From a virus, in IMG/VR virus record IMGVR_UViG_3300037587_000345, positions 1-43,120 of that record: a stretch of DNA of 43,120 nucleotides. One strand, 5' to 3'. The position numbers and the translations under genes were made by a program. Each line of letters opens with the position of its first letter. The first letter of the stretch is position 1. The notes beneath the pieces were generated by a model. The model made no database searches. It had not been told where the DNA came from and saw only the letters and a program-made list of their open reading frames with translations. Shown here in pieces: positions 1-43,120 of this stretch.

Positions 1-363
1 GCCCATCATAGTAGTTGGCATCTTGCCATCCCACAACAACTTGGCTTCAGCTTCTTTCAGGGAGATGAGAGAAGGAGTTACGGATGCGGCCAAAGAACGG
101 TTGCCTTCAGCCACTTTCTGAATACGGTAGAGTTCGGCATCAGCCAACTCACGTTTGGCAGAAGACTGGAAGGAGGCAGATTTAGCAGAAGCCTTGGCCA
201 CAGCCGTCTTCTCCTCAGCTTCGGCAGAAGCCATACCCACGGCCAAGAGGAATACAATGAAGGAGAGTGTGAGCAACACCCGCCAACACTCATATTTAAG
301 ATGAGTGTCCATCAGCCTCAAATCAAGCTCAAGCTCCTCACTCACATCTTTCAATGGCTTCAT
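1..363 (-). CDS. Membrane-anchored/secreted coiled-coil protein, 3' end outside the window
   Basis: The frame is open from an ATG at 363 to the window edge (121 codons visible), so the C-terminus is missing. After about 27 polar residues comes a hydrophobic stretch (VLLTLSFIVFLLAVGMASA), which could be a membrane anchor or a signal sequence ending in an ASA-type cleavage site. The rest is Ala/Glu/Lys-rich and probably coiled coil. The last visible residues (LKEAEAKLLWDGKMPTTMMG) resemble the C-terminal tail of SPFH/prohibitin-like proteins, but no SPFH core is seen. It follows the preceding gene by one base in the same operon. Function unknown; a spanin-like role is possible but unsupported. 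Confidence 0.75.
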   Translation of the reverse strand, partial: MKPLKDVSEELELDLRLMDTHLKYECWRVLLTLSFIVFLLAVGMASAEAEEKTAVAKASAKSASFQSSAKRELADAELYRIQKVAEGNRSLAASVTPSLISLKEAEAKLLWDGKMPTTMMG

Positions 364-364
364 G

Positions 365-559
365 TTAAACACTCCCAATAATAAGAAACCCCAAACTTAC
401 CACAACCATGGCGATGAGTGGCCCCCATTTAGTGAAGAACGGGCCTGAAGGATTTCTATCATAAACCTCCACATTGTGGTAATACTCCCACATCCACCTT
501 AGGACAGAGGCCACGCATATGAATACCAGCAGTGCTATTAGTGCCATAGTGAGGGTCAC
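365..559 (-). CDS. Small two-pass membrane protein (64 aa)
   Basis: The GTG start at 559 is preferred because GGAGG lies 7 bases upstream inside the previous gene and the GTG overlaps that gene's TGA as GTGA. An in-frame ATG at 547 lacks this. Two hydrophobic helices (residues about 3-20 and 47-63) flank a short polar loop containing WMWEYYHN. No known family is recognised. It is one of many tiny membrane proteins in this operon. Confidence 0.75.
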   Translation of the reverse strand: MTLTMALIALLVFICVASVLRWMWEYYHNVEVYDRNPSGPFFTKWGPLIAMVVVSLGFLIIGSV

Positions 560-792
560 TTGAAATCCTCCAACGTGGCGTCCCGCATGGGGCTTATAGA
601 CAACCCGTCCACTGTGTCCTGATTTAGCATGACAGTGGTGCCATTCAATGTAGTGAGGGCGAAGAAGCCACCAGCATGGCCCACAGGGCTTGAGGATACG
701 GGTACAATGAAACTCCTCTCCTCCCCATCAACCATGGCCACAAGCACATCAATCACACGCTGCCCACCAGTGTCTGTAATTCGCGCCGTCAT
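556..792 (-). CDS. Hypothetical protein (78 aa), soluble, beta-rich
   Basis: The frame extends upstream to 834, but the ATG at 792 is the likely start: it overlaps the upstream stop as ATGA and has AGGGTGG just before it. The product begins MTARITDTGG and has alternating polar and hydrophobic residues typical of a small beta protein. There is no signal peptide or membrane segment. Its GGAGG near the 3' end probably serves the next gene, so the pair is translationally coupled. Function not recognised. Confidence 0.72.
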   Translation of the reverse strand: MTARITDTGGQRVIDVLVAMVDGEERSFIVPVSSSPVGHAGGFFALTTLNGTTVMLNQDTVDGLSISPMRDATLEDFK

Positions 793-1175
793 AGTAGTTC
801 CACCCTTGGCAGATTTGGTGGGGCAATACGCCACTCTAAGATGTCTGATTCGTCGAACTCTTCATCCCAGATCCAAGTGCATCTATGGGCCGCAACGGCT
901 TTGCCACTCCAGTTTCCACTAGTGTTTCGGATTCGTATCTCAATAAGCGTATTCCGAGGGGTGACGGGGCAATCAAGGCCGTCGTGGGTGTGCCAATTAT
1001 AGAGAGCGGGAGTGTTGGGGGACATTTCACGCTCAACCCTTTCATTAATGCTGTTGAAGGTGTCCCTGATATTCTTCAGGACATTACCCACCTTCACCCC
1101 TTCCCCCAAATCGATGAGGGCTTTAGCCTGCTCACTCAACTCGTGAAGGTATTCTTCCAATTCCAACTTATCCAT
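789..1175 (-). CDS. Hypothetical protein (128 aa) with helical N-half and Trp-rich C-terminal phage module
   Basis: Start at ATG 1175 (MDKLELEEYLHELSEQAK). The longer frame to 1280 would overlap a small real gene. Residues 1-48 look helical. Residues about 55-125 form a module with W-x-x-H-D-G-x-x-C-P-V, a strand reading IEIRIR, then a Trp pair and DILEWRI. The same W...PV...(D/E)I...W...DI..(W/Y) pattern recurs in the protein at 2333-2743 and in many phage hypothetical proteins (from memory). The stop overlaps the next start as ATGA. Function unknown. Confidence 0.78.
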   Translation of the reverse strand: MDKLELEEYLHELSEQAKALIDLGEGVKVGNVLKNIRDTFNSINERVEREMSPNTPALYNWHTHDGLDCPVTPRNTLIEIRIRNTSGNWSGKAVAAHRCTWIWDEEFDESDILEWRIAPPNLPRVELL

Positions 1176-1329
1176 ACTTAACCTCAAGCTCTTTCTTAAG
1201 GGCGATGGCATCTTTCCTGTCCATGCCACCCTTGATGATTGTTGGGCGTGTGTTTGGCACGCCAGATGAGAACATAACATGGCACCGTTTAGGCCCGTAG
1301 TTACGTATGAATATTCTTCCAGCTATCAT
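1168..1329 (-). CDS. Small hypothetical protein (53 aa)
   Basis: This frame begins MIAGRIFIRNYGPKR and ends ELEVKYG. Its ATG at 1329 directly abuts the TAA of the upstream gene (TAAATG), and its stop overlaps the ATG of the downstream gene at 1175 by 8 bases. This fit on both sides is the main evidence. It explains why the longer reading of the 1175 gene should be rejected. The product is basic, with two positively charged patches; no family recognised. Confidence 0.65.
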   Translation of the reverse strand: MIAGRIFIRNYGPKRCHVMFSSGVPNTRPTIIKGGMDRKDAIALKKELEVKYG

Positions 1330-1539
1330 TTAGTCCACCAATCTATATTTAGTGACAGTGGTTACAGCCTCAGCGAAGATACGATTCGTTGCACGATAAG
1401 AGCTAACGGCTACGTTGGGTCTATCCCTGGACAACTCTTCCAGCCAATCCAAATACTCCTGATTAAGAGTGTGGGTTACAAACCCCCGGTTAGTTGCATA
1501 ATCACAATCATCGGGGTCGGTCCAATAAGATACTATCAT
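1330..1539 (-). CDS. Hypothetical protein (69 aa)
   Basis: The ATG at 1539 has AAGGAA about 8 bases upstream. The product starts MIVSYWTDPDDCDYATNRG and contains an amphipathic helix (EYLDWLEELSRD). It is acidic and has no membrane segment. It is the first gene after a 130-bp gap with two hairpins, so it may open a separate translational block. The C-terminus abuts the next ATG. Function not recognised. Confidence 0.75.
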   Translation of the reverse strand: MIVSYWTDPDDCDYATNRGFVTHTLNQEYLDWLEELSRDRPNVAVSSYRATNRIFAEAVTTVTKYRLVD

Positions 1540-1570
1540 AACAGATTCCTTACAATGATATGTGCCCTAG

Positions 1571-1646
1571 CAGGCTCTCACAGCCTGTCTAAGACACATA
1601 CTCTTGGAAGTGATGGCAATGTAAGGGGGGAGAAATGAGCCCCTTA
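1571..1646. other. Two hairpins in a 130-bp intergenic gap
   Basis: CAGGCT at 1571-1576 pairs with AGCCTG at 1582-1587 (5-base loop), and TAAGGGG at 1622-1628 pairs with CCCCTTA at 1640-1646 (11-base loop). Neither is followed by a clear T-run on either strand, so they are poor intrinsic terminators. They sit in the only long gap of the left operon and could be RNA-processing or attenuation structures (inference). Confidence 0.4.
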
Positions 1647-1669
1647 GAGAGGCTCACAGGAGCTTACAG

Positions 1670-2053
1670 CTACTCCTCCTTCTTATCCCCCAAATATTCA
1701 TCCATGGCCTTCTCAAGCACTTCCAAGCTCTTACCGCCAAGCTTTTGTGCCTCTTCACTCTTGACAAGCTCAGTGACACCGTAAGCGGCCAGCATTTTGT
1801 AGGCCGTGTCTTTTGAGGGGGTGAATGTGTTAATAAGAACAGACAGTACAACGAAGAATAAGAGGGGCTTCACAAACTTTCCCAAAGTGTTGTAAACCTC
1901 ATTGAATATCCCATTCTCAGCTTCTCCGGGGTTGTCCCCGTAATAAAGTGACATGCCTACAAAAGTGACAACATACAGTGAGACAAGCCACTGCCATTGA
2001 ATATACGTGCCCATGACCACATCAATCAAATAAATAATCCAAACAATTTCCAT
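1670..2053 (-). CDS. Membrane protein with cytoplasmic C-terminal helix (127 aa)
   Basis: The ATG at 2053 overlaps the stop of the upstream 36-aa gene (TAATG). Three hydrophobic stretches are visible: residues about 2-15, 20-38 and 65-82 (LLFFVVLSVLINTF). A charged C-terminal tail follows, rich in Glu and Lys (ends LGDKKEE). It lies directly after two other tiny membrane proteins, so these three may form one membrane complex. It could be a holin or superinfection protein, but nothing in the sequence decides this. Confidence 0.75.
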   Translation of the reverse strand: MEIVWIIYLIDVVMGTYIQWQWLVSLYVVTFVGMSLYYGDNPGEAENGIFNEVYNTLGKFVKPLLFFVVLSVLINTFTPSKDTAYKMLAAYGVTELVKSEEAQKLGGKSLEVLEKAMDEYLGDKKEE

Positions 2054-2163
2054 TACGCAATACTCCCAAGAATTCTACCAGAAACATACATTACATATGC
2101 CAAGAGGGGCAGGAACGCCCACCATGACATTCCGAAGGGGATGGTTTTGTCATTGCCCATCAT
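2053..2163 (-). CDS. 36-aa single-pass membrane peptide
   Basis: The ATG at 2163 overlaps the upstream TGA as ATGA and the TAA overlaps the downstream ATG as TAATG, so it fits exactly between two genes. The product begins MMGNDKTIPFG and carries one hydrophobic helix (WWAFLPLLAYVMYVSG). No family recognised. An alternative ATG lies one codon downstream. Confidence 0.6.
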   Translation of the reverse strand: MMGNDKTIPFGMSWWAFLPLLAYVMYVSGRILGSIA

Positions 2164-2339
2164 CCTAATGCAATCCCTACATGCACTAGTCCACCGAAGA
2201 CAAGGAAAAAGAGAAATCCCGCCATTGCAGGTACAAATGCCCTATCCCAAAAGTCGAATCCGTGTGTGGGCTCAAACCACTCTATACACCAGCACATACA
2301 GATGATGATGAATAGTATTTGAGGATGATTGATTAGCAT
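2160..2339 (-). CDS. 59-aa two-pass membrane protein
   Basis: The ATG at 2339 overlaps the end of the upstream gene (stop at 2333-2335) by 7 bases. There are two hydrophobic helices: residues about 8-18 (ILFIIICMCWC) and 38-58 (AMAGFLFFLVFGGLVHVGIALG), separated by a loop with WFEPTHGFDFWD. The stop is coupled to the 36-aa gene as ATGA. Holin-like size and topology, but no family match is claimed. Confidence 0.62.
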   Translation of the reverse strand: MLINHPQILFIIICMCWCIEWFEPTHGFDFWDRAFVPAMAGFLFFLVFGGLVHVGIALG

Positions 2340-2743
2340 TGGTCCACCACCTTGTAATAAAGGATGTCAAATCCCCCTGTGTGGTTCCAACGGATCAATT
2401 CAGAACATTGATTACTGTATTGATAGCCACCGTCAACCCAGATGTCCACAGCCTTGCCAGGCACAGGATTGTCCCCGCCACGCCACGCCGTCACAACGGG
2501 GCGAGGTGGGGGAATGTACACTTCCAGCCCTTCAACGTCGATGCAATAGCGTACACAGTTGATGAGGACGAAACGAAAATCTGCATCGTAAGGACAGAGT
2601 TCGCCAGCAATTGCACTCGTAATTACACCCCTCACCCCGTTGCACTCAAGAGCTGATAGTCGAGCCCCGTCAGCGAGGGAGGGGAAGTTTTCATAGGTGT
2701 TGGTGACCCTCACCTTCGCCCCAACCTCAAATTTCCTATCCAC
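2333..2743 (-). CDS. Hypothetical protein (136 aa), SH3/KOW-like N-half and Trp-rich phage module
   Basis: The start is taken as GTG 2743 because AGGGAGG lies 7 bases upstream and the longer frame would overlap the upstream gene heavily. Residues 3-60 include DRKFEVGAKVRVTNTYENFP and later GVRGVITSA, reminiscent of small SH3/KOW-like barrels. Residues about 85-134 carry the module W-R-G-G-x-x-P-V ... DIWVDGG ... RWNHTGGFDILYYK, shared with the protein at 789-1175. Function unknown. Confidence 0.68.
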   Translation of the reverse strand: MDRKFEVGAKVRVTNTYENFPSLADGARLSALECNGVRGVITSAIAGELCPYDADFRFVLINCVRYCIDVEGLEVYIPPPRPVVTAWRGGDNPVPGKAVDIWVDGGYQYSNQCSELIRWNHTGGFDILYYKVVDQC

Positions 2744-2930
2744 GTCGCATCCTCCCTTTAGCCATGCAATAACCGTTGTAAAAGGACACAAATCCCACCT
2801 TATCATTGTATGGGGCGTCATTGTGTGGGACGCCAAACCCGTACTTTAGCCGCTCACGAAGGAATACAAAGTCCTCCATAGCCATGTCAAATTTGTCCTC
2901 TAGGGACTTCGCTTCATCTTTTCCAATCAT
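2736..2930 (-). CDS. Hypothetical protein (64 aa)
   Basis: The ATG at 2930 overlaps the TGA of the hydrolase gene as ATGA. The product is MIGKDEAKSLEDKFDMAMED with helical propensity, ending in a basic tail (MAKGRMRRG). The last codons contain the GGGAGG that serves the next GTG start. It is directly downstream of, and coupled to, the PHB-depolymerase-like gene, so it might be a partner of that enzyme (inference only). Confidence 0.72.
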   Translation of the reverse strand: MIGKDEAKSLEDKFDMAMEDFVFLRERLKYGFGVPHNDAPYNDKVGFVSFYNGYCMAKGRMRRG

Positions 2931-3784
2931 GCCCTCTGCTCCAAATCAATGAATATGTTGGCCCACATGCTCATAGACTTACGAGCTGTGAACACGCCTA
3001 GGTGTCCGGCGTTACATGCATAGTTTCGCACAACGCCGTCACAGTAGTTGCGTATGGCTTCCGTTTGTTCTGCCGGGGTTATGTCGTCCTTCAGGCCAAC
3101 GGCTATATTCACAGGACACTTAATGTCTAGCGTGTCCTTGAACGTGTTCTCCAAGAAGACCTGCTCAATCGCCTCCAAATACCAGCTACCGGCCAAGTCC
3201 TGCACATTGTCGTACCAGTTGTAGAAGCGTTTCGTCTTCTCCGTTGGATTAACGAACTTGTCCCAATAGTGCATCGTCGGGTTGGCGGACTTCCACCCAA
3301 CGTTCATGAGCCAACCAGGCATGACACCGCCAAACATGGCCACCGCACGTTGATACTTGTACAGGGGAGTCTCAAAGGCCGGTTTAAGGATGGACTCACC
3401 CAGACTGGTGTCAATGGGTGCCCCAGCCACTGTAAGGCTGTCAACGTACTCAGGGGCCTCTGTAGCCACTCTTGCGAACAGCCACCCAGCTTGGCATAAA
3501 CCCACCAAATGGGAGGAATCACTTACACCCATAGCGAACAATGTCTGACTCACCTTATCGGCGATGGACACATTCTTCGTGGCTTGTGTGGCACCCTTCC
3601 ATTTAATATGGCTCACACCTCCTGTGGTGTGTTTCAGAGCTTGCTGAATGATTGATTGACCATCGGCATAATCAAGGATTGCATCGCCATGACCAGCATC
3701 AGGAGGGCCAATCAATACGCCGTCCTTCCCTTCACGCCACTCTATCACTGCAATGGACGCATCCTCATAAATAACTTTGCTCAT
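2927..3784 (-). CDS. Alpha/beta hydrolase resembling intracellular polyhydroxybutyrate depolymerase
   Basis: 285 aa, ATG at 3784 with AGGTGA upstream. The nucleophile motif is G-L-C-Q-A-G (Cys97), the cysteine version of the lipase box seen in PHA synthases and intracellular PHB depolymerases rather than the usual Ser. The C-terminal third reads WYDNVQDLAGSWYLEAIEQVF (about 190-210), then an Asp pair in G-L-K-D-D-I (233-234) and G-H-L-G-V-F (His261), matching the PHB depolymerase C-terminal pattern YL-x3-VF ... DDI ... GH-x-GVF. A Cys/Asp/His triad is therefore present. No signal peptide, so it should be cytoplasmic. Likely role: hydrolysis of stored PHB/PHA to monomers, feeding carbon or reducing power to the infection (inference). 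It could instead act on another ester. It is much shorter at the N-terminus than bacterial PhaZ (about 400 aa). Confidence 0.75.
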   Translation of the reverse strand: MSKVIYEDASIAVIEWREGKDGVLIGPPDAGHGDAILDYADGQSIIQQALKHTTGGVSHIKWKGATQATKNVSIADKVSQTLFAMGVSDSSHLVGLCQAGWLFARVATEAPEYVDSLTVAGAPIDTSLGESILKPAFETPLYKYQRAVAMFGGVMPGWLMNVGWKSANPTMHYWDKFVNPTEKTKRFYNWYDNVQDLAGSWYLEAIEQVFLENTFKDTLDIKCPVNIAVGLKDDITPAEQTEAIRNYCDGVVRNYACNAGHLGVFTARKSMSMWANIFIDLEQRA

Positions 3785-3795
3785 AACGTCACCTG

Positions 3796-3996
3796 TTAAT
3801 GTGTATGTTTCGTGGAGGGCTTAGGGGTGATTGAAGGAACAGACACCCCAGGGATAAGCTCACCCACCACCTCAAGCTCCATGAGCTGAGGGGCGGGCTC
3901 GCATTTAATTATGTAAGGCTCTTGAATGCCAGACAATGCCACAATCCCAACTACACCTGCAACTAACCCCAAAATTAGAGTTACAAAACCGTTCAC
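3796..3996 (-). CDS. Small membrane-anchored protein (66 aa), GTG start
   Basis: GTG at 3996 overlaps the upstream TGA (GTGTGA). The N-terminus (NGFVTLILGLVAGVVGIVAL) is one hydrophobic helix, followed by a Pro-rich tail ending PSTKHTH. The only Cys after the helix is not in a lipobox, so it is an anchored rather than lipid-modified protein. It ends 11 bases before the hydrolase gene. Spanin-like topology is conceivable, but no paired gene is recognised. Confidence 0.65.
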   Translation of the reverse strand: MNGFVTLILGLVAGVVGIVALSGIQEPYIIKCEPAPQLMELEVVGELIPGVSVPSITPKPSTKHTH

Positions 3997-4211
3997 ACTA
4001 TCACCCCATATTTAACAATATGTGGGAACGTGCCTACTTTGCTCCAGCGAATATTTTTAGCATACGTCACCATACCTTGCCCATTAGGTTCATTATCCCA
4101 CCAGACACGCACAAGCTTGTCCAAGGGGACAGGACACACCGTGTCAGGTGTGGCGACGAAGCTATGCACAAGCGTGCCAGTGCGACGTTGAGGTCTGCGA
4201 AAAAGCGTCAT
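3993..4211 (-). CDS. Hypothetical protein (72 aa)
   Basis: The ATG at 4211 is preceded by AGGGGAG at optimal distance, so the frame extension to 4244 is rejected. The product begins MTLFRRPQRRTG and contains VRVWWDNEPNGQG and a C-terminal hydrophobic end (YGVIV). It is basic and soluble. The central VPLDKLVRVWWD pattern looks like a small beta domain. Function not recognised. Confidence 0.7.
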   Translation of the reverse strand: MTLFRRPQRRTGTLVHSFVATPDTVCPVPLDKLVRVWWDNEPNGQGMVTYAKNIRWSKVGTFPHIVKYGVIV

Positions 4212-4221
4212 AGTAGCTCCC

Positions 4222-4440
4222 CTAGTCCTTGAATACAGCATCAAAGGAGGAGACTATTGCTGCACACCCCAATAACGCTGGGAAGAGAAATAATAAGGCA
4301 AGGGCAATATCTCCTCTTATGGCATTACCCACCACCCCGACGAATGAAAAGAACATCATCATTATAAGAAGGACAAGCAACGATATGTCAATTCGCCATA
4401 CAATGCCGAGGAATTTAGGGCGCAAGTTTATTTTAGGCAT
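4222..4440 (-). CDS. Two-pass membrane protein (72 aa)
   Basis: The ATG at 4440 has AGGAAA about 6 bases upstream. After a basic N-terminus (MPKINLRPKFLG) come two long hydrophobic helices, residues about 17-37 (DISLLVLLIMMMFFSFVGVV) and 45-66, then FDAVFKD. The positive-inside rule predicts N-terminus in the cytoplasm. No family recognised. A candidate promoter lies inside this gene (4361-4391). Confidence 0.75.
   Translation of the reverse strand: MPKINLRPKFLGIVWRIDISLLVLLIMMMFFSFVGVVGNAIRGDIALALLFLFPALLGCAAIVSSFDAVFKD
4361..4391 (-). promoter_or_regulatory. Possible internal sigma-70 promoter (minus strand)
   Basis: On the minus strand, TTGACA (4391-4386) and TATAAT (4366-4361) are both exact hexamers, but the 19-bp spacer is too long for a strong promoter; a shifted TTATAA gives 18 bp. 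It lies inside the membrane-protein gene and would transcribe the hydrolase and the genes below it. It may be a chance match within AT-rich hydrophobic codons. Confidence 0.25.
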
Positions 4441-4452
4441 AACTATTTCCTA

Positions 4453-4518
4453 TTAGAGTCTATTAATTGCCCAAAATATTACAGGCAAGCTAATGAATGT
4501 TACGATTACAATTTCCAT
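4453..4518 (-). CDS. 21-aa single-pass membrane micropeptide
   Basis: ATG at 4518 has a textbook AAAGGAG six to seven bases upstream. The product MEIVIVTFISLPVIFWAINR plus Leu is almost one continuous hydrophobic helix with a basic end. It sits 12 bases before the next gene. A strong ribosome binding site on such a short frame argues for real translation. Topology resembles other phage or bacterial micropeptides that modulate membrane partners; the specific role is unknown. Confidence 0.55.
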   Translation of the reverse strand: MEIVIVTFISLPVIFWAINRL

Positions 4519-4533
4519 CCTATTCTCCTTTCA

Positions 4534-4569
4534 ATACAAAAGCCCACTCGCTAGAATAGGCTTTTGTAT
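4534..4569. terminator. 11-bp hairpin, terminator-like on both strands
   Basis: ATACAAAAGCC (4534-4544) pairs perfectly with GGCTTTTGTAT (4559-4569) around a 14-base loop. On the minus strand the right arm carries a TTTT run, as in a weak bidirectional intrinsic terminator. It separates the 216-aa gene from the micropeptide gene and ends just before the latter's ribosome binding site, so it could also act as a translational switch. The rest of 4519-4674 shows no gene. Confidence 0.45.
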
Positions 4570-4674
4570 GCACTCAGGGGCGTCGGCTTCCCAGCCTTGT
4601 AGGCCCCCTGTACGGGATATGGGTTTAACTTCGCATAATTATATCCTCAATATTGTGTGCCGGAATGGAGGGAA

Positions 4675-5325
4675 TTAAGCAACGTCGGCTTGAGCTTCTT
4701 CAAGGGCGCGAGCCACATCACCAGTGCCAGCTTCGGCCTTTTCAGCTTCTTCTGTCTTTTCAACGCCGTCAGCAATGCCAAGGTTGAGGGCAACCTGCGT
4801 AGACAAAGACTTGCGCAACAGGTCGATTGCAGCAATGGCAGCCTGTAAATCCTCTGTAGTACGCTCACAATTCTCGCTTTCGAAAATGTTTGCAGCGTTT
4901 GTAATGGCACGGGAAACAGTGGGTGCTGCCTTGTCTTTTCCAGGCTTCTTATCACGTCCCAACCAGCATTTAAGAGCTTCACCTTCACCGACACGAAGGG
5001 CTTCCCAATGCTGTTCAGCAGCTACGCGCTTTTTAGCCAGCTTCTTTGCTTTGTTCTTGCTCACTTTACCGTGGTTTTCGTCGTCCAACTCAGCTTTAAG
5101 CGTTATGGCTGTAAGCTCTTGAACGACGGCGCGGAAAGCCTTATGGATGTTGCGATTTACATTTGGCAACACACTATCGAGCTGTACTACCAACGATGTC
5201 TCGCCATGCTTCTGAGCATGAGCGACAGTTTCGATAGTGAGGCGTGAAGCCGTAGACCAAAGCTTGTCACCTGTTTGAGCGAAGGAGTTAATTGATTTGA
5301 TTATTTGTGCGGTAGATCTGGCCAT
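4675..5325 (-). CDS. Hypothetical protein (216 aa), first gene of the left operon
   Basis: Start at ATG 5325 (AGGTGA upstream); a GTG three codons earlier is less well placed. Residues 1-75 look helical, residues about 85-130 are strongly basic (SKNKAKKLAKKRVAAEQHWE) and the C-terminal 35 residues are Glu/Ala-rich and acidic (EKTEEAEKAEAGTGD). This basic-then-acidic layout is typical of nucleic-acid-binding early phage proteins, but no domain is recognised. It is the first gene after the long control region and is separated from the rest of the operon by a hairpin, so it may be expressed at a different level. Confidence 0.82.
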   Translation of the reverse strand: MARSTAQIIKSINSFAQTGDKLWSTASRLTIETVAHAQKHGETSLVVQLDSVLPNVNRNIHKAFRAVVQELTAITLKAELDDENHGKVSKNKAKKLAKKRVAAEQHWEALRVGEGEALKCWLGRDKKPGKDKAAPTVSRAITNAANIFESENCERTTEDLQAAIAAIDLLRKSLSTQVALNLGIADGVEKTEEAEKAEAGTGDVARALEEAQADVA

Positions 5326-5371
5326 GATATTCACCTGTTATTTAATGTTGTTGTGTAGAGCTTATTCCAAA

Positions 5372-5396
5372 GCCTGTAAGTTGTAAGCCTACAGGC
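5372..5396 (-). other. Hairpin in the leader of the 216-aa gene
   Basis: GCCTGTA (5372-5378) pairs with TACAGGC (5390-5396) around an 11-base loop, about 45 bases upstream of the gene start at 5325. A second hairpin, AAGCATT/AATGCTT, lies just upstream at about 5433-5453. Both would be in the 5' untranslated RNA of the leftward transcript. Confidence 0.4.
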
Positions 5397-6249
5397 AGGA
5401 GAATAAACACTCGTCACCGATGTTTATACATTAAGCATTTCCTCTTAATGCTTGTGTGTCCCTTGAAGCGTTGCAGGACCACATTTTGCAATGTTATCGC
5501 ATTTTACCAGATTAATTTTGACGGGCTTGTTTTATGTTCCCCAACTATATAGCCAACTATTCTATATAGACATTAGCGCCTCCTCTTATCCTCCCCTTAG
5601 CAGAACTATTGGTTACACTAGAATATGTCACGTCGAGCCTTCTCTTAAGCCCTTGACAAGACAAACATCTGTCTATGGGGGCTATCTATGCCTTCACGTT
5701 AAAAACACACCTATCACACCTAGTAATCTACCAGAGGAGCATTGCACAATATTCCGTACAATGTGGTTGGAGTGAGTTGATATTGCATATTTGCCTAAGG
5801 GTTGACATTGCCTGATGTTCTAGGTTGTCCGGCCCTTCAAGGTATGCATACGCCCCCTGTTGCTCCACTTCAAGATAAGGGGATAAATCCCGTCTCCTGT
5901 GATTTGAGTTATAGCGCTCTTATCCGCTGGCATGTTAAAGCGCATGCCGTAAAGGAAAATGTTATGCCTTATAACGTTCCCTAGTTTCAGGTAGTGGCTA
6001 ACACAACACGTCCTATTCGCTCACAGATTGCTTGGCTTTCCTTCACTCCACCCTATCCTGTAAGCTTTCCCCCTATGCTTAAAGCTTGTCACCACACTGA
6101 GAAGGCGGTTCGTAAAGCAGAGCATGTATTGAGGTAATCGCGGAACAGAAAGGAGCGAAATAATCGCTGCTAGCGTCTGGCCTTTAAGGCAGGCTTACCG
6201 CTCACTTTAGGCCCTTAGCATAACGGGCTGGCACACTACCGAGAACACT

Positions 6250-6268
6250 GGGGAAATTCCGTTTCCCC
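6250..6268. other. Perfect 7-bp GC/AT hairpin in the control region
   Basis: GGGGAAA (6250-6256) pairs with TTTCCCC (6262-6268) around the 5-base loop TTCCG. No T-run follows on either strand, so it is a structural element rather than a clear terminator. Confidence 0.45.
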
Positions 6269-6409
6269 TCTCTAGGCTTCACATCATACAGACTGTGGAA
6301 AGGAAAGCAACAACTAAATGCGCCTCCTGCCTATCTATCTGTAGGACCGCTTTACCGGTTGGCCTACCTCACACCTTGAATATTAGACCTATATGGGGGG
6401 ATTGCAAAC

Positions 6410-6425
6410 ATTAAATGCATTTAAT
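6410..6425. promoter_or_regulatory. Perfect 16-bp palindrome, operator candidate
   Basis: The 16 bases at 6410-6425 (ATTAAATGCATTTAAT) equal their own reverse complement with no spacer. The core ATGCAT recurs at 5844, 6496, 6565 and 7172 in the same control region. A site of this symmetry is typical of a dimeric winged-helix regulator; the protein encoded at 7201 is a candidate (inference). Confidence 0.4.
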
Positions 6426-6706
6426 ATGTATTTATTACTATTCATTTAGGAGGGCCTATGAGGACGTATAAGAGAGGCTATTCCCTCCCTATGTAATGCA
6501 TAAGGGAGGAGAGGGGAGCCGCCTAGCAACGTCCTGAGGAGCTTACAGGAGTATTAGTATACATATGCATGGGGAATTACATGGGCCAATGCAATGGGGA
6601 GATTAATGGGGGAATGTATGTGAATGATATATGACATTAATATTATTAGAATATTACTAGGGGGGAAAAGTAAACTCATGAGTGTACTTATGGGGATATG
6701 TATGGA

Positions 6707-6740
6707 AAGAGGGGAAGGATATCGCTCCCCTCCCCCTCTT
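6707..6740. other. G/C-rich inverted repeat
   Basis: AAGAGGGG (6707-6714) pairs with CCCCTCTT (6733-6740) around an 18-base loop that contains a further G/C-rich complementary pair. It lies inside the G-run-rich part of the control region. Confidence 0.35.
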
Positions 6741-6769
6741 AGGTATTTCTCCAGAGCTGTATCCTTTCC

Positions 6770-6816
6770 TGTATACATATACAAGTGTACATACATCCAC
6801 TGTACGAATGTACACT
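6770..6816. promoter_or_regulatory. Cluster of inverted repeats (TGTATA...TATACA and AGTGTACAT...ATGTACACT)
   Basis: TGTATA-CA-TATACA occupies 6770-6783. It is directly followed by AGTGTACAT (6784-6792) and its exact inverse ATGTACACT (6808-6816), with a third TGTAC between them at 6801-6805. Three TGTAC copies plus a nested palindrome within 47 bp suggest protein-binding sites or a structured RNA start, just upstream of the first possible rightward ORF. Confidence 0.4.
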
Positions 6817-6841
6817 ATTATTATAATATTATGGGAGTATA

Positions 6842-7120
6842 ATGGGGGGAGGTATGGGTAAGAGTGAGAAAGTGAGAGGGACATGGGGGGTATGTAGATA
6901 TGGAGGGGTATTCACGTACAAAATATCAGAAATAGAAGTTGTATACCTTAAAGCGTTGAATTTCCTTGAGAAAAGCTCCCTTAATGCCGGAACGGAACTG
7001 GCGTTCCTACGGATTCTTAAGGGGAGAATTGAATATCCGCGTATTCCGTGGCCTGTAGAGGAGAAGTGCTGCTGCATAATGCGTCAATCTGGCATGAAGA
7101 ATGGTTCTCATTTAGAATAG
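6842..7120 (+). CDS. Possible small basic protein (92 aa)
   Basis: The frame starts at an ATG with GGGAG four bases upstream; a second ATG at 6854 is less well spaced. The N-terminal codons fall in a G-run-rich tract, so they may be non-coding. Residues 30-90 look more protein-like (LNAGTELAFLRILKGRIEYP, then a CCC run). It precedes the strong promoter at 7142. It may be a real early gene or a chance frame; no family recognised. Confidence 0.4.
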   Translation: MGGGMGKSEKVRGTWGVCRYGGVFTYKISEIEVVYLKALNFLEKSSLNAGTELAFLRILKGRIEYPRIPWPVEEKCCCIMRQSGMKNGSHLE

Positions 7121-7141
7121 GCTTATATATTCCTAAAAAGC

Positions 7142-7169
7142 TTGACAGAATAGCATTTCATGGTATAAT
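7142..7169 (+). promoter_or_regulatory. Consensus sigma-70 promoter for the rightward block
   Basis: TTGACA at 7142-7147 and TATAAT at 7164-7169 are both perfect hexamers with a 16-bp spacer. An ATGCAT motif (7172-7177) lies in the likely start-site region. The first gene starts at 7201, giving a short leader of about 25 bases with AGAAGGA as ribosome binding site. Host RNA polymerase should read this directly. Confidence 0.85.
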
Positions 7170-7200
7170 TAATGCATATAAACGAAGAGAAGGACACATT

Positions 7201-7599
7201 ATGAAGGTAAATTTCAAAGTATTGGCTAAGCTAGCCTCAGACAATAAGAATGCCTCTGCTGTAATGATGTGTCTTTTGGATAAGTGGGATGGAGACTCCC
7301 TTTTCATCACATCCACCACCATCCATAAGGCTACGGGAATGCCTCGGGGTAGTGCATATAGAGCCATCACCTACCTCATCGACCACAGCTACATCACTGA
7401 TGACACGTATTATGAGGGAGACCACCTATTCTACATCAACTCCCGTATTGCACATGATGCCCAGTGGGAATACAAGTTCCTTAATTGTGAACTCGCCCAA
7501 ACAAAACGTATAGCAGGCCCTACGCATTTACGTAAAGTTATGCGAGAGGTGGAGGCCATGAATGATTTGAGTGATGGAGACATTAGTGACTTATTGTAA
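7201..7599 (+). CDS. Winged-helix DNA-binding protein (132 aa)
   Basis: ATG at 7201 follows the consensus promoter and AGAAGGA; an upstream frame extension to 7048 would read through the promoter and is rejected. Residues 36-62 (ITSTTIHKATGMPRGSAYRA then ITYLIDHSYI) form a winged helix-turn-helix, followed by a beta wing (about 66-80, ending HLFYINSRIA). The N-S-R-I after the wing recalls RepL-like replication proteins and related phage regulators. As the first gene behind the promoter, with palindromes nearby, it is a candidate autoregulator or origin-binding protein. The C-terminal 40 residues are unassigned. Confidence 0.78.
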   Translation: MKVNFKVLAKLASDNKNASAVMMCLLDKWDGDSLFITSTTIHKATGMPRGSAYRAITYLIDHSYITDDTYYEGDHLFYINSRIAHDAQWEYKFLNCELAQTKRIAGPTHLRKVMREVEAMNDLSDGDISDLL

Positions 7600-7939
7600 G
7601 GATGATGAGAGATTACAAGCCGACCTTCCTAAATTAAAGAATGTTAGACGCTGGGGGACATGTATGATGAACCACCAACAACTTAAAGACTTTGAAGAGC
7701 AAGCCCGCAAGCAATTAAATGTGGAGGAGAGTGGTTATTTTCCTATAGACGACTTCGAAATCCCCTATTTCAAAGGAAAGGATGAGGGAGGGCGTAACGT
7801 CATCCTCGCCATGTATAATGAGACAGCTTGTGCCTTCGCCTATACAGATGAGGAGGAGAAGTATATTGGGGATGCCAAGGTTATGGCCTTTTCTTCTATA
7901 GAACATGCATTGAGGTCACACCATGTCCTTACTAGTTGA
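7586..7939 (+). CDS. Hypothetical protein (117 aa), start uncertain
   Basis: Three starts are possible. GTG 7586 has GGAG six bases upstream and overlaps the previous gene by 14 bases, and is chosen. ATG 7574 lacks a site, and ATG 7664 has GGGGGA upstream and would give 91 aa. The product is acidic with IPYFKGKDEGG and an EEEKYIGDAKVMAFSS segment. It looks soluble. No family recognised. Its 3' end overlaps the next gene. Confidence 0.68.
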   Translation: MTYCKDDERLQADLPKLKNVRRWGTCMMNHQQLKDFEEQARKQLNVEESGYFPIDDFEIPYFKGKDEGGRNVILAMYNETACAFAYTDEEEKYIGDAKVMAFSSIEHALRSHHVLTS

Positions 7940-8153
7940 TGGAATTGTCCAGATGTCTCCCTTAGACATGTACATCATACGAACTACAGAGGTACGATAC
8001 AATATATCAATCGCCAAAGTCCTTTGGGAGGAAGACCTTAAGCTTACAGACGAGGAATTTAAAGAGAAATATTGGTTGCCAGAAGAAGAATTCTTACACA
8101 TGCTCAAAACAATTGAGGAAGAGACAGATGACAAACTTCAAAGATGGAAATAA
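7923..8153 (+). CDS. Hypothetical protein (76 aa)
   Basis: The ATG at 7923 has GAGGT upstream and overlaps the previous gene by 17 bases. The product MSLLVDGIVQMSPLDMYIIR has a beta-like N-terminus, then a charged helical half (DEEFKEKYWLPEEEFLHMLK). It is acidic, with no membrane segment. Function unknown; it is part of the overlapping early rightward cluster. Confidence 0.72.
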   Translation: MSLLVDGIVQMSPLDMYIIRTTEVRYNISIAKVLWEEDLKLTDEEFKEKYWLPEEEFLHMLKTIEEETDDKLQRWK

Positions 8154-8427
8154 GAACAAGATGTTCGACAAACCTGCCAATCGTAAGAAACGCCCAGCCA
8201 AAGTGAAGGGCACTCCCGCTGGTTCTGGTACATGGGTGCTGGATGACTTCACTATCTTTGAATATGACACGTTCCTTCAAGAAGATGGCAATACACTATT
8301 CATCGGCAGCCCTGTATTCTCGGACAAGAAAGTCCAAATCATCCTAACACCTCGACAACAAATTAAAGCCCACCAATTAGGGATTGCCAAACGTGAGATT
8401 ATGGCAATGCTTCAAGAGCAAGAATGA
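8128..8427 (+). CDS. Hypothetical protein (99 aa)
   Basis: ATG at 8128 has GAGGAAGAG upstream; the TTG at 8113 is less likely. The first 30 residues are very basic (NRKKRPAKVKGTPAGSG), followed by a beta-rich body (WVLDDFTIFEYDTFLQEDGN). A basic tail with a compact domain suits nucleic-acid binding, but no family is recognised. The stop overlaps the next start as ATGA. Confidence 0.75.
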   Translation: MTNFKDGNKNKMFDKPANRKKRPAKVKGTPAGSGTWVLDDFTIFEYDTFLQEDGNTLFIGSPVFSDKKVQIILTPRQQIKAHQLGIAKREIMAMLQEQE

Positions 8428-8618
8428 TTGTCCTAATCAGGCAAACTCCTGGGAAATCATATCAGGGCCTCGTCATCAACCTGCCTGAGGAGCTTTCCCA
8501 CCTCCCTAATGCTGTATGGCATGGGAGTGTAGACAAGGTGAAGAGGGCTTTCAACGGCTATTACAGGGGACATACAATGCAATATATTAGCTTAATAGAA
8601 GGATGGGATGAGGTATGA
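8424..8618 (+). CDS. Hypothetical protein (64 aa)
   Basis: Coupled by ATGA to the preceding gene. Starts MIVLIRQTPGKSYQGLVINL and ends LIEGWDEV; small alpha/beta composition. The next gene starts within its last codons (GTATGAGC), so this is part of a translationally coupled series. No family recognised. Confidence 0.72.
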   Translation: MIVLIRQTPGKSYQGLVINLPEELSHLPNAVWHGSVDKVKRAFNGYYRGHTMQYISLIEGWDEV

Positions 8619-8884
8619 GCAGTAAGAAAACTTTACATAAAATGTTTTATTACGACGATGAATATGAGTATTCTGCACAATTGTGTGGATATGCTTTTGT
8701 GTTCCGGGTGATTGACTTCCCTAATTCCTCTGTGTCTTTCAAAAGTACAGAGTGGCAACACATGACTAGTGGTTTGGTAGAGGATTGCCTGAGGGGTATT
8801 ATATGTGACAACCTCACTAGAGCTGGTGTTGACACCACAGAGCACTATCATGTTAAATATGGGCAGTGTCGGGATGTTGTATGA
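8615..8884 (+). CDS. Hypothetical protein (89 aa)
   Basis: ATG at 8615 overlaps the previous stop (ATGAG). The product has MFYYDDEYEYSAQLCGYAFV and SVSFKSTEWQHMTSGLVEDC, an aromatic, acidic small protein. The stop overlaps the sigma-like gene's ATG as ATGA. Function unknown; the coupling suggests co-production with the downstream regulator. Confidence 0.73.
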   Translation: MSSKKTLHKMFYYDDEYEYSAQLCGYAFVFRVIDFPNSSVSFKSTEWQHMTSGLVEDCLRGIICDNLTRAGVDTTEHYHVKYGQCRDVV

Positions 8885-9363
8885 ATGAAACAAAGCGCTA
8901 CCAAATTATTCGCTCCCAAGTGTTGAAGCGGCTAGGCTATCCTCCCCTCAATCGCCAAGTACAGCGTTATGGGGAGATGACTCCCGAGGAGATTGTCAAC
9001 GAAGTGGCGATTCCTGTCCTTAAGGCTTCTAAGGATGAATGGGACTATGGCCTTATCCGCCACGTAACCAACCTGCGCCTAATTGATTTATACAGGGTGA
9101 GACAAGCCTACTCTGCTGTTTCATTCTCGCTAATGGAGGAAGATGGAGATGGCTATAACGAAGACCATAAGGACGAATACCGAGACCTACTTTCTTCTAC
9201 ATCTTCCCTCACAATGGCTCAGAGAGAAATACTGCTTCTGTTATGCGAGGGTCACGGGCACGAAGACATCGGAACATATTTGTCTATTACACCCAAAGCC
9301 TCCCGAAAACGCTTAGAGCGGCTAAGAGTCACACTGAAGAAGGAAATGGAGATTAGCCAATAA
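8881..9363 (+). CDS. Sigma-70-family-like (ECF-type) transcription factor
   Basis: 160 aa from ATG 8881 (ATGA overlap). Residues 33-78 resemble sigma region 2: PEEIVNEV ... LIRHVTNLRLIDLYRVRQA, compare the ECF pattern with an acidic DLVQ-like helix and N-x-x-x-D-x-x-R. Residues 110-155 resemble region 4: LTMAQREILLLLCEGHGHED, then IGTYLSITPKASRKRLERLR, a helix-turn-helix with the usual L-T-x-x-Q-R-E-I start. A 20-25 residue acidic linker joins them. Both regions are short, so it may be a degenerate sigma or a region-4-type activator. Its place directly before the terminase genes suits a role in virion-gene transcription (inference). Confidence 0.68.
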   Translation: MNETKRYQIIRSQVLKRLGYPPLNRQVQRYGEMTPEEIVNEVAIPVLKASKDEWDYGLIRHVTNLRLIDLYRVRQAYSAVSFSLMEEDGDGYNEDHKDEYRDLLSSTSSLTMAQREILLLLCEGHGHEDIGTYLSITPKASRKRLERLRVTLKKEMEISQ

Positions 9364-9382
9364 AAATGAATGAGGAACCATC

Positions 9383-9811
9383 ATGGCTGATTTAACGCCA
9401 CAACAAGAATTATATATGTCTTGCTTCTTTGATAAGGACAGTGAGACATACGGGAATAGTATTGCCTCCTGTGCAGCAGCAGGGTACACCCCCAACTATC
9501 ATAGCCAGCTATTGAAGGCATGCCGTGAAGAAATACGGAGTCGTACTCTTGACCTTGTGAATAGCAAAGCTGTAAAGGCTGTAGAGCAGCTAGAGGCAAG
9601 TATGAGTGAGGACGGAACTGTCCCTCGGGGAGAACTGAGGCTTAAGGCAGCAGAGTCTACCCTGGATAGAATGGGTATAGGCAAGCAGGTGGCCATCGAC
9701 ATTACATCTAGCGATGAAAGTGTAAGCCCTCTGTTCGTACTCCCAAGTAAACAAGAAGAAATTGAAGTGGACCCACAATATGACAACATCAACCTACGTG
9801 ACACAGATTAG
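9383..9811 (+). CDS. terS: Terminase small subunit-like protein
   Basis: 142 aa; GAGGAA precedes the ATG. The N-terminal half (MADLTPQQELYMSCFFDKDS, then NSIASCAAAGYTPNYHSQLL) reads as the helix-turn-helix DNA-recognition part of small terminases. The middle (LDRMGIGKQVAIDITSSDES) resembles the typical connector before the C-terminal tail. It should bind the packaging site and present DNA to TerL. It is separated from terL by one small gene overlapping its 3' end. Confidence 0.72.
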   Translation: MADLTPQQELYMSCFFDKDSETYGNSIASCAAAGYTPNYHSQLLKACREEIRSRTLDLVNSKAVKAVEQLEASMSEDGTVPRGELRLKAAESTLDRMGIGKQVAIDITSSDESVSPLFVLPSKQEEIEVDPQYDNINLRDTD

Positions 9812-10055
9812 TATTCTCTCTATTAAGAAGAAGGGCTACTTCGGCTATCCTTTCCTGACGGACAGCAAAGAGCCAGATGAAGACGGAATTCGTCACATTA
9901 CCTGGTATTTAGAGCCCAATACGTCTGGGCATGAGCAGGTTCATATGGCCCATCGCATCGCTATGAAGAGTGTTAATGATGTTTATATTGATAGTGATAT
10001 TGTTGATGATGTGTGTGATGAAGCCCTAATGGTGATCGCTAAAGGTATTGTGTGA
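9780..10055 (+). CDS. Hypothetical protein (91 aa) between the terminase genes
   Basis: ATG at 9780 is used; the frame extends to a TTG at 9762 inside the small terminase gene. It overlaps terS by 32 bases and terL by one base. The product has KKKGYFGYPFLTDSKEPDED and a helical C-terminus with VNDVYIDSDIVDDVCDEALM. Acidic, soluble, no family recognised. Its position suggests a packaging accessory (inference). Confidence 0.65.
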   Translation: MTTSTYVTQISILSIKKKGYFGYPFLTDSKEPDEDGIRHITWYLEPNTSGHEQVHMAHRIAMKSVNDVYIDSDIVDDVCDEALMVIAKGIV

Positions 10056-12091
10056 TGGAAGATGCATTCCTATTGTGGGAGAAGGTGTGTCCCGAAATCA
10101 GGGATGCCTATGTTAAGCTTGTAAACGATCCTCGTACAATACGGGGACGTGTCACTCCTAAGGGATATACACGCCTGTGTGAAGACAACGTTGACATACC
10201 CAACACCGTGGTACAGAAGCTACTCATTGAAGAACTCTACCATGTGAGGTGGGCTAAGAACCGTTCTTTACGCACCTCTTTGGCTAAGACGAAGGTGATA
10301 TTGAATGTACACGACGTTACGATTCCCTCAGCAGATGCCTTGGCAAAAATATTTAAACGTCTTGAAAAAGAACTTGGACTTTGTGAAAGCCAGGAGCAAT
10401 ACATATCTCGCCGCCAACGGATGTTCAACGAAGTAAGGGCGGCAACAGGTGCTCACCCACACACAAAGGATTTGAAGAAGGCTCATGCCAAAGTAAGATA
10501 TGACAAGGAGAAGCGTGAACTCGACCTCATACGTAAGGAGGAGAGAACTAGAAAAACTGTACTAGCATCTAAGGCTCGTAAGGCTGGTGTAAGCCCTAAG
10601 AAGCTTGCAGAAGACCTTAAGGTGGAGAGGAAGGCTAAGGCCACATCTCACAATCCTGCTGTAGACTCCTATCTACGGGCAGCCAGAGACGAGCTTCCTG
10701 AGGAACTCCAGAAGAGCCTATACTCGCAAGCTATGAAGGAGACAGAAGGACGCCCCGTAGCTTTCCTTCCTACGCCTAAGCAATACAAGTTTTTGTCCGC
10801 CAATGAAGACTTTGTTCTTTACGGCGGAGCAGCAGGTGGCGGTAAGAGCTATGCTATTCTGTTTGACGCCGTACGCTACGCCCACATGAAGGGCTACCGT
10901 GGTGTCATCATTCGTCGCTCTATGCCAGAGCTTCGAGAGCTTATAGACATCGCCCGTGAAATCTATCCGATGATGTTTCCTGGCGCTAAATACAATACAC
11001 AGGAGAAGACATTTAGGTTTCCTTCCGGGGGAATCTTGGAGTTTGGATTCTTGGACAATCCCGCAGATAAGTATCAATATCAAGGAAAGCAATATGCTTG
11101 GGTTGGCTTCGATGAGCTGGGATTGCAAGCAACGCCTGAGGGATTTGATTATCTCAAGTCTCGCTTACGTACTACTCTTCCTATCAAGCCAACAATACGA
11201 TGTACTGCAAACCCAGGCAGTTTGTGGGTTAAGGAGCGATTTATTGATCCTGCTCCTCCCAACACCACTTTTAGGGATAATGTTGGCCTCACTTATAAAT
11301 TCATTCCGTCCCTTGTCTCAGATAATCCATATATATATCAGAATGGTGAAGGACAGTATGTAAAGATGCTGTCCTCCATGTCTGAAGTGGAGAGACGACA
11401 GCTTCTTGAAGGAGATTGGAATGTCAGTGATGATAGTGCATTCCCAGAGTTTAGTAAGGAGACGCATGTTATCAGCGCAGAGGAGCATATCCCTCTACAT
11501 TGGAATCGCTTTGCTGGTATTGACCCCGGCTATGTGGATAACGCTGCTGTAGTATGGTGTGCTGTTAATCCTAATACAAGACAGATTGTTGTGTATAGGG
11601 AGTTTGCAAAGTCTGGTTTGTACGGGTTTGATTTCGCCAAAGCCATCCTGCTAGAAGAGAGGGAGGAGCTTGTCTCCATAGACCACGTAGTGGATTGGAA
11701 TTGCTGGGCTGCTACAGGCCAACCAGGCCCCTCTGTAGGCCAATCTATGCAGCGTGCAGGACTCAGAATGCGGCGTGCTGACAAGAACCGTAGGGCGGGC
11801 AAGGACCAAATACATGCGCGATTAGCCCCACTAGATGATGGCGCTCCTGGACTAGTAGTCCTCGACAGTTGTCCTAAGCTTATACGTGAACTACAATCCC
11901 TCAAACGTGGTGATAAAGAAACCACTGCTGAGGACATTAAACAAACTAGATTGAATGGCAGGCATAACGATTTGTATGACGCCCTTCGATATGCATTAAT
12001 GAGTCGCCCACGGGTGCAAACGTCCAGAGACCAGTTCTTGCAGAATAAGCAAGATACACAATGGACGCATATTAATAGTTTGTTCAGCTGA
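10055..12091 (+). CDS. terL: Terminase large subunit (ATPase/nuclease) with a long N-terminal extension
   Basis: 678 aa. ATG 10055 overlaps the previous stop (TGATG). Packaging ATPase: Walker A in LYGGAAGGGKSYA (about 256-268), Walker B in YAWVGFDE (about 347-354), and a coupling segment near CTANPGS. The RNase H-like nuclease starts at GIDPGYVDNAAVVW (about 487) and ends at NDLYDALRYALMS (about 637-649), both with acidic residues placed as in other TerL proteins. The first 230 or so residues are unusual: charged, helical, basic in the middle (RKEERTRKTVLASKARKAG), with no recognised domain. Typical TerL proteins lack this. It packages concatemeric DNA through the portal encoded next. Confidence 0.93.
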   Translation: MEDAFLLWEKVCPEIRDAYVKLVNDPRTIRGRVTPKGYTRLCEDNVDIPNTVVQKLLIEELYHVRWAKNRSLRTSLAKTKVILNVHDVTIPSADALAKIFKRLEKELGLCESQEQYISRRQRMFNEVRAATGAHPHTKDLKKAHAKVRYDKEKRELDLIRKEERTRKTVLASKARKAGVSPKKLAEDLKVERKAKATSHNPAVDSYLRAARDELPEELQKSLYSQAMKETEGRPVAFLPTPKQYKFLSANEDFVLYGGAAGGGKSYAILFDAVRYAHMKGYRGVIIRRSMPELRELIDIAREIYPMMFPGAKYNTQEKTFRFPSGGILEFGFLDNPADKYQYQGKQYAWVGFDELGLQATPEGFDYLKSRLRTTLPIKPTIRCTANPGSLWVKERFIDPAPPNTTFRDNVGLTYKFIPSLVSDNPYIYQNGEGQYVKMLSSMSEVERRQLLEGDWNVSDDSAFPEFSKETHVISAEEHIPLHWNRFAGIDPGYVDNAAVVWCAVNPNTRQIVVYREFAKSGLYGFDFAKAILLEEREELVSIDHVVDWNCWAATGQPGPSVGQSMQRAGLRMRRADKNRRAGKDQIHARLAPLDDGAPGLVVLDSCPKLIRELQSLKRGDKETTAEDIKQTRLNGRHNDLYDALRYALMSRPRVQTSRDQFLQNKQDTQWTHINSLFS

Positions 12092-12102
12092 ATGGAGAGA
12101 AG

Positions 12103-14238
12103 ATGCCACACAATATCCTAGGGGCACAAAATCCCTCAGAACTCGCAGGAGCAATGTTGGATGCCTCAGGTGTAGGCTCCTTCGCCACTGAAGATGCGGT
12201 AGCACAAGAGTTTAAAGTTGACGACCTAGCTGCTGAAGTTATGTCTAAGGTGGAAACCGCCAAGGCCAACAAATTTGAGAAAGAAGATCGGATGTTCCGT
12301 AATGTCCAATCTTTTAAAGGCCTAGACAATACTAACGACAAGCTCCGACAAGAGACAGAACTTGCTGACGTCTATATGCGGACAACCACCGTTAAGACAC
12401 GAGCAGCTTTTGCTCAGATTATTGAAGCCCTCCTATCAGATTCTCGATTCCCTATTCAGATTAAGGAGTCCAGAAATCCTGATGGTGTAGCCAAGCTCGC
12501 CCACTTAGGTGGGGAACCATCCCCAGAGGAGCAAGGAGCCCCTCCTGAACAGCAAGCTCCCACACCAGATGGTGGAGTTGGATTTGCGGGAGATGGATTT
12601 GAGCTTACTCCCGGAGCCACTATTGGCAACCTCAGCTTCCTAGGTGGAGCAGAGGAAGACTTGGGTGGAGAGGAGGGCATCACGGAAGGCCCAGGACGGA
12701 TGGGTGAACCCCAAATTCGCCCAGCTAAGATGGCCGCCACTAAGATGGATATGCTGATTCAAGATCAGCTCATGTCTGGCAGAGCCAACACCCATCTTCG
12801 CCAAACTATCTTTGAGTGTTGCATGTTGGGAGTGGGAGCTTTGAAAGGCCCCTTCAACGTAACAAAGACGCTTCCTAATTGGGAGAGAGACGATGCTGGA
12901 GTGATGCAGTATAGGCCCATCCAGAAGAAGTTTCCTCAAATTAGCTTTGTCTCCTATTGGAACTTATTCGTAGATCCTGAAGCAACCTCTATGGAGGATG
13001 CAGATTGGGTGGCAGAGAAGCATAGATTTACGGCTCGTCAAGTGTTGGAGCTGAAGCAACGATCTGACTTTGATGAAAATGAGATTGACGGTGTAATAGC
13101 AGATGGACCCAACTACACTGAAGGGAGCCATGAGAGCCAATTAAACGAATCTAATAACGGCACCCCCATCAACCGCTTTGAGGTTTGGGAGTTCTGGGGC
13201 TACATGCCTACAGAGGATATTCGGGAACGTGGTATAGAGGTTCCTGAGGATAGTGGAGACACATTGCAGATTAATATGTGGTATAGTGGCAGCCGGGTAC
13301 TTCGGTTGGTATTAAATCCATTCCAGCCTGCACGTATTCCTTACTACGTTATTCCTTACGAAGAGAAGCCCTACCAGATTGAAGGTACTGGTGTACCTGA
13401 AGCCATGGAGGACTCTCAGAAGCTTATGAACGGCTTTGCTCGTCTTAGTGTAGAGAATGCTGCCTTGGCAGGCAACGTTATTCTAGACGTTGATGAGAGC
13501 GCTCTGGTGGAAGGTCAGGAAATGACACTCTACCCTGGCAAGATATTTAAGAGACAGGCAGGCTTTAGTGGAAGCGCCATTAATGCCATTAAATTCCAAG
13601 ACACATCGCAGTCTAATTTGGCTATGATGCGAGAGTTTAGGCAACACGCGGACGAAGCTACAGGTATTCCCTCCATCTCACACGGTCAAACTGGAGTGAG
13701 TGGATTTGGACGTACCGCTGGTGGAATGTCAATGCTACTGAATAACGCGAGTTTGAATATTAAAACCGTTATTCGTAATATCGATGAGCACCTCCTTCGC
13801 CCATTAGGGCGCGCCTACTTCAATTGGAATATGCAATTTAATTCGGCAGAGATGCCAGAGATAGTTGGTGACTTAGATATCTCCCCTATGGGAGCTAAGA
13901 GTCTCCAGATGCAAGAGGTGAATGCGCAACGTATTCAAACCTTCTTGCAAATTAGTGCTAACCCCGCGTTGGCACCTCTAGTGAAACTCCCGGTCATCTT
14001 AAAAGACCTGGCACTTTCCATGGACATGGACCCTGAAGAGATCCTGAACAACCCAGACGAAGCGCAATTCTACGCTAGACTGATGGGTGCCATGGGTGCC
14101 GCTGGTATGCAACCAAGGGCGGGAGGAGAAAATCCTTCACCAGAGAATCCCCTTCCGGGGCAACAAGGTTTCACCGGCAATAATGCCGGAGCAGGGAACC
14201 AAGCAGGCGTTAATGGTAGGGAGGCACCTCCTCAATGA
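12103..14238 (+). CDS. Portal (head-tail connector) protein
   Basis: 711 aa, GGAGAG before the ATG, 11 bases after terL. The core has portal features: RIPYYVIPYEEKPYQIEGTG, the segment DEATGIPSISHGQTGVSGFG with R-T-A-G-G-M-S, and a helical region ending RPLGRAYFNWNMQF. Residues about 133-204 form a Pro/Gly/Glu-rich insertion without obvious structure. The C-terminal 45 residues are Gly/Gln/Pro-rich. It should form the dodecameric ring at the vertex, the packaging channel and tail attachment. Podovirus portals of about 700 aa are usual. Confidence 0.9.
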   Translation: MPHNILGAQNPSELAGAMLDASGVGSFATEDAVAQEFKVDDLAAEVMSKVETAKANKFEKEDRMFRNVQSFKGLDNTNDKLRQETELADVYMRTTTVKTRAAFAQIIEALLSDSRFPIQIKESRNPDGVAKLAHLGGEPSPEEQGAPPEQQAPTPDGGVGFAGDGFELTPGATIGNLSFLGGAEEDLGGEEGITEGPGRMGEPQIRPAKMAATKMDMLIQDQLMSGRANTHLRQTIFECCMLGVGALKGPFNVTKTLPNWERDDAGVMQYRPIQKKFPQISFVSYWNLFVDPEATSMEDADWVAEKHRFTARQVLELKQRSDFDENEIDGVIADGPNYTEGSHESQLNESNNGTPINRFEVWEFWGYMPTEDIRERGIEVPEDSGDTLQINMWYSGSRVLRLVLNPFQPARIPYYVIPYEEKPYQIEGTGVPEAMEDSQKLMNGFARLSVENAALAGNVILDVDESALVEGQEMTLYPGKIFKRQAGFSGSAINAIKFQDTSQSNLAMMREFRQHADEATGIPSISHGQTGVSGFGRTAGGMSMLLNNASLNIKTVIRNIDEHLLRPLGRAYFNWNMQFNSAEMPEIVGDLDISPMGAKSLQMQEVNAQRIQTFLQISANPALAPLVKLPVILKDLALSMDMDPEEILNNPDEAQFYARLMGAMGAAGMQPRAGGENPSPENPLPGQQGFTGNNAGAGNQAGVNGREAPPQ

Positions 14239-14447
14239 ACATTGACTTAGCAAGGGCTGTACTCAACCCAAGCTGGCAGTTCGTAAAGGAGCACTTCATG
14301 AAGCAGAGGGAGATGAGAATCACCGCTCTGCTCAATACTTTGGACGCCGATGAAAGTAACCTCTTGAAAGGCCAAATCAGGGAACTCGACACTCTCCTGA
14401 GATTAACCGATCAATCCAAACAGTTTGTGAAAGAGCGTAATGCTTAA
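14235..14447 (+). CDS. Hypothetical protein (70 aa) between portal and scaffold
   Basis: ATG at 14235 overlaps the portal stop as ATGA. Almost entirely helical: SWQFVKEHFMKQREMRITAL and LLKGQIRELDTLLRLTDQSK, likely coiled coil. Small helical proteins at this position occur in many podoviruses (from memory), with unassigned roles. A 106-bp gap with only weak pairing follows. Confidence 0.75.
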   Translation: MNIDLARAVLNPSWQFVKEHFMKQREMRITALLNTLDADESNLLKGQIRELDTLLRLTDQSKQFVKERNA

Positions 14448-14553
14448 ACACACAAACGAAGCCCAATAACGGGCCCACACCTTGAACTCTGTGAGATTTG
14501 AAATCCGAATGCATCGGGCACCTCACTGAAATCAGACTTAAGGACTTATTGTT

Positions 14554-15312
14554 ATGACTAGTTTACTCGCTGTAGCTCCAACTACTTCCACTGACACTTC
14601 TAACACTTTGCTGGGAGCCGCGCCTGTCGAAAGCGCTGGTACACCCGAACAAGGAACAGGAGTTACATCTGATGGTATTAATTGGGAGAAGCGTTATAGG
14701 GATTTGCAGTCCCACTCCGACCGGGAGAAACATCGTCTCCTAGAAGAAGTGAAGCAGGCACAGGCTTCCACTAAACTGCCATCTACTCCTGAGGAGATTG
14801 AGGCGTTTAAAGAAACGGAACCTGGGGTTTACAATATGATGCTTACCGTGTTCCGACAGGAATTTGGTGACTCAGCTCAACTCGGAGAACGTGTAACCGC
14901 AGTGGAGAGTGATGTTAATCAAAGCAAGGCGGAAAAGGCACGGAATATCATCTTAGCTAAATACCCTGACTTCTCAGAGATTGTGAATTCAGATACATTC
15001 AAAGCCTGGATTGTTCCACAAAAAGGTGGAGATGTATATAATTGGGTTTATAGAAACCCTGATAACGCAGAGTTGGCTATCGCGGCTTTGGATTTGTTCA
15101 AAGCACAAGCTAGCAATACTAATGAGCCCACCCCCAATGCAGCTTCTGCTGCTGATGCAATTAGCTCTAATTCTGCTCCGTTGACAGATGACCAAGGTCA
15201 TAAAATCTGGACACGTAGTGATATTATGAAACTCCGTCCTGAAGAATATGAATTAGTCGAGGACGAGATTGACAAGGCTTATGCAGAAAATCGGGTGGAC
15301 ATGTCTCGATAA
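14554..15312 (+). CDS. Capsid scaffolding protein
   Basis: 252 aa, AAGGA before the ATG. Position directly before the coat gene, acidic, low-complexity N-terminus, a coiled-coil stretch (WEKRYRDLQSHSDREKHRLL) and mostly helical charged composition are typical of scaffolds. The C-terminal helix (RPEEYELVEDEIDKAYAENR) would be the coat-binding end. It guides procapsid assembly and leaves before maturation. Assignment rests on composition and context, not a sequence signature. Confidence 0.8.
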   Translation: MTSLLAVAPTTSTDTSNTLLGAAPVESAGTPEQGTGVTSDGINWEKRYRDLQSHSDREKHRLLEEVKQAQASTKLPSTPEEIEAFKETEPGVYNMMLTVFRQEFGDSAQLGERVTAVESDVNQSKAEKARNIILAKYPDFSEIVNSDTFKAWIVPQKGGDVYNWVYRNPDNAELAIAALDLFKAQASNTNEPTPNAASAADAISSNSAPLTDDQGHKIWTRSDIMKLRPEEYELVEDEIDKAYAENRVDMSR

Positions 15313-15332
15313 AATAATTTAAGGAAAGACAA

Positions 15333-16286
15333 ATGTCTAATTTCGCAGGTGCCAGTACTACTAACTTTGGTGGAGCTGGTGGAGGTACTGGTAATTGGTT
15401 GGCAACAATCTTCTCCCAGAAAGCCCTCAAGTTCTTCCGAACTGCTTCCATTGTGGAAGGAATCACTAACAACGAATACTTTGGTGAAATCTCTGGTTTC
15501 GGTGATACAGTACGTGTCATCAAAGAGCCAGTAATCACTGTCGATTCATACACTCGTGGCCAAACCGTCACCAGCCAAGCGCTGATTGATGATGAGCTAA
15601 CCCTCACCATTGACCAAGCGAACAAGTTTGCGTTCCAGGTTGATGACCTGGAATCTAAGCTGGCTCACGTTGGCTGGAAAGACTTGGCAACTTCTGGCGG
15701 TGCTTACGCGCTGAAGAATAAGTTTGACAAGGAAGTGTTGACATTCATGAGCACCCAAGCTCTTGCTGCCAACCAAGTGAACGACCAGACTACTGCCAAC
15801 ATCCTGACCATCGGTTATGGTGCTGGTGAAACCAACCCCCTCAACCTCATCTCTCGCTTCGGTCGTCTGTTGGACGATCAGGAAGTTCCTGAGGAAGGTC
15901 GATATGTGGTTGTAAGCCCTCGCTTCCTGGAGAGCTTGGTAGCTGCTGGTGCTGATATCTTGAACACCGACTTCAATGGCGGTGGTCAATCCCTGAAGAA
16001 TGGTTTGGTAGCAGCCAACCCACTTCGTGGATTCAAGGTATTCAAGACTAACAACGTACCCAAGTTCACCTCTACGGGTGGTACTCCGGTGGTTGATGCT
16101 GATATCATCATCGCTGGTCACATGTCTGCTGTTGCGACTGCTTCTGCAATCACCAACACTGAGAGCTTCCGTTCTCCAGACACCTTCGCGGACGTTGTAC
16201 GTGGTTTGCACGTATACGCTCGTGGTGTAGTTCGCCCAGAGAGTTTGTCTGTGGCACACTGCACATACGCTGACGTACTGGCGTAA
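15333..16286 (+). CDS. Major capsid protein
   Basis: 317 aa, TAAGGAAAG before the ATG. Follows the scaffold and is followed by a strong terminator. Pattern of an HK97-fold coat of small podoviruses: N-terminal helix (WLATIFSQKALKFFRTASIV), an E-loop-like stretch (GDTVRVIKEPVITVDSYTRG), a spine helix and P-domain, then RYVVVSPRFLESLVAAGADI and the C-terminal ARGVVRPESLSVAHCTYADV. Its codons favour GCT, GGT, AAC and TTC compared with neighbours, as expected for the most expressed virion gene. Confidence 0.9.
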   Translation: MSNFAGASTTNFGGAGGGTGNWLATIFSQKALKFFRTASIVEGITNNEYFGEISGFGDTVRVIKEPVITVDSYTRGQTVTSQALIDDELTLTIDQANKFAFQVDDLESKLAHVGWKDLATSGGAYALKNKFDKEVLTFMSTQALAANQVNDQTTANILTIGYGAGETNPLNLISRFGRLLDDQEVPEEGRYVVVSPRFLESLVAAGADILNTDFNGGGQSLKNGLVAANPLRGFKVFKTNNVPKFTSTGGTPVVDADIIIAGHMSAVATASAITNTESFRSPDTFADVVRGLHVYARGVVRPESLSVAHCTYADVLA

Positions 16287-16314
16287 GGGTTAGCTGCCTA
16301 GTGTAGCAACATAT

Positions 16315-16350
16315 AGGGAGAAGTGAGGGAAACTTCGCTTCTCCCTTTTT
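16315..16350 (+). terminator. Intrinsic terminator behind the coat gene
   Basis: AGGGAGAAG (16315-16323) pairs with CTTCTCCCT (16338-16346); further inner pairs (including two wobbles) extend the stem to about 13 bp around GGAAAC, and TTTTT follows to 16350. It should reduce read-through from the coat gene into the tail genes. Confidence 0.85.
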
Positions 16351-16371
16351 AGTTTATGGAGGAGTAAAACC

Positions 16372-17058
16372 TTGAGTAAGACTTACTTAGAGATTATAAA
16401 TATTGGCCTCCTAGACGCCAACGAAGTGACACTCACTGCAACCACGTTCCTGAGTGCCAGAGGAATACAGGCATTCGCCAAAGAGGCTGTTAACAGATCC
16501 TTGATGGATATGGCTAACGAAAGCACTGAGTGGGAGTGGTTGAAGGAAGACACTGTTCTTACACCCTCTACTGTATCTACGGTAGATGGCGACCAATGGT
16601 ATGCTTTTGGGGCCACTGTTCCAGCAGAGGTGGATTTTGACACCTTCTACTTGACAGATTCATTGGGAGGCTCACAACCCCTACAACGAATCACCTATGC
16701 AGAGTGGGATTTGATGTTCAGGCAGGGAGATGCTCCTGCTGATTCCAAGGCTAGACCAATCCACATCATCGAGACAGATGAGAAGAACCAGTTTGGCTTA
16801 TCTCCAGTTCCAGATGATGTTTATACAATAGATTTTAATTCTTGGAGGCTTGCCACATTTTTGTCTGCCTCCACAGATGTCATCCCATTCCCTGATCAAT
16901 TCTATAATGTCCTCGTAGCCAGAGTGCGTTACTACTTATGGGATTTTAAGGACGACCAGAAGAAAGCCTCACGAGCTGGTAAGGAATACGAGCTAGCGGT
17001 TGCCAAGATGAGAGCACGACGGACAACACCTGAGTTTACTAGGGCTCGGTCAATTTAG
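16372..17058 (+). CDS. Tail tubular protein A-like / head-tail adaptor, TTG start
   Basis: 228 aa. The TTG start is set by GGAGGAG seven bases upstream; the frame has no better start. Directly after the coat gene. Features in keeping with adaptor proteins of podoviruses: an N-terminal Ala-rich helix (RGIQAFAKEAVNRSLMDMAN), EWEWLKEDTVLTPSTV and a C-terminal helical segment (NVLVARVRYYLWDFKDDQKK). It would join the portal to the tail nozzle. Family assignment is by position and pattern. Confidence 0.75.
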   Translation: MSKTYLEIINIGLLDANEVTLTATTFLSARGIQAFAKEAVNRSLMDMANESTEWEWLKEDTVLTPSTVSTVDGDQWYAFGATVPAEVDFDTFYLTDSLGGSQPLQRITYAEWDLMFRQGDAPADSKARPIHIIETDEKNQFGLSPVPDDVYTIDFNSWRLATFLSASTDVIPFPDQFYNVLVARVRYYLWDFKDDQKKASRAGKEYELAVAKMRARRTTPEFTRARSI

Positions 17059-17068
17059 GGAGAGGCTA

Positions 17069-18709
17069 ATGCCTACTGAAGAAAGAACATCGATTATAAA
17101 ATTTCAGGGCGGCCTTAACCTTGCAAACACTGAACTAGATGCCATAGAGTCTCCTGGTTGGTGTGAGTCTATGACCAACTTCGAAGCAGATGTCAGAGGC
17201 GGTTATCGTAGAATAGATGGATTTCAGAAGTTGGGAACCACCAGTGCTACAATCCCTGGCGTCGTAGACGTTGATATTCTATCTGTAGCTACAATCCCTT
17301 ATTTTAGGGGTGTAGTGACGGTGAGGGACGGCAAGGTTTGGTACAGTACGGATGGTATCACTTGGATTCAAGTGAATAAAGATACATCAGGTGCTTTTGT
17401 TGATGAAGCTACACTAGCTGGATTGAGTGCCCTCCCTCGTACAACTACAGGGTTTGAGGCGTATGACTTCGCCATATGGCACAATGGCACTGACGAAGAG
17501 CTGATTTTTGTTGACACCATCGGCTCCAACCCTCTCACTAGGTTGGTTATTCATGACAATGCTAGCACAATAGAATACAAATACGAAGAAGCCACAGCAG
17601 CCGATTGGGGAGGAACTAGTAGGTTCCCTTCCACGGTGGCAGCTCTTGGTGACAGGTTCCTCTACGGGAAAGATCCTGCCAATAAAACCACAGTGTACTA
17701 CTCAGATCTCTTCGACCCATTTGATATGGTTAACGGAGGTTTGGTGCAGATAACAGATCAAGTTGAGGTGGTGAGAAGCTTTCGGGAGAGAGCCATCATC
17801 TTTGGTAGAGACAGCATCCACTCCTTTACAGATATTGCTGATCCAGTTAATGAGGCTGTGCTTCCAATTACAACTAGACTAGGGTGTTTGGCAGCAGGGT
17901 CTGTACAGGAGGTGGGTGGTGATCTATTATTCCTATCTGCTGATGGCCTAAGAACTCTGGCTGGTACAGATAAGCTAGATGATATAGCTCTTGGTGCCAC
18001 GTCTCACGCCATAAACGATATATTCCCTGACCTCATCAGTGTAATAGATACCCTCTCTGTGTCCTCTGTAGTTATCCGTAAGAGAGGTAATTATAGACTC
18101 TTCTTCCATAATAAGGATGTCAATGACGTAACTCAAGTGGGTGTGGGTGGAATACTTAAGAATGTCAATGGCAATCTAGTGTGGGAGTGGAATACCTTCT
18201 CCTCTATGCCCATCTGGAATATCAACTCCTATTACAACGATTCAGGCGTGGAGAAAGTGTATCATGTCACTAATGTTAAGGGTCGTGACAACACTTTCGA
18301 ACATAACACGGGCACAACCTTTGATGGAAGCGCGATAGGTGCCTCCTTTAAAGTTTCCTACCTTGTCCTAGGAGACCCAGAGGTTAGGAAAACTCTGTAC
18401 AAGATGAGAGTCTACTCCAAGGGAGAAGGTGTAGCTTACAACTACGGCTTCAAGATAGCTTTTGATACGGACGATGCTAATGCTATAAGTCCAGGCATCT
18501 ACACCACAGACAATACACTCCCAGATAGTACATACGGAACTGGGGCGTATGCGACAGCCACTTATGGGGCTGGGTCAAAAGAGACTCTTATGTTTGATGT
18601 ACAGGGGTCAGGAAAAGCTTTTGACTTAACATTTACTTCTCGTGGAACAACTGGCCCCTTCACTATACAGGGCGTTTCAGTTAGTTTCGTAGCTAATGGG
18701 AGATACTAA
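17069..18709 (+). CDS. Tail nozzle/stabilisation protein (tail tubular protein B-like)
   Basis: 546 aa, AGGGAGAGG before the ATG. Begins TSIIKFQGGLNLANTELDAI, then CESMTNFEADVRGGYRRIDG, a start seen in many podovirus 'stabilisation' proteins (P22 gp10-like or T7 gp12-like). The body has beta-propeller-like repeats (RFLYGKDPANKTTVYYSDLF; DLLFLSADGLRTLAG). It follows the adaptor and precedes the fibre, as for nozzle proteins. The stop shares one base with the next start. Confidence 0.78.
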   Translation: MPTEERTSIIKFQGGLNLANTELDAIESPGWCESMTNFEADVRGGYRRIDGFQKLGTTSATIPGVVDVDILSVATIPYFRGVVTVRDGKVWYSTDGITWIQVNKDTSGAFVDEATLAGLSALPRTTTGFEAYDFAIWHNGTDEELIFVDTIGSNPLTRLVIHDNASTIEYKYEEATAADWGGTSRFPSTVAALGDRFLYGKDPANKTTVYYSDLFDPFDMVNGGLVQITDQVEVVRSFRERAIIFGRDSIHSFTDIADPVNEAVLPITTRLGCLAAGSVQEVGGDLLFLSADGLRTLAGTDKLDDIALGATSHAINDIFPDLISVIDTLSVSSVVIRKRGNYRLFFHNKDVNDVTQVGVGGILKNVNGNLVWEWNTFSSMPIWNINSYYNDSGVEKVYHVTNVKGRDNTFEHNTGTTFDGSAIGASFKVSYLVLGDPEVRKTLYKMRVYSKGEGVAYNYGFKIAFDTDDANAISPGIYTTDNTLPDSTYGTGAYATATYGAGSKETLMFDVQGSGKAFDLTFTSRGTTGPFTIQGVSVSFVANGRY

Positions 18710-19656
18710 TGGCTGGGTATGATAGACAAGAAGTGTTCGTCGATGGGGATACCATCCTCGCTGAACACGGCAATAATGAATTTAACCAAGTTGAGGCAGC
18801 TATGGCTGCGTCAGGCGGACACACCCATAATGGCTCTGCCACGGAAGGTGCCCCTGTACCTCTCATATCTGACGTAGCGGGCACTGATAAGGTAGAAATT
18901 GTAGCCGGTGGTGCCAAGACTACAGGTACACACCAAGTGACGGGTGTACTTACGCTGGATGCCGGTGCTGCTGTTACAGGCAGCATCACTGTCACGGGCA
19001 ACGTGGATGGACGGGACGTTAGTGTTGATGGAGCTAAACTAGACACTCTGACGCCAGCTACGTCTAGTGGAATTACTACAGCAGCCTTGCTGCCTTCCTC
19101 AGCATTCGGCACTATCGCTGCCACCAATACACAGGCAGCACTGGAGGAAATCCAGGCAGAGATTCCCATTACAGCTTCTCAAATTACTTTTGCTCCTGCT
19201 GGAGCTATAATTGCCACCGACACTCAAGCAGCTATCGAAGAAGTGGCCACTGATGCTGACGCCAAGTTTGTTATCGCAGCTACTCCTGTACTCGCGGGGC
19301 AACTTGATGGTGCAGAGAATACCTTTAAGGATTTGCCTGCTGCTGTAACAAACTTAGGCTCTGTCTCCACTACCCAAAACTTCGACCTCTCTGTAGCTAA
19401 TGTGTTCTCTTTAGAGCCAACTACAGATATCACCCTAACCTTTTCCAACATCCCATCTACAGGTAAAGCTGTTGTGTGGTTTGTAGAGATGCTGGGTGCT
19501 GGAGACCACACCTTCACATGGCCTGCTGCTGTTGTATTTGATGGCGGCACTGAGCCTACATGGGCTGCTGGTACAGAGACAAGTGTTGCCCAACTATATA
19601 CAAGGGATGGAGGCACCAAGGTATTTGTCAAACTACTGTTTGGGAGTATAGTGTAA
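18709..19656 (+). CDS. Tail fibre protein (315 aa)
   Basis: ATG at 18709 uses the A of the previous TAA. The N-terminus (GDTILAEHGNNEFNQVEAAM, then GGHTHNGSATEGAPVPLI) carries the H-x-H-x-G-x-x-x-G-x-P motif common in fibre attachment segments. The middle is Thr/Ala/Gly-rich with two similar blocks (ATNTQAALEEIQAE and ATDTQAAIEEVATD). The C-terminus (FDLSVANVFSLEPTTDITLT ... YTRDGGTKVFVKLLFG) is a beta-rich tip domain seen in other fibres. Probably trimeric. Confidence 0.8.
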   Translation: MAGYDRQEVFVDGDTILAEHGNNEFNQVEAAMAASGGHTHNGSATEGAPVPLISDVAGTDKVEIVAGGAKTTGTHQVTGVLTLDAGAAVTGSITVTGNVDGRDVSVDGAKLDTLTPATSSGITTAALLPSSAFGTIAATNTQAALEEIQAEIPITASQITFAPAGAIIATDTQAAIEEVATDADAKFVIAATPVLAGQLDGAENTFKDLPAAVTNLGSVSTTQNFDLSVANVFSLEPTTDITLTFSNIPSTGKAVVWFVEMLGAGDHTFTWPAAVVFDGGTEPTWAAGTETSVAQLYTRDGGTKVFVKLLFGSIV

Positions 19657-21750
19657 ATGAATAACCTACTACTTCTCGGTGGACGAGATGATGTGGTGCC
19701 TCCCGAGTCTGTGGATCTTGATGGCACCAATGATTTCTTCAGTCGGGCAAGTGATCTGACAGGGAACGCTGATGGTAAAACATTCACATTTAGTGCCTGG
19801 TTTTATAATTCAGGTACAGGTCTGCAACCCATTTACGCAGCGAATCCATCAGACAGCAATACCGGGTTTGGTATTTTTGTATCAAGTGATGTTCTGTTTA
19901 TCCGTGGGCATAATACAAGCGATACCGAAATATTAAATTTACAGGGTATTGATATACCGCTCAAAACTTTTGTCCACATGCTTGTATCTGTTGACCTTAC
20001 TGATACGGGCAAACGTCATATCTATATTAATGACGCCCAGAAAACGCCCACAGTTGTCACTTACACAGATGACACTATAAATTTTACCAATACAACTCAC
20101 TCAGTTGGCGAGTTGGTTGCTGTAACCAGGGACGGTCGTTTAGCCCAAGTATTTCTAGATTATACATTCCGCGACCTAACGATAGCAGCCAACCGTCGTT
20201 TATTCACAACCATAGATAGTGAGCGTGGACTTATCCCCGCTGCTGATCAAGCATCACTATCCCCCATACTCTATCTGGCAATGGACGATCCCACTACAGC
20301 CTTTGTCAACTTAGGTACAGGTGGTGATTTCACATTGAATGGAACTATTGCACGAAGCGGAAGAGGGCCTAATCAGTATAATAGTTCTGCCAGTGATCTT
20401 GACGGCAGTGCTGATTTCCTGACTCGCGGCGCTGGATTAACAGGAGCAACCGATACTAAGTTGTTAACATGTGCGTTTAGTCTCAAAAGTGATGCCGCTG
20501 GTATAGACCATATATACTCAACAGCTAATACTAGGATTGAAGTTACTTTTACGGCTACTAGAACTGTCAGGTTTGTGGGCAAGAATTCCGCGGGTACAAC
20601 GATTCTTGATGTGTCTGGACCAGCTATCCCACTTGATTCTGTAAGAACTGTATCAGCCTCTTTCGATCTTGCGAATGCAGCGAATAGATTTATTTTCTAT
20701 GGCAGTGTCTCTCAATCTCTCACTGTTACTACATACACTGATGATACAATAGATTTTACAGATACTGACCATAGCGTAGGAGCTACAACAGCGGGGGCTA
20801 CAAAATTCAATGGTGATTTAAGTGATTTTTACTTAGGCAATGAATTCATAGATTTGGCTAGTGGCAACCCATTCTTTAATTCCGTTACAGGTAAGCCAAG
20901 GTATTTAGGGGAGTCCGGTGAACTTCCTACAGGGTCCTCACCACTCATTTATCTCCCCTTCTGTGCCGATGATGCAGGTAATAACCTGGGCACAGGTGGT
21001 GACTTCACAGTCACTAGTGGGCCTTTTTTAGGTGCTCGTGGACCTAGTGAGTTTTGGGCAAGATCCGCAGAATTTGACGGCTCGACTGGTTCTCTAAGTA
21101 AAGCTACATCACTGGACAATGCAGCAGATGGTAAAGCGTTTGCAATGGCTTTCGGAATCAATAACGATACGCTGACGGGAACTGATCGGGTGTTCACTAT
21201 TGGCACATCAGGTGATGTTATACGATTCTCTGTCTATACCTCTGGCACTACACTGACTATCGACGGTTTTAATTCAGGTGGTACTCAGATATTGAGTGTT
21301 ACTGTAGCAACAGCATTCACCACCACTACATGGTCAACCTGTCTAATCTGCGTTGACCTGGCGAACGCCAGTAACCGAGAAATTATCATTGATAACGTCA
21401 TTACCACACCAACGTGGACGACTTATACTGATGACCTAATAGACTTCTCAGAAACCAAGTCGGCAATAGGTGCATCAACCGCAGGCACTGATTTCACAGA
21501 TGGTGAACTAGGTTTTCTGTGGTTTAATGACGCTTATATTGATTTTACCAGCGAAGCAAACAGATTGTTGTTTGTTGACGCTTTTAATTTACCTGTAGAT
21601 CAGGGCGATAAAGGTTTGGATAAGGCTGGAGTACAGCCAGTGGTTTACATGAAGTTTGAAGACTCATCCAATCTAGGGCTTAACTCAGGTACTGGTGGCA
21701 ATTTCACAGTAAACGGTACAATTGTCGCGGGCAGCGACGTTAAAGGATAA
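19657..21750 (+). CDS. Triple LamG/concanavalin-like adhesin (697 aa)
   Basis: ATG follows the fibre stop without a gap. Three homologous units of about 225 residues begin near 18 (SVDLDGTNDFFSRASDLTG), 244 (SDLDGSADFLTRGAGLTG) and 469 (AEFDGSTGSLSKATSLDN). Each contains a YTDD(T/L)I(N/D)F motif, and the units end near GTGG(D/N)FT. This is the beta-sandwich lectin pattern of LamG-like domains used for glycan binding. Probable receptor-binding protein. Codons look more AT-rich than the neighbouring structural genes, which may indicate acquired host-range material. Confidence 0.82.
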   Translation: MNNLLLLGGRDDVVPPESVDLDGTNDFFSRASDLTGNADGKTFTFSAWFYNSGTGLQPIYAANPSDSNTGFGIFVSSDVLFIRGHNTSDTEILNLQGIDIPLKTFVHMLVSVDLTDTGKRHIYINDAQKTPTVVTYTDDTINFTNTTHSVGELVAVTRDGRLAQVFLDYTFRDLTIAANRRLFTTIDSERGLIPAADQASLSPILYLAMDDPTTAFVNLGTGGDFTLNGTIARSGRGPNQYNSSASDLDGSADFLTRGAGLTGATDTKLLTCAFSLKSDAAGIDHIYSTANTRIEVTFTATRTVRFVGKNSAGTTILDVSGPAIPLDSVRTVSASFDLANAANRFIFYGSVSQSLTVTTYTDDTIDFTDTDHSVGATTAGATKFNGDLSDFYLGNEFIDLASGNPFFNSVTGKPRYLGESGELPTGSSPLIYLPFCADDAGNNLGTGGDFTVTSGPFLGARGPSEFWARSAEFDGSTGSLSKATSLDNAADGKAFAMAFGINNDTLTGTDRVFTIGTSGDVIRFSVYTSGTTLTIDGFNSGGTQILSVTVATAFTTTTWSTCLICVDLANASNREIIIDNVITTPTWTTYTDDLIDFSETKSAIGASTAGTDFTDGELGFLWFNDAYIDFTSEANRLLFVDAFNLPVDQGDKGLDKAGVQPVVYMKFEDSSNLGLNSGTGGNFTVNGTIVAGSDVKG

Positions 21751-21755
21751 GTAAA

Positions 21756-22352
21756 ATGCTTTCAGAATATTTTGCATACGTAGTGGACAGCGAGATTAAA
21801 GCTATCAGAGTCCCACGGGGTGCTATCCATGGCGGTAAGCGTTTCGGGAACTCAAGCCCGGATAGCACTTACATCGCTTCCGGCCTCATACCAATCACAG
21901 GTACGAAGCCTGCTTACGACACGTACTCTCAACGACTTACTGGCCCCACCTACACTTATGTAAGTGAGACCCCAGAGGTAACGTGCGATTGGACGGTAGA
22001 ATATATACCTCTGGCTGAGCTTAAACAGAACAAGAATGATGAGGTGAACAACGCCTTCGTAGGTGTAATCACCATAATGAAGGAATGGTACACCGACGAT
22101 GAAATCAAGTCTTGGGATAAGCAAGAGAGTGAGGCTAGGGCCTACGTCTTAGATACTGGAGCATCTGTTCCTCTGCTGACGGCTATGGCTGCCGCAGGAG
22201 CCACCACTGTAAGTGCTCTCGTAACTCGCGTCATCATTAAAGCCGACCTATGGGCCACCAATTATGGTGCCGAATTGGGCAAGAAGCAGGGCCTAGAGGA
22301 TGCTGTCCTTGTAGCTGCCACGCCCAATGATGTCAAAGTTATCTCTTGGTAG
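21756..22352 (+). CDS. Tail fibre assembly/fibre-associated protein (DUF4376-like C-terminus)
   Basis: 198 aa. N-terminal half (RVPRGAIHGGKRFGNSSPDS) is unassigned. The C-terminal half (WYTDDEIKSWDKQESEARAY, then TGASVPLLTAMAAA) matches the pattern of DUF4376-type fibre-associated or assembly proteins (W-x-x-x-Q-E-x-E-A ... T-P-x-L-x-x-L/M). It directly follows the adhesin and ends the promoter-free fibre cluster; a promoter begins two bases after it. Likely a chaperone or cap for the adhesin. Confidence 0.7.
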   Translation: MLSEYFAYVVDSEIKAIRVPRGAIHGGKRFGNSSPDSTYIASGLIPITGTKPAYDTYSQRLTGPTYTYVSETPEVTCDWTVEYIPLAELKQNKNDEVNNAFVGVITIMKEWYTDDEIKSWDKQESEARAYVLDTGASVPLLTAMAAAGATTVSALVTRVIIKADLWATNYGAELGKKQGLEDAVLVAATPNDVKVISW

Positions 22353-22353
22353 G

Positions 22354-22381
22354 TTGACACAGCACAGAAGTGTGTTATAAT
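22354..22381 (+). promoter_or_regulatory. Second consensus sigma-70 promoter, overlapped by an inverted repeat
   Basis: TTGACA (22354-22359) and TATAAT (22376-22381) are exact, with the same 16-bp spacer as the promoter at 7142. AGCACA (22361-22366) and its inverse TGTGCT (22381-22386) flank the -10 and could be an operator. It would drive the ejection-protein genes; ATTAGGAG is the next gene's binding site. Confidence 0.85.
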
Positions 22382-22400
22382 GTGCTATTAGGAGAAAACA

Positions 22401-23171
22401 ATGGCAATAGGTGAAGGCGAGGGAATAGGTGGAGATGACACAGGAGTTGGCTTTGATGACGATTCCTTTGGAGGCGACTTCGACTTCTCCGTAGACGATA
22501 TATTTGGTAGTGTGGGGACGAACCCTAAAGGGCCTGGGCTAGACCTAGGCTCCGTATTCGACGACCCCACAGAGGACATAGATTTTGATGTAGGGGACGT
22601 GGGCACGGGATTTGATTTCTCTTTTGATGAGGTAGAAAGCTCCTTATTTGATAGTGGGGATTTCGCCACAGACTTCCAGTTCGAATCTTTGTCATTCTCG
22701 GATGATGTATCTTTGTTCATGAAGGCTCACCCCACTCTCACAAGCATCGGTGTAGGCATCCTGGGGGCAGTTAATCCTGCCCTTGGCTTTGCAGCCTCCA
22801 CTGCAAGGAAGGGTCTCACAGAGTTTGGGGTAAGCCCTCAGGATGCTCTACTCTCGTCAGTGGCTGACTTAGCCATAAACACCTCTGTAGGAGCTGTAGT
22901 AGGGCCTATATCAAGGTCCCTTGGATCGACAGTGGGACAGGCTGTGGGAGGTGGAATTCCTGGGGCCATCACGGCAGGTGTAGTTGGCTCCGGGGTAAAG
23001 AGTGTGGCAACAAGGGCTGTGAAGGAAGAAATTGCTGGCCTTAGAGTGAGGAGCCCAGGAGAGGTGGGCAGCCTACTAGATCCAGAAGCAGGCCCTGTAG
23101 ACATCCCCACAGTGAGGAGTCCTGAGAGATTCAAAGAACATTTCGAAGACAGGCGTCGTCGCTTCGTATAA
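22401..23171 (+). CDS. Internal virion/ejection protein candidate with Asp/Phe-rich N-terminus (256 aa)
   Basis: First gene behind the promoter. Residues 1-105 are extremely acidic with repeated D-F and G-F-D pairs (DDSFGGDFDFSVDDIFGS; GTGFDFSFDEVESSLFD). Residues about 110-200 are Gly/Ala-rich and hydrophobic (SIGVGILGAVNPALGFAAS; VGGGIPGAITAGVVGSG), a composition common in ejection proteins that enter membranes. The C-terminus is basic (RFKEHFEDRRRRFV). No catalytic motif. Function assigned from location before the other internal proteins. Confidence 0.65.
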   Translation: MAIGEGEGIGGDDTGVGFDDDSFGGDFDFSVDDIFGSVGTNPKGPGLDLGSVFDDPTEDIDFDVGDVGTGFDFSFDEVESSLFDSGDFATDFQFESLSFSDDVSLFMKAHPTLTSIGVGILGAVNPALGFAASTARKGLTEFGVSPQDALLSSVADLAINTSVGAVVGPISRSLGSTVGQAVGGGIPGAITAGVVGSGVKSVATRAVKEEIAGLRVRSPGEVGSLLDPEAGPVDIPTVRSPERFKEHFEDRRRRFV

Positions 23172-23192
23172 CATTTTATTAAGGAGATTCTG

Positions 23193-24572
23193 GTGGCACT
23201 TTCAGAAGCAGAAGTTAACGAACTATTCCAAGAAGTGTTGGGTAGGGATGCAGGTGAAGAAGGCATAGCCGCATTCACAGCAGAGGGGCAGGGTGGGACA
23301 GCGGGAGTACGGCAGTCTCTCCTATCCTCTGCTGAGCTCCAACGAGAAGATCCAGTAGGGGCCCTGGCTACAGGTGTACCACAGTTGCCTGCAATCGCCC
23401 CCACTGAGGTGGCTAATGTAGACACAGGGCCGGAAACGATAGCCGATCCTACAGAGTTTAATATACAAGCTCCTGCCCCTGTGGAAGCCGCTCAAGCTAC
23501 AGCACAGGTTGTAAGTGAGGATGTGGGACAGGTGGAGGGTGTAGCCCCTATTGACGCCACTCTAGTGGAGCAGGGAGCTATAGCTGAAGCGGCTGAAGGC
23601 ACAGCTATTGAACGTGACCTGAAGACAAGTGAGCTTGTTAGTGAACAGCTCGCTGAACTCACCATCGGCCTAGAGAGTGGAGATATTCCACTATGGGCAC
23701 AGGGTGCTGTAGCCTCTGTAGATAGGCAGCTACAGAAGAGGGGCCTCTCACGGTCCTCTATAGGGCAGGCAGAGCTTACTAATGTAATCATGCAGACTGC
23801 TCTACCCATCGCCCAGGCGAATGCTCAGGCCCTTCAGAGACGTTCTGAGATTAACCTTGGCAATGCCCAACAGATTGCTGTACAAAACCTGAATAATGAG
23901 CAACAAGCTAATATGCTTAGTGCTCAAAACCAACAGCAAGTATTACTGAGCGACCAGTCTGCTGAGAACGCCGCTACACAATTCAACTCCGTATCAGAGC
24001 AACAGACACAACAGTTTAATGCTCAGATGAAATCCTCCATTGCACAGAACAACGCTGCAAGGATTACGGCAGTTGATCAGTTTAATGCTGGCCAAACTAA
24101 CAGCATGGCTCAGTTCAATTCCCAAATGCAAACTCAAGTGGAGCAATTTAACTCCTCCCAAGCTAGTGCCATCTCTCAGTCTAATGTAGGGTGGAGACGA
24201 CAAGCCAATCTATCTGACACAGCGGCCACTAACGCTGCTAACATGAATGACGCTAACGCTCGTAATCAATTAACATCACAAGACATGTCCAATCGCTGGC
24301 AGGCTGCCAGAGACTTAGCTAACTGGGCAAATCAAAGTGAACAGAATGAGATGGATAGGCAGACCCGCCTCCTGTTAGGCGCTATGCAATCTGACTCGGC
24401 CAGTGATACAGCTTATGTCAATGCCATGTCCAAAGTTGTGGGCTACGGCATCAATCAAGCTGGTGGTGTGGGTGAGGTGTTGGGAGAAGCTTCTGACTTC
24501 CTGTTTGGGGATGAAGATGATGAGGGTGTCATCTCTGATGGCTGGGCTTGGCTACAAAAAGCATTTGATTAA
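23193..24572 (+). CDS. Internal virion protein with 11-residue Q-x-N repeats (459 aa), GTG start
   Basis: GTG start set by AAGGAGATT. The N-terminus (VNELFQEVLGRDAGEEGIAA ... SSAELQRE) looks like a short DUF4214-type segment. Residues about 215-340 are Gln/Asn-rich and helical. From residue 263, Q-(F/N/S)-N recurs exactly every 11 residues seven times (263, 274, 285, 296, 307, 318, 329), indicating a hendecad coiled coil. The C-terminus is acidic (LFGDEDDEG). Gene position matches T7 gp14-like ejection proteins. It could form the helical part of an ejection channel (inference). Confidence 0.75.
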   Translation: MALSEAEVNELFQEVLGRDAGEEGIAAFTAEGQGGTAGVRQSLLSSAELQREDPVGALATGVPQLPAIAPTEVANVDTGPETIADPTEFNIQAPAPVEAAQATAQVVSEDVGQVEGVAPIDATLVEQGAIAEAAEGTAIERDLKTSELVSEQLAELTIGLESGDIPLWAQGAVASVDRQLQKRGLSRSSIGQAELTNVIMQTALPIAQANAQALQRRSEINLGNAQQIAVQNLNNEQQANMLSAQNQQQVLLSDQSAENAATQFNSVSEQQTQQFNAQMKSSIAQNNAARITAVDQFNAGQTNSMAQFNSQMQTQVEQFNSSQASAISQSNVGWRRQANLSDTAATNAANMNDANARNQLTSQDMSNRWQAARDLANWANQSEQNEMDRQTRLLLGAMQSDSASDTAYVNAMSKVVGYGINQAGGVGEVLGEASDFLFGDEDDEGVISDGWAWLQKAFD

Positions 24573-24581
24573 GGGGGCATA

Positions 24582-25103
24582 ATGTCTAATTTAAGTTGGT
24601 TGAAAGAGATGACACGGAAGAAGTCTAAAGAGATTATGGACCTGTCAGATGAATATTGGGACACCATCCTTGAGGACATCTCTGAGATGCCTGAGGAGCT
24701 TAGTGAAAACCCCCATTCCATGGGTAAGTTTGCTGTGGTTAGTACGCTGGGATTGATGATGTATATGCCGGGTAATGCCCGTCAACTATCTGACTCCTTC
24801 GGCAGGGACAGTTCCCTAGCTACGGGAGCGCTTAAGAACGTCAAGGGACGTGGATACGCTGCCAAGGTTAGCCAGGGCATTGAAGCAGCCACTCAGGTGA
24901 TTAGTAGGTGGGAGGAAGGCTTAGAGCAGGCTCCTGCACTCGGCAAGGACGAAACTACAGAAGACTTGAAGAATTTCATTCCCCTGTTCCAGGGATTGTT
25001 ATCCGACAAGATAGCTGTACAAAAGCAACGTAGGGAAACAGAAGCCCGAGACGCTGCTGATGCTGAATCAGAGAGCCTTCTGGGAGGAGAGATAGAGAAA
25101 TGA
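24582..25103 (+). CDS. Virion-associated protein (173 aa)
   Basis: AAGGGGG precedes the ATG. Helical N-terminus (LKEMTRKKSKEIMDLSDEYW), a short hydrophobic segment (VVSTLGLMMYMPGN), and an acidic C-terminal helix (ETEARDAADAESESLLGG). The stop overlaps the next start as ATGA. Probably a component of the ejection complex from location; no family recognised. Confidence 0.68.
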   Translation: MSNLSWLKEMTRKKSKEIMDLSDEYWDTILEDISEMPEELSENPHSMGKFAVVSTLGLMMYMPGNARQLSDSFGRDSSLATGALKNVKGRGYAAKVSQGIEAATQVISRWEEGLEQAPALGKDETTEDLKNFIPLFQGLLSDKIAVQKQRRETEARDAADAESESLLGGEIEK

Positions 25104-25552
25104 TTGAATCAACATTAACTAACGCCCCCATCCCAGGTCAAGGACTCACACAAGATCCAGCCTCCAAGTTGGCTATTGAATCTCCTACAGAGGATACGGA
25201 AATTAATGCCACTGTAGGTAAGATATTTGACGATCTTACGTCCAAAGATAAGATAGGGGATATGGTGAAGCTCCTTAAGGATGGAGAGATATTTATGGAC
25301 CGCGTTGCTTCTGCCTATATTGAGCAGGGAGTTGTGTCCGGGAAGTGGAACACTGACATGGCCCATCTATTGGTGGAGCCTGTATTGTTCGTTATTATGT
25401 GGATTGCCTCTCAAGTGGGGGCACCTATGAAATTTAGAGACGCCCAACACTTTGATTCTTCCGGCATGGATGTGCTTGAGAGTGCAGCTATACAGGAAGT
25501 AGAAGAAGAAGTGATTAGTCTATTAGCTCCGGAGGCAAGCAATGGCCAGTAA
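25100..25552 (+). CDS. Virion-associated protein (150 aa)
   Basis: Coupled by ATGA to the previous gene. Disordered N-terminus (PIPGQGLTQDPASKLAIESP), a hydrophobic helix in the middle (LLVEPVLFVIMWIASQVG) and an acidic C-terminal helix (AIQEVEEEVISLLAPEA). One potential membrane-inserting segment suits an ejection role (inference). Its last codons carry GGAGG for the next gene, which overlaps by 11 bases. Confidence 0.68.
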   Translation: MIESTLTNAPIPGQGLTQDPASKLAIESPTEDTEINATVGKIFDDLTSKDKIGDMVKLLKDGEIFMDRVASAYIEQGVVSGKWNTDMAHLLVEPVLFVIMWIASQVGAPMKFRDAQHFDSSGMDVLESAAIQEVEEEVISLLAPEASNGQ

Positions 25553-27320
25553 TTTCCTTTCAGGACTCGTAGGTGGTGTTGGATTTGCCCTAGAGCTGGA
25601 ATATAAAGAAGCCGAGAAGAAACGTAAGCGAGCTTGGGAAAGCCTCCAGAAGGATAAAGACCTGGAGGATGGCATCTTCACTCATAAAGCTAAGGCAACG
25701 ATAGAGAGTAATATCAAGCGAAGGGAGAATGCGGCTAAGTTTAGGGCCAACCCCCAGCAGTATACACAGGAATTTTACGCACAATTGGCTAAAACCCAAG
25801 GACTGACGGGATCAGACTCCACCAAGTTTGTAAATAAATCTCAGTCTTCCCTTACGCAGGAAGATATAGACAGGATGTTGGAGTCAATCAAGGTGGTTGA
25901 CATCGATGTTAAGAAGCGTACATTTGGAGCACCTCGCCCTGTAGCAGGCCCTGGTGTAACTCTACCTGAGGGTGGATTTGTTTCTCCAGTGATTGAGGAG
26001 AAAGGCCCAGAGATTGTACAACTACAGGAGAGGATTCGTACACTGAGGGAGGGGCCACAAACTCCCGAGATTCTGCAAGAGATTAAAGACCTCCAAGCAG
26101 AGGTCTCTCCGGCAGCCCCAGCGGCAGGAACCCTCGCTGGAAGGCAAAACTTGATTGCAGAAAAGCAGGCTCAGATGAGTGGTGCTGATCCTGTGACGAA
26201 GGCCCGCCTACAGAAGGAAATTGCTCAGTTAGAAGGACAGATTAAGTTCGATCAAACACGTGCAGATCCGAAGTTGAGTGACCTGTCTGAGAAGCTTGCC
26301 ATTAGCAATAAGTTCACTCCGTGGTTGACAGACCCCAGCAAGTCAGAAGCAGAAAAGACACAGGCCCTCAATGCACTTAAGCTTGCTGGCATAGCGAATG
26401 ACTTGGATAAGTCCTTCCAGAGTCAGACACTCATTAACAAGGAGACAGGTGAAGAGATAAGTGGTAGCTATGACAGTGACACTGGCCAACTCTCCACTAT
26501 TGATGAGAGCGGTAAGGTAGAGACACTGGACAGCTCAAAGTGGCTTGAGATTAAGCATGTAACACCTAAGAGCCCAGCTTTGGCCCGTATACATGGTGCC
26601 TCTATTGAGCGCACACGTGATGTGAACCTCAGTGCTGGTAGGATGATGAATAGCCTCACTAAGGCTTACAAAGCCCTAAACATCGCCCCAGGCGCTCCCG
26701 CAACAGTGGCCCCAGCCATTATTAATGCATTCACCAACGCTAAGGCCGAAGTAAGTGCATTCGCAGGCATAGTGAGGGGTGGTGTTCCTAAGGCAGAAGC
26801 TGACAAGATAAACTCCTTTGTACAGGATGACAGTTTTTGGGAGGGCATAGCTGGCGATAGTGAAGTGGGCAAACTTCTTGTTGCCAACGCCCAGTATAAA
26901 GATGCTATGCTCATCATGACTTATGCCAAGCTGGGCATGAATGGCCAATCCGGCAAGGATGTCAGTGCGCGTGAGTACAAGGATCAGCTCACCGCATTGG
27001 CGGGCAACTCTTCAGATCCTAAGGTTGTTCAAGCTAAGCTTATTAGCCTAATCGACGACTCCCAAAGTTCTGTAGATAACTTCTACGAGCGTGGTATTCC
27101 TCAGGAAGGAAAAGAGGCTGTGAATGCTTCGTTCCCTAAGGCGTCTTTGGATAAGTTGTTCAAGGACACTAGAGCCGATCTGACAGGAGATAGATTTGCA
27201 CTAAATCCTAATATACCTAAAGCTGTCAACAAATATAATAGCATGTCCCGTGAAGAGAAGCAGGTTGCTTGGGCCAGGTGGCCTAAAGGAATGAGAAAGT
27301 ATATTCAACAACCCAACTAG
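25542..27320 (+). CDS. Internal virion protein (592 aa)
   Basis: ATG overlaps the previous gene; GGAGG lies 6 bases upstream. Mostly helical and charged (EYKEAEKKRKRAWESLQKDK; LQERIRTLREGPQTPEILQE), with long coiled-coil stretches at about 15-80 and 160-240 and an Ala/Pro-rich linker. No lytic or protease motif is visible. Size, composition and position correspond to T7 gp15-like internal core proteins. Confidence 0.72.
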   Translation: MASNFLSGLVGGVGFALELEYKEAEKKRKRAWESLQKDKDLEDGIFTHKAKATIESNIKRRENAAKFRANPQQYTQEFYAQLAKTQGLTGSDSTKFVNKSQSSLTQEDIDRMLESIKVVDIDVKKRTFGAPRPVAGPGVTLPEGGFVSPVIEEKGPEIVQLQERIRTLREGPQTPEILQEIKDLQAEVSPAAPAAGTLAGRQNLIAEKQAQMSGADPVTKARLQKEIAQLEGQIKFDQTRADPKLSDLSEKLAISNKFTPWLTDPSKSEAEKTQALNALKLAGIANDLDKSFQSQTLINKETGEEISGSYDSDTGQLSTIDESGKVETLDSSKWLEIKHVTPKSPALARIHGASIERTRDVNLSAGRMMNSLTKAYKALNIAPGAPATVAPAIINAFTNAKAEVSAFAGIVRGGVPKAEADKINSFVQDDSFWEGIAGDSEVGKLLVANAQYKDAMLIMTYAKLGMNGQSGKDVSAREYKDQLTALAGNSSDPKVVQAKLISLIDDSQSSVDNFYERGIPQEGKEAVNASFPKASLDKLFKDTRADLTGDRFALNPNIPKAVNKYNSMSREEKQVAWARWPKGMRKYIQQPN

Positions 27321-27329
27321 GAGTATGTA

Positions 27330-30300
27330 ATGGCTGAACAAACAATGGATCAATTCCTTAGTCAATTTGATGAGGAAGATGACAAACCTCAGGACATGGA
27401 ATCTTTCCTCGGTCAGTTTGATGAGGCTCCTCCTGTCCAGCCTGGGGAGGAGGGGGTAGATGTTTCTCCCCTCCCTACGGAGCCCGCTCAGCCTCCTGTA
27501 GACTTGGAAGCCCTGGGAATAGAGCAACTGCCAGGAGAGGCAGCCCCTTCTCTCCCCGTTACAGGGCCTTCTCCTACGGAGGTTGCCTTCAGGGAGAAGG
27601 GTGTTCTGACAGACTTTCCCTCGGAGTTTTCTGAAAGAGCTTATGTAGAACTCACTAAAAGCCTGGACTCTGAGCGGCAGGTAACTGTACTCAATGAGGC
27701 ATTCGAAGGCAAGGTGAGACGCCAGGACGGAGAGCTTCAGCGCTTAGTGGTGTTGGAAGACGGAAGCAAGCGTTGGGCTCTGGTTAATGAAATGGGACTC
27801 ACTGCTGATGACATTACATCCTACATAGTTGGTGAGGGGCTTCCTTTCCTGATGAGTGTTGGTGGCGGTGGCGCTGCGGGTGCAGCAACCATAGCCTCAG
27901 GCCCTGGAGCGATAGTGGCGGGTGTAGTGGGTGATGCAGCAGGCACCTATTTCGGACATGTATCCAATCTACTGTTAATGAAGTATGGTAAGGGGATAAG
28001 TGACGAGGCTCTTTCAGATGAGGAGATACTTACAGGGGGTCCAGCTAAGGAAGCTCTGTTGGCCCTGGTCGGTACTGTGGGTGTGCAATCGCTTATGGGA
28101 AGCGTTAAGGCCGTTTACAAGATGTCCACAGGTAAGAACATCTCCGACGGTGTTGTAACTAGACTTAGAGAGGCCCTTACAGAACAACAGGAGGTTCAAG
28201 CTGGATTGCTTAAGGGTGTTAGGGAGGCCACTGGGGAGGACATCACCCTGACAGTGGGTGAGGCATCTGGAGATGACTTAGCCCTATCTTTGGAGCATTC
28301 CTTCAGACAGAATGTACTAGCCCAAAAGGACTTAACAAAGTTTGATGCAGATCCAATGAATGAGGTTAGTGGTGCAGAAGCCATAGTGAGATCTGTGGAG
28401 GGTTGGGTTAAGCGTAATTCTGACGAAGCCGCAGGTAAAACTGTAGACGCAGAGAACATCATACGCACACAGGTGAGGGCAGAGCACAAAGCCATTCAAG
28501 ATGGCATCACTCTACAAAGACAGAACACTGAAGCCACCCTAAACCAGTCTATGGAGAAGCTTCGTGCTAAAGCCCCAGGAACGTTTGATTTCCAAGATGC
28601 CCTTAGGGGCTCAATACAAACCGTAAGGGATGGTGTGGACAACACCTTCGCTGGCCGATATGACGAACTGGAGAAAACCTACGGCAATCTGAAAGGCCCC
28701 AATACACACATTGCCGCATTTAAGGAAGACTTGGCAGAACGTGAATCTCTGGTTCTTGAGAAGGCACTGACGTCCAACTGGAAGAAGTTCATGTCTAAGG
28801 AACTTCCTGAAGGAGATGTCACAGCCATTGTGGATGAATTTGGACGTCCTCTTCGTACATTCTCTACGGATGAGGGCACAGATCTTATTCGTCGTGCAAT
28901 GACCCCAGGGGCCACACTCACCTATCAGGAAGTGAACACCACCCTGAAGCTCGTCAGAGCCACCATACGGGACATTCGTGAGCATGGTAAGAGTGCTGAT
29001 AGCCCTAACGTAGCCACGCTTAAGCAGCTCCAGGCGGCCTATGCTCGTCAACGTAATGAACTGGCAGCCCTGGCCCCTGATGGTGGTCAACAACTCCGCA
29101 ACGTAGATGCAGCCTACAAGATTGCTAAGTCTGAAGTGGACAACGCCGAAGTGAATAGAATTATGTCCAAGGTGGGAGATAATTTTGAGTTGGGTGGTGT
29201 GGAGCTAGCCAACTACATCTTCACCCCGAAGGTTAGTGCCCTAGTGGCTGATGGGGATGATGTCATCGCTAGGCTTATCCCTATTATGGATGGTGAGCCA
29301 GGACTACGTAGAGTGTTTAATAAGTCTGTAAAGGGTGTTTACGCTCGTCGTGTTAAGAATCAAGCCGACCATAACAAGTTTGTGCAGGAGTTTGAGGGGG
29401 CATTCAAGGACATCTACGGAGGAGGCATTCCTAAAAACTTCAAAGACGCGGACAAGCTGTTCAAGGAAATTGCTAAAAGAGATGAGGAGATGGATGCCGC
29501 AGTTAAGGCCATGGGCCTAGATCCTCTAAACCCAGCCTCTGTAAAAAATCACATTCGTAACATTGTGGAGAATGGGGATCAAGCAGCTAAGGCCAGATTG
29601 GATTCCTTTATGGAGGACAACCCTGAATTGCAACAGATGTATGTTTCCTCCTACATGAACACCCTCCTCCTGGGGGGCCAGAGAGGCTTCCAGGGAGTTG
29701 TTAAATCTACCCCTGACGGTAACAGGTTTTTAGACATAAGTGCTCTTAGGAAGGTTGTAGGGGCCACCAAGGGAGAGGAAGGCGTAATTGCAATTGATGC
29801 TGTGGCCGATAAGTATTTATCAGATGCACAAAGGTTGGCCCTTTCTCAGATATTGGAGGTGGGGGAACTTACACAACGTGGCATAAGTGTTGGGGATACA
29901 GTTAAATATCAGAAGTCTAAGTGGGCTCATGCTATTCAACTCTATCTAGGACCACTGACACGTGGAACTAGATTCTCTAACACCGCTGATGTCTACTTAC
30001 AGAACTCAGCAGGAAGGGCCTTGATTGAAGCCATGGCCAATCCTAAGAAGCTGAAGGCTCTCCTAGATAAATACCCTAGCCCTAATGCCTGGAGGAATGA
30101 GGCAGAGAGGTATATGTATAATCTGGGTGCTCGTGAGGGTGCAAGTGCATACAATGATGATGATCAGTTCATGACTCCAGCATCAATAGAAGATCCTTTA
30201 TTGCAGGAGGCTGTGAGAGCCGCTCAGAAGCCCCCTGAGGAGGAGCAATTTGAACTAAGGGAAACACCCCTCTCCGAGGAGGAACCCATTGGTACGCCAC

Positions 30301-30467
30301 GAGAGAAGGCCGTAGAGACTATACGAGGGGGCGGGTCTACCCCCACTACGATTAACCTCCCTGATGAGCAGGCTGTCACCGAGGGTGGTCCTGGGGATGC
30401 TTTGTCAGCAACCACTGACTTAAATGCCCTCTTCCAAGAGGCTAGACGGAGGAAGATGCTTGCCTAG
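27330..30467 (+). CDS. Large internal virion protein (1045 aa), ejection complex
   Basis: AGGAG before the ATG. The N-terminus carries a duplicated short motif, F-L-x-Q-F-D-E at 9-15 and 26-32, then a Pro/Glu-rich linker. Residues about 165-200 are Gly/Ala-rich and hydrophobic (GLPFLMSVGGGGAAGAATIA), possibly membrane-inserting. The rest is long-helical (residues 280-900). The C-terminal 120 residues are acidic and disordered. No lytic transglycosylase signature is seen, unlike T7 gp16. Largest gene of the window and the last of the ejection set. Confidence 0.8.
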   Translation: MAEQTMDQFLSQFDEEDDKPQDMESFLGQFDEAPPVQPGEEGVDVSPLPTEPAQPPVDLEALGIEQLPGEAAPSLPVTGPSPTEVAFREKGVLTDFPSEFSERAYVELTKSLDSERQVTVLNEAFEGKVRRQDGELQRLVVLEDGSKRWALVNEMGLTADDITSYIVGEGLPFLMSVGGGGAAGAATIASGPGAIVAGVVGDAAGTYFGHVSNLLLMKYGKGISDEALSDEEILTGGPAKEALLALVGTVGVQSLMGSVKAVYKMSTGKNISDGVVTRLREALTEQQEVQAGLLKGVREATGEDITLTVGEASGDDLALSLEHSFRQNVLAQKDLTKFDADPMNEVSGAEAIVRSVEGWVKRNSDEAAGKTVDAENIIRTQVRAEHKAIQDGITLQRQNTEATLNQSMEKLRAKAPGTFDFQDALRGSIQTVRDGVDNTFAGRYDELEKTYGNLKGPNTHIAAFKEDLAERESLVLEKALTSNWKKFMSKELPEGDVTAIVDEFGRPLRTFSTDEGTDLIRRAMTPGATLTYQEVNTTLKLVRATIRDIREHGKSADSPNVATLKQLQAAYARQRNELAALAPDGGQQLRNVDAAYKIAKSEVDNAEVNRIMSKVGDNFELGGVELANYIFTPKVSALVADGDDVIARLIPIMDGEPGLRRVFNKSVKGVYARRVKNQADHNKFVQEFEGAFKDIYGGGIPKNFKDADKLFKEIAKRDEEMDAAVKAMGLDPLNPASVKNHIRNIVENGDQAAKARLDSFMEDNPELQQMYVSSYMNTLLLGGQRGFQGVVKSTPDGNRFLDISALRKVVGATKGEEGVIAIDAVADKYLSDAQRLALSQILEVGELTQRGISVGDTVKYQKSKWAHAIQLYLGPLTRGTRFSNTADVYLQNSAGRALIEAMANPKKLKALLDKYPSPNAWRNEAERYMYNLGAREGASAYNDDDQFMTPASIEDPLLQEAVRAAQKPPEEEQFELRETPLSEEEPIGTPREKAVETIRGGGSTPTTINLPDEQAVTEGGPGDALSATTDLNALFQEARRRKMLA

Positions 30468-30735
30468 TATAAGTGAGATGTCCGACAGGGAATTGATAGA
30501 GGCAATAAATGAGGCAATGGGAATGCCTAACAGGGACATGCTCTTCCCCACCGACCCTATAGAGATTGATGGTAGGCGTTTGGAAAGGCTCCAGACGGAG
30601 GGGGAGGAGGAGTTTAATGAAAACTTCCCTGACCCTGAGAAGCAGGAGCCGGGATTGAAGAGAGGGAACATACCCACTCCGGGGTCCCTACTATTGGGAG
30701 GGATAGCGGATGCAATTAATGAAGAGGATGTTTAA
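30460..30735 (+). CDS. Hypothetical protein (91 aa), TTG start likely
   Basis: TTG at 30460 has GGAGGAA seven bases upstream and overlaps the stop of the previous gene; ATG at 30478 is an alternative lacking a good site. The product has MSDRELIEAINEAMGMPNRD, an acidic middle (GEEEFNENFPDPEKQEPG) and GSLLLGGIADAINEED at the end. Small helical protein of unknown role, perhaps a virion component. Confidence 0.6.
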   Translation: MPSISEMSDRELIEAINEAMGMPNRDMLFPTDPIEIDGRRLERLQTEGEEEFNENFPDPEKQEPGLKRGNIPTPGSLLLGGIADAINEEDV

Positions 30736-30856
30736 GGGGGCTATGGTGGCGGGAGCCATCCTACCCATCATACTGGCGTTCATCCCACCCGATACTTGGA
30801 TTATAGGGTTGTTCATACTCCCCATCCTGTTTTTGTGGGCTAAGCCATCCCCCTAG
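30728..30856 (+). CDS. 42-aa hydrophobic protein, holin candidate
   Basis: The ATG overlaps the previous gene's 3' end. The product (MFKGAMVAGAILPIILAFIP, then PDTWIIGLFILPILFLWAKP) is two hydrophobic helices joined by a Pro turn, as in small class II holins. It is the first gene of the lysis region, two genes before the endolysin. An in-frame ATG five codons in could give two products, as in dual-start holins. No binding site decides between them. Confidence 0.58.
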   Translation: MFKGAMVAGAILPIILAFIPPDTWIIGLFILPILFLWAKPSP

Positions 30857-30979
30857 GAATATTCTAGAAGATGTATAATTAATAAATATAACTAAATATA
30901 TAATAATATATATAGTTATATATATATAAGAAGATTATAGGGTAACACTCCCTTTCGCTAATGTCAAGAGGAACATATT
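30857..30979 (+). promoter_or_regulatory. AT-rich leader with near-perfect palindrome before the lysis genes
   Basis: 123 bases without a gene. AACTA (30890-30894) and TAGTT (30913-30917) flank ATATAT/ATATAT-like arms around AATA, giving a 12-13 bp AU hairpin with one mismatch. A TATAAT-like element (about 30874-30879) precedes it, with no good -35. It could be a phage-specific control element or a weak barrier for transcription. Confidence 0.35.
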
Positions 30980-31159
30980 ATGGCCCACAATCCAAATAAA
31001 CCAACACCACCTAAGGCATCACTAGAACAACTATGGAAACCTAAGGACGTCACACCTCGCGGTGAAACAATCACTGATATGCGTAAAACAGGGATGTGGG
31101 AGTTTGCAGATATGGACACTGTATCGGCTCCAGGCAATCCTCATAAATACGAGGAGTAG
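30980..31159 (+). CDS. Hypothetical protein (59 aa)
   Basis: AGAGGA before the ATG. The product (MAHNPNKPTPPKASLEQLWK ... GETITDMRKTGMWEFADMDT ... NPHKYEE) is soluble and Pro-rich. Frame ends just before a 17-codon basic frame with its own binding site. Function not recognised; its placement before the endolysin may be incidental. Confidence 0.65.
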   Translation: MAHNPNKPTPPKASLEQLWKPKDVTPRGETITDMRKTGMWEFADMDTVSAPGNPHKYEE

Positions 31160-31162
31160 GAC

Positions 31163-31216
31163 ATGGCAGCTTATAAAGGCGATAGGAAAAAGAAAAAGAA
31201 GGTTGTGAAGAGGTAG
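31163..31216 (+). CDS. 17-aa Lys/Arg-rich micropeptide
   Basis: ATG at 31163 has GAGGAG six bases upstream, formed by the end of the previous gene. The product MAAYKGDRKKKKKVVKR is over half basic. Too short for compositional proof; support is the binding site, the spacing to both neighbours and the AGGAGG at its end that serves the endolysin. It may be only a translational bridge. Confidence 0.4.
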   Translation: MAAYKGDRKKKKKVVKR

Positions 31217-31225
31217 GAGGGGTGT

Positions 31226-31639
31226 ATGTACAAGGCACGATATTTTGTAATCCAAGAACTCGTACCTCGCTCGGTATTTGTAGGCAGGGGTGAGAAGGCT
31301 TGGTCTTTGTTAGATGATCGTGCCTTACGTACGCTAGACGCCATACGAGAAGAGTTTGGTGTCACAGTAGTTAATACATGGCACCGTGATGGGGATAGAG
31401 AGTGGAGTGGACTCAGGACACCTAACAGCCCGTATCACAGGATTTATTCACAGCACTCCTATGGTAGGGCTTTCGACTGCATATTCCCTGAGCACCCCTC
31501 AGAGGACGTCAGAGCTTATATCTTGGCCCACCCTAGGCAGTTCCCTCACATCAGAGGGGTTGAACGAGGTGTGAGCTGGCTGCATTTCGATGTGGGCAAT
31601 AGGCCAGGGGAGAACATTAATGTCTTTGGAAAGGGATAG
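31226..31639 (+). CDS. Endolysin, peptidase M15-type (D-Ala-D-Ala carboxypeptidase/L-Ala-D-Glu peptidase fold)
   Basis: 137 aa with GGAGGGG before the ATG. The zinc site reads S-x-H-x-x-G-x-A-x-D (S75, H77, G80, D84) with the third ligand His120 in S-W-L-H-F-D-V, the M15 pattern. Single domain, no signal peptide, so holin release is needed. It cleaves peptide bonds in the peptidoglycan stem. Lies between a holin candidate and an XhlA-like gene, whose start overlaps its last 20 bases. Confidence 0.85.
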   Translation: MYKARYFVIQELVPRSVFVGRGEKAWSLLDDRALRTLDAIREEFGVTVVNTWHRDGDREWSGLRTPNSPYHRIYSQHSYGRAFDCIFPEHPSEDVRAYILAHPRQFPHIRGVERGVSWLHFDVGNRPGENINVFGKG

Positions 31640-31871
31640 AAGAGTGAGCGATGAAGCGATGGGCGAACTGAAGGGGCAAGTGAGCATCATAAGAGACCTC
31701 CTATCCGACCACATTAAGGTGAGCCGTGTAGAGAGAGAAGACATGAAGAAGGAGCTTAGTGAAATCAAATCAGAAATCACGAAGTATAAGTTCTTCTTCC
31801 GGGCTGTGGTGGGGACAATTATCGCCATTGCAACACTTAAATTCGGGGACATCAGTAGCCTCTGGGGGTAG
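31620..31871 (+). CDS. XhlA-like coiled-coil membrane protein (83 aa)
   Basis: ATG at 31620 has GGGGAG seven bases upstream; GTG 31644 with AAGGG is a close rival. Residues 12-55 are a coiled coil (ELKGQVSIIRDLLSDHIKVS; REDMKKELSEIKSEITKY), followed by a C-terminal helix (FFFRAVVGTIIAIATLKFG). This coiled-coil-then-TM layout resembles the haemolysin/holin XhlA family and i-spanin-like proteins. Being just after the endolysin suits a lysis accessory. No o-spanin partner is obvious nearby; a lipoprotein gene lies far off at 35958. Confidence 0.65.
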   Translation: MSLERDRRVSDEAMGELKGQVSIIRDLLSDHIKVSRVEREDMKKELSEIKSEITKYKFFFRAVVGTIIAIATLKFGDISSLWG

Positions 31872-31874
31872 AAT

Positions 31875-32063
31875 ATGTTAGGACTTCTTACAGGAGCCTT
31901 AGGAAAGATTGGTATGCGGGTGGTTACGGCCCTCCTCACCAAAAAAGTATTAGAGAAATTAATGTTCAACTTGATGGATTGGTTTGTCAAGCGTACAGAT
32001 AACAAGTTGGACGATGAGGCTGTTGCCTTCGCCAAGAAAGCTTACTACGGGAGTGATAAATAA
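31875..32063 (+). CDS. Small amphipathic/hydrophobic protein (62 aa)
   Basis: GGGGGT precedes the ATG. Gly/Leu-rich N-terminus (MLGLLTGALGKIGMRVVTAL) and basic helix (TKKVLEKLMFNLMDWFVK), then a soluble tail. It could be a holin-like or membrane-active helper of the lysis set, or a virion part; the sequence alone does not decide. The stop overlaps the next start (TAATG). Confidence 0.6.
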   Translation: MLGLLTGALGKIGMRVVTALLTKKVLEKLMFNLMDWFVKRTDNKLDDEAVAFAKKAYYGSDK

Positions 32064-32317
32064 TGGCTAAGCAAGTTTTACCGGGCAACGGCCCTACAGA
32101 TGTTATACAAGTTTTTACACCCTCCAGTATTGAATCTATTGGTGCTGGAGGCAGCTTGGACACCACCAGTGCTGTAGCCATACGAATCCCTGTTGATACA
32201 GACTATCAGATTAATGGTGCTGGAACTATTGCTACCATGCCTTCTGGCGCTACAGGTGTTGCCAAAGGGGTAGATTCTATTAAGTTTGTCACTGCTGTGG
32301 TTGTCGAGGTAATGTAA
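32063..32317 (+). CDS. Small beta-rich virion protein candidate (84 aa)
   Basis: Coupled to the previous gene by TAATG. Begins AKQVLPGNGPTDVIQVFTPS and continues GSLDTTSAVAIRIPVDTDYQ with a Gly/Thr/Val-rich body, like phage decoration or fibre-tip modules. No cysteine, no membrane helix. Adjacent to a lectin-like fibre gene, so a tail decoration role is plausible (inference). Confidence 0.62.
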   Translation: MAKQVLPGNGPTDVIQVFTPSSIESIGAGGSLDTTSAVAIRIPVDTDYQINGAGTIATMPSGATGVAKGVDSIKFVTAVVVEVM

Positions 32318-32318
32318 C

Positions 32319-33284
32319 ATGACTTCATTATCTTTAATACAAGATATGGGGACTCGTCCGTTCAGGAAGAAGGAAGGTAACTTCAGGCTTATTGATGATA
32401 CTTCCTATATGACTTTCACTCGTACAGGTGATCAGTTCGGAATTGATAGCGGTGGTGATCTCGTCAAATCAACCACTGATAACGCAGCATTCGTTTTCGG
32501 TGAGGGTGTATTGCTTGAAGGGGCCAGGACTAATCTATTCCTAAACTCATTTGTGCCAGTAACTCAAACCGTCACAGTGACAGCAGTTCCTCACACATTG
32601 ACGGTCAAAGGGACTGGCAGTATTACAGTGTCGGGAGTAGGGGCTGGAACTTCATCAGAAGGCTCTCCTCTAACACTCACTCCGACAGCAGGCGGGCTGA
32701 TCTGTACGATTACCGGATCACTAGATAACGTTAATCTTGAAGCTGCGAGCTTTGGGTCATCGTTCATTGAAACCTTCGGAGCAACAGCCACCCGATCAGC
32801 GACATCCCTGACTCGCGCATGGCCTTTCCCTAAGAACGGCATTAGTGGGCAGATTAAAGTCAGACCGCAGTTTGATGATACAGATAATAAACCCAGTACC
32901 GAAGCGGGGTTGTTGGCACTCTATTCGTCATCAACTAATTTCTTACAGTTGATATATCACTCAACAACGGGGCGAATTACGCTTAATAAGCGCGTTAGTG
33001 CCGGTACGCAGGTATTCCTAGATCAAAGTGCAAACACCTATAATAAAGGGGATTTACTCAATATTAGATTTAAGCAAGATACATCGGGCATCCATTTATG
33101 GATCAATGGTTTAGGTAAAATATCAAATACTTCCGGTGATGCACCAATTGATTTTTCTGAGGTTTTGAACTCAATAGCCGGTGATGCTAAAGCAGGGAAT
33201 ATAAACCAGAGTTTTCAAACCGTCGAATCCCAACGCATCTGGAATGAAGCTAAGAGCGATGACTTCTTGGAGAGCCTGACATGA
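32319..33284 (+). CDS. Lectin-like tail fibre/adhesin (321 aa)
   Basis: GAGGTAA precedes the ATG by 8 bases. Residues about 33-75 carry the phage fibre segment M-T-F-T-R-x-G ... LLEGARTNLFLNS. Residues about 165-320 look like a concanavalin/LamG-like sandwich (GQIKVRPQFDDTD; GLLALYSSSTNFLQLIYHST; HLWINGLGKI; ending QRIWNEAKSDDFLESL). Likely receptor binding. Synonymous codons are more AT-rich than in surrounding genes, suggesting separate origin. Confidence 0.72.
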   Translation: MTSLSLIQDMGTRPFRKKEGNFRLIDDTSYMTFTRTGDQFGIDSGGDLVKSTTDNAAFVFGEGVLLEGARTNLFLNSFVPVTQTVTVTAVPHTLTVKGTGSITVSGVGAGTSSEGSPLTLTPTAGGLICTITGSLDNVNLEAASFGSSFIETFGATATRSATSLTRAWPFPKNGISGQIKVRPQFDDTDNKPSTEAGLLALYSSSTNFLQLIYHSTTGRITLNKRVSAGTQVFLDQSANTYNKGDLLNIRFKQDTSGIHLWINGLGKISNTSGDAPIDFSEVLNSIAGDAKAGNINQSFQTVESQRIWNEAKSDDFLESLT

Positions 33285-33751
33285 TCAATATCTGGCTAGC
33301 ACTCAGCGAAGACGCTGAGCAGGAACTGCAGTCCTGGCTCTCTGCTGAGACCTTGACAGATGATCAGGTGATGGTTAAAGACGCTATCCTGTCACACCCA
33401 GACATTGAGCACATCACTCAGCACACTAAGCGCATGACTGATGGTGCCACCGGCTGGGGCTTATACAGCATGTACGTGGGGGAAAGCCCGACAGTTCTGA
33501 GCAACTTAGATTCGTGGCTCACGCTATACGCTGGTAAGGCGTTCGTTGTCGGGGCTTGGCAGTGGAATGGACTACAATTGGGAACGGCTGACGGAGGTGT
33601 CCCAACATACCCGATTGACTCTCGGGTGCTTCAGTTTATGCCTGATGATGTGGTGTATGGTGAAGCCGGAACTGAGGTTGGACGAATTGCAGCGACAGAA
33701 TTAAAACAGATTAATCTAATGGCGGGGCAAAAGCCTCGACTGTTCACATAA
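33281..33751 (+). CDS. Fibre-associated protein (156 aa)
   Basis: ATGA overlap with the lectin gene indicates joint translation. The N-terminal half is helical (SEDAEQELQSWLSAETLTDD); the C-terminal half is aromatic and beta-rich (FVVGAWQWNGLQLGTADGGV, then YPIDSRVLQFMPDDVVYG). It may be the chaperone or cap of the adjacent adhesin, as is common for pairs of this size. No family recognised. Confidence 0.65.
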   Translation: MINIWLALSEDAEQELQSWLSAETLTDDQVMVKDAILSHPDIEHITQHTKRMTDGATGWGLYSMYVGESPTVLSNLDSWLTLYAGKAFVVGAWQWNGLQLGTADGGVPTYPIDSRVLQFMPDDVVYGEAGTEVGRIAATELKQINLMAGQKPRLFT

Positions 33752-33763
33752 AGGAAACATGTA

Positions 33764-33940
33764 ATGGCACACACCACTTTACCAGTCAAGAAGAAGCAAC
33801 GTAAGAAGATCGGTGCGGACATTAAGGAAGCTAAGGCCGCTGGCAAGAAGACTCCTCAGGCTGTAGCCATCGCGCTATCAAAATCACGTAAGCGAGGGGC
33901 CAGCACGGTTAAGACAGCGGCCAAGCGTAAGAAGAAATAA
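33764..33940 (+). CDS. Basic small protein (58 aa)
   Basis: AAGGAAA precedes the ATG. Very basic (VKKKQRKKIGADIKEAKAAG; ALSKSRKRGASTVKTAAKRK). The segment PQAVAIALSKSRKRG resembles small phage proteins of the DUF6496-like kind with a R/K-QAIAIAL-S motif (from memory). It may coat DNA or be packaged in the capsid. It stands alone between two beta-rich virion genes. Confidence 0.68.
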   Translation: MAHTTLPVKKKQRKKIGADIKEAKAAGKKTPQAVAIALSKSRKRGASTVKTAAKRKKK

Positions 33941-33951
33941 GGGAGAGGGGC

Positions 33952-34743
33952 ATGACACGTAGATTTAAGCCCACAGGCATACCTATTGAGGTTGGTCCTA
34001 CAGGCTCAGTGGGTGTTCCTATATTCATCCAAGATCAGACAACCTTCCCCCTTGACCTATGGTTTTTGGAGAGATTGAGTGCAACAACAACTGCGGCTGA
34101 CACAACTCTGGGGGGAGTTACGTTTACGGCAACTACGGGTCATGGGATTGTCAATGGTAACGTAATTGAGATAAATAATACAGTTACGTTCATCCAAGCC
34201 ATCGTCACAGGTGTGGCCACGGATGTAATCACTCTAGATCAACCCATCAACCATGTGTACCCCTCAGGAAGTCAACTAATTGTTAGTAACAGGGGGATGA
34301 ACGTCGTAGGCACTCCGGCTTCCCCCAGGGTGTTTTCGATAGCCCCCGAAGCAGGGCAGAGGGGAGACTTCACTAGGGTACTCAAGGCGGTTACAGACGC
34401 CACAGCAATGGATTTCTCCACATTCGGGGGAGTGGCCACCTTGGCTAACGGGTGTGTGTTTCGACTAAAGATAGAGGGAGGGGACTTCTTCAACCTCTTT
34501 AATTGGAAGAATAACGGAGAGTTTATCATCAGGGGATTTGACCACGAATTCCAGACAAAAGTTGGGGGAGGGTCGCACAGTTTCACAGCCAGGAGTACAT
34601 GGGCTGGACAGGACAAGAGGGGTGTGGCGCTGAGGGTAGATGGGTCTAGACTGGAAGAACTCCAAGTGTTGGTGCAAGACGACTTAACAGGTCTTACGAG
34701 CTTTAATATGGTTGCACAAGGCCATGCACTTCAAGAAGACTAA
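33952..34743 (+). CDS. Virion protein candidate (263 aa), beta-rich
   Basis: GGGAGAGG precedes the ATG. The body is beta-rich with Thr/Val strands (TLGGVTFTATTGHGIVNGNV; ATDVITLDQPINHVYPSGSQ) and a second domain (FRLKIEGGDFFNLFNWKNNG; GQDKRGVALRVDGSRLEELQ). No helix bundles or membrane segments. Probably a tail or head accessory; no family claimed. It precedes two related small genes. Confidence 0.68.
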   Translation: MTRRFKPTGIPIEVGPTGSVGVPIFIQDQTTFPLDLWFLERLSATTTAADTTLGGVTFTATTGHGIVNGNVIEINNTVTFIQAIVTGVATDVITLDQPINHVYPSGSQLIVSNRGMNVVGTPASPRVFSIAPEAGQRGDFTRVLKAVTDATAMDFSTFGGVATLANGCVFRLKIEGGDFFNLFNWKNNGEFIIRGFDHEFQTKVGGGSHSFTARSTWAGQDKRGVALRVDGSRLEELQVLVQDDLTGLTSFNMVAQGHALQED

Positions 34744-34811
34744 AAGAGCAATACAGGGGACCTCAGACCTGATCACCTGGGGTATGTTAACGTTAACTAA
34801 GGAGAAATATA

Positions 34812-35237
34812 ATGGCACGTCCATTAAGTAAGATTGGAGCGGATCAGATAGCTTACGATCCGGAAGGCACTAGCACTGTAGTGAAGACATTGGATTCTAT
34901 TGTAAAACAGAAGCCAACCATCTTCCCTGTTGCACAGGATGCCGTCACAGATACGGCTGCTGCAAGTGTAGCAACGTATTACACCACACTCACCACCACT
35001 GCTGCCGTAACGCCTACCCTGGCTGATGGCACTGAGGTGGGTCAGTTGAAGAAGGTTCAATTGATTGTTCGTGCTGTAGGTGATGCTACTTTCACACCTG
35101 CCAACCTAAGTGGAGGCACTACCATCACCTTCGCCACCGTTGGTGATGTGGCAGAACTCGTTTGGGATAACACCAATTGGGTGGCTGTAGCTCTATACAA
35201 CATTGTTGACGGTGCAACTGCACCTGTCCTAGCTTAA
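34812..35237 (+). CDS. Small beta-rich virion protein, paralogue 1 (141 aa)
   Basis: AAGGAG precedes the ATG. The C-terminal half (DATFTPANLSGGTTITFATV, then GDVAELVWDNTNWVAVALYN) aligns with the same region of the next gene (VGTITPASFREGTSIPLTVA, then GDLVSFTWKTDQWELRTSIN). The N-terminal half has SIVKQKPTIFPVAQ and a Thr/Ala stretch. Likely a decoration or fibre-tip protein. Confidence 0.72.
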   Translation: MARPLSKIGADQIAYDPEGTSTVVKTLDSIVKQKPTIFPVAQDAVTDTAAASVATYYTTLTTTAAVTPTLADGTEVGQLKKVQLIVRAVGDATFTPANLSGGTTITFATVGDVAELVWDNTNWVAVALYNIVDGATAPVLA

Positions 35238-35259
35238 TACTAATTAAAGGAAATTAAAA

Positions 35260-35634
35260 ATGGCTATTGATCTTTCTGCTGCTGGTAACACCATCAATGA
35301 TGCACTCATTGTTGCACTGGCTACCCACGTAAATACAGGCATTGATGCTGCCACCGCTATCGGTATTACGGACAACACTGTTTTCCGTGACATCAGCTCC
35401 GTCTCTCGGGCTCACACCCTGGCCGATGGAGTCACTGATGGCGACCACGTAATTGCATTCAAAACCGCTGATACAGGTGTAGGCACCATCACTCCTGCTT
35501 CCTTCCGTGAAGGCACCTCCATTCCCCTGACTGTTGCAGGTGACTTGGTAAGCTTTACCTGGAAGACCGACCAGTGGGAACTGCGTACTTCGATTAATGT
35601 AATCACCAACGCTACTATCGCTGTAACCGCGTAA
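35260..35634 (+). CDS. Small beta-rich virion protein, paralogue 2 (124 aa)
   Basis: AAAGGAAA precedes the ATG. Shares T-P-A-x-(L/F)-x-x-G-T-x-I, G-D-(V/L) and an aromatic W-x4-W pattern with the preceding gene, so the two are divergent tandem copies. Codons favour those of the coat gene (GGT, GCT, ACC), hinting at high expression. Last rightward gene, ending just before the bidirectional terminator. Confidence 0.75.
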   Translation: MAIDLSAAGNTINDALIVALATHVNTGIDAATAIGITDNTVFRDISSVSRAHTLADGVTDGDHVIAFKTADTGVGTITPASFREGTSIPLTVAGDLVSFTWKTDQWELRTSINVITNATIAVTA

Positions 35635-35645
35635 ATAGCAGGCAC

Positions 35646-35698
35646 AAAAAAGCCCGACGACCTCCTAGGATTTCTCCTAAGAAGCCGCCGGGCTTTTT
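35646..35698. terminator. Bidirectional intrinsic terminator between converging gene blocks
   Basis: AAAAAGCCCG (35647-35656) pairs with CGGGCTTTTT (35689-35698), with further C/G pairs inside. The A-run on one arm and T-run on the other make it work in both directions, ending the late rightward transcript and the leftward block. Confidence 0.92.
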
Positions 35699-35710
35699 AT
35701 TGTCTATCTT

Positions 35711-35944
35711 TTACACTTCTGTAGCGCTTTCTTCAAACGTATCCTTGGGACACCAAGCCAGATACCCGTCAGGATATCGAACAACGTAGTCTCCAAGTTT
35801 GGGGACGTACTTGGGGCGATTGAAATTACCCATCTCACTGCCAAACACCCATGAGTCATCATCTAGAACATACTTAGACGCACTGATGCTGTAGCGAACA
35901 ATGGTCGCTGCCTCCACATATTTCTTCGTACAATACTTTTTCAT
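35711..35944 (-). CDS. Hypothetical protein (77 aa)
   Basis: AGGAGA lies upstream of the ATG at 35944. The C-terminal part (KLGDYVVRYPDGYLAWCPKD then FEESA) follows a pattern seen in short phage proteins ending G-D-Y-V-V-R-x-x-D-G-Y-x-x-W-x-P. The N-terminal half is beta-like. Last gene of the leftward block before the terminator. Function unknown. Confidence 0.78.
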   Translation of the reverse strand: MKKYCTKKYVEAATIVRYSISASKYVLDDDSWVFGSEMGNFNRPKYVPKLGDYVVRYPDGYLAWCPKDTFEESATEV

Positions 35945-35957
35945 TTATATATATCTC

Positions 35958-36173
35958 CTAAGCCCTCGGTGGACACATCATCTTCTGAGGAATCTTGTCA
36001 TAAGTGATAGACCCATCAGACCACCTGAGTAAGAGTCCTCCCCTACACACTTCCTCCTGATACCATTGCTTCCCCACAGGACGGGGTTTGGCCTCTTCTA
36101 CAGGAGCTTTAACACCGCTACCAACGCATCCCGCCAGCAGCAGTGCCACCATTAAAAAGCATACCTTCTTCAT
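35958..36173 (-). CDS. Small lipoprotein (71 aa)
   Basis: A signal peptide (MKKVCFLMVALLLAGC) ends in the lipobox L-A-G-C, so the mature protein should be lipid-modified and outer- or inner-membrane attached. The mature part has PVGKQWYQEEVCRGGLLLRW and two further Cys. It could be an outer-membrane spanin partner or a superinfection-exclusion lipoprotein; its distance from the endolysin makes the first less likely. GGAGG lies 9 bases upstream. Confidence 0.78.
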   Translation of the reverse strand: MKKVCFLMVALLLAGCVGSGVKAPVEEAKPRPVGKQWYQEEVCRGGLLLRWSDGSITYDKIPQKMMCPPRA

Positions 36174-36190
36174 CTAGAAATACCTCCCAA

Positions 36191-36367
36191 TTATTTAATC
36201 GTCGTGGCACCCTGCTTGGATACTCTAACTTCGGACACATGCCACTTGCCGGAAAAGTCGAGTGGAGGGTCGCAGTAATACTTTCCGCCAATGAGCGTGT
36301 CGCTACTCTTGAAGAATGAGTAGATGTCTTCATATTCCATCTCCTTTTTACATACAGGGCACTTCAT
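36191..36367 (-). CDS. Zinc-ribbon-like protein (58 aa)
   Basis: ATG at 36367 is supported by its ATGA overlap with the upstream 21-aa gene; an in-frame ATG at 36379 is not. Residues 1-12 (MKCPVCKKEMEY) hold C-P-V-C, and a single further Cys follows in KYYCDPP, so the knuckle may be incomplete or use another ligand. Function unknown. Confidence 0.68.
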   Translation of the reverse strand: MKCPVCKKEMEYEDIYSFFKSSDTLIGGKYYCDPPLDFSGKWHVSEVRVSKQGATTIK

Positions 36368-36429
36368 TGTGTGTACCATATCTTTGCTGCAAACCAGCCA
36401 ACCCCCAGCCCTATTACGAAAGTAATCAT
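36364..36429 (-). CDS. 21-aa single-pass membrane micropeptide
   Basis: The ATG at 36429 has GGGAGG just upstream and overlaps the previous TGA as ATGA; its own TGA overlaps the next ATG as ATGA. The product MITFVIGLGVGWFAAKIWYT plus Gln is one hydrophobic helix. Exact coupling on both sides makes it the best-supported micropeptide of the window. Same length and topology as the one at 4453-4518, without sequence identity. Confidence 0.65.
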   Translation of the reverse strand: MITFVIGLGVGWFAAKIWYTQ

Positions 36430-36671
36430 GGCACCTCCCCTAGTTCGTAATTTTCTTCAAAGAACTTCTTCGCCACATACCACCGGTCTTTGATGTTGTC
36501 AGGATTGTAAGCAATCATGCCACCAACCTCTGGAGTGTCTTCTTTATTCACGGACACCCCCTCCAACTCCGAGGGCTTTCCTCGATAGGGATACATTGGC
36601 TGTAGTAGCTTCTTTTGATAGAATTTAGTCCCGTTACGCAGACGTGCTCTTTGATGATGTTCGCTAATCAT
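36426..36671 (-). CDS. Hypothetical protein (81 aa)
   Basis: The ATG at 36671 overlaps the upstream TGA (ATGA). The product has TKFYQKKLLQPMYPYRGKPS and a C-terminal segment with VGGMIAYNPDNIKDRWYVAK then FFEENYELGE. Small alpha/beta composition, soluble. It is part of the coupled series. No family recognised. Confidence 0.75.
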   Translation of the reverse strand: MISEHHQRARLRNGTKFYQKKLLQPMYPYRGKPSELEGVSVNKEDTPEVGGMIAYNPDNIKDRWYVAKKFFEENYELGEVP

Positions 36672-36967
36672 TTCTTACCTCCCATACGTCCGCCTTTTGC
36701 CTTACCTGTCTTACTCCCCGCCTTGCCTCCAGCAGATCGATTGGACTTGACAGTGCGTGCCCGGAGATTGGCTTTGCCATTACCTCCCCCAGACCTCAAA
36801 GTTTTCTTATGATCCACCTCCTTGCCAGCCCCCACCTTGCCATTCTCCTTCTCAAACTTTCGTCTGGCCCTGTGCCTGGTGGCATCACCACTGGAAGATC
36901 CCGATCCGGTCTCCCCTCTTTTCTTCGCAGTCTTTCTCTCTTGCTTAAAATCACGGCCTTTAGACAT
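36668..36967 (-). CDS. Very basic HNH-like small protein (99 aa)
   Basis: The ATG at 36967 overlaps the upstream stop (TAATG). Lys/Arg/Gly-rich throughout. The centre (GKEVDHKKTLRSGGGNGKAN, then LRARTVKSNR) follows the treble-clef/HNH-like pattern V-D-H-K-x-x-L-x-x-G-G-x-x-x-x-x-N-L seen in many phage proteins. Conserved nuclease residues may be incomplete, so DNA binding is likelier than cleavage. Function not assigned. Confidence 0.7.
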   Translation of the reverse strand: MSKGRDFKQERKTAKKRGETGSGSSSGDATRHRARRKFEKENGKVGAGKEVDHKKTLRSGGGNGKANLRARTVKSNRSAGGKAGSKTGKAKGGRMGGKK

Positions 36968-37044
36968 TACGCACTCTCCTCAAATAATCTTATTTCACGT
37001 TCACGGGGTGACTCCCTTACAAGAAAGGAATCTTCCCCACACAT
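36967..37044 (-). CDS. Possible 25-aa peptide
   Basis: ATG at 37044 with GGGATAGG about 10 bases upstream; the TAA overlaps the next ATG (TAATG). The product (MCGEDSFLVRESPREREIRL, ending FEESA) is charged. The frame reads further upstream into the ligase gene, which is shadow. Support is modest; it may only be a ribosome bridge between ligase and the basic protein. Confidence 0.35.
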   Translation of the reverse strand: MCGEDSFLVRESPREREIRLFEESA

Positions 37045-37063
37045 GTCATTCAACCTATCCCAA

Positions 37064-38152
37064 TTAACTAGTTGGGGAGCCGTCCGGGCCAACATCTCTG
37101 AAGCCCTTAATGATCGGGAACTGCGGTATCTTACTATCCCGGAAGAGTTTCTGGTATTGGACGGTGACGTATCGTCCGAGGTATTCATCCACATCCCTGA
37201 CGTATTGTTTGTTGGCATCTTTATCTCCTACCATTGATGACTCAAATGTCCCATTCTCATGGGCTAGTGTAAACACAGGACATCCGTCCTTATCCGGGTT
37301 AATCGCCAAGATGGGGAATTCAGCGTCCATGAACACTTTATACTTCTGTAAGTCCCCACTACGACGACCAAACTTATACTTACCAAGCTTGTTCCTCACC
37401 ATCACACCCTCAAACCCAGCAGTGGTGTAACGCTTGTGCCAACGCTTCACATCGTCTACGTTAAGGGCTGTCTCTGTCTTTACGAGGCGTACAGGGCCAT
37501 CAGGGGCAAGGCCAAAAGAAAGAGCACCGGCTCGGCGGCCATTATCAATACTGGCATCTGCGATGTCGAAAACCCAAAACTCAATGTCTGGAGTAGAGGT
37601 ATTTGTCTTTTGTGTTGCACTTTGAATGTCCTCAAATTCCATGTCATGATTATACAACTCTCCGTCCAACACCACTCCCACCTCAAGATTGGCATCAAAC
37701 CAATCCTCGATGTGTGACAAGTCGGCAGGGAACGTCCGTCCTGTACGTGACGTGAGGGTGACATGTCCCTCATCCACCTTCGTTACGAGACAACGTACAC
37801 CATCAAGTTTAGCTTGTACGCCAGCAGGATAAGTGATGCGATGGCCATGATTATTAAAGTCCAGGGCGAGCATAGGACGTTTGCCCACCTCTGCCGTATC
37901 AGGCGTAATGCCATACCCTTTCCGATCTTTCTGAGCCTTCCACTTACTACGTGCCACCTTGATGGCTTGGGCTTCAGGGGTTGTTTCGTTCGCCTTTCCA
38001 ATATTCTTCCCTTCGACCTTTGTCTCTTTCGTTTGAAGCTTTCCCCCCTCCAGGCCATGTCGAACAAATACTTTATCACCTTCCGTCCACACCCCCCATG
38101 TACGTACTTTACCATTAGCTTCCGGCTTATATAGCTTAACCAAATCCATCAT
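37064..38152 (-). CDS. ATP-dependent DNA ligase with WGR-like N-terminal domain
   Basis: 362 aa. Nucleotidyltransferase motifs: motif I A-K-L-D-G-V-R with nucleophile Lys115, motif III SRTGR (135-139), motif IV LDGELY (162-167), motif IIIa-like FWVFDI (192-197), motif V QKYKV (269-273). The C-terminal part (DEYLGRYVTVQYQKLF ... PQFPIIKGFRD) is an OB-like end. Residues 1-80 (VKLYKPEANGKVRTWGVWTE, then GKNIGKANETTPEAQAI) resemble a WGR domain, known from PARP-type proteins. Role: sealing nicks in phage DNA; the N-domain may aid DNA end recognition. Start ATG 38152 or 38149, directly after a TAG. Confidence 0.9.
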   Translation of the reverse strand: MMDLVKLYKPEANGKVRTWGVWTEGDKVFVRHGLEGGKLQTKETKVEGKNIGKANETTPEAQAIKVARSKWKAQKDRKGYGITPDTAEVGKRPMLALDFNNHGHRITYPAGVQAKLDGVRCLVTKVDEGHVTLTSRTGRTFPADLSHIEDWFDANLEVGVVLDGELYNHDMEFEDIQSATQKTNTSTPDIEFWVFDIADASIDNGRRAGALSFGLAPDGPVRLVKTETALNVDDVKRWHKRYTTAGFEGVMVRNKLGKYKFGRRSGDLQKYKVFMDAEFPILAINPDKDGCPVFTLAHENGTFESSMVGDKDANKQYVRDVDEYLGRYVTVQYQKLFRDSKIPQFPIIKGFRDVGPDGSPTS

Positions 38153-38293
38153 CTACTTAGGGCCTCTTCTGCGTATTACATTATTCTTTCGTTTAAATCT
38201 ACGGGTTTTCCAGTGACTAGGATAAGGTCCACCCCCGTAGAGGTAGAAAGCCTCATCAGCATATTGCCCCACCATCCACGAGGATGCGTCCAT
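38153..38293 (-). CDS. Small basic protein (46 aa)
   Basis: ATG at 38293 has AGGAG six bases upstream; the TAG abuts the ligase ATG (TAGATG). The product MDASSWMVGQYADEAFYLYG continues to a basic tail (HWKTRRFKRKNNVIRRRG). A soluble aromatic head with a nucleic-acid-binding-like tail, perhaps connected with the ligase. No family recognised. Confidence 0.68.
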   Translation of the reverse strand: MDASSWMVGQYADEAFYLYGGGPYPSHWKTRRFKRKNNVIRRRGPK

Positions 38294-38302
38294 AACGTTC
38301 TC

Positions 38303-38572
38303 CTATAATACTTGAAAGCCAGCTTTAGTGAATGCCATGTTAACATATCCCCTCATCTCAACCTGCTCATCCGAGGAGGCTCGTCCTGCTAACCAGAGCA
38401 GAGCCTTGTCTGAGCCATGTGTCGTGTACATGTTTACGAATTCGTTCGACAGGTTGTACAACTTGAGGTTGGAGATTTGTTCCATTGATTGCCCTCCAAG
38501 GGCTTCTATGTGTTTAAAGCATTCAGGGTAGAGAGATACATACTCCTCCCTGTCAATATATATCTTCGCCAT
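38303..38572 (-). CDS. Hypothetical protein (89 aa)
   Basis: The ATG at 38572 shares a base with the previous stop (TAATG). Mostly helical (DREEYVSLYPECFKHIEALG; DKALLWLAGRASSDEQVEMR) with an amphipathic C-terminus. The AGGAG of the next gene lies just behind its stop. Soluble; no family recognised. Confidence 0.76.
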   Translation of the reverse strand: MAKIYIDREEYVSLYPECFKHIEALGGQSMEQISNLKLYNLSNEFVNMYTTHGSDKALLWLAGRASSDEQVEMRGYVNMAFTKAGFQVL

Positions 38573-39333
38573 TATAGATACGCCTCTATTAGGGAGTTAA
38601 TGCGTATAAGGTTAAAATCATAATCCCCAGCAGCCACATTAGACTTATGAACAATCCCTCGAAAATGTTGATTACCTTGTGGCCCTTTATAATCCTCCTC
38701 ATGCAGATAAAAAGCACCAGCAACCATGCCGTTAATAACATCCCCATTAGTTAAGTCCCTCCGCCCATACAAGAAGCATTGCTGATGCCCTTGTGTGAAT
38801 GAATAACCAATGTTTTTGAGACGTGTATCAATCATTCCTCCGTAGGGCTTACCCGTCATGGGGTTGGGGAAGAAGTGGGAGTAGACAACACCATCAATCT
38901 CCACCGGGGTAAGGAAGCCATATACATCCCAGTCACCGAGGTTAAGATGGTCATACGAGAGGAGCCCCTCATATTGACTAGAAGACTCAACAGCCCTCTG
39001 GACCCGATGTTCATGATTACCCATGGTGAATACCATGCGGGGCGTGTATTGTTTCTTCTTATTGACACGTTGTTGTGATTGTAATCGGCGTAGAGGACGG
39101 AGCATAAGATCCATCGCAGCATTACCCGCCTCAACGTCTTTAACATAACGTCTTCCTTCAAATTGAATCTTACCTCGGTCCCATGAGGAGAGGGATGGAA
39201 AATCCCAGTGATCACCTGCATGGATTATCACATCTGGCCTATGGGCCACAATGTAATTACCTAAGGCTTCTAGATGATGTGTAGGAACCCCCTCTTTACA
39301 CTGGGTGTCCGGCACATATAAATGATCTGTCAT
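38572..39333 (-). CDS. Calcineurin-like metallophosphoesterase
   Basis: 253 aa. Metal-site motifs in order: V-P-D-T-Q (6-11; Gln in place of the usual His of D-x-H), I-H-A-G-D-H-W-D (about 37-44), G-N-H-E-H-R (about 105-110), Y-S-H-F (about 151), and a late H (GHQQC, about 183). This is the phage subgroup of the family. It could act on nucleotides, DNA 3' ends or RNA caps; substrate cannot be told from sequence. Start ATG overlaps the previous stop (ATGA). Neighbours ligase and RNR suggest DNA metabolism. Confidence 0.85.
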   Translation of the reverse strand: MTDHLYVPDTQCKEGVPTHHLEALGNYIVAHRPDVIIHAGDHWDFPSLSSWDRGKIQFEGRRYVKDVEAGNAAMDLMLRPLRRLQSQQRVNKKKQYTPRMVFTMGNHEHRVQRAVESSSQYEGLLSYDHLNLGDWDVYGFLTPVEIDGVVYSHFFPNPMTGKPYGGMIDTRLKNIGYSFTQGHQQCFLYGRRDLTNGDVINGMVAGAFYLHEEDYKGPQGNQHFRGIVHKSNVAAGDYDFNLIRINSLIEAYL

Positions 39334-39584
39334 GCGCTATACCTCTGTCGTGATAGGGCGTACATTATCTCTTGGGAAGAGTACATGCCATCATAGAAGA
39401 TCACTGCGTAGAATTGATATCCACATATCCTACTCCTCAGCTCGGATGCTGGGCAGAACACCATCTCCCCATAGATGTCATCCTCTGCCGTCCGCTCCAT
39501 TTTGTAATACTTCAGCCTTCGTTGCCTGCAATACGACTCAGCATCTCCCCAACTCTCTAACACCACTAATGTTCGTTTCTTCAT
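39330..39584 (-). CDS. Hypothetical protein (84 aa)
   Basis: ATG at 39584 overlaps the NrdJ stop (ATGA) with GGGAG upstream; the GTG two codons earlier is less likely. Product MKKRTLVVLESWGDAESYCR has a beta-alpha-beta pattern, Cys-containing middle (ELRSRICGYQFYAVIFYDGM) and a Tyr-rich C-terminus. Coupled to NrdJ, so possibly an RNR helper; the Cys residues do not form a clear glutaredoxin C-x-x-C. Confidence 0.74.
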   Translation of the reverse strand: MKKRTLVVLESWGDAESYCRQRRLKYYKMERTAEDDIYGEMVFCPASELRSRICGYQFYAVIFYDGMYSSQEIMYALSRQRYSA

Positions 39585-41302
39585 GAGCACTCCCGTTGGC
39601 CTGTGGTTTCATTAATAAAACAAGCTGCTGCCTCCTCTTCCTCAGGCTCCGCCTCTGTGGCTACAAGAACACCAAAGCGCTTACCTCCACTATTATATGT
39701 GGTGCAGCCTTTACACCCCATCTTCCAGGCCAACATATAGATGGCCTTGAAATCCTCCCAGGGCATTCCAGGAGACACGTTAATAGTTTTGGACACAGCA
39801 GAGTCTACATACTTCGTACACAACGCCAGGACAGATAGGTGCTCCTGTGCTGTACACTCCGTCGCTGTCTTGCCCTTAACACCCCATGTAGCGAAAGCAT
39901 AGTCCTTGATTTGTTCTACAATAGGGCCTTCAGAGGTTTGGATGGTACGGTCGTATTGGTGGCTGAACACAGGCTCAATACCTCCAGATACATTATCAGC
40001 GGTGATAGATATTGTACCAGTTGGAGCGAAGGAAAGCAAGTGGGAGTTGCGGATTCCATGTTCACTTATTCCTGCACGTATTGTCTCAGGAAGTGTCTTT
40101 ATAAACTCGGCATCCAGATACGCGTCCTCGAACATGGGGAACGCTCCCTTCTCCTTGGCCAATGCCACACTCGCCCGATATGTTTCATCACGCAACACAC
40201 GGAAGATGGATTCCGCTGTATTAAGGAAGCGTTCAGAGCCGTACGAGAAGCCTAGTGCCTCAATAGCATTAGCCAACCCTGTAACCCCCAACCCCATACG
40301 ACGCTTCGCCTGACTCTCCCCTGCTTGTGCCAGTAGGGGAAATACAGTGTTGTCGTGGATGTTGTCCATCGCTCGGACGACAATAGGGATGTCCTGCATT
40401 AGCTGAGCGAAGTTAAAGCTGCGAGTGCCAGCATCGTCGAAGTCAACATACTTAGTGAGATTAAAACTGCCCAGGAGGCAGGCTCCGTTTGGCGGTAATG
40501 GCTGTTCGCCACATGGGTTAGTAGCACTAATAGACTCACAATAGTACAGATTATTAGCATTATTGATACGATCAATGAATAATACTCCTGGCTCCGCCCA
40601 ATCCCATGTTGAGCGCATGATGGTTTCCCACAGCGTAGCAGCATGCACTTGCTTATAGCGACGTCCCTCAAACACCAAGTCGAACATCTCGTCATCTTCC
40701 ACAGCCTTCATGAAAGCGTCCGTGATGCCAATGGAGATGTTGAATGCTGTAAGCTCTGTCCCATTCTGCTTAGCGTGGATGAATTCCTCAATATCAGGAT
40801 GATCGACACGTAACACGCCCATCTGAGCGCCTCGTCTGTGCCCTGCACTGCTCACTGTCTTACATAGGCTATCATAGATACGCATGAAGCTAATAGGCCC
40901 AGAGGACTGAGAGCCCAGCGTAGAGATGAGACTTCCTCGTGGACGGATGGTGGAGAAGTCATATCCTATTCCTCCTCCCTTTCGCATAGTCTGTCCAGCT
41001 TCTTTGGCAATGTCCATAATGGCATCAAAGCTGTCCTCAATGGTAGAGGACACGAAGCAATTGAATGCTGTTGTCTGATTGGGGCTTCCCACAGCCAATT
41101 GTGTACGCCCTCCACCCATGAAGCGCTGTGTTAGGAGGATTTCACGTAACTTACGGAAGTGCTCCTCCCCGTCAGCCAATGCTCCAGCGAAGCGATTTTG
41201 TGCTTCTGTAAAGCTCTCCCCGTCTGCACGATACTTAGTGGCGTGTATCTCTTGTGCCACTCGTGTTTGTGGTCCGTATTGTGTCAATCTATCACCCCTC
41301 AT
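39581..41302 (-). CDS. nrdJ: Class II (adenosylcobalamin-dependent) ribonucleotide reductase
   Basis: 573 aa from ATG 41302 (overlapping the previous gene by 11 bases). Conserved catalytic loop N-P-C-G-E (262-266) with radical Cys264 and Glu266; the partner Cys82 in F-N-C-F; R-K-G-G-G-I-G (107-113); APTGTIS substrate-loop motif near residue 440; and KGCTTYNSGGKR near the C-terminus. A terminal Cys pair (C-x9-C) probably re-reduces the site. No radical-subunit (nrdB) or activase gene lies next to it, as expected for B12-dependent enzymes. No ATP-cone domain. Makes dNDP/dNTP for phage replication. Confidence 0.92.
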   Translation of the reverse strand: MRGDRLTQYGPQTRVAQEIHATKYRADGESFTEAQNRFAGALADGEEHFRKLREILLTQRFMGGGRTQLAVGSPNQTTAFNCFVSSTIEDSFDAIMDIAKEAGQTMRKGGGIGYDFSTIRPRGSLISTLGSQSSGPISFMRIYDSLCKTVSSAGHRRGAQMGVLRVDHPDIEEFIHAKQNGTELTAFNISIGITDAFMKAVEDDEMFDLVFEGRRYKQVHAATLWETIMRSTWDWAEPGVLFIDRINNANNLYYCESISATNPCGEQPLPPNGACLLGSFNLTKYVDFDDAGTRSFNFAQLMQDIPIVVRAMDNIHDNTVFPLLAQAGESQAKRRMGLGVTGLANAIEALGFSYGSERFLNTAESIFRVLRDETYRASVALAKEKGAFPMFEDAYLDAEFIKTLPETIRAGISEHGIRNSHLLSFAPTGTISITADNVSGGIEPVFSHQYDRTIQTSEGPIVEQIKDYAFATWGVKGKTATECTAQEHLSVLALCTKYVDSAVSKTINVSPGMPWEDFKAIYMLAWKMGCKGCTTYNSGGKRFGVLVATEAEPEEEEAAACFINETTGQRECS

Positions 41303-41654
41303 AATTTTGGATGGCGGACAAAGCTTCTTCTGAGTCGCCCAGCATGATTGCGTCACACACGGCGTTCTTCTCTGTCAATAACCCCCCCAACTTTTCCATG
41401 AGCACCTTGTTGGCCTCGGCTACAGCCTCCTGCGAGGGCCTCAAAAAGTCGAACATGTAGGACATTGTGGGGTTTCCCTGAGGCAACTCTGAAAGGTCCT
41501 TCATAGGGGCCTCACCACTAGCTATTTGTGCCTTCATGTCACTATAGGTTAGGGAAGCGGGTTTATACTCCAGTCGAGCCTGATTAACCCTAGCCTTGTA
41601 TACCCCATCTATACGTGTCATTGCGTACTTACGTTGTTGTTGATTCATACTCAT
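41292..41654 (-). CDS. Hypothetical protein (120 aa) upstream of NrdJ
   Basis: The ATG at 41654 uses the last A of the HNH gene's TAA. Helical, with the motifs PASLTYSDMKAQIASGEAPM, MFDFLRPSQEAVAEANKV and ending LSAIQNYEG. The 3' end overlaps nrdJ, so co-translation is likely. Function unknown. Confidence 0.75.
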   Translation of the reverse strand: MSMNQQQRKYAMTRIDGVYKARVNQARLEYKPASLTYSDMKAQIASGEAPMKDLSELPQGNPTMSYMFDFLRPSQEAVAEANKVLMEKLGGLLTEKNAVCDAIMLGDSEEALSAIQNYEG

Positions 41655-42160
41655 TACCCTTTAACTCCATGATTGGCAAAATCGCCATGATACTTTTCCC
41701 GAGCTTCGTGTGCTACAAGCTCGGCAAGCTCTAGGTCATCGTAAATACCAAAATACATCCTCCGGCCTGCGGCCCTCAAGCTCACTTGCCACTTACCGGC
41801 TGCCTTATTCCAGTAGACATTTTTAACTCCCGAGGTGTTTGTGGCGAATAATTTAAGATTTTGGTTGTTCTCTGTGCGTGTTGCAAGACGGAGATTCTCT
41901 ATTCGGTTATCTAATCCATCAACATTTATGTGATCTATAAAGAGTCCTTCAGGAATAGGTCCGTGATGCATCTCGTAAACAACACGGTGGGCCTGAGTCC
42001 TCTTCCCATTTACACTGACCGACCTGTAACCCAACCCGGTTTCTCCACCAGCTTCAAAGCCCACCGTGACTTTATTTGAGGTTTTTGTCTTCCAATACAA
42101 CTTACCCCCTCTGCATTCAAACAGCCGGTGATACTCAGCCACCCTATCTTCATCACTCAT
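41654..42160 (-). CDS. HNH homing endonuclease with AP2 DNA-binding domain
   Basis: 168 aa. GGGAGG lies 7 bases before the ATG; it overlaps the phoH-like gene by 8 bases. HNH core: A-H-R-V-V (His58), I-D-H-I-N (Asp76, His77) and N-R-I-E-N-L-R (85-91). Residues about 105-160 (TSGVKNVYWNKAAGKWQVSL) are an AP2-type DNA-binding domain. Free-standing mobile endonuclease inserted between phoH and the nrdJ pair. No intron or intein is evident around it. Confidence 0.9.
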   Translation of the reverse strand: MSDEDRVAEYHRLFECRGGKLYWKTKTSNKVTVGFEAGGETGLGYRSVSVNGKRTQAHRVVYEMHHGPIPEGLFIDHINVDGLDNRIENLRLATRTENNQNLKLFATNTSGVKNVYWNKAAGKWQVSLRAAGRRMYFGIYDDLELAELVAHEAREKYHGDFANHGVKG

Positions 42161-42845
42161 TCATAGCCTCCCATCTATCAATACCCAGAGTTATAGCTCT
42201 ACAAAACTCGGAGCGAACAATATCTTCAGGACGATCAAATTCCACAAAGCCAATATTGTCTCTCACTTCTGGGATGGAATCCCGCATCCCGAGCAACCAA
42301 GCCAACCCTGATTTGTTGCCCAGACGTGCTTGAGCTATATCCCCTGAAATAATCACCGTACAATGTACACCAACCCGCTTAAGGAAGGTGCTCATCTCAT
42401 GCTTGGTGACGTGCTGAGCTTCATCCAATAGCACGAAACAATCGTCAAAAGTTCTCCCTTGGATAAATTCGAAGGGCACCACCTCTATACTACCCGATTT
42501 AAGATCGGCTGCTACTCGCTCTGATCCCAAGTGCTCTCTGAGGACAGAGGTGTAAGGTACAATCCAAGGAGCGAACTTCTCCAGTGTATCTCCAGGTAAA
42601 AACCCTATGCTCTTAGAGTCTGAAACCGTAGGGCGACATAGAATTACCTTCTGGTGCTTCGAGTTATTCTTGGCTTGTGCAGCCATTGTAGCAGCCACAT
42701 ACGTCTTACCTGTTCCAGCAAACCCCAGCCCCACTGTCACCACGTTCTCAAGAATAGACTTAACATACTCCGCCTGATGCTCACTACGAGGCTCCAGCTC
42801 TATCTTAAATTCCTCTTCACGCTTACGACGATATTTAGATGTCAT
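42153..42845 (-). CDS. phoH: PhoH-like ATPase
   Basis: 230 aa from ATG 42845, which overlaps the upstream gene by 11 bases; an ATG six codons earlier is possible. Walker A G-F-A-G-T-G-K-T (41-48), CRPTVSDSKSIGFLPGDTLE (70-89) typical of PhoH proteins, Walker B V-L-L-D-E-A-Q (138-144), and SGDIAQARL sensor motif. Common in marine phages; the biochemical role is unsettled (RNA helicase/nuclease-related ATPase suggested). Confidence 0.92.
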   Translation of the reverse strand: MTSKYRRKREEEFKIELEPRSEHQAEYVKSILENVVTVGLGFAGTGKTYVAATMAAQAKNNSKHQKVILCRPTVSDSKSIGFLPGDTLEKFAPWIVPYTSVLREHLGSERVAADLKSGSIEVVPFEFIQGRTFDDCFVLLDEAQHVTKHEMSTFLKRVGVHCTVIISGDIAQARLGNKSGLAWLLGMRDSIPEVRDNIGFVEFDRPEDIVRSEFCRAITLGIDRWEAMNE

Positions 42846-43071
42846 TCTCAGCACTCCCCTCATCTATCACTACACGTACAGGACGTCCCTCAGCCTTGTC
42901 TAAGGCATCCACCACTTGCTCATACAACTCACCCTCCTCATCCATATCGTGCTTATATCGCTTCCACTGAGCCCACATGTATGGAAGGAACACAATCCCC
43001 ACCATACACAGCACACCCAAGGCACCAGCCAAGAGCATCACTGAACTCACTAAGTCCATAACTTCATCCAT
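42835..43071 (-). CDS. Single-pass membrane protein (78 aa)
   Basis: AGGAGA lies 8 bases before the ATG at 43071. N-terminal membrane segment (LVSSVMLLAGALGVLCMVGIV and FLPYMWAQ), then a charged tail with DEEGELYEQVVDALDKAEGR. Topology: N-out or N-in cannot be told. Unknown function; it is the first leftward gene visible. Positions 43072-43120 hold only part of the upstream region. Confidence 0.75.
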   Translation of the reverse strand: MDEVMDLVSSVMLLAGALGVLCMVGIVFLPYMWAQWKRYKHDMDEEGELYEQVVDALDKAEGRPVRVVIDEGSAENDI

Positions 43072-43120
43072 ACCATTCTCCTAAGATAGTTGATATGTGA
43101 CTAGAAAGGCTGCTGCAAGG

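Follow-up and report, generated by a model that had tools for sequence, protein, structure and literature searches.

A phage-borne cysteine hydrolase related to PHA synthases and PHB depolymerases, with a possible role in the use of host poly-3-hydroxybutyrate

The 43,120-base stretch of viral DNA analyzed here (the window), which is an entire IMG/VR virus record, carries on its minus strand, at 2927-3784, a gene for a 285-residue α/β-hydrolase with a cysteine nucleophile, reduced to the catalytic core of the superfamily that comprises the PHA synthases (PhaC) and the intracellular PHB depolymerases (PhaZ). The protein belongs to this superfamily by its Pfam match, its sequence relatives in the PDB, and its fold matches in the PDB. 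Within the superfamily, its sequence places it in an unnamed third subfamily between PhaC, PhaZ, and DUF3141, of which, to our knowledge, no member has been characterized. As a tentative explanation of the observations as a whole, we favor a horizontally spread phage enzyme that would act on poly-3-hydroxybutyrate (PHB) or on 3-hydroxybutyryl (3HB) thioesters, most likely mobilizing PHB.

That the gene is a phage gene, as an earlier note on this DNA had stated, is borne out by the virus record in which it lies. Matches to PHROGs in the window include a terminase, a portal/adaptor, a major head (capsid) protein, tail proteins, and an amidase-like protein, as well as RNR, DNA ligase, a metallophosphoesterase, HNH, and PhoH; the 43,120-base record has no end repeats. 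The closest isolates are Aeromonas phages 1233 and MQM1, Vibrio phage CHOED, and Pseudoalteromonas phage Slicky01, with identities of ~40% for the terminase and 45–50% for the capsid protein. The genomes of these isolates (63–67 kb) have a common layout, in which the structural genes run in one direction and the ligase and nucleotide genes in the opposite one, continuing with DNA polymerase, primase, RNA polymerase, and small early genes up to a divergent start beside the terminase. Since DNA polymerase, primase, and RNA polymerase, which isolates of the group have, are not seen among the window genes scanned, the window represents only a part of the genome of a CHOED/MQM1-like phage. A 165-aa protein encoded immediately upstream of the terminase genes (8866-9363, plus strand) weakly matches a PHROG of RNA polymerase sigma factors (E 3.8e-6). 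The structural region also encodes, on the plus strand, proteins of 697, 592, and 1045 aa (19657-21750, 25542-27320, and 27330-30467) with no PHROG match, which are candidates for diverged tail or ejection proteins. The close TerL relatives L002-L007 are fragments in which the hydrolase gene is absent.

The hydrolase ORF comprises 285 codons with an ATG start, and the plus strand across 2927-3784 is interrupted by stops. The earlier note had given the gene without its strand; its reality is supported well beyond chance by PHB_depo_C and by hundreds of homologues. A Shine-Dalgarno-like AACAGGTGA (3789-3797, minus strand) lies 5′ of the hydrolase ATG, and a string search located the identical 9-mer (at 5339, minus strand) 5′ of the ATG at 5325 of a 219-aa gene that heads the operon; a third copy lies inside the 219-aa gene at 5275, and there is none elsewhere in the window. 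At the other end of the gene, the ATG of a 64-aa ORF (2736-2930, minus strand) overlaps the hydrolase stop (ATGA), so that translation of the two is likely to be coupled. Both are part of a leftward operon of small genes (1-5334, minus strand) that encodes several short membrane proteins, in agreement with the previous description of a membrane-protein-rich operon. By analogy with the layout of Aeromonas phage MQM1 and Vibrio phage CHOED, these genes may constitute the promoter-proximal end of a leftward early transcription unit. No homologues of the left-arm proteins were found in isolate phages of the MQM1/CHOED group, an IMG/VR search with the 219-aa gene gave no match, no homologue of the 64-aa ORF was found in the other viral hydrolase loci, and when the left arm was scanned for promoters and terminators, the scores were no better than those of shuffles. 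The hydrolase itself shows no strongly hydrophobic segment, and hence no evident signal peptide or transmembrane helix.

The earlier description of the product as a PHB-depolymerase-like cysteine hydrolase stands at the level of the superfamily, whereas identity with PhaZ does not. In the HMM search that the note had proposed, residues 180-269 matched Pfam PHB_depo_C (PF06850) with 33.6 bits, above the gathering cut-off of 27 bits. In contrast, the protein scored 35.6 bits against the PhaZ model TIGR01849 (cut-off 300.75) and 31.7 bits against the class III PhaC model TIGR01836 (cut-off 365.3), shortfalls of about 270–330 bits, and a Pfam scan gave no match to PhaC_N (PF07167). Against DUF3141 (PF11339) it reached 24.8 bits, just below the gathering cut-off of 29.7, and it stops after the core. 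Compared with one PhaZ, that of Neorhizobium, it has GLCQAG in place of the AVCQP elbow and lacks the N-terminal region of ~100 aa, being, as already noted, shorter than PhaZ (by ~120 residues). It does have the Cys-Asp-His triad and the G-x-C-x-G-G elbow of PhaC, with one elbow position differing. Its placement in an unnamed subfamily of ~370-aa bacterial proteins is instead backed by alignment over the full length of the core, invariant motifs, tree placement, and BLAST (E ~1e-50, 33–38% identity). Given the failed PhaZ and PhaC models and the synthase-like elbow, the name PHB depolymerase is too specific. On plasmids, the top-ranking relative is annotated as a "PHB de-polymerase domain protein" and comes from Burkholderia vietnamiensis (360 aa, 34.5%, E 3e-37); DUF3141 and phaZ genes rank next.

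When the PDB was searched with the family profile, PHA synthases were the only strong relatives (E 1e-20 to 1e-12), with 9KNJ at the top (E 1.4e-20) and the next match outside PhaC at 1.3e-5; a second profile search gave PHA synthases at E 2e-22 to 4e-14. Matches to caspase-2 obtained with a single-sequence query were judged to be due to chance and were gone with the profile query. The AlphaFold model, based on a 66-row alignment, confidently predicts an α/β-hydrolase fold (pLDDT 94.4, pTM 0.92). A best structural match to an unrelated esterase family, which the earlier note had named as evidence against its reading, was not what emerged: PHA synthases of Aeromonas caviae, Chromobacterium, and Cupriavidus necator occupy all of the first 14 places among the fold matches in the PDB (E 1.7e-13 to 1.4e-11, TMq 0.68–0.82), and monoacylglycerol lipases and esterases rank behind them. 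The viral fold library BFVD holds no comparably close structure, the matches listed being generic esterases with TMq of at most 0.64.

The putative catalytic residues pointed out earlier are present in the translation and can now be assigned more closely. Cys97, in the nucleophile elbow GLCQAG (residues 95-100; 3485-3502, minus strand), is invariant in the 66-row alignment and in all eight viral proteins, and in a profile alignment it falls on the Cys of C. necator PhaC (GFCVGG); the seven other viral proteins have GLCQGG or GFCQGG as their elbow. His261 in GHLGVF (codon at 3002-3004, minus strand), the predicted triad base, is likewise invariant in the alignments, including the eight viral proteins, and aligns on the His of PhaC SGHI. 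Asp233 and Asp234, which had been put forward jointly in a KDDI context (codons at 3083-3088, minus strand), are both present but differ in conservation: Asp233 is invariant in the eight viral homologues and aligns on the Asp of PhaC EDHI, whereas two of the eight carry K or N at position 234. The alignments make Asp233 the likely triad acid. The hydrolase and PHA synthase also have in common the WYDNVQDLAGSWY motif (residues 190-202; 3179-3217, minus strand), of which W190, Y191, G199, and W201 are kept in 8/8 viral proteins, and W190-Y191...G199-x-W201-Y202 aligns on W...LPGPWYCWYL of C. necator PhaC. The YL-x3-VF pattern of the earlier note, YLEAIEQVF (residues 202-210), turns out to be part of this conserved WY...[DN]-L-[AP]-G-x-W-Y motif.

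With profile scans, the gene was found in eight further IMG/VR records, seven through the 66-row alignment and one more through the viral alignment. As L099 and L100 are the same phage, at least seven other phages carry it, a lower bound, since the scan depends on exact matches to short motifs and can overlook relatives. Identity to the window protein (blastp) is 43% for L098, 41% for L102, 40% for the identical proteins of L099 and L100, 39% for L101, 37% for L108, and ~27% for L103 and L104. The records, the shortest a fragment of 6.9 kb and the longest 238 kb, contain further phage genes: portal beside the L098 gene, terminase and a structural protein in L108, terminase and baseplate wedge in the record of L101, primase/helicase and DNA polymerase beside the L103 gene, terminase in the 238 kb record of L104, RNA ligase in L100, and helicase in L102. 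Judged by translated comparison of stretches of up to ~20 kb per record, as opposed to whole records, the phages have essentially nothing but the hydrolase gene in common, the exceptions being a DNA ligase shared by L101 and the window and two weak short matches. In two phages from metagenome 3300037587 with little else in common, the gene lies beside DNA methyltransferase genes (L098:3816-4913 and L108:5873-8461).

In a maximum-likelihood tree that included one PhaZ and five PhaC sequences, and from which L108 was left out, a single clade (100/99) unites the window protein with those of L098, L100, L101, and L102, a second holds those of L103 and L104, and both viral clades join deltaproteobacterial-type members (97/93). 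The window and L098 proteins join as two long branches, and the root is unsure because PhaC, PhaZ, and DUF3141 sit on very long branches. The N-terminal region of the bacterial proteins is missing from every viral form, leaving a core of 285–310 aa. In every viral pair pN is well below pS, and synonymous sites are saturated, so that dN/dS is not quantitative; together with the triad that is invariant in all eight proteins, the low pN nevertheless makes the gene look maintained. Such a pattern would be expected of a phage enzyme that is functional and has spread horizontally. Single-sequence scans of IMG/VR and of GTDB genome contigs gave no match, nor did an IMG/VR scan with a 3-row alignment, and the INPHARED phages contain no true relative of the hydrolase. 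The only clear INPHARED matches, the phbC records of Acinetobacter phage MD-2021a (CAKLQF020000002, CAKLQF020000010, CAKLQH020000004, and CAKLQH020000018, with contigs of up to 305 kb), resemble contigs of bacterial origin and were not considered further; deposited under a phage name, they would confound surveys of phage-borne phaC.

When genomes, one per species, were scanned for the conserved motifs, about 400 bacterial relatives emerged, of which the best 80, 33–38% identical to the phage protein, were kept. Nearly all are ~370 aa long, and they come mostly from Pseudomonadota, with some from Desulfobacterota/Myxococcota-type genomes. They match the class III PhaC, PhaZ, DUF3141, and PHB_depo_C models alike, scoring better against class III PhaC (best 2.6e-43) than against PhaZ (best 6.1e-34). 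Within 6 kb of the ~80 hydrolase genes lie a phosphotransacylase gene in 23 loci, partly fused to an enoyl-CoA hydratase (PRK08190), and an acetate/propionate-type kinase gene in 24, both of which frequently adjoin the hydrolase gene directly; by our own estimate, at one or two such genes per several thousand, chance would account for <1% of loci. Other neighbors are FabI, class I PhaC (5 loci), and FabG/PhaB-like SDRs, and in one genome (G222) the hydrolase gene lies 404 bp upstream of a phaC. PhaC_N occurs in 22 of 26 genomes with the subfamily, the remaining four being deltaproteobacterial-type genomes. Among 190 alphaproteobacterial genomes, PhaC is present in all six that have the subfamily as against 113 overall, which is suggestive rather than strong (0.59^6 ~0.04). 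In Bradyrhizobium, a pta-ackA operon (blr3456-blr3459) is controlled by the PHB regulator PhaR (PMC10888616). A coherent, if unproven, reading of the bacterial cluster would lead from PHB to ATP: PHB would be converted to 3HB-CoA by this hydrolase family and to crotonyl-CoA by the hydratase, and crotonyl-CoA in turn to butyryl-CoA (by the FabI-like enzyme) or acetyl-CoA, and then to acyl-phosphate and ATP. A plasma-membrane-type proton P-ATPase (TIGR01647) adjoins the hydrolase gene in 26 of the ~80 loci (e.g., L043:3226-5742 and L054:3207-5723), a recurrent association that PHB metabolism alone does not explain.

We propose that the phage protein may be an intracellular Cys-Asp-His enzyme that keeps just the catalytic core of a PHA synthase or PHB depolymerase and would be expressed from the leftward, probably early, operon. 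A Cys nucleophile and a Cys acyl-enzyme are characteristic of PhaC and intracellular PhaZ. Activated by His261 and Asp233, Cys97 would attack the (thio)ester of host PHB, or of its 3HB-thioester intermediates, to form a 3-hydroxybutyryl-enzyme, from which water or CoA would release 3-hydroxybutyrate or 3HB-CoA; the net effect would be to mobilize stored carbon and reducing power for phage replication. There is precedent in the intracellular PhaZ1 of Ralstonia eutropha, which releases 3HB-CoA from PHB by thiolysis (PMC3430594). The match to PHB_depo_C, the PHA synthases as sole strong PDB relatives and top 14 folds, the linkage of the bacterial kin to PHA genes, and the invariant viral triad all support a PHB-related role, and we regard PHB as a reasonably probable substrate. 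DUF3141 proteins, which have the fold and motifs in common with the hydrolase and no known substrate, weigh against it. Depolymerization, as opposed to synthesis, chain transfer, or inhibition, is a more tentative proposal, against which count the synthase-like elbow, the PhaC-leaning bacterial scores, and the absence of a phasin-type granule-binding protein from the eight virus records searched. Slightly more tentative again is the fullest version, in which a phage lineage of its own of the PhaC/PhaZ-like core would move between unrelated phages and be used early on host PHB granules for carbon and reducing power.

The distance of the subfamily from both PhaC and PhaZ, the FabI and acyl-phosphate genes of general acyl metabolism near the bacterial kin, and the reduction of the phage form to the core would also suit a generic acyl-thioester or ester hydrolase of PhaC/PhaZ descent that has lost PHB activity and acts on acyl-CoA, acyl-ACP, or membrane lipids. 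We consider this unlikely, though worth serious attention, as phaC occurs together with the bacterial kin and in some cases next to them, the phage protein preserves the PhaC-type WY-LPG-WY motif, and the nearest solved structures are all PHA synthases. Alternatively, a small PHA synthase-like enzyme might polymerize or transfer 3HB units, making short oligo-PHB or shortening PHB by chain transfer. A G-x-C-x-G-G elbow in seven of the eight viral and nearly all bacterial members, bacterial members that match the class III PhaC profile better than that of PhaZ, and reports of phages with phaC itself (PMC12013262) speak for such an activity; but PhaC_N is absent, no PhaE- or PhaR-type partner is seen among the window genes scanned, and making polymer during lytic growth would waste carbon, which leaves it distinctly improbable.

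Rather more doubtful still is an inhibitor of host PHB synthesis that would pair or compete with host PhaC and so keep acetyl-CoA from storage. The compact core resembles the PhaC catalytic domain, the gene position is probably early, and for Bradyrhizobium, PhaC1/PhaC2 heterodimers of lower activity have been suggested (PMC10888616), yet a pure inhibitor would have no need of a triad whose Cys, Asp, and His persist in 8/8 viral proteins. The role in lysis that the earlier note had offered as an alternative finds no support here. An esterase acting on the host envelope within a lysis cassette would be in keeping with the several small membrane proteins among the neighboring ORFs, but not with a protein devoid of strongly hydrophobic segments, whose best fold matches are intracellular polymer enzymes and whose counterparts in other phages lie near helicase, primase/polymerase, DNA methyltransferase, or RNA ligase genes instead of lysis genes; we give it very little credence.

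If the enzyme of our preferred explanation, a phage hydrolase mobilizing PHB, is indeed active on this polymer, phages would possess a dedicated enzyme for drawing on or shutting off a carbon reserve that is among the most common in bacteria. This would matter for burst size and for what becomes of stored carbon in waters, soils, and treatment plants rich in PHB. The core of 285–310 aa would then offer a minimal system for probing what distinguishes PHA synthases from depolymerases, and a first way into the function of a bacterial subfamily that has no name in model libraries.

Among known proteins, the closest counterparts are the ~370-aa bacterial hydrolases, such as Bcep1808_7272 and those of Bosea (L014) and Azotobacter vinelandii (L089), which are annotated as "PHB de-polymerase domain protein" or "alpha/beta fold hydrolase" and are 33–38% identical to the phage protein over the whole core. 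They have the same triad context (VGLCQGGW...DDIT...GHIGLF) and WYLQAIEQ motif, whereas the phage protein lacks ~60–80 N-terminal residues and two internal stretches of ~10–15 aa each, including the AKG-F-GLGR-L hairpin; the bacterial genes are often found in acyl-phosphate/PHA clusters, the phage gene among the small genes of a phage operon. With PhaC of class I (PDB 5HZ2, 5T6O, 5XAV, and 9KNJ) and class III (TIGR01836), the phage hydrolase has the fold, the triad, the G-x-C-x-[GA]-G elbow, and the LPG-WY motif in common, but it is only 14–19% identical in fold alignments, lacks PhaC_N, has a smaller cap, and falls far under the family cut-offs. It resembles PhaZ in its Cys nucleophile and in a C-terminal half that passes PHB_depo_C, and differs from it in elbow and length as described above. 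DUF3141 proteins of Rhizobium and Azospirillum are alike in the GNCQAGW elbow and the DDITPPQQ and GHLGIF motifs, but they are 735–772 aa long with a long C-terminal region, 21–25% identical, and stand apart in the tree.

In phages of PHA-producing mixed cultures, phaC has been reported as an auxiliary gene, identified as a PHA synthase by automatic annotation and in one copy very similar to a host phaC (PMC12013262). The unnamed subfamily was not found in the literature searched. Like the reported phaC, the gene described here is a phage-borne gene of putative PHA metabolism, but it belongs by its sequence to another subfamily, in a diverged, virus-specific clade that recurs in unrelated phages. 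To the phage-borne phaC already known, our analysis thus adds a virus-specific lineage, delineated by sequence comparison, that is common to unrelated phages.
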